Assembly (NCBI GenBank): GCA_913052165.1
Contig: CAJXEC010000017.1
Coordinates: 1-32,335 of the forward strand
From: an uncultured Rhodospirillaceae bacterium
GTDB lineage: Bacteria; Pseudomonadota; Alphaproteobacteria; MPNO01; UBA2964
DNA: 32,335 nt
Direction: 5' to 3'
Positions within the stretch are counted from its first letter, which is position 1. Each line of letters opens with the position of its first letter. The notes below the pieces were generated by a model. That model made no database searches, had not been told where the DNA came from, and saw only the letters and a program-made list of their open reading frames with translations. This document shows, one piece after another, positions 1 to 32,335 of the stretch. The position numbers and the translations under genes are program-made.

Positions 1-888
1 TGTTAATTTAATATTTAAGTGTTTTGGGCCTGAGGCATCGGCAGAAATAAAGGGAAGGTTGACCTCGGTCTGCACGGAGCTGGAGAGCTCTATTTTCGCT
101 TTCTCCGCGGCTTCCTTTAGCCTTTGAAGGGCAAGTTTATCCCCCCTCAGATCTATCCCCTGATCTTTTTTAAATTCCTCCGCCAGGTATTCAATTATCC
201 GCCCATCAAAATCTTCGCCACCTAAAAAAGTATCTCCATTTGTTGACTTAACTTCAAAGACCCCGTCACCGATCTCAAGAACAGAAACGTCAAATGTCCC
301 CCCCCCAAGATCATAAACCGCGATAGTGCCGTTGGTTTTTTTGTCTAGCCCGTAGGCCAGCGATGCCGCAGTAGGTTCATTAATAATACGCAAAACCTCC
401 AGGCCTGCAATTTTGCCAGCGTCTTTGGTCGCTTGGCGTTGGGAGTCGTTAAAATAGGCAGGAACAGTAATCACCGCCTGATTCACTTCTTCCCCGAGAT
501 GAGCCTCAGCGGTTTCCTTCATTTTCATCAAAATAAATGCGGAAATTTCGCTTGGACTATATTTTTTGGAATGGGCCTCAATAAAGGCGTCCCCGTTATC
601 AGCCTTGACTATCGAATATGGAACCAGATCTGAGTCTTTTTGGGTCATCGGATCATCAAAGGTACGCCCAATCAAACGTTTCACCGCAAATAGAGTATTT
701 TCGGGGTTAGTAACTGCCTGCCTCTTTGCGGACTGCCCAACCAACCTCTCGCCATCCTCTGAAAATGCAACCATTGAGGGGGTCGTTCGAGCCCCTTCTG
801 AATTTTCAATAACTCTTGGCTCGCTGCCCTCCATAACGGCAACGCAAGAATTTGTGGTCCCCAAATCGATCCCTATAACCTTACTCAT
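1..888 (-). CDS. dnaK: Chaperone protein DnaK, N-terminal part (C-terminus runs off the window; not in the ORF track)
   Basis: Reverse-strand reading from ATG at 888 gives [21 protein letters not shown]...; also [38 protein letters not shown] and [21 protein letters not shown], all Hsp70 motifs. Confidence 0.97.
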
Positions 889-1170
889 AAAACCCTCTTT
901 TAAAAAATATTCCATTTGTAAGCGGGGAATTATCTCCGCCTGTTTCTAAATGTTAAACCCGAGATTATAGGTAACCCTGGATCCTGGTCTTTAAATATTC
1001 TTCCGATATGGGTATTGAACAAGCTGAGCGCAATCAAAATTTAGGAATTTTTTATGATTCACCGCCAGGTTTCCCAATAAAATCATAAAGAATATCTTTT
1101 TAGCCGGCAAACTCTACCCCAAAGGCCAATAATGGATGATTTCGTCGAAGCAGCATCCTCCTGAGGTCCA

Positions 1171-1782
1171 CTATGTGGCCTCTTTTTTCGAAACGCCGAC
1201 TCTCGCTGGACGCAGCAACCGATCATGAATCATATATCCCTCCTCCACCACTTCAACTATTATGCCTGGTTCCATATCTGGACTGGGAACTTCAAACAAA
1301 GCCTCATGGCGCTCGTGATCAAATTGCTCTCCTTTTGAAACTATGCGCGATACACCATGACGCTCCAACGAACTGAGTAACTCCTTCTCTGTAAGCTTAA
1401 CACCTTCCAGCAACGCCTTGATTGAGTCACTCTGATTGTCATCAGAACCAGACAACGCGGCGAGAGCCCTTGAGAGGTTGTCCGAAACAGCCAACATATC
1501 GCGAGCAAAATTAGTGGCAGCGTACTTTATTGCATCTTCTCTCTCTCGGCGACCGCGCCTAATTAAATTCTCATTCTCTGCTAACGCCCGAAGCAAGCGA
1601 TCTCTCAGATCAGAATTTTCCTCTGCCAGACTTTTTTCTCCCTCTGGGATCAAGGCCTGTTCATCTTGGTCCGCCGGATTTGCTTCCTCCTCGTTTTCTC
1701 TCGCTATAGGCGTTTCGTCTCGAAGAGGGGCCTCTTCACTCTTTTTATTCTTTTGTTCTTCAGTCTCAGAATTTTCTTCCAT
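1171..1782 (-). CDS. grpE: Nucleotide exchange factor GrpE
   Basis: GrpE-like protein (acidic N-terminus, DRLLRALAENENLIRR, C-terminal DRLLRPARVGVSKK). The track ORF starts at 1935, but residues 1-51 overlap hrcA out of frame; MEENSETEEQ at 1782 is the likely start. Confidence 0.93.
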   Translation of the reverse strand: MEENSETEEQKNKKSEEAPLRDETPIARENEEEANPADQDEQALIPEGEKSLAEENSDLRDRLLRALAENENLIRRGRREREDAIKYAATNFARDMLAVSDNLSRALAALSGSDDNQSDSIKALLEGVKLTEKELLSSLERHGVSRIVSKGEQFDHERHEALFEVPSPDMEPGIIVEVVEEGYMIHDRLLRPARVGVSKKEAT

Positions 1783-1787
1783 TTTTC

Positions 1788-2855
1788 CTATCCGATTACT
1801 CGTCCCACAACTTGTGCCGTATAGTCTACGATTGGTATTATGCGGGAGTAATTGATACGGGTCGGCCCGACAACCCCAATCGCCCCCATAATCTCTCCAT
1901 TGGTTCCGCTTATCGGAGCCGTAACGATGGCGCACCCGGTTAGGTCAAATAGCTCGTTTTGCGAACCAATAAAAATCTGCACGCCATCTCCACCTTTTGT
2001 TAAGTCAAGCAGAAGATCGATAAGCTCCTGCCGATCCAGCGCGTCAAATAATGACCTAATCTGTTCTAACTCAGTTACCATGCTAACGTTATCCAATAAG
2101 CGAGCATGGCCCTTGATAATCAGGGAGCTACCCGACGCTCCATCACGGCTCTCTTCAACTTTAGTTGCTAGCCCCGCCTCAACCAACTTGCAAGTTAGAG
2201 CATCTAATTTTGCCCGATGCTCATTGATTTCTTTTTGAATGACCAACCGAGCTTCATCCAGAGTTTTCCCTGTTAAACGAGAATTCAAATAATTAGCTGC
2301 CTGTGTCAAAGCGGATAGAGGAGTGCCCGCTGGAATCTCTATCAATCGGTTTTCGACGAAGCCCTCGTCGCCGACCATAACCACGAGAGCCCTCCCATCG
2401 CCAATTCCAACAAACTCGATATGTTTTAAGCCACGGTCACTTTTTGGAGCAACCACCAACCCTGTGCACCCTGCTAGACCGGAAATTGCGCTAGTCGCCT
2501 CTTCAAGCGTCTCCTTGGTGCTCAACCCTGCAGCCGCACATTTTTGTTCAATACTAATCCTGTCATCATCAGATAAGCTTCCAATTTCCATCAATCCGTC
2601 AACAAACAAGCGTAACCCGAGGTCAGTGGGCAACCTGCCCCCAGAAGTATGGCGTGAATAAAGCAGACCCATATCTTCAAGATCTGCCATTACATTTCTC
2701 ACGGACGCTGGAGAAATAGTCTCCTCCAGCCGACTAGCTAGGATTTGCGAACCCATCGGGTCACCAGTTTCCAAGTATGCGCTCACTATTGTGCTAAAGA
2801 CAGCCCGAGAGCGCTCATTTAATTCTGAAATTATACTTTGACGTGGAGGCTGCAT
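1788..2855 (-). CDS. hrcA: Heat-inducible transcription repressor HrcA
   Basis: LNERSRAVFSTIVSAYLETGDPMGSQILA, SPASVRNVMADLEDMGLLYSRHTSGGRLPTDLGLRLFVD, and C-terminal GAIGVVGPTRINYSRIIPIVDYTAQVVG are characteristic of HrcA; located upstream of grpE. Confidence 0.97.
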   Translation of the reverse strand: MQPPRQSIISELNERSRAVFSTIVSAYLETGDPMGSQILASRLEETISPASVRNVMADLEDMGLLYSRHTSGGRLPTDLGLRLFVDGLMEIGSLSDDDRISIEQKCAAAGLSTKETLEEATSAISGLAGCTGLVVAPKSDRGLKHIEFVGIGDGRALVVMVGDEGFVENRLIEIPAGTPLSALTQAANYLNSRLTGKTLDEARLVIQKEINEHRAKLDALTCKLVEAGLATKVEESRDGASGSSLIIKGHARLLDNVSMVTELEQIRSLFDALDRQELIDLLLDLTKGGDGVQIFIGSQNELFDLTGCAIVTAPISGTNGEIMGAIGVVGPTRINYSRIIPIVDYTAQVVGRVIG

Positions 2856-3010
2856 ACTTTACATCCAGAAGCACAAAACTTAATAAAGCTCCTCCCTAAA
2901 ATCAATAGATATGATAAAATTGACGCTAATGGCTAAACGGTTAAAGATGTAGGATTTTCGACTTTACGCCGTAAATTTGATCAAGAAATAACACTTGTCG
3001 AGGAGAAAAA

Positions 3011-3742
3011 ATGCCCCGTCCATCTGGCCGAGCCGAAAACGAAATGCGGAGAGTGATCTTAGAGCGAGATTACAACCCTTATGCCGAAGGATCTTGCCTT
3101 GCGAAATTCGGGAATACCCACGTGCTCTGCTGCGCTTCGATTGAAGAGCAAGTACCGTCATGGTTGCGAAATAGCGGGAGAGGCTGGATTACTGCAGAAT
3201 ATGGGATGCTGCCACGCTCAACTCATACTCGAACACGACGCGAGGCCGCTACTGGAAAGCAAAGCGGACGCACACAAGAAATCCAACGGCTGGTTGGGCG
3301 TTCTTTACGCGCAGTAACAAATCTGGAGGCTTTAGGAGAACGTCAAGTAAGAATTGATTGCGACGTAATTCAGGCCGACGGCGGCACCAGAACAGCTGCG
3401 ATTACAGGTAGTTGGGTTGCACTCAATATTGCTTTAGGAGGCCTTCTAGATGTCGGGGCTCTGAGAAGAAATCCACTCATAGATTCAGTCGCAGCTGTGT
3501 CATGTGGCATTAGTAACGGAACGAGCGTGTTAGACCTTGATTATGAGGAAGACTCTCGGGCTGATGCCGACGCGAACTTCGTTCTTTCCGGAGATGGTAT
3601 GATTGTTGAGGTCCAAGGAACAGCTGAAACGCATCCATTTAGTCGTTCTCAGTTTACAGAATTGTTAGATTTAGCGTTCAAGGGTTGTGAGCAGCTCAAA
3701 TTACTGCAGCAAGCTTCGATCAAAAGGCCTGACCCACGATGA
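3011..3742 (+). CDS. rph: Ribonuclease PH
   Basis: [45 protein letters not shown] and [16 protein letters not shown]; Shine-Dalgarno GAGGAG just upstream. Confidence 0.97.
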
Positions 3743-4341
3743 CCTCAAGACAGTTTGACGGTAACACTCTTCTAGTGGCGAGCCACAATGAGGGTAAGGT
3801 GAAAGAGATCAAAGATCTTCTTGAAAATCTCCGCATACAAGTCGTTTCCGCCCGAAATTTGGGCCTTGCGGAACCTGAGGAGACTGGTGCTACATTTCGT
3901 GAGAATGCCGAACTGAAAGCAGGATTGGCGTCCCAGGCGACAAATATACCCGCACTTGCAGATGACTCCGGTCTGGCCATTGAAGCTCTAGGGGGAGAAC
4001 CAGGCATATTTTCAGCCCGCTGGGGGGGGGAGAGCCGCGATTTTAATCTAGCAATGGAGAAGGTTGAGAAGCGTCTCGCAGGAAATAAAAATAGGAGTGC
4101 GGCTTTTGTTTGCGCGCTTTCGTTGAGCTGGCCAGATGGTCATTTTGAGACGTTTGAGGGAAGGGTTAATGGGTCTGTCTGTTGGCCTCCAAGAGGAGAG
4201 AGGGGGTTTGGTTATGACCCGATCTTCATAGCCTCTGGCATGGACCTCACATTCGGTGAAATTAACCCAGCGCTAAAACACTCAATAAGCCACAGAGCAG
4301 ATGCCTTCCGACAGTTAAGCGAAGCCTGTTTTGCTTCATGA
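3739..4341 (+). CDS. rdgB: XTP/dITP diphosphatase (RdgB/HAM1 family)
   Basis: [53 protein letters not shown]; overlaps rph by 4 bp. Confidence 0.96.
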
Positions 4342-5492
4342 GTGGCGAACCTCTGGCCCTTTATATTCACTGGCCATTTTGTCTATCTAAATGTCCTTAT
4401 TGCGATTTTAACTCACATGTAAGGCATACCATTGACATTAAGAGATGGCGCCAAGGTTTACTCTCAGAATTTAATTACTTTGCAGAAAGGATTGGGGGCT
4501 CGAAAATCTCCTCGATATTTTTTGGCGGCGGGACGCCCTCTTTAATGCCCCCAAATTTAGTGGGCAAGTTAATAGAGCATGTGGACGGTAAGTGGGGGCT
4601 ATTACCAGGCTGCGAGATTACTCTTGAGGCGAACCCGACTTCTGCAGAGATTAAAAACTTCGAGTTACTGGCTCAGGCTGGAGTAAACCGTCTTTCAGTT
4701 GGAGTTCAAGCCCTCAAAGACAAGGATCTTGCGTTCCTCGGTAGAGAGCATTCTAGCAAAGAAGCTCTCTGTGCTGTGGATGCGGCCTGCAAAGCTGTAG
4801 ACCGGGTATCTCTGGATTTAATTTATGCCCGGCCTAGTCAGACACTAAAAAGTTGGAAGCGAGAGTTATTAGCTGGCCTTTCAACAGGAGTAAATCATAT
4901 TTCTCTTTATCAGCTCACACTAGAGAAGGGCACTAAATTTTTTGCGTCGCATCGGAAGGGCGCATTCAAATTACCCTCCGAAGACCTGGCTGTCGCGCTT
5001 TTCCAAACAACTAGGGATCTATGTCAACATGTGGGCTTTCCTGCTTATGAAGTCTCTAACCACGCCAAACCAGGACAGGAGTCCCGTCATAATCTCGCAT
5101 ATTGGCGAGGACAAAGTTATCTAGGTATAGGCCCCGGGGCCCATGGGCGTGTTAAGATAAACGGGGCTCTACACTCTACAGAACAAATCTCTAGCCCCGA
5201 AAACTGGCTCAGAGCTGTCGAGAAGCAGGGCCACGCGACTCGAAAAATGGAAAGGTTGCCCAAGAAGACTCAAATCGAGGAACTTTTGTTGATGGGTTTG
5301 CGATTAACTGATGGTTTAGATCGGCGCAGATTTATGGAAAACACAGGCCTAACAATAGAGGAGGCAGTCTCAAGAAAAGCGCTAACTGACCTACGAAACA
5401 TAGGCTTAATTGAGTTAGACTCAGATGGCTTGCGGGTCACAAAAAATGGGCTTTTAAAGCTAAACTCAGTCATATCGAAGCTCATACTTTAA
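4338..5492 (+). CDS. hemW: Radical SAM heme chaperone HemW (coproporphyrinogen III oxidase-like)
   Basis: LYIHWPFCLSKCPYCDFNSH radical SAM motif, FFGGGTPSLM, ITLEANPTS; overlaps rdgB by 4 bp. Confidence 0.95.
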   Translation: MSGEPLALYIHWPFCLSKCPYCDFNSHVRHTIDIKRWRQGLLSEFNYFAERIGGSKISSIFFGGGTPSLMPPNLVGKLIEHVDGKWGLLPGCEITLEANPTSAEIKNFELLAQAGVNRLSVGVQALKDKDLAFLGREHSSKEALCAVDAACKAVDRVSLDLIYARPSQTLKSWKRELLAGLSTGVNHISLYQLTLEKGTKFFASHRKGAFKLPSEDLAVALFQTTRDLCQHVGFPAYEVSNHAKPGQESRHNLAYWRGQSYLGIGPGAHGRVKINGALHSTEQISSPENWLRAVEKQGHATRKMERLPKKTQIEELLLMGLRLTDGLDRRRFMENTGLTIEEAVSRKALTDLRNIGLIELDSDGLRVTKNGLLKLNSVISKLIL

Positions 5493-5500
5493 TTAATTCC

Positions 5501-7006
5501 CTACTGAAGAAAGCTCCGGCCGGCGCGGCCAACCTCCAATACCCCCTTATCACTAACCTCGAAGATCGAGTAATTGCGTTCCACGATGCCATCTTCTCGG
5601 AATCGAAATAATCCAGCAGTTCCAAGAAAACCTCTTGGATTTGTCAAGGAGTTTTTATTGAGAGCGGATGAGGCCTTACTACCCAAAAAGAGGGCAACTG
5701 CCATTGCATCATAGGCCAAAGGTCCCAGCCGATGCGCTCCAGTTCCGTAAGTCCTCTCAAATTTTTTTTTAAAAACCTTCAAACCTGCTGGAGGAGGGGC
5801 CACGTACCAAGCGCGATGCAGGGCCGGTTCCCGAATAAGAGACCGCTCACTCCAATCTTCTATCCCCAGTATCCGCACTTTGCGAATATCAATTTCATAG
5901 TAGGGCAATAAAGGCGCTAATGCCGTCAGGTCCCTCCCTTGCTCGATTAATAAAACCGCATCAAAGTCTGGGGCTCCAAGAGTTTCTAAAACATTTAATC
6001 GTTTTAATTTGCGAACTGACCTCGGATCTTTCATGCTCCCAAGCAAAAGTTTTTGTCTTTCCAGAGCGTTTTTGCGGATCTTATACTGGCTTAATCTTTT
6101 TACCGCTCGAACCAACGTCTCATGTTGACCACGAGAATAACGTTCTATTCTGACGACAATTCCGCCGACCTTGGATACCGCCTCTTTGAATGCCTCCCCG
6201 ACAAAATCACCGTAACGATCATCAGGCAGTAGAGCCGCAAATCTTTTGAGCTTCCGAGCTGCGGCAAAAGAGACAATGCGTTGAACTCGATGGGAGGGAA
6301 AAAATCCCATCACAAACGCGTTTGAAGCAGCTGCATTCGGATCATTTGAAAGAGATATAGATATCAGGCTTTCACCGTTTTTCTCCAACGCCACAGCTGA
6401 AGAGGGAGCTGAAAAAACAGGCCCAACCAATAATTTAGCCCCATCCCTAATAGCTGATCTGACGGCACTTCGCGCTCCCAAGGTAGTCCCCCTTGTGTCA
6501 TAAATAAGAAGGAATTGGTTTTGGGTGCCAACCTCAAAAAAAGACAGCTCCATTCCTCTGAGAAGTGACTTGCCAAGCTCGCTATATTTTCCAGTTAAAG
6601 GCAGCAAAACTCCAATTTTAAATTGGAGATTAGCAGTTGTTTTAAAACTCTTTATTGATGTCCCATTGTTATTAAAGGCAAAGTGGGGAGTATTAACCAG
6701 GTGTAGACGCGCGGCTCCAAATTTCAGAGTGACTTTGCCAGCTTCTGATTGATCACTAAGTCCTACCCTCTCCTGCTTGAAAATCTGGGGTGGACGCGCG
6801 GCTGTAGATTTCAAACTAAGCTTACCTACTTCTAATTGATCACTAAATTTCACCCTCTCCTGCTTGAAAACCATCGGTGAATTTGTTTTATTCCCCTGGC
6901 AACCTGCTAATACCACCACGAGAGATATTACGGACCAAATCACAAATTTATGCTGAGTACTTGCCAAGATGAGGAGCCTGTAAAAATTTGACAACGGAAG
7001 GGTCAC
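5501..7006 (-). CDS. Lipoprotein with periplasmic-binding-protein fold, LpoA-like penicillin-binding protein activator; exact start uncertain
   Basis: Lipobox-like VVVLAGC; IGVLLPLTGKYSELGKSLLRGMELSFFE and LPDDRYGDFVGEAFKEAV resemble the PBP-activator family; divergent from rsmI, an arrangement typical of this family. The track start is GTG at 7006 and overlaps the rsmI ORF. Confidence 0.8.
   Translation of the reverse strand: MTLPLSNFYRLLILASTQHKFVIWSVISLVVVLAGCQGNKTNSPMVFKQERVKFSDQLEVGKLSLKSTAARPPQIFKQERVGLSDQSEAGKVTLKFGAARLHLVNTPHFAFNNNGTSIKSFKTTANLQFKIGVLLPLTGKYSELGKSLLRGMELSFFEVGTQNQFLLIYDTRGTTLGARSAVRSAIRDGAKLLVGPVFSAPSSAVALEKNGESLISISLSNDPNAAASNAFVMGFFPSHRVQRIVSFAAARKLKRFAALLPDDRYGDFVGEAFKEAVSKVGGIVVRIERYSRGQHETLVRAVKRLSQYKIRKNALERQKLLLGSMKDPRSVRKLKRLNVLETLGAPDFDAVLLIEQGRDLTALAPLLPYYEIDIRKVRILGIEDWSERSLIREPALHRAWYVAPPPAGLKVFKKKFERTYGTGAHRLGPLAYDAMAVALFLGSKASSALNKNSLTNPRGFLGTAGLFRFREDGIVERNYSIFEVSDKGVLEVGRAGRSFLQ
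6706..6879 (-). repeat. Diverged two-copy tandem repeat, 87-bp unit (29 aa), within the LpoA-like lipoprotein
   Basis: Protein copies FKQERVKFSDQLEVGKLSLKSTAARPPQI and FKQERVGLSDQSEAGKVTLKFGAARLHLV are consecutive 29-mers. In the DNA, gacgcgcggct occurs at 6706 and 6793, an offset of 87. Confidence 0.9.
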
Positions 7007-7908
7007 AATACTGCAAGGACCCTACCTTGGCAGCAATCAATGGTAAACTAGAAAGCACCATTATCGTCTCTGGCTTGCACATTGTCTCAACTCCAATAGG
7101 TAATTTGGCAGATATTTCTTTGCGAGCCCTGGCCACCCTCCGAACATCTGACCTAATAGTATGCGAGGACACACGTGTAACGGCAAAAATCAAATCTGCT
7201 TTTGCCATAACTACCCCTTTGTTGTGCTACAATGATCACAACGCCTCAAAGATCCTCCCTAAAATAATGGAACTTTTACAAAAGGGAAAAATAATTTCTC
7301 TAGTATCAGATGCGGGCACCCCAACAATATCTGACCCCGGCTACAAATTGGTTAATTCTGCAATACAGGAGAGAATACTTGTGACCAGCGTTCCAGGTGC
7401 TAGTGCGATGCTTGCCGCCCTTACCACATCGGGTTTGCCAACCGACAGATTTTTATTTTTGGGCTTTCTCCCAACCAGAGAAGCGGCAAAGCAAAAAACC
7501 TTAAAGGCTTTGAATGAATTTAGAGCAACTCTCATTTTTTATGAGTCCGCAAAAAGACTCTCAGCGACGGTAAAGACAATGGCTGATGTACTGAACCCTC
7601 GCGCGGCCGTCATAGCGCGGGAGTTGACAAAAAAATATGAGGAATTTTGGAGGGGTGATTTAACGGCCCTTGCCTTGAAAACGTCAAGGGAGCGAGAAAA
7701 AAAAGGGGAGTTTGTAATTCTTTTGGGACCTCCTCAAGCAGCCGAGCCGCCAAGTAACGAGACCGTTAATCAAATGTTACTTGAAGCCTTAGGCAATAAA
7801 ACACTCCGGGACGCCGCTACTCTGGTCGCACAAGAGACGGGCCTGAAGCGAAGCGATGTATATCGCCAGGCTCTTAAATTGAAAGAAAACATCATAAAAA
7901 CAGAGTAA
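6988..7908 (+). CDS. rsmI: 16S rRNA (cytidine(1402)-2'-O)-methyltransferase RsmI; start may be downstream (TTG 7027 or 7072)
   Basis: LHIVSTPIGNLADISLRALATLRTSDLIVCEDTRVT, LVSDAGTPTISDPGYKLV, PGASAMLAALTTSGLPTDRFLFLGFLP. The track start is TTG 6988 and overlaps the divergent ORF. Confidence 0.96.
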   Translation: MTTEGSQYCKDPTLAAINGKLESTIIVSGLHIVSTPIGNLADISLRALATLRTSDLIVCEDTRVTAKIKSAFAITTPLLCYNDHNASKILPKIMELLQKGKIISLVSDAGTPTISDPGYKLVNSAIQERILVTSVPGASAMLAALTTSGLPTDRFLFLGFLPTREAAKQKTLKALNEFRATLIFYESAKRLSATVKTMADVLNPRAAVIARELTKKYEEFWRGDLTALALKTSREREKKGEFVILLGPPQAAEPPSNETVNQMLLEALGNKTLRDAATLVAQETGLKRSDVYRQALKLKENIIKTE

Positions 7909-8060
7909 ATGAGAAGCCCCGATGAGATAACAAAATAATTTTTAACTTTGGGAAAAATTGATGCTCATTTCTAATAGCAGGAGCATATACCTAATCCAAG
8001 GTGTCATGAAAAATTCACTTCCATTATGATCAAGTAAGGCATCATCATTAAGGTGTAAGT

Positions 8061-8672
8061 TTGAATAAGTTTTGGCGAAATCGTTGGCCCGACCACAAAC
8101 AATTTTCTGTGACAACGTCTTTGGTATTTTTGTCACTACATTTTTTCGGTGCCACAGGCTGCACCAATGTTATTTTAAGCGCCGGCACCGCGGCGGTTAC
8201 AGCCTCTCAGGAGGAGAGGGGTCTCGCTACTGCTGCAAACGATTTAGCGATCCAAGCTAATATAAATGCGCTTTTCCTGAAGCAAGAACTGTATTCATGG
8301 CCAGCTATAACAGTTTCGGTTTTCGATGGACGAGTTCTCTTAACGGGAGCAGTTACCCAGAAAACAGACCGTGCGAAAGCTGAAAATATAGCCAAAAGGG
8401 GCAGGGGCGTAAGGCGAGTCTTCAATGAAATCCAGGTTACCAATACAAAGAGAAATTGGCTCAGGGATCAAATGACCACACTCACATTAAAAGACAAGCT
8501 TTTACGAGATAAATCTATTTTTTCGATTAACTATTCCATTAATGCCGCAAATGGGGTCGTTTATCTGATGGGAATTGCTCAAACATCTGCCGAACTAAAA
8601 AGAGTTAGAGCACATTCTAGGAACACCAAAAACGTTCGGCGAATTGTCGACTATGTCATTGTAAAAAACTGA
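8061..8672 (+). CDS. BON-domain putative lipoprotein
   Basis: Hydrophobic N-terminus ending in a Cys (SLHFFGATGC); two BON-like repeats (WPAITVSVFDGRVLLTGAVTQKTDRAKAENIAKRGRGVRRVFNEIQV and INYSINAANGVVYLMGIAQTSAELKRVRAHSRNTKNVRRIVDYV). TTG start. Confidence 0.85.
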   Translation: MNKFWRNRWPDHKQFSVTTSLVFLSLHFFGATGCTNVILSAGTAAVTASQEERGLATAANDLAIQANINALFLKQELYSWPAITVSVFDGRVLLTGAVTQKTDRAKAENIAKRGRGVRRVFNEIQVTNTKRNWLRDQMTTLTLKDKLLRDKSIFSINYSINAANGVVYLMGIAQTSAELKRVRAHSRNTKNVRRIVDYVIVKN

Positions 8673-8809
8673 GCTCCCGAGCGATTGAGATCAAAATCCT
8701 ACTGCAAAGAATAATATAATAAAGTTTGGAAATTATTAGGATTAACAAACATAAGTTTCCGCCCGAGGCTTATTCGGTTCAAACTCTATTTTGTAACCTG
8801 ATCCGGGGG

Positions 8810-8845
8810 GGCGTGATTATTGAGACGCCATAGACTCTCTCTATG
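8810..8845 (+). other. Two adjacent inverted repeats upstream of gshB (potential RNA hairpins)
   Basis: GGCGT(8810-8814)/ACGCC(8825-8829), then CATAGA(8829-8834)-ctctc-TCTATG(8840-8845). Confidence 0.5.
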
Positions 8846-8866
8846 AGCGATTCCAGGGGGGAGAAG

Positions 8867-8923
8867 ATGGTATTTTTTCGGTGGAGGAGTCATCGAAATG
8901 CAACTAACAAAGGACTATTCTAG
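8867..8923 (+). other. Candidate 18-aa upstream ORF / leader peptide before gshB (MVFFRWRSHRNATNKGLF)
   Basis: ATG at 8867 preceded by aggggggagaag (SD-like). Its TAG stop (8921-8923) overlaps the AGGAG SD of gshB, whose ATG is at 8933. Confidence 0.35.
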
Positions 8924-8932
8924 GAGTTTCAC

Positions 8933-9883
8933 ATGAGCCTCAAAGTCGCAATTCAAATGGATCCAGTAAATACAATCAATGTGACCGCCGACAGCACCTT
9001 TATGCTGGCATTGGAAGCAAAATTTAGGAACTACAGAATTTATCATTATTTGCCATCAGAATTATGTCTCGAAGATGGTAAACTGTATGCACGTGCGAAT
9101 GAAATCGTTGAGGTCAACCAAGATCAAGATCACCCCTTTAGATTAGCTCAGCCTGTTCAAATAGATCTCAGAGAAATGGACATAATTTTGATGAGGCAGG
9201 ACCCACCATTCGATATGTCTTATCTTACCGCGACCTACTTGTTAGAACACGTCATACCTGAAGTACTTGTAATAAATAATCCTGTGAATGTACGAAATTC
9301 GCCTGAAAAACTTCTGGTTACTCATTTTTCAGGTTTAGCCCCGCCCACTTTGATCTCGGCTAATAGACGACAAATTTCCATTTTCAGGGAAAAGCACAAG
9401 GACATAATAATCAAACCCCTCTATGGAAACGGTGGGGCGGAGGTGTTCCATATTAAGCCCGGAGATGAAAATTTAAGCTCTCTACTCGACATGTTTTTCG
9501 TCAAATATCGCGAACCAATTATCACTCAAAAATATCTACCAGACGTCAGAAGCGGCGACAAAAGGATAATACTGGTTGATGGAAAACCAGCGGGGGGAGT
9601 GCTCCGGGTCCCGATGGAAGGTGATTCCCGCGCCAATTTTCATGCTGGTGGTGAAGCCCAAAAGACCGAATTGACTAGAAGAGAAAAAGAAATTTGCTCA
9701 TCAATCGGACCACAGTTATCACAATTAGGTCTTCTATTTGTGGGCATAGACGTTATTGGCGATTATCTAACTGAAATTAATGTCACCAGCCCGACAGGTA
9801 TCCAAGAAATCAACAGACTGGATGGCATCCATATAGAAAAGCTTGTTTGGAACGCTATCGAAACTCAAATAGACGCACCATAA
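8933..9883 (+). CDS. gshB: Glutathione synthetase
   Basis: VAIQMDPVNTINVTADSTFMLALEA, ILMRQDPPFDMSYLTATYLLE, NNPVNVRNSPEKL, KPLYGNGGAEVF, GIDVIGDYLTEINVTSPTGIQEI. Confidence 0.97.
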   Translation: MSLKVAIQMDPVNTINVTADSTFMLALEAKFRNYRIYHYLPSELCLEDGKLYARANEIVEVNQDQDHPFRLAQPVQIDLREMDIILMRQDPPFDMSYLTATYLLEHVIPEVLVINNPVNVRNSPEKLLVTHFSGLAPPTLISANRRQISIFREKHKDIIIKPLYGNGGAEVFHIKPGDENLSSLLDMFFVKYREPIITQKYLPDVRSGDKRIILVDGKPAGGVLRVPMEGDSRANFHAGGEAQKTELTRREKEICSSIGPQLSQLGLLFVGIDVIGDYLTEINVTSPTGIQEINRLDGIHIEKLVWNAIETQIDAP

Positions 9884-9987
9884 TATCAATATAAACAAAA
9901 CTTCAGGTTAGAGTTTTCCTTATTTGAGAGGCAGGCTGGGACCCTTCCCCATTCACAGGAGATTTTATTTTTTGTAATTAGAGTCAG

Positions 9988-10380
9988 TTAATTGCTATCA
10001 AAAACATCGCGATACTTATTTAAGATCGGACCAAGCGGCCTCCCACCCAGAATATGCACATGAAAATGGGGCACCTCTTGGTGGGCATCACTTCCAGAAT
10101 TACTCACGATTCTAAAGCCTCGATCGATCAGCGGGTCAACCCTGGCCGCCTCACCAACGGCCGCCCAAAAGCCCTCCACCTCCGCTGCAGAGGCAGTCTG
10201 AGTAAAATCTTGGATAGAGATATACGAGCCTTTGGGAACGACTAATATATGCACAGGTGCTTGCGGATTAATGTCAAAAAATGCTAGGGCGTGCTCATTC
10301 TCATAAACGATGTCGCAAGGGATTTCGCCACGTAAAATACGTGCGAAGGTATTTTGATCATCATATCCTGACATTAACAC
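9988..10380 (-). CDS. HIT family protein (histidine triad nucleotide-binding)
   Basis: NTFARILRGEIPCDIVYENEHALAFFDINPQAPVHILVVPK; HIT motif HFHVHILGGRPLG. Confidence 0.95.
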   Translation of the reverse strand: MLMSGYDDQNTFARILRGEIPCDIVYENEHALAFFDINPQAPVHILVVPKGSYISIQDFTQTASAAEVEGFWAAVGEAARVDPLIDRGFRIVSNSGSDAHQEVPHFHVHILGGRPLGPILNKYRDVFDSN

Positions 10381-10385
10381 ATCTG

Positions 10386-10727
10386 TTAGCCCTTTACGCG
10401 ACCCGCTTTCTCAAGGATCCCCGACACACCTTCTCTGCGAGAAATCTCATTCCATACTTCATACGGAGAAATTTCATTTGCCGTCCACAACACCAACAGG
10501 TGATAGAGTAAATCAGCGCTCTCATCGATAAGTTCTTTTTTATTGTTCGAAAACGACGAGACTACACACTCAACAGCCTCTTCGCCAACTTTTCGAGCTA
10601 TTTCAGAGATCCCGTCATTCAGAAGTTGTGCCGTATAAGATATTTCAGGATCTGCGTTTTTCCGACTTTTAATCACGTTGGCCAATTGGTCCAATACAAT
10701 AGCCGTGGAGTCTTGACAATTATCCAT
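10386..10727 (-). CDS. hisE: Phosphoribosyl-ATP pyrophosphatase HisE
   Basis: SYTAQLLNDGISEIARKVGEEAVECVV and ESADLLYHLLVLW; adjacent to hisF. Confidence 0.94.
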   Translation of the reverse strand: MDNCQDSTAIVLDQLANVIKSRKNADPEISYTAQLLNDGISEIARKVGEEAVECVVSSFSNNKKELIDESADLLYHLLVLWTANEISPYEVWNEISRREGVSGILEKAGRVKG

Positions 10728-10784
10728 CTCATTCCCCTATTAAACACACTCTGCACCAAAATGAAACTTAGCTACTCTACACAA

Positions 10785-11555
10785 CTATGTTGGGTTCAAA
10801 GGCCGAATATCCACTCCTTCTTTCGCAAGGAAAGCTTTAGCCTCTGCGATTGTAAACTCTCCAAAATGAAAAATGCTGGCCGCCAGAACTGCCGACGCGT
10901 GCCCTTCTCTAATACCGTCGACAAGATGATCGAGGCTTCCAACACCCCCAGATGCAATCACTGGTATCCCCACGTTATCCGCTATACCTTTAGTGAGGGC
11001 CAAATCAAAACCAGAGCGTGTTCCATCTTTATCCATGGAAGTAACTAAGAGCTCTCCAGCCCCATTTGTTTCCATCAGGGCACCCCAATCTAGTGCATCA
11101 ATACCAGTCGACTCTCTCCCACCGTGGGTAAATATTTCCCATTTTCCAGTTGATACTTTTTTTGCATCGATAGCCACAACTATGCACTGCGAGCCAAACT
11201 TGTTAGATGCCTCCGCAACAAACTCTGGGTTATAAACCGCCGCAGTATTTATTGAGACTTTATCGGCGCCGGCCAAAAGGAGTGTGCGGATATCCTCTAC
11301 AGTTCTAACGCCTCCCCCAACCGTAAGAGGCATAAAACATTTTTCGGCGGTCCGTTCTACTACGTCCAGAAGGGTGTCGCGGTTGTCAGAGGACGCTGTG
11401 ATATCTAAGAAACAGAGCTCATCAGCCCCCGCACGATCATAAAAACTAGCCTGTACCACCGGATCGCCTGCGTCAATTAAGTCGATAAAGTTTATTCCTT
11501 TAACTGTCCGCCCGTCTTTGACATCCAAACATGGAATTATTCTCTTTTTTAGCAA
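10785..11555 (-). CDS. hisF: Imidazole glycerol phosphate synthase subunit HisF
   Basis: [81 protein letters not shown]. Confidence 0.98.
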
Positions 11556-11559
11556 AAAA

Positions 11560-12285
11560 TTAGCCCCTCAAAACAGATAAAGCCATGGCTGGATCGATTC
11601 GCCCATCGTACAGAGCCCTGCCGCAAATCACGCCCTCTATACCCGATGACTCACTAGCTTTAAGCTCAATCAAATCATCGATGGACGCCACCCCTCCTGA
11701 TGCTATTACAGGATTGGTAAGCGCGAACGCGAGGTCAACTGTCGATTCTATATTTACTCCTACCATCGCTCCATCTCGATTGATATCTGTGTAAAGAATT
11801 GCGGCCGCACCACTGTTCTCAAATCTAAGGGCTAAGTCTAGGGCCCGCACCCCCGAAACTTTCGTCCAACCTTCAGTCGATACATTGCCGTCTCGAGCAT
11901 CAATAGCTATGACGATCTGGCCAGGATAATCTGTGCATGCCCGATGCACAAAATCTGGGTCTGCTAGAGCAGCAGTCCCAAGTACGGCCCGCTGCACACC
12001 AGCCTCTAACCATCGATCAAGCGCCTCTCTCGTTCGAATCCCCCCACCCAACTGCACTGGCATGTCAGTGGCTTTGATCACCTCAGTTACCGCCTCAACA
12101 TTTACAGACCGACCCTCGACCGCACCATTGAGGTCTACCAGATGCAGCCAGTCAAACCCTTGTTTCTGAAAATCCCGTGCCTGGTCCGCGGGGTCAACGT
12201 TGAAGATCGTGGCTTGGCTCAAGTTTCCCTTTAATAACCTGACACACACCCCATCCTTAAGATCAATAGCTGGAAACAATATCAT
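11560..12285 (-). CDS. hisA: HisA, 1-(5-phosphoribosyl)-5-[(5-phosphoribosylamino)methylideneamino]imidazole-4-carboxamide isomerase
   Basis: [67 protein letters not shown]-type motifs, [14 protein letters not shown]. Confidence 0.98.
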
Positions 12286-12862
12286 TTAAATTATTTTGAC
12301 TCCTCAGATGGCTGGTATTTCTTTTTGGGTGTGTCTTGAGCCGCTTAGTGTAATAAAATCCAACAACCGGTTTCCCTTCCACTATTGCATAGTTTTGGTT
12401 TTCCCCCCAGCGAGTATAATCAAGTGACTCATAAAGGCGGACAGCTGCTGCTTGCGTCGCCCGAACATCCAAATTGATAAAGGTGATCCCTTGTTTTCTT
12501 GCAAAAAGCTCACATGCCCGCACTAAGCCGCGAGCCAGCCCGCGGCCACGAGCCCAGGGAGCCACAAAAATATTTGATATATTACCGGTATGTCGCTGCG
12601 CCTCGTTATTTCTCGGGAATCTGGTCAGAATAGCGGATCCCGCCAACCGCGCGTCCACCCGGCCCACAAAAAGAGTTTTATCGGGAACCAACAAAACCCC
12701 GTTCCAAAAGGCTTCAAGGGTTTTTCTCGGGGGTGGTTTAAGCCAACCAAACCCTCCACCATCAATGATTGCGGACTCCGCGGCCTCACAAAGATCAGCT
12801 AATTCTATCCCACTCAACGCATGAGGCTGCTCAATATTGATCGGTGCCGCACGTTTAACCAT
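12263..12862 (-). CDS. GNAT family N-acetyltransferase embedded in the his cluster
   Basis: ISNIFVAPWARGRGLARGLVRACELFARKQGITFINLDVRATQAAAVRLYESLDYTRWG is the GNAT acetyl-CoA-binding region; overlaps hisA by 23 bp. Confidence 0.88.
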   Translation of the reverse strand: MVKRAAPINIEQPHALSGIELADLCEAAESAIIDGGGFGWLKPPPRKTLEAFWNGVLLVPDKTLFVGRVDARLAGSAILTRFPRNNEAQRHTGNISNIFVAPWARGRGLARGLVRACELFARKQGITFINLDVRATQAAAVRLYESLDYTRWGENQNYAIVEGKPVVGFYYTKRLKTHPKRNTSHLRSQNNLNDIVSSY

Positions 12863-12871
12863 AACTGTTAA

Positions 12872-13513
12872 TCACGGCTGCCAGACGACAAAGTTAGCCA
12901 AAACTTTTAAGCCCTGCTCCTGGCTCTTATCAGGATGGAATTGAACGCCAATCAAATTATCTCTCCCAATTGCGGCCGAGATCAAACCACCATAATCAGC
13001 GTGAGCAATTATTTCATCATGATCATTCGCAGTATATGCGTAAGAGTGCACAAAATACATATGAGGGCTTTTCGGAAGCCCGGAGAAAACCGGGTGAGTT
13101 CGATGAAAAGTTAAATCATTCCAACCCATATGAGGTATCTTCAAGGTATTGTCTGACGGCTGCAATCGTCCAACTGATCCCGGAAACCATCCAAGCCCCG
13201 ACCGTTCACCATGCTCCAAACCTTTGGCTGCCATTAACTGCATACCGACGCAGATCCCCATAAAAGGAATTCCTCTCTGGATCACGGCGACTTCGAGACA
13301 TTCCAACATCCCTTCAAGAGCGGCCAAACCGTTCATGCAATCCCCAAAGGACCCCTGACCCGGGAGTATAATCCGATCTGCCTCCTTCAAATCAACGACC
13401 TCAGAGCTGACTTTTACATTAGAATTTCTGGTAACTGAATTCGCAGCAGTCTCTACCGCCCTCGCTGCAGACCGCAAATTTCCAGACCCATAATCAATAA
13501 CAATAATTTTCAT
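12872..13513 (-). CDS. hisH: Imidazole glycerol phosphate synthase subunit HisH
   Basis: MKIIVIDYGSGNLRSAARAVE, ILPGQGSFGDCM, GICVGMQLMA, GVQFHPDKSQEQG. The track start is 13555; MKIIVIDYG at 13513 is the likely start. Confidence 0.97.
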   Translation of the reverse strand: MKIIVIDYGSGNLRSAARAVETAANSVTRNSNVKVSSEVVDLKEADRIILPGQGSFGDCMNGLAALEGMLECLEVAVIQRGIPFMGICVGMQLMAAKGLEHGERSGLGWFPGSVGRLQPSDNTLKIPHMGWNDLTFHRTHPVFSGLPKSPHMYFVHSYAYTANDHDEIIAHADYGGLISAAIGRDNLIGVQFHPDKSQEQGLKVLANFVVWQP

Positions 13514-13517
13514 CAAA

Positions 13518-13919
13518 CTAGTACTTTCTAATGTGCTCCTCTTCGGCGACGTCAAAAAAAGTTTTATCTTTCCATCTCAAGAATGCTTCCTCCATGGAAA
13601 CGCCTGCAACTATAGCTCTAATTTTCAGCCCATTCGCTTCTAAATCAGACCGCCGCAAATCTTGCCCAATGAGACCGATTAAAAGGCACAAAAAAAACTG
13701 AATCAGCAGATAAAAATCCAGAGAAACTGGTAAATAAATTTGAGAACCCCAAAGAATTAGTTCAACAAGAATGATTCCTAATGATGCACGCCAACAGCGA
13801 TGATAAGCAGTCCAAAAAAAAAGTCCAAAGAATGCCCCGAATGAAAAAGTCTCAGGGACAAATTCAGGGTCGCTCCGTGTCCCTGAGGCGTCTGATAAAT
13901 GAACAGTAAAGATTTTCAT
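13518..13919 (-). CDS. DUF2628-like membrane protein
   Basis: Short protein with several hydrophobic segments (FGAFFGLFFWTAYHRCW, LGIILVELILW, YLLIQFFLCLLIGLIGQ) and C-terminal AIVAGVSMEEAFLRW; located between hisB and hisH. Confidence 0.7.
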   Translation of the reverse strand: MKIFTVHLSDASGTRSDPEFVPETFSFGAFFGLFFWTAYHRCWRASLGIILVELILWGSQIYLPVSLDFYLLIQFFLCLLIGLIGQDLRRSDLEANGLKIRAIVAGVSMEEAFLRWKDKTFFDVAEEEHIRKY

Positions 13920-13940
13920 GCCTAACTTCTCGGGCGTGAT

Positions 13941-14537
13941 TTAAACGTCGCCAAGTAAGCCCTTGGTAGAGGGGATCTCCTTGGCCATTCTTGGGTCTAT
14001 GGTTAAAGCGGCCCTAAGGGCCCTCGCTAGCGCTTTATAACAAGATTCGACAATATGGTGGTTATTCTGACCATACAGGTTCTCCACGTGGAGAGTAACG
14101 CCCGAAGCTTGAGAAAACGCCTGAAACCACTCCCTAAATAGTTCGGTATCCATGTCTCCGAGTTTCGGCCGGCTAAACTTGACATGCCAAATCAAATACG
14201 GGCGACCGGAAATATCCAACGCAACTCGGGTAAGCGTTTCATCCATCGGTACGTATGCGTTTCCATAACGGGTAATCCCCTTTTTATCGCCCATCGCTTG
14301 GGCGACAGCCTGACCTAAAACTATCCCGGTGTCCTCGACTGTATGATGAAAGTCAACATGTAGATCACCTGAAGCCCTGAGGAATAAATCGATAAGACTA
14401 TGTCGCGCTAGTTGTTCTAGCATATGATCAAGAAATCCTATCCCGGTTCGAATATCAAAATCACCGGTGCCATCTAGATTTACCCTAGCCTCAATTTTAG
14501 TCTCTCGCGTTTCACGCGTTATTTCTGACTTCCGCAT
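13941..14537 (-). CDS. hisB: Imidazoleglycerol-phosphate dehydratase HisB
   Basis: [72 protein letters not shown]. Confidence 0.98.
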
Positions 14538-14746
14538 GGTGATAACTCTCTCCTTTAAGCCTTTTAACTTATTTCGAGAATACTTTGAAGCTTATTTGGG
14601 CCAGGCTAGTATTAAGGCCCCAGGAACAATAACGGTTCGGTAGTTCATCTGCTCCCTAATTGCGGTCTGTCAAGTAGTGAAAATGACCGAATTTGTGATT
14701 TAGGGTACGTATGCCACATTGCTGCAACACGTAATAGGGACTAAAT

Positions 14747-14776
14747 TTGAAATGTAACGTATGAATTGGATATATC
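14747..14776 (+). promoter_or_regulatory. Candidate promoter upstream of hslVU (TTGAAA, 18 bp, TATATC)
   Basis: TTGAAA at 14747-14752 and TATATC at 14771-14776, in the hisB-hslV divergent gap. Confidence 0.3.
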
Positions 14777-14897
14777 TAGACAAATCTTTTTAGCCCTGTT
14801 GGAGAAGGTAGAAAGTGCATGCTAGAAAGTGGTGGATGTCTTCATTGACTGGTCTACCCCGCGTACTTCAGAAAAAAGTAGGCAAACAGGAGGTATA

Positions 14898-15458
14898 TTG
14901 AAAGATACAGATAAATATTCCTGGCATGGGACCACAATCCTATCGGTTCGAAAAGATAACAAAGTGGTTCTGGCCGGAGACGGGCAGGTCACCCTTGGAT
15001 CCACAGTTATCAAGGGAACGGCTCGAAAAGTGAGAAAAATAGGCGATGGATCTATCGTTGCCGGCTTTGCTGGTGCGACGGCAGACGCCTTCACTCTTTT
15101 CGAGAGATTGGAGGGAAAGTTGGAGGAACATCCCGGCCAATTGCGACGGGCTTGCGTCGAATTAGCAAAAGATTGGAGAACAGACCGGTACCTCCGCCGT
15201 CTTGAGGCAATGATGGCAGTAATCGATAAAGCTGAGTCGCTGGTCCTTACCGGAACGGGGGATGTGCTGGAACCAGACGACGGCATTATCGGCATAGGAT
15301 CGGGCGGTTCATATGCTCTTGCCGCTGCAAGGGCCATAATTGATGTAAAAGAATTCGACGCGGAGGCAATTGCTCGAAAAGCTATGGGAATAGCGGCAGA
15401 AATTTGCGTGTATACCAATACCAACTTAACTATTGAGAGTATCGACACCAGTGTCTAG
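14898..15458 (+). CDS. hslV: ATP-dependent protease subunit HslV (ClpQ)
   Basis: [26 protein letters not shown] with the N-terminal catalytic Thr motif. The track start (14829) gives a long N-terminus; TTG at 14898 has AGGAGGT directly upstream and yields the usual short propeptide. Confidence 0.96.
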
Positions 15459-16761
15459 TTTTAGCCCCAGAGAGATTGTCTCAGAACTAAACCGATATAT
15501 CGTCGGACAGGATGATGCGAAACGGGCAGTTGCTGTTGCATTAAGAAATCGTTGGCGACGTCAACAATTAGCAGAAGATTTAAGGGACGAGGTTCTCCCG
15601 AAAAATATTCTAATGATAGGGCCAACCGGGGTTGGCAAAACCGAAATCGCACGGCGCCTAGCTAGATTAGCTCAAGCTCCATTTATTAAGGTAGAAGCCA
15701 CTAAATTTACTGAGGTTGGATATGTTGGCAGGGACGTTGAACAAATTATTCGAGACCTTTTAGAAAACGCAATACACGAAATTAGGGAACGGCAACGGAA
15801 GGCAGTTTTAGCAAAAGCAGAATTGGCCGCCGAAGAGAGAGTGATAACCGCATTAGTAGGGGAAAATTCGAGTGCCGAAACCCGGCAAAAATTCAGAAAA
15901 ATGCTACGCGAAGGTGCCCTAAATGACCGGGAAATCGAGATAGAAACTACCCCACCCGCAGGATCATCATTGCCTACTTTTGAAATACCAGGAATGCCAG
16001 GAGCTCAAATGGGAATGCTGGATCTCAGCGACATGTTAGGCAAAGCCTTTGGGAGCCAGAAAACTAAAAGAAAAATGACAGTTAGCGAGTCCTATGACAT
16101 TTTAATATCAGATGAGAGCGATAATTTACTCGAAGAGGAAAACATAGTCAGAAACGCGATCGAGGCAGTAGAACAAAATGGGATAGTATTTCTCGATGAA
16201 ATTGACAAAATCTGCGCAAGGTCAGATCGCCATGGAGGGGATGTTAGCCGCGAAGGGGTACAGAGAGATTTGCTACCTTTAATTGAAGGAACAACCGTTA
16301 CAACCAAACATGGACCGGTAAAAACAGACCATGTGCTTTTCTTAGCATCTGGCGCCTTTCATCTATCCAAACCCTCAGACCTTTTGCCAGAGCTTCAGGG
16401 GCGTCTGCCAATCAGGGTAGAACTAAAAGCCCTAAGCATAGATGATCTACAAGCTATTTTAACAGAGCCCGAAGCCAGTCTTATTAGACAATATACGGCG
16501 TTGCTCGGCACTGAGGATGTTACCTTGAAATTTAGTGACTCTGCTATCCGGGAAATCGCTAGTGTCGCAGCTGAAATAAACCAATCCGTAGAAAATATAG
16601 GGGCTCGGCGCCTTCAAACTATTCTGGAGAAACTATTGGAAGACATAAGCTTTACGGCCACCGATAGGGCAGGTCAAATCGTCACTATTGGTCCCGAGGA
16701 AGTAAGAAATACAGTAGGGAGTCTCGCCAAAAATGCTGATCTCAACAAATTTATTCTTTAG
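15433..16761 (+). CDS. hslU: ATP-dependent protease ATPase subunit HslU (ClpY)
   Basis: [33 protein letters not shown], Walker [32 protein letters not shown]. Start TTG 15433 or GTG 15451. Confidence 0.98.
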
Positions 16762-17297
16762 GATCGTTTACGGCGAACAAGAATATAAAAAGCCCCCCCG
16801 CCCCCATCTCTCGGCTGGGCTTCAGAAAAACCTAAAACGTATGGTCGTAGTTCCTTAGAATTTAACCAGTTGGGGAATTGATTGCGCAAAACCCCACCAC
16901 CCTGCTTTACATTACCTTTACCTGTGATTGCGAGGACGCATCGAAACCTGCTGGTATGAGCGTGGGTTACAAAATGCACCAGAGACGTAAAAGCTTCGGA
17001 TTGCGACATTCCATGTAAATCTAATCGGGTCTCTGGCCTTAACTGGCCCCGCTTCAAGCGCAACAGAGTTTTTCGATCGACGTCTGCAGATAAACCTGAG
17101 GAAAGATAGGACGGGGGATACTTACATTGTCTCGCAATCGCTGGCTTTCTAATATCCCGGGGCCGCCTCTCGGGTGCTGAAACGACGGGGTGAGAATACT
17201 TAACCTTCCCAGGCGAAATTTTATCCACATCTTCCATCGCGGCCTCAAAAACTTTTTTTTCCTCGACAGTCAACTTTTTTGGATTGAATTTAGTCAC
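16758..17297 (-). CDS. Smr/MutS2-domain (DUF-type) protein
   Basis: [38 protein letters not shown] is the Smr signature. Confidence 0.9.
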
Positions 17298-18559
17298 CAG
17301 GGAACCACCCTAGAAACTGGTTTAAATTTAAAATCGGCCTTAGGGAGAAATATAAAGAGTTCCCCTGTTTGTTTCATTCTTCCAGCGACATCAGCCGCCG
17401 CACTGCCCGAGCCAAAAAAGATATCTGCCCGAACTGGTCCTTTAATTGCTGCCCCGGTATCTTGAGATATCATTAGTTTCTGAAGAGGCTCTTCAGTATC
17501 TGGTAATGACGTACTGATCCAAACTGGGGCTCCCAATGGGATGAAATTAGGATCAATGGCTATGCTCGATTTGGGTGTTAATTTGACACCCAACGCTCCT
17601 AAAACCCCGGCCTCAGGCAGCTCTCGAAAGAAAATATAACGCGCATTATGATTAAATAATTCTTCAACCTTACTCGGGTTCGCCGACAACCAACTCCTTA
17701 TTGTTTGCATCGAGAGGGCTTCTTTTGCAATAAGCCCCCTTTTTATCAATATTCGCCCTATAGCGGTATAAGGATGCCCATTGTTCGCAGCGTAACCAAT
17801 TTGAATTACTTGATTATCTGGCAACAACACCCTTCCAGACCCCTGAATTTGGAGAAAAAAGAGGTCTGTAAGATTATCGCCCCACGCCAAAATGTCCGTG
17901 CTGTTTGACAAATCCTGGTTTTCAATTTGTGCCCGAGTTAAGTAACGAACTAATGAGCCATTCTTCTCTTTTCCAAATATTTTTCGTCTTGGTAAGCGCT
18001 GGTCAAACTTTTCCAGAGACACGTCAATTAGGTCTTTTGGGCGAGCATAAATTGGATATTTAAATTTATCAGTCCTTTTCCGAGATCCTTTGATTTCTAT
18101 CTCATAATAGCCCGTGAACAAACCTTCATACGCGCTCGGGTGCACTCTCCAAGGTGCAAAATTTTTCATAAAAAATGTTCTAGCTTCCTTATCCGTGCGC
18201 CACTCGATGTTTTTAGATCTCTCGCATACCTCTCTCCAACTTTGAGGATTAAAACTTTTTAGGTTCTGAACCCTCTGAAACGTATGACGAGTTATAGCGC
18301 TACAACTCGCCGAAAAGGACCGAAGAGCTATTCTCAAACCCTTTTTCGACCACCCAGGTATTTCTTTGTACTCAACAGGAGTGTAAGTGATGGTTTCCTT
18401 GGGAGGAACAGACCCACAAGATATGAGAAGTAGCCCCACCCCAAAAAAGACAAATCCACACCTAAGTTGCAGATTATAAGCTTTCAGGGATCCGCGTCTC
18501 AACAAGTGTCCAATTTGGGTCCCCGGCTTGTGTGTTTCTTGCAAAAATCCAGATATCAC
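17294..18559 (-). CDS. mltA: Membrane-bound lytic murein transglycosylase A
   Basis: Lipobox LLLISC, FTGYYEIEIKGSRKR, LAWGDNLTDLFFLQIQGSGRVLL, ISQDTGAAIKGPVRADIFFGSG. N-terminal start uncertain because the ORF overlaps the upstream gene. Confidence 0.95.
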   Translation of the reverse strand: MISGFLQETHKPGTQIGHLLRRGSLKAYNLQLRCGFVFFGVGLLLISCGSVPPKETITYTPVEYKEIPGWSKKGLRIALRSFSASCSAITRHTFQRVQNLKSFNPQSWREVCERSKNIEWRTDKEARTFFMKNFAPWRVHPSAYEGLFTGYYEIEIKGSRKRTDKFKYPIYARPKDLIDVSLEKFDQRLPRRKIFGKEKNGSLVRYLTRAQIENQDLSNSTDILAWGDNLTDLFFLQIQGSGRVLLPDNQVIQIGYAANNGHPYTAIGRILIKRGLIAKEALSMQTIRSWLSANPSKVEELFNHNARYIFFRELPEAGVLGALGVKLTPKSSIAIDPNFIPLGAPVWISTSLPDTEEPLQKLMISQDTGAAIKGPVRADIFFGSGSAAADVAGRMKQTGELFIFLPKADFKFKPVSRVVPW

Positions 18560-19172
18560 TGATCTTTTCTATCTGATTTGGGTCTCCTGACAAAATATTT
18601 TCATTTTTGTCTCGGGTAATATTGACCTGCTCAGAGTCAAATTGCATCGTGATGAATGCCATTTTACCCTCGACACGGGCATCGATTATTTTAGCCACTG
18701 TTATACCTATAAGAGTAAAGTCTAACTTCTCACCTGCGTCATGGCGTTCTTTTATCGCGGCGGAGAAATCGTTAAATACCTCGTCATTTAACAACGTACG
18801 GAGAGTTTCTTCATCACCCTTGGCATATGCCTCTACAACTAACTCAAATGCGCCCTTCGCCCCTTCTGAAAATTCACTCGGATTAAAGTTTGGATCCGCA
18901 ATCTTAACTTCTGTCAAGGCCGGTATGAGCGGATCATCAGCTTCCGCCTCCGCCTTAGCACCCGTATTATCAGTGACGTCTTTTCTGGATTTCGGAAATT
19001 CAACCAATTTTTTATCAGAAACTGGACCCTCTTCTTCTTTTGTCGAACGTTCCAAAGTCGGCGGCCGTTGATGCCCCGTTTTTTTGCCCAAAACACTTCT
19101 TAGTCGCAATACCAGAAAGGCTGCTATCATCGCAAAAAGAATAATGTCGAGCGCTTGAAATCCGTCGCCCAT
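18474..19172 (-). CDS. Tim44-like (TimA) domain protein
   Basis: N-terminal TM segment ALDIILFAMIAAFLVLRLRSVLG; GAFELVVEAYAKGDEETLRTLL; DIWIFARNTQAGDPNWTLVET matches the Tim44-like C-terminus. Confidence 0.9.
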   Translation of the reverse strand: MGDGFQALDIILFAMIAAFLVLRLRSVLGKKTGHQRPPTLERSTKEEEGPVSDKKLVEFPKSRKDVTDNTGAKAEAEADDPLIPALTEVKIADPNFNPSEFSEGAKGAFELVVEAYAKGDEETLRTLLNDEVFNDFSAAIKERHDAGEKLDFTLIGITVAKIIDARVEGKMAFITMQFDSEQVNITRDKNENILSGDPNQIEKISDIWIFARNTQAGDPNWTLVETRIPESL

Positions 19173-19286
19173 GCTTTCCCCAAATCCAATATTCTATTTC
19201 AAAATTAAAGTTTACGTTGTAAGTCAAACGGCTAACCAGCTATTTAGTACTACAAAAAGTAAGGTTTCAACAGGTAAATCTCAAGC

Positions 19287-19763
19287 ATGAAACATCTAAT
19301 TTTTACGATTTTCGTTCTAGTCCCCCTCATGGAGATAGCGATTTTCATCGAATTTTCGGAAGCCTTTGGGATCTGGACCACAGTAACATTAATCCTTGTA
19401 TCTGCATTGATCGGCGGCAAGCTATTCCAATCTCAGGGTCTACATACATTACAAAATGCCTTAGCGAGCACAGAAAAAGATTTGTTTCCTGCACAAGAGG
19501 TCTTTGTTGGTGCCTGCATTTTCTTAGCAAGTCTTTTGCTTATCACACCAGGAGTCCTCACCGATCTTCTCGGGCTAGCACTATTTTCACCTCCTTGTCG
19601 TCGCTATCTAGGATTAAAAATTTTGCAGTTTTTTAGAGGCCGTTTCGATTTTTGGGGCTACGCAGACGTCAAAAACAATACAAAAGGCAAGTACCAATCC
19701 GGACAAACAATAGAAACTAATTATCGGGAGGTTATTGAGGAAGATCCTCCACATAATACCTAA
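19287..19763 (+). CDS. fxsA: FxsA family membrane protein
   Basis: LVPLMEIAIFIEFSEAFGIWTTVTLILVSALIGGKLFQSQGL and PGVLTDLLGLALFSPPCR. Confidence 0.88.
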   Translation: MKHLIFTIFVLVPLMEIAIFIEFSEAFGIWTTVTLILVSALIGGKLFQSQGLHTLQNALASTEKDLFPAQEVFVGACIFLASLLLITPGVLTDLLGLALFSPPCRRYLGLKILQFFRGRFDFWGYADVKNNTKGKYQSGQTIETNYREVIEEDPPHNT

Positions 19764-19857
19764 AAACCACCTTATAAAAAAGATCATCAACCAGTCTCTT
19801 GTTTGGTCATTCCATACGTGTTAGCGACCAAGGTCCCAAATATTTAAAGGATTTTTA

Positions 19858-20331
19858 ATGGCAGACGAACAAAAAAATGGAAGCCTAGGGACGCCCGAAG
19901 GCGATAATGATGCCTCTATAGCACCGGAAATAACCATAGAGGCACAATACACCAAAGACCTATCTTTTGAGAATCCCTCTGCCCCGAAGGCCAATTCCAA
20001 TGTTCCGGAGATCAGTGTTGACGTGACAACCGGTATTCGACCGATAGGGGATGATTACCACGAGACAACTTTGCAGTTTAAAGCTGAAGCGAAAACTGGG
20101 GAAGAGCTAGTATTTATAATAGAGCTTACTTACGGAGCTGTTATGAAGGTTACGGGAATTCCCCAAGAAGCAATAGGCGCAGTCCTGCTCACAGAAGGGG
20201 CCCGGCTGATTTTTCCGTTCGCCCGAAATATAATTGCTGATGTCACGCGGGATGGGGGTTTTCCCCCCCTTTTCTTACAGCCAATTGATTTCATCGAACT
20301 ATACAATAAACAGCATAATCCAGAAGATTAG
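19858..20331 (+). CDS. secB: Protein-export chaperone SecB
   Basis: YTKDLSFENPSAP, LTYGAVMKVTG, LLTEGARLIFPFARNIIADVTRDGGFPPLFLQPIDF. Confidence 0.97.
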   Translation: MADEQKNGSLGTPEGDNDASIAPEITIEAQYTKDLSFENPSAPKANSNVPEISVDVTTGIRPIGDDYHETTLQFKAEAKTGEELVFIIELTYGAVMKVTGIPQEAIGAVLLTEGARLIFPFARNIIADVTRDGGFPPLFLQPIDFIELYNKQHNPED

Positions 20332-20347
20332 TTTGAATCCGGTAGCC

Positions 20348-21022
20348 CTACCGGTCCCAAATCGGGTTTTCAAGTTTCTTGATGAGTGCGGAATGGGCTA
20401 TAAGTTCGTCGTCAGTAGGACAATGGGCTCTCGGAGGCCTCGTGACAGAGTGCGACTCAATCTTTAAATTAGTATTAACCACCATTTGCTCAGTTAACTC
20501 TAATCCAGGCTGTTTTCCCCCTTGAAATTCAAGATAAACCTCAGCCAACAGTTCTGCGTCTAATAATGCACCGTGTTTGGTTCGGCAAGAATTATCGATT
20601 GAAAATCTTCGACACAACGCATCCAAACTGGCGGGGGCGCCAGGGTATCGTGACCTGGCCAAGCTCAAAGTATCAATAGCCTGACTATTTGGTATACTAC
20701 ATTTTCCCAAAGCTTCTAATTCGCTATTGATGAAACCTAAATCGAAGGACGCATTGTGTATCACCAAGGGAGAAGAGCCAACAAACTCTATGAATGGCAA
20801 CGCCACCTCCGAAAATACTGGTTTATCGGCCAAAAATTCCGTAGTTAATCCATGAACCGCTTCCGCCTCGGCCGGCACATCTCTCTCCGGGTTAATGTAA
20901 CAATGGAAAACTTCACCAGTGGGGACATGGTTTTTCAACTCTAAACAACCAATTTCAACCAACCTATCACCATTTTTCGGAGACAATCCGGTCGTTTCTG
21001 TGTCCAACACTACTTCACGCAT
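20348..21022 (-). CDS. dnaQ: DNA polymerase III subunit epsilon
   Basis: MREVVLDTETTGLSPKNGDRLVEIGCLEL, HNASFDLGFINSELEALG, LDALCRRFSIDNSCRTKHGALLDAELLAEVYLE. Confidence 0.97.
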   Translation of the reverse strand: MREVVLDTETTGLSPKNGDRLVEIGCLELKNHVPTGEVFHCYINPERDVPAEAEAVHGLTTEFLADKPVFSEVALPFIEFVGSSPLVIHNASFDLGFINSELEALGKCSIPNSQAIDTLSLARSRYPGAPASLDALCRRFSIDNSCRTKHGALLDAELLAEVYLEFQGGKQPGLELTEQMVVNTNLKIESHSVTRPPRAHCPTDDELIAHSALIKKLENPIWDR

Positions 21023-21028
21023 TTTCTG

Positions 21029-21661
21029 CTAGCCTTTTCTTGTCAGCCATCCCGATCTCCAAATTTGAGGTTTCGATTGTTTTAAGAAAAATATGATTTT
21101 TGATAATGCATTAAAAGTGTGACGTCTTCCGATACCGGTATTGATAATAAAATCAGCCTTTTTCCGTTTGAGCTGATCGCTCAATTGCTTCGATTTTATA
21201 CTAGCGTACTTCTGCTCCGTCATTCCAAACCGTTTTAATACACGTTGTTTTTGAAGAAAATCGGGGGCTATGACCACAGCAGTTACATCACACCGCTTAT
21301 CAGAACCGTTTTCAAACAAAAGGGGTATATCGAGTGCGACTATCGAATATCGATTTCTAGAGCAATCTCTCAAAAATGTTTCCTGCGCTTCCCAAACCAT
21401 AGGGTGGATTATTTCCTCCAATTTGTGCAGCAAACTCCTGTCTTTAAAAACTAATTTGCTGAGGATTTGCCGATCTATCTTTCCGTGTTTAATCGTCCCA
21501 GGAAAAATTTTCTTTATTTGGCCTATAGCGGCACCGTTTGGGGCCATAAGTTGGTGTGTTAAGGCGTCGGCATCACATACTGGCACCCCGAGCCGCAAAA
21601 GCATATTACTAGCAGTGCTCTTTCCCATTCCTATTGATCCTGTTAACCCCAAAATGATCAA
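21029..21661 (-). CDS. coaE: Dephospho-CoA kinase
   Basis: MIILGLTGSIGMGKSTASNMLLRLGVPVCDADALTHQLM, LDIPLLFENG. Confidence 0.96.
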   Translation of the reverse strand: MIILGLTGSIGMGKSTASNMLLRLGVPVCDADALTHQLMAPNGAAIGQIKKIFPGTIKHGKIDRQILSKLVFKDRSLLHKLEEIIHPMVWEAQETFLRDCSRNRYSIVALDIPLLFENGSDKRCDVTAVVIAPDFLQKQRVLKRFGMTEQKYASIKSKQLSDQLKRKKADFIINTGIGRRHTFNALSKIIFFLKQSKPQIWRSGWLTRKG

Positions 21662-21664
21662 TGT

Positions 21665-22519
21665 TCAGCTCATAACTAATGCAGCGTTAATAGTTTTTCT
21701 GAGGTCGTTTGTTATCTGTGGTTCGATATTAAACCAAGCTTTGAAGCCGGGGCGTGCTTGCTGAAAAAGCATTTCAAGACCACTTATGATCGGGTTACCC
21801 CGAGCTTTAGCTCGTTTTAACAATGTCGTCATCAGAGGTGCATACACTATGTCATTCACCACTGCTGATTTCGGAAGATGATCTAAATCAAGATCTAATG
21901 GAGGCTGTCCTTGCATCCCACAGCTAGTTGTATTTACCAGCAATGAAACATCAGTGAGAGCTTTATTGCGATCGCTCCATGGCCAAAAATTGCAGCTTGG
22001 GCCAAATTGTAGAGCCAAATTCTCAGCCCGACTATCGGTTCGATTAGTTATTCTAATTTCGTCAGCACCCCAATTTCTTAATGCATGTAGAACTGCCTTG
22101 GACGCACCACCGGAACCAATTACTACAACGGTTTTACCAGATATATTCCACCCTTTTGGGGTCTTACTTTCGATAGCCGCTCTAAATCCAAAACTATCGG
22201 TATTGTATCCAAACGTTTTGCCGTTAGGTTGGAAAACAATTGTATTAACAGCTTCTATTTCTAGAGCTGTTTCGTCGACTTTATCTAAGACAGATAGACA
22301 TGCTTCCTTATGTGGTAAAGTTAGGTTTAAACCAGCCATACCCAAGCTACAACATGCATCTATTGCGCTTTTTAAATCGTTGGGAGAAATCGCGAGCGGG
22401 ATGTAGGAACCGCGCCTGTTGTATTGTTTTATCCAAAAGTTGTGAATAAGGGGAGATAGAGAGTGCGATACGGGCCATCCCAGAATTCCTGCTATTTTAT
22501 AGTCGTTCTTATCGGTCAC
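21665..22519 (-). CDS. aroE: Shikimate dehydrogenase
   Basis: AGILGWPVSHSLSPLIHNFW, GLNLTLPHKEAC, AVNTIVFQPNGKTFGYNTDSFGF, VVIGSGGASKAVLHAL, SGLEMLFQQARPGFKAWF. Confidence 0.97.
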   Translation of the reverse strand: MTDKNDYKIAGILGWPVSHSLSPLIHNFWIKQYNRRGSYIPLAISPNDLKSAIDACCSLGMAGLNLTLPHKEACLSVLDKVDETALEIEAVNTIVFQPNGKTFGYNTDSFGFRAAIESKTPKGWNISGKTVVVIGSGGASKAVLHALRNWGADEIRITNRTDSRAENLALQFGPSCNFWPWSDRNKALTDVSLLVNTTSCGMQGQPPLDLDLDHLPKSAVVNDIVYAPLMTTLLKRAKARGNPIISGLEMLFQQARPGFKAWFNIEPQITNDLRKTINAALVMS

Positions 22520-23118
22520 AAAGTCATCAAGCCGCGCGTCCTAAGATACTGTAACAGAGGTATTAATGGTAATCCCAGAACAGTAAAGAAATCTCCCTCT
22601 ATTCTATTCAAGAGTTGAATGCCATAACCTTCTACTTTATAACCCCCCGGGCCATTATATAGTTCCTCTTTAGATTTAATCAGATACTGCTCTAAAAACT
22701 GATCACTGAAATCTCTAAAATGCATTAACGCCTTGTTCGTTTGGTGCCAGACCCTTTGTCCACCCTCAGCCACGCACACCGAGCTTATCAAACAATGTTG
22801 ACTATTGCGAAGGGTTAGAATTTGCTCTTTTGCTTTGTTCTCGGTCCTAGGTTTGCTCAAAATAGAGCCATTAAACTCTAGAACTTGATCTCCTCCAATC
22901 ACAATGGATTCCGGATATTTTTCACTTACCTTACAAGCCTTTTGTTCTGCTAGAAATGTCGCGATCTCTTGGGGCTGAGCTCCAGCTGCCGCGAGCGATT
23001 TTTTAATCTCTTCTTCATCGATTTGCGCTGGAAAAGAATCGAAAACTAGTCCGGCACTTTCTAGCAATCTCCTACGCGTAACACTTTCTGAAGCTAAAAT
23101 AAATTTAACGTTTTTCAT
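22516..23118 (-). CDS. maf: Maf family nucleotide pyrophosphatase
   Basis: ILASESVTRRRLLESAGLVFDSFPAQIDEE, VIGGDQVLEFNG, GGYKVEGYGIQLLNRIEGDFFTVLGLPL. Confidence 0.95.
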   Translation of the reverse strand: MKNVKFILASESVTRRRLLESAGLVFDSFPAQIDEEEIKKSLAAAGAQPQEIATFLAEQKACKVSEKYPESIVIGGDQVLEFNGSILSKPRTENKAKEQILTLRNSQHCLISSVCVAEGGQRVWHQTNKALMHFRDFSDQFLEQYLIKSKEELYNGPGGYKVEGYGIQLLNRIEGDFFTVLGLPLIPLLQYLRTRGLMTL

Positions 23119-23620
23119 AACAATTATCTACTCTGTCTAACTTGAGCAGCGGACAACTGAAACCCAAGGCCTTATCCAGTTGCATAGTAAAAATTTGGCA
23201 TTCGCGAACGGTTTGCATAAGACTTCAGATAGAATTCTAACCTATCTATTAACATTACAAATTGCAGATCTTTTTATAATACTGGATAAGTCGAAATTTT
23301 TCAAAGGATCCCGAATTACTTCGGCTTAATTAAATTTACTTCCTTAAACTTTCCAGATGTGCATAAAAGACAAATTCATGGGGATAAAAATTTATCACCA
23401 GAATTGACGGACTGTGGAAAAAATTATTCCCGCATTTACTTATTGTTTATATGCTAGAAGCAGATGAAATCATGAGTTTTTTCTTATCGAGAATATCCAC
23501 TAAAAAAAGCTATTCTTATTCTTCGTTGTTAATCCTCAATTTTCACAGCTTCAACAACTAAAACAACATATTATAATATATATTTTTTAATGGACGTCCC
23601 AATTAAAACGAGTTTCACTG
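23119..23620. other. Candidate chromosomal replication origin (oriC) region: DnaA-box-like cluster plus AT-rich tract
   Basis: TTATCCAGT 23172-23180(+) and its exact inverted copy 23281-23289(-); TTATCCCCA 23379-23387(-, 8/9 to TTATCCACA); TTATCACCA 23392-23400(+, 7/9); TTTTCCACA 23413-23421(-, 8/9); TTATCGAGA 23484-23492(+, 7/9); ATATCCACT 23493-23501(+, 7/9); A/T-only 24-mer at 23568-23591; adjacent to hemE with diverging flanking genes. Confidence 0.65.
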
Positions 23621-24679
23621 ATGGATCGACTATCCTCCAGAACAAGGTTTCTAAATTCTATACGTAGAATTCGTGTTGATAGACCACCAATTTGGCTCAT
23701 GAGACAGGCTGGCCGTTATTTGCCAGAATATCGGAAAATTCGCACAGAGGTTAGGGGATTTCTAGATCTTTGCTATAACCCAGATTTAGCTTCAGAAGTG
23801 ACCATTCAGCCAATTCGGAGGTTTCAATTAGACGCCGCAATTATATTTTCTGATATTCTTGTGATTCCTCATGCGGCTGGAAGTAAATTAGTTTTTAAAG
23901 AAAAAGAAGGCCCAAAACTTACGCCATTAAAAAATAAAGATGATATCTCAGCATTAAATTTCAAAGAGATAACAGAACGGTTAACGCCTGTTTATAAAGC
24001 AATAAAAATCACTAGGCAGCGCCTTGGTGAAGGTACAGCAATTATAGGATTTAGTGGCGCACCTTGGACACTTGCTACGTATATGGTTGAGGGTGGAACT
24101 AGCCGGGAGTTTCTCCAAATAAGGCGGTTAGCATCTGAAAATCCGGACCTATTACAGGACCTTTTTAAAAGCTTGGAGTCTTCTATTGCCACGCATTTGA
24201 TCAATCAGATTGAAGCTGGGGCAGACGCGGTTCAAATTTTTGATAGCTGGGCTGGTATTTTAAACACTCCTGATTTTGAATGCTGGTGTTTAGACCCAAT
24301 AATACGAATATGTGAACGGATAAAAAATATTTACCCTCAAACGCCTATTATCGTATTTCCGAGGTTAGCAGGCATAAGATATTTGGATTTTCTCGGGAAC
24401 CCAGCGGTTAACGTAATTAGTATTGATCAAACTGTCCCGTTAAATTGGGCCAGGAAATACCTTTTTCCCAGTTTGGCAATTCAGGGCAATCTTGACCCAA
24501 TGTCATTATTAGTTGGTGGAGAAAGATTAAAATCTGACGTCCACAAAATATTGGAAGCTTTCGGAGATCAGCCAGGGTTTATTTTTAACCTAGGTCATGG
24601 AGTGATAAAAAACACAAACCCAGAGAATGTCGAGGCCTTGTGTGAGGTCATTCGCTCCTGGCCAGGAGATAGTCGATGA
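23621..24679 (+). CDS. hemE: Uroporphyrinogen decarboxylase
   Basis: RPPIWLMRQAGRYLPEYRKIR, IIGFSGAPWTLATYMVEG, QIFDSWAG, GNLDPMSLL, FNLGHGVIKNTNPENVEAL. Confidence 0.98.
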   Translation: MDRLSSRTRFLNSIRRIRVDRPPIWLMRQAGRYLPEYRKIRTEVRGFLDLCYNPDLASEVTIQPIRRFQLDAAIIFSDILVIPHAAGSKLVFKEKEGPKLTPLKNKDDISALNFKEITERLTPVYKAIKITRQRLGEGTAIIGFSGAPWTLATYMVEGGTSREFLQIRRLASENPDLLQDLFKSLESSIATHLINQIEAGADAVQIFDSWAGILNTPDFECWCLDPIIRICERIKNIYPQTPIIVFPRLAGIRYLDFLGNPAVNVISIDQTVPLNWARKYLFPSLAIQGNLDPMSLLVGGERLKSDVHKILEAFGDQPGFIFNLGHGVIKNTNPENVEALCEVIRSWPGDSR

Positions 24680-25725
24680 GTGAAAACAAGAAAATTGCTA
24701 TTATCTTGTTCAATTTGGGTGGTCCTGACAGTTTAGACGCAGTGAAGCCTTTTTTGTTTAATCTTTTTTATGATCCTTACATAATTCGCGCCCCTAAATA
24801 CATAAGGTTATTAATAGCAAAATACATATCCTGGCGGAGAGAAGAGACAGCTAAGGATATATATCGACAGATTGGCGGAAAATCGCCAATTCTTGAGCAA
24901 ACCCAAGATCAAGCATACGAGTTAGAAAGATTTCTAAATGAACAACACAGACACATATATAGGGTTTTTGTCGCGATGCGATACTGGCACCCCTTTATTG
25001 ATGAGGTGTTAGAAGAGATAGTCTCATTTAGCGCTGACGAAATCCTCTTACTTCCTTTATACCCCCAATTTTCAACGACTACCACGCAGTCTTTTTATGC
25101 CGCCTGGAACAAAGCTTGTCCAAAACCATCAAGCCAGGTCAAGACAATCTGTTGTTATCCAAGCAATCCTGGATTTACGGAGGCAATAGCGAGAAAGCTC
25201 GTGTTAGCGTACAATGAGGTAGAGACTGAAACACGCATTTTGTTTTCTGCGCATGGGCTACCGAAGAGTATAGTTGAATCAGGTGATCCCTATCAGTTGC
25301 AGGTAGAATTGACGGTTAAAGAAATATTGCGAAGAGCGGGTCTGGATGATCCAGATTATGTAATTTGCTATCAAAGTAGGGTGGGACCAGTTGAATGGTT
25401 AAAGCCTTATACGGATGAGGAGATAAAAAGAGCTGGAATAGACAAAAGATCGGTAATAATTGTTCCTGTCGCTTTTGTATCAGAGCACTCAGAAACACTC
25501 GTTGAATTAGATATTGAATATAAACATTTGGCACGAACCGCTGGGGTTCAGACATATAAACGTATAGAAACCGTTCAAACAGATGGGCACTTCATAAAAG
25601 GGTTAGCCAATATGGTTACTCACAGTATTGAGGGTGATAAAAATATCATTACTGATTGTGAGCAACTCCCATGCGATAACACCCGAGCAGATTGCCCGCT
25701 TAGAGGCGACTGTCCCTCATTTTAA
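24676..25725 (+). CDS. hemH: Ferrochelatase
   Basis: IAIILFNLGGPDSLDAVKPFLFNLFYDPYII, FSAHGLPKSIVESGDPY, CYQSRVGPVEWLKPYT, VPVAFVSEHSETLVELDIEY; overlaps hemE by 4 bp. Confidence 0.98.
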   Translation: MSENKKIAIILFNLGGPDSLDAVKPFLFNLFYDPYIIRAPKYIRLLIAKYISWRREETAKDIYRQIGGKSPILEQTQDQAYELERFLNEQHRHIYRVFVAMRYWHPFIDEVLEEIVSFSADEILLLPLYPQFSTTTTQSFYAAWNKACPKPSSQVKTICCYPSNPGFTEAIARKLVLAYNEVETETRILFSAHGLPKSIVESGDPYQLQVELTVKEILRRAGLDDPDYVICYQSRVGPVEWLKPYTDEEIKRAGIDKRSVIIVPVAFVSEHSETLVELDIEYKHLARTAGVQTYKRIETVQTDGHFIKGLANMVTHSIEGDKNIITDCEQLPCDNTRADCPLRGDCPSF

Positions 25726-25727
25726 AA

Positions 25728-26183
25728 ATGCTGATGAGTATTCTATCAGACTATTACCTGATAATTAAGAGTCTTCATATAGTATCGATCATTGCTTGGA
25801 TGGCGGGGCTTTTGTACCTTCCTAGACTGTTTGTCTATCACGCGTCTGCTGAGCTCGGGTCAGAGCTATCTGAGACCCTGAAAAAGATGGAATATCGATT
25901 GCTCAGATACATAATGAACCCGGCGATGGTTGCCAGTCTATTGTTTGGAGTATTGTTATTTTTGACTCCTGGTGTAATTGATTGGTCCGCTTGGTGGGTA
26001 TCTGCTAAAATTTTAGCATTGATACTTTTAATGGCAGTGCATATCAATTTTTCTTGGTGGCAGAGGACGTTTCACAGCGATCTTAATCGAAGGTCCGAAA
26101 AATTTTACCGTATTGCTAACGAGGTGCCGACTTTATTGATGATTGTCATTGTTTTTTTGGTGATAGTTAAACCAGGGCAGTAA
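25728..26183 (+). CDS. hemJ: Protoporphyrinogen oxidase HemJ
   Basis: YYLIIKSLHIVSIIAWMAGLLYLPRLFVYHA, W-rich membrane protein, EKFYRIANEVPTLLMIVIVFLVIVKP; follows hemH. Confidence 0.95.
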   Translation: MLMSILSDYYLIIKSLHIVSIIAWMAGLLYLPRLFVYHASAELGSELSETLKKMEYRLLRYIMNPAMVASLLFGVLLFLTPGVIDWSAWWVSAKILALILLMAVHINFSWWQRTFHSDLNRRSEKFYRIANEVPTLLMIVIVFLVIVKPGQ

Positions 26184-26240
26184 GACCGATATGAAGACTA
26201 TTGACAGTTGTGGATGCAACGAGTAAACGCTTTAAAATTA

Positions 26241-26256
26241 ACTCTCGTCTGAGAGT
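26241..26256 (+). other. Perfect 6-bp inverted repeat in the rho leader
   Basis: ACTCTC-GTCT-GAGAGT at 26241-26256 in the hemJ-rho intergenic gap; no T-tract follows. Confidence 0.5.
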
Positions 26257-26350
26257 CCCGCCTTAGAAGAATTCTCAAATTTTACAGAGCCCCCAAGGTC
26301 CCCCGTTTACATAAATCTTCAGAATAATTTTCCTATGTAGAGAATTAAAA

Positions 26351-27607
26351 ATGCACTTACAAGAACTCAAACAAAAATCACCCGGTGAACTGTTAGCGTA
26401 CGCAGAAGAACTGGAAATTGAAAATGCGTCTAGTCTTCGCAAACAAGAAATGATGTTTGCTATTTTGAAACATCTAGCTGACAACGAAGTCGCTATATAT
26501 GGTGATGGTGTGCTGGAGGTACTGCAAGATGGGTTTGGGTTTCTCAGGGCCCCTGAGGCAAATTATTTACCGGGTCCCGATGATATCTACGTATCTCCAA
26601 GCCAAATTAGACACTTTGGTTTAAGGACGGGAGATACTGTAGAGGGGCAAATAAGATCGCCTAAAAATGGGGAACGATATTTTGCGCTACTCAAAGTCAA
26701 TCAAATAAATTTTGAAGACCCAGAAAAAGTAAGGCAAAGAATTAACTTCGACAACCTTACGCCATTGTATCCAGAATCAAAGTTCAAACTTGATGCTGAT
26801 AATCCAAAAGTCAAAGATTTGACACCTCGCGTGGTGGATATCGTATCACCCATCGGAAAGGGACAAAGGTCTCTTATTGTGGCTCCGCCGCGCACTGGCA
26901 AAACTATGATGCTGCAAACAATCGCGCATTCAATTACAGAAAATAATCCGGAGGTTTACCTACTTGTTCTTCTTATTGATGAAAGGCCGGAAGAGGTGAC
27001 TGATATGCAGCGCTCCGTTAATGGAGAGGTAGTTAGTTCTACTTTTGATGAGCCCGCAACACGTCATGTACAAGTAGCAGAGATGGTTATTGAAAAGGCT
27101 AAACGTTTAGTTGAGCACGGCCGCGATGTTGTTATCCTCTTAGACTCGATTACAAGATTGGCCCGTGCATATAATACGGTGGTCCCGAGTTCAGGTAAGG
27201 TTCTGACGGGGGGCGTGGACTCAAACGCACTGCAGAGACCGAAGAGATTTTTCGGTGCAGCACGTAATATTGAGGAAGGAGGTTCAATGACCATCGTAGC
27301 GACAGCCTTGATTGATACGGGTTCGAGAATGGATGAAGTTATCTTTGAGGAATTCAAGGGAACCGGTAATTCTGAAATTGTTCTAGATCGTAAGCTTGCT
27401 GACAAACGGACTTTCCCGGCAATGGATATTACAAAATCTGGAACCCGGAAGGAAGAACTGTTGGTAGACAAGGGAACTCTAGCTAAAATGTGGGTTTTGC
27501 GTCGAATTTTATCTCCGATGGGTACCGGAGACGCGATGGAGTTTCTAATCGAAAAACTTAAAACGACTAAGAATAACGAAGACTTCTTCGAGTCTATGAA
27601 CCAATAA
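26351..27607 (+). CDS. rho: Transcription termination factor Rho
   Basis: [67 protein letters not shown], Walker [29 protein letters not shown]. Confidence 0.99.
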
Positions 27608-27620
27608 AGAAAGAATGGCG

Positions 27621-28595
27621 TCAGGGGATTAACAACGTGGATCCGATTGTTTTTCTTGCTTCTAGATCAGCATGAGCTCTTTTGGCGTCTTTCAAGGAGT
27701 AAATTTGTTTAATTGGTATTTGTATCGCGCCTTTTCGAACCATGGAAAATAACTCTCTCGCGAGCTTTGCATAATCTTCAGGCTTGGCAATGTAATGGTT
27801 AAGCAGTGGACGGGTCATAAAGAGCGAGCCCTTTTGCATCAGTATTAGTGGGGCAAAAGCAGGGACAGGTCCAGAGGCGTTACCGTAGGTTACCCACAAG
27901 CCTCGAGGTTTAAGACAATCCAAAGAACCGGGAAAAGTGGCATCCCCTACGGAGTCGAAAACTACCGGCAGTTTTCTTTTATGGGTTAGACGATCGATCG
28001 TTCGAACAAAATCTTGCCTTTTGTAATTTATGACGTGATCAGCACCATAGGATTTGAGCAGCCTTGCTTTGGCCGTAGAACCCACCGTACCAATAACAGT
28101 CGCCCCAATGGCTTTTGCCCATTGGGTTAAAATAAGGCCAACTCCTCCAGCCGCGGCATGGATTAGAATGGTTTCGCCCTTTTTTATTTTGTAGACACGT
28201 CTCGCGAGCATCGCGGCAGTCAAGCCCTTGAGCATCATACTGGCGGCTGTTCGATCCGTGATATCTTTGGGTATTTTCAGTAGCCGAGCAGCGGGAAAAG
28301 TTCTTGCTTCTGCATATGCTCCCATGGGTTCCGATACGCAAGCAACTCTATCTCCGAGCTTATAACCCGATACCCCCCTGCCTATTTTGCTTATTAACCC
28401 AACACTCTCTACCCCGGGGATGAACGGTGTCTCGATTGGGTAGAGACCCCTCCGGTGGTAGGTATCAATGAAATTCAAGCCAACCGCAGTTGTGTTAACG
28501 GTGACCTCGCCAGTTTTTGGTTCTGGTGTATCTATAGACTGCCAACGAAGGGCGGATGGATCCCCTGTTTTGTTTACAACTATCGCGTGTATCAT
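27621..28595 (-). CDS. NADPH:quinone oxidoreductase (zinc-independent MDR family)
   Basis: VGLNFIDTYHRRGLYPIETPFIPGVESVGLI, GETILIHAAAGGVGLILTQWAKAIGATVIGTV. Confidence 0.93.
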   Translation of the reverse strand: MIHAIVVNKTGDPSALRWQSIDTPEPKTGEVTVNTTAVGLNFIDTYHRRGLYPIETPFIPGVESVGLISKIGRGVSGYKLGDRVACVSEPMGAYAEARTFPAARLLKIPKDITDRTAASMMLKGLTAAMLARRVYKIKKGETILIHAAAGGVGLILTQWAKAIGATVIGTVGSTAKARLLKSYGADHVINYKRQDFVRTIDRLTHKRKLPVVFDSVGDATFPGSLDCLKPRGLWVTYGNASGPVPAFAPLILMQKGSLFMTRPLLNHYIAKPEDYAKLARELFSMVRKGAIQIPIKQIYSLKDAKRAHADLEARKTIGSTLLIP

Positions 28596-28728
28596 TTGTT
28601 AGTCTCTGAAGCTGGGTTAATCCCAGAAAACTTCGCCGGCTAGCTGATCAGCAATAGCAGCGGCATTTTTGTTAGGGATGTGCTTTAAATTCATACTGGT
28701 TTTAGTGTATTTAAACAGAACTTAATTG

Positions 28729-29184
28729 TCATCTTGAACATAATTTTGTCTCAAGTCTCAATAAAAGGCTTTTTGTATCCAGTCCTTCTCCACCAGAATA
28801 GCCGGTCAAGTGTCCTGTTTTGGCTATAATTCGGTGGCAAGGGATAATGATTGGAATGGGATTTTTACCGCACGCAGTGCCAACGGGGCGGGGGGATGAG
28901 GAGAGCTTTGAGGCGAGATCGCCATACGAGGCAGTTTTTCCGTAAGGAATTTTTGCTATTTCCTGCCAAACCCTCAACTGAAACTCGGAGCCATAAGGTT
29001 TTTTGGGGAGGTCGAAGTTTGTTCTTGTCCCATGAAGATATTCTTGGACTTGCTTTTCAGCCTCAATAAGAAGAGACGACACGTCCCTATGCGTCTGTCG
29101 CTCCCAAGATAAGTTTGTTATTGCGCCGCGCTGTTCGTGAATGGTGAGGGGACCGATTGGAGAATTAAAGCTTAACGATGGCAT
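28729..29184 (-). CDS. ogt: Methylated-DNA--[protein]-cysteine S-methyltransferase
   Basis: SEFQLRVWQEIAKIPYGKTASYGDLA and active-site IIIPCHRIIAKTGHLTGYSGG. Confidence 0.94.
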   Translation of the reverse strand: MPSLSFNSPIGPLTIHEQRGAITNLSWERQTHRDVSSLLIEAEKQVQEYLHGTRTNFDLPKKPYGSEFQLRVWQEIAKIPYGKTASYGDLASKLSSSPRPVGTACGKNPIPIIIPCHRIIAKTGHLTGYSGGEGLDTKSLLLRLETKLCSR

Positions 29185-29417
29185 TTAAATACCGTAGAGG
29201 GCCGGTCTTCAGAATACCGGAAAATTTCAGTTGACCACGCGGGGCGTCTGGAGGGTATTGGGCAATCGCGCCAAAAGAGCTTTCTTGTTTCGTTTTTACA
29301 AAAGGTAAGAGGGCAGCCTCTCTGCTGTTTTATTGGCGATAGCGCCTCTTGATAAATTGCATCAACTTTGGGGTGTTCTTCGCGATCTGGCTTGATATTC
29401 CCCAGAAAATCGGTCAT
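29172..29417 (-). CDS. Short hypothetical protein (81 aa), possibly cotranscribed with ogt
   Basis: ATG-initiated ORF overlapping the ogt start by 13 bp; non-random-looking sequence (LFWRDCPIPSRRPAWSTEIFRYSED), family not recognised. Confidence 0.45.
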   Translation of the reverse strand: MTDFLGNIKPDREEHPKVDAIYQEALSPIKQQRGCPLTFCKNETRKLFWRDCPIPSRRPAWSTEIFRYSEDRPSTVFKCHR

Positions 29418-29628
29418 CAGTTTTTATGTCTTGTAATTTTCAAAGTTTTCTCGAGACACGATATGAAATCAGTTCCGACGCGCATGTCCTGATGATAGCA
29501 AAATTGGCTTTCGTTATTACTTGGCTTTGGCTACAGCTTCTGGGCTCCATGGCTGTTAATGTAAATGACTTTTTGCGAGCTGAGGCAGGTTGAGGTTTGT
29601 CTCGAGTGTTAGCTTATTGAGGAACATA

Positions 29629-29659
29629 TTGACATTGTATAGGCGCAGCTCGCTATAAG
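29629..29659 (+). promoter_or_regulatory. Candidate sigma70-type promoter for mnmE (TTGACA, 19 bp, TATAAG)
   Basis: TTGACA at 29629-29634 and TATAAG at 29654-29659, 40 bp before the mnmE start. Confidence 0.35.
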
Positions 29660-29698
29660 AAATAGCCAAAATAATTATGCGTTGGAGGAGGTGTAGGT

Positions 29699-31021
29699 TT
29701 GGCGTTAGATACGATATTTGCACTTTCGAGTGGGGCCGGTGTCTCCGGGGTCGCAATTATTCGTCTCTCCGGCGAGCTAGCCTTCGAGGCAGTTGCGGAT
29801 CTTACGAGATCCAGTTTGCCGCCCCCTCGACTTGCTTTAGTGAGAAAAATTTTCGAAAAATCAGGTGAGATTTTGGACGAAGGGCTGGTGATAAGGTTTC
29901 CATCGCCCGCTTCTTTTACCGGGGAAGATGTGGTAGAACTGCATGTTCACGGGGGAATCGCTACCGTTGATGCGATCCTTAAATCTCTGGCAGCCTTCGA
30001 TGGGCTGAGACTAGCGGAGCCAGGGGAGTTTACGCGACGAGCCTTTGAAAATGGTAAGTTGGATTTAACATCTGTTGAGGCGTTATCTGACTTGATTGCT
30101 GCGGAAACTGAGGCTCAAAGGTTACAAGCGCTGCGCCAACTAAGCGGGACTTTTGGAAAAAAATGCGACTTTTGGCGCGATGAGTTAATTGGTGTATTAG
30201 CCCATCTAGAGGCTTGGATAGATTTTCCCGAAGAAGATTTACCCGAACATTTAATAAAAGAAACAAAACACAATATATTGTATTTTAAGAACATTATTAG
30301 TCAATATATTGAAGATAATAAAGTCGGAGAGAGAATTCGTTCAGGCTTTTCGTTAGCAATTATAGGTCCGCCAAATGCAGGCAAATCAAGTCTCTTAAAC
30401 TTTTTTGCCGGTAGAGACGCGGCTATTGTCTCAAAGCAGGCGGGAACCACACGAGATGTTATTGAGGTAAGGTGTGCTATAGGCGGGCTGCCAGTCACAT
30501 TCTCAGACACTGCAGGGTTACGACAAAGTACGGATCAGATCGAGGAAGAGGGCGTAAAAAGGGCTTTATCTGTCTCAGCGGATGCAGATCTCCAGATCCT
30601 GGTGAGAGCACCTGATTGCCCCGAGTTAGAGGACTCTGGTTTTATCGCGGTGGCTGGTGATGGAAGGCCTCCTTCTATAGAAGTTTGGAACAAATCAGAT
30701 TTGGGAGCGTCTCCTGTTTCAGGAACGTTGAGCATATCTCTAAAAACTGGCAAGAATTGCGATCAATTGGTAAAAAAAATAGAGACTCAACTACAGGGAA
30801 TGTTACCCCGGGAGGGGTCCGCACCTCTGACGAGGCGGCGTCATCGGGAAGCCTTGGAAAGTTGTTTGATGCACCTTGATAGAGCGGCAGAAGGGTCGGA
30901 AATAGAGTTAATAGCCGAAGATATTAGATTGTCCACTCGGGCGATAGGTAAGATTACAGGGCATGTTGATGTGGAGGATATATTAGATCGACTATTTAAT
31001 GAATTTTGTATCGGAAAATAA
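29699..31021 (+). CDS. mnmE: tRNA uridine-5-carboxymethylaminomethyl(34) synthesis GTPase MnmE
   Basis: TIFALSSGAGVSGVAIIRLSG, Walker A IIGPPNAGKSSLLNFFAGRDAAIVSKQAGTTRDVIE, C-terminal DILDRLFNEFCIGK. TTG start with a GGAGGAGG SD. Confidence 0.98.
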   Translation: MALDTIFALSSGAGVSGVAIIRLSGELAFEAVADLTRSSLPPPRLALVRKIFEKSGEILDEGLVIRFPSPASFTGEDVVELHVHGGIATVDAILKSLAAFDGLRLAEPGEFTRRAFENGKLDLTSVEALSDLIAAETEAQRLQALRQLSGTFGKKCDFWRDELIGVLAHLEAWIDFPEEDLPEHLIKETKHNILYFKNIISQYIEDNKVGERIRSGFSLAIIGPPNAGKSSLLNFFAGRDAAIVSKQAGTTRDVIEVRCAIGGLPVTFSDTAGLRQSTDQIEEEGVKRALSVSADADLQILVRAPDCPELEDSGFIAVAGDGRPPSIEVWNKSDLGASPVSGTLSISLKTGKNCDQLVKKIETQLQGMLPREGSAPLTRRRHREALESCLMHLDRAAEGSEIELIAEDIRLSTRAIGKITGHVDVEDILDRLFNEFCIGK

Positions 31022-31023
31022 GA

Positions 31024-31039
31024 CGTTTCACGTGAAACA
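31024..31039. promoter_or_regulatory. parS: parS centromere site (ParB-binding palindrome)
   Basis: CGTTTCACGTGAAACA; the 14-bp core GTTTCACGTGAAAC (31025-31038) is a perfect palindrome and the 16-mer matches TGTTTCACGTGAAACA at 15/16; between mnmE and mnmG. Confidence 0.88.
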
Positions 31040-31099
31040 CTCGGATTTCCATCACCCGGGTCGTTTTGTCATCTCATGGAATGGTGTAGAAGTGATGTC

Positions 31100-32335
31100 A
31101 TGAGTGAATTCGAGGTTATTGTTATTGGAGGGGGCCACGCCGGCTGTGAGGGAGCTGCAGCCGCTGCCCGGGTCGGAGCCAAGACCCTTTTGCTCACCCA
31201 TAAAATTGAAACTATAGGCGAAATGTCGTGCAACCCGGCCATTGGAGGCCTGGCAAAGGGCCAAATGGTGCGCGAGATAGATGCTCTTGATGGCGTCATG
31301 GGTCGGGTTATTGATCGTTCCGGCATTCAATTTCGGGTATTGAATGCGAGTAAAGGGGCGGCCGTGCGAGGGCCTCGGGCGCAGGCCGATCGGAAGTTAT
31401 ATCGCGAGGCCATGCAAGAAATTCTTCTCCAACAGGATAACCTTGAAATAAGGAAAGCGGAGGTAGCCGACCTTTTGGTCGAGAGTAATCGGGTAAATGG
31501 TGTAATCACAGAAACTGGGGAAGAGTTCACTGCCGGAGCGGTGATCTTAACGACAGGGACATTTTTGGGGGGCCTCATACATATCGGGGAGGAGAAAAGG
31601 CCTGCGGGTCGTTATGGGGAGGCCCCGACTAATGGACTATCTCAAACTTTGTCGAGCTTTGGCTTTTCTCTTGGTAGATTGAAGACGGGCACGCCTCCTA
31701 GGCTTGATGGCAGAACGATAAATTGGTCGATGTTGGCTGAGCAAAAGGGCGATACCCCCCCTAGACCGTTTTCGTTCCTCAATAAGGAAATTCTTGTTCC
31801 CCAAATTTCCTGTTTTATTACTGGCACCACTCCGGAAAGTCATGAGCTCATCAGAAGGAATTTGGATCGGGCCCCAATTTATAGCGGCCAAATAGGATCG
31901 ACAGGCCCAAGATATTGTCCTTCTATAGAAGACAAAATTGTCCGGTTTTCGGATAAGACGAGACATCAGATTTTTTTGGAACCAGAAGGTCTCGAAGATC
32001 ATACGGTTTATCCAAATGGCATTTCGACAAGCTTGCCCAAAGACGTGCAGCTTGAATTATTAAAAACTATTCCGGGGCTCGAGCGGGCGACGATGCTCCG
32101 GCCGGGTTACGCGATAGAGTATGACTATGTTGATCCAAGGGAGCTTTCTGAGACTCTAGAGACAAAAAAGTTGTCTCGGCTTTTTTTAGCTGGACAGATT
32201 AATGGAACGACCGGTTATGAGGAGGCGGCAGGTCAAGGCGTGGTGGCGGGAATTAATGCCGCTCTTCGGTGCGTTGGGGGTGATCGGTTTATTCTTGATC
32301 GCGCAGGCAGTTATATCGGTGTTATGATTGATGAT
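31100..32335 (+). CDS. mnmG: tRNA uridine-5-carboxymethylaminomethyl(34) synthesis enzyme MnmG, N-terminal part (runs off the window; not in the ORF track)
   Basis: [107 protein letters not shown]. Confidence 0.98.

Follow-up and report, generated by a model that had tools for sequence, protein, structure and literature searches.

The window analysed here, a stretch of 32,335 nucleotides on contig C17 of a 2.48-Mb MAG (141 contigs, 87% complete), carries a 502-bp gap between the divergent genes maf and hemE (Table 1), as described by a sequence-only reading of this DNA that had proposed an origin of replication at this place. The gap has a GC content of 0.32 against a genome value of 0.459, and in both its length and its composition it agrees with the description of hemE-type oriC regions of alphaproteobacteria, in which hemE borders an intergenic gap that is longer than 300 bp and whose AT content exceeds the genome average. 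The same border gene and AT-rich gaps of 380–620 bp with DnaA boxes characterize Caulobacter crescentus Cori and the origins of Rickettsia and Wolbachia (PMC1914354). Genome-wide scans covered 1.83 Mb of the assembly (74%), and a hemE-based search of genome contigs matched only distant named genomes and no close relative.

Table 1. Features of the hemE–maf gap and its surroundings, in coordinates of the window
Feature	Position	Strand	Basis or remark
maf, left flank of gap	22516..23118	-	PF02545, TIGR00172
Candidate oriC, intergenic	23119..23620	.	502 bp, GC 0.32, DnaA-box density
11 DnaA-box-like 9-mers, <=2 mismatches to TTATCCACA	23124..23538	.	box scan, shuffles
Exact 10-bp inverted pair CTTATCCAGT (23171) / ACTGGATAAG (23281), each with 7/9 DnaA box	23171..23290	.	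sequence scan
One-mismatch DnaA boxes, n=3	23358-23366, 23379-23387, 23413-23421	all -	TTATCCACA scan
Alternative module: box ATATCCACT, 8 bp, trios CTA-TTC-TTA-TTC-TTC-GTT-GTT	23493..23530	+	published NAN rule
Tandem DnaA-box-like pair TAATCCTCA-ATTTTCACA	23530..23547	+	alignment; orthologous to the order's TAATCCCC-TTnTCCACA pair
DnaA-trio-like array CTT CAA CAA CTA AAA CAA CAT (on +)	23549..23569	-, read 3'-to-5'	alignment; function inferred
A/T-only tract, 24 nt, candidate DNA unwinding element	23568..23591	.	scan; position order-wide
hemE, right flank of gap	23621..24679	+	TIGR01464, 400 bits
parS-like site CGTTTCACGTGAAACA (15/16)	31024..31039	.	between mnmE and mnmG, 7.4 kb from gap

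DnaA-box-like sequences are concentrated in this gap to an exceptional degree. The earlier estimate of at least seven such 9-mers is exceeded by the 11 found at two or fewer mismatches, and the 10-bp inverted pair it pointed out is indeed exact; the 8/9 matches it listed are also present, although they number three rather than two, all on the minus strand. The gap contains no exact copy of TTATCCACA, and the variant box TGATNCACA is no more frequent than chance would have it. Dinucleotide shuffles of the gap yielded on average 0.18 boxes with one mismatch and 2.06 with at most two, against 3 and 11 observed, and none of 400 shuffles reached either number. A genome scan for box density, which the sequence-only reading had suggested as a check, placed the gap first among 36,034 overlapping 300-bp windows, so that within the 1.83 of 2.48 Mb scanned it has the outstanding box density expected of a hemE-type oriC.

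An AT-rich gap between divergent genes is also where promoters are expected, and the locus might be an ordinary maf/hemE promoter region in which DnaA acts as a transcription regulator or the boxes arose by chance in AT-rich DNA. The sequence-only reading had itself named a similar box density in other AT-rich gaps as evidence that would count against an origin. None of the 510 other 400-bp windows with GC below 0.36 has more than 5 boxes, whereas 10 were counted in the gap, and the objection from similar density therefore fails within the 74% of the assembly covered. With the shuffles falling short of the box count as well, and with the strand skew and the conservation described below, this explanation is very improbable.

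Cumulative GC skew of the window drops until the 23–24 kb bin and then climbs. As gene direction also changes at the gap, skew was computed separately for each strand. At third codon positions, in gene orientation, minus-strand genes to the left of the gap have a skew of +0.165 and plus-strand genes −0.05; to the right, plus-strand genes have +0.195 and minus-strand genes −0.14. Third positions are thus rich in G in the genes presumed to lie on the leading strand but not in those on the lagging strand, and the switch falls between maf and hemE, a result that counts against the promoter explanation. The complete-genome version of this comparison was made in G011, a single-contig complete relative of the same family (4.149 Mb), by means of strand-corrected skew in 31 samples of ~20 kb. 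Skew there stays below zero between 0.4 and 2.70 Mb and above zero from 2.80 Mb onward, round the chromosome, as far as 0.2 Mb, and hemE, at 2.777 Mb, lies inside the switch interval (2.70–2.80 Mb). The skew switch anticipated for this locus was therefore observed locally in the window and genome-wide in the relative G011. The parS-like site of the window has counterparts between mnmE and mnmG in the relatives. Linkage of parABS to the origin is likewise a property of Caulobacter-type origins (PMC4468827), and in Hyphomonas, where marker frequency places the start of replication near hemE, a parAB operon lies ~7 kb from that gene (PMC6650430).

The gap is embedded in a conserved gene order. 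Across the family this reads aroE-maf-PPSR-gap-hemE-hemH-hemJ-rho, followed further along by mnmE-parS-mnmG; the part aroE-maf-(PPSR)-gap-hemE is kept in 9 of 10 family relatives, and wherever their sequence extends far enough, hemH-hemJ-rho, mnmE, parS and mnmG come next. In G001, a member of the same genus (L238), rho directly follows hemE, and the locus contains no hemH, hemJ or maf, the last of which sits on another contig (G001:C1:48702-49247). The gene opposite hemE is COG1806/PPSR in Caulobacter and Rickettsia and COG1253 at other hemE origins (PMC1914354), and the window differs from these origins in having maf there. A survey of the class with one genome per family, in which flank statistics were taken from coordinates only, provided 92 genomes with a usable hemE match; 65 have a divergent PPSR within 1.5 kb of hemE, with a median gap of 472 bp. 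Six, the window's genome included, have maf directly beside hemE and no PPSR, so that this neighbor is recurrent rather than unique. In the five other families (G043, G046, G066, G089 and G121), compared by coordinates alone, maf is divergent and adjoins hemE as it does here, across gaps of 320–498 bp, and no PPSR was detected. A PPSR border is accordingly unnecessary for a hemE-type oriC, its place being taken by COG1253 in some genomes and by maf in these five families. Retention of the gap across the class while its left neighbor changes is a further argument against a mere maf/hemE promoter.

The claim that maf is the neighbor opposite hemE was correct, and it gains context from the order, in most genomes of which PPSR adjoins the gap: the absence of PPSR, the ancestral neighbor, is what leaves maf at the border of the gap here. 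The PPSR family regulates pyruvate phosphate dikinase (PPDK) or PEP synthase. No match to PPSR (PF03618) was found in the window's MAG or in the family relatives G003, G005 and G006, and these four genomes also lack a full PPDK match, showing only short ones near 50 bits. G023, from another family, likewise has no full PPDK match. In G011, PPSR is reduced to a 57-residue match, and the PPDK frame (G011:C1:4001639-4003993) contains two in-frame stops, reflecting decay or sequencing errors. The correlation is imperfect, since G002, G013 and G020 have PPSR without a full PPDK match, and several of the MAGs compared are incomplete (G005 and G006 near 70%). The simplest account is that the regulator was lost together with its presumed target. 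The origin would then have stayed in place while a neighboring gene disappeared, probably for metabolic reasons.

Alignment of the gaps of family relatives, and of the 190 bp nearest hemE in members of the order, uncovered a conserved block on the hemE side. Two adjoining 9-mers (TAATCCCC[A/G], then a TTnTCCACA-like one) come first, followed by a short spacer, an array of C[T/A]A triplets resembling CTACTACnACTAC, and an A/T tract; in the Parvibaculaceae MAG L114, the block reads TAATCCTCC-TTATCCACA-GGGTA-CTACTACTACCACTACC. The basal unwinding system (BUS) of Bacillus subtilis is composed of tandem DnaA boxes followed by trios of consensus 3'-GAT-5', with ~10–13 bp from the better box to the trios (PMC8287927), and in its motif order the order-wide module matches this published architecture. 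The window's version, a tandem pair and a single G followed by seven triplets and the A/T tract, likewise shares with the B. subtilis BUS abutting box 9-mers, a short spacer, a one-strand trinucleotide repeat read 3'-to-5' and A/T-rich DNA (PMC8287927). Six of its seven triplets are C[AT][AT], which 0.3% of shuffles attain, and only six sites in 3.66 Mb of strands have such an array. The A/T tract has the 24 nt and the hemE-side position first described for it and is the only tract of at least 18 nt in the window; with 40 A/T-only tracts of at least 20 nt in 1.83 Mb of the MAG, among which it ranks about tenth in length, it is not unique.

The window departs from the B. subtilis BUS in the trios themselves. 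On the strand presumed to be bound by DnaA, those at the orthologous site are mostly 3'-GTT-5' (CAA on the plus strand), without the central adenine, where relatives carry CTA. The published BUS rule asks for a DnaA box with at most two mismatches, followed within 16 bp by at least three NAN trios. No three NAN trios stand in a row at 23549–23569, the position conserved in relatives; the gap's best candidate by this rule lies 39 bp upstream, at 23493–23530, where a box is followed by seven trios, a score reached by 1.7% of shuffles. The statistics of both triplet arrays were computed after the alignment had been seen and hence are supportive rather than independent tests. The downstream array, the upstream one or both may be in use. 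In B. subtilis, DnaA contacts the central trio adenine through Asn187, and an A-to-T change at that base impaired origin function; what DnaA accepts as a trio was left open by the BUS authors (PMC10721633). The aligned residue is Tyr in the window's genome; throughout the order it is either Tyr or Phe. A derivation of the CAA triplets from changes in DnaA was considered and rejected: residues aligned with Asn187, Ile190, Ile193, Arg202 and Glu228 do not track the CTA/CAA difference, with Phe at the Asn187 position in g3, which carries CTA, and Tyr in genomes of either triplet type.

The CAA triplets, the impairment caused by the A-to-T change in B. subtilis, and the lack here of the TAGTAGTAG array possessed by 8 of 10 family relatives, together with the departure of PPSR, could be taken to mean that the gap is a decayed ancestral origin and that initiation now occurs elsewhere in this lineage. 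Decay is hard to reconcile with a box count above that of every relative's gap compared or with a strand-specific skew that still switches at the gap. Moreover, CAA triplets occupy the corresponding position in family f2 and in a Rhodobacteraceae MAG (L128), so CAA alone does not signify decay. The idea of a relic origin thus merits scarcely any credence.

A more speculative reading is that alphaproteobacterial origins employ a dialect of the DnaA-trio, in which the central base may be T (3'-GTT-5') and is read by a DnaA with Tyr or Phe, an idea offered tentatively and judged rather more apt to fail than to hold. Were it correct, the origins of the window, of family f2 and of the Rhodobacteraceae MAG would be natural examples missed by a NAN-based search. 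In 8 of the 10 family relatives (L238-L247), a second array, TAGTAG(TAG), brackets the A/T tract, lying between it and hemE and facing the CTACTAC array from the opposite strand. The open-licence literature yielded no dedicated account of DnaA-trios in alphaproteobacteria, which is weak evidence of their absence from it, and the trio variant appears to be the only novel part of the origin. The comparative set of origins could serve as a testable natural series for the trios acceptable to DnaA.

Some hallmarks of individual origins are missing. Unlike Caulobacter Cori, the gap has neither the full CtrA site (TTAA-N7-TTAA) nor an exact IHF consensus; a one-mismatch IHF-like sequence at 23561, at the A/T tract, is unpersuasive. 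Most other alphaproteobacterial origins show no CtrA sites (PMC4468827). GANTC is absent from the gap as well; in the host genome (1.83 Mb) this motif occurs at 0.55 of its expected frequency, which would fit CcrM-type methylation. The lack of the CtrA site, of GANTC and of an exact DnaA box, and the degenerate trio array, are the points that speak against an origin. Set against them are the box density, the skew flip in the window and the skew switch in G011, the synteny and the conserved module, which support the original proposal and argue that the gap is very probably the chromosomal oriC of this uncultured alphaproteobacterium, located at the position usual for its class. An origin would thereby be assigned in an alphaproteobacterial order that has no cultures.

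If initiation takes place at this oriC, DnaA would bind the scattered weak boxes and load onto the tandem pair, from which a filament of the DnaA-trio type would grow toward hemE on the minus strand across the triplet array and open the A/T tract. Helicases would then load, and forks would depart both ways, toward maf on one side and hemE on the other, with ParB at parS segregating the origin region. A further cluster of several A/T-only tracts of 23–28 nt occurs within ~120 bp on another contig (L091:14163-14280, G000:C62). The dnaA gene itself lies away from the origin, ~106 kb from hemE in G011 (G011:C1:2883333), and in the window's genome it is found on a different contig (G000:C29), with a dnaN-like frame after it.
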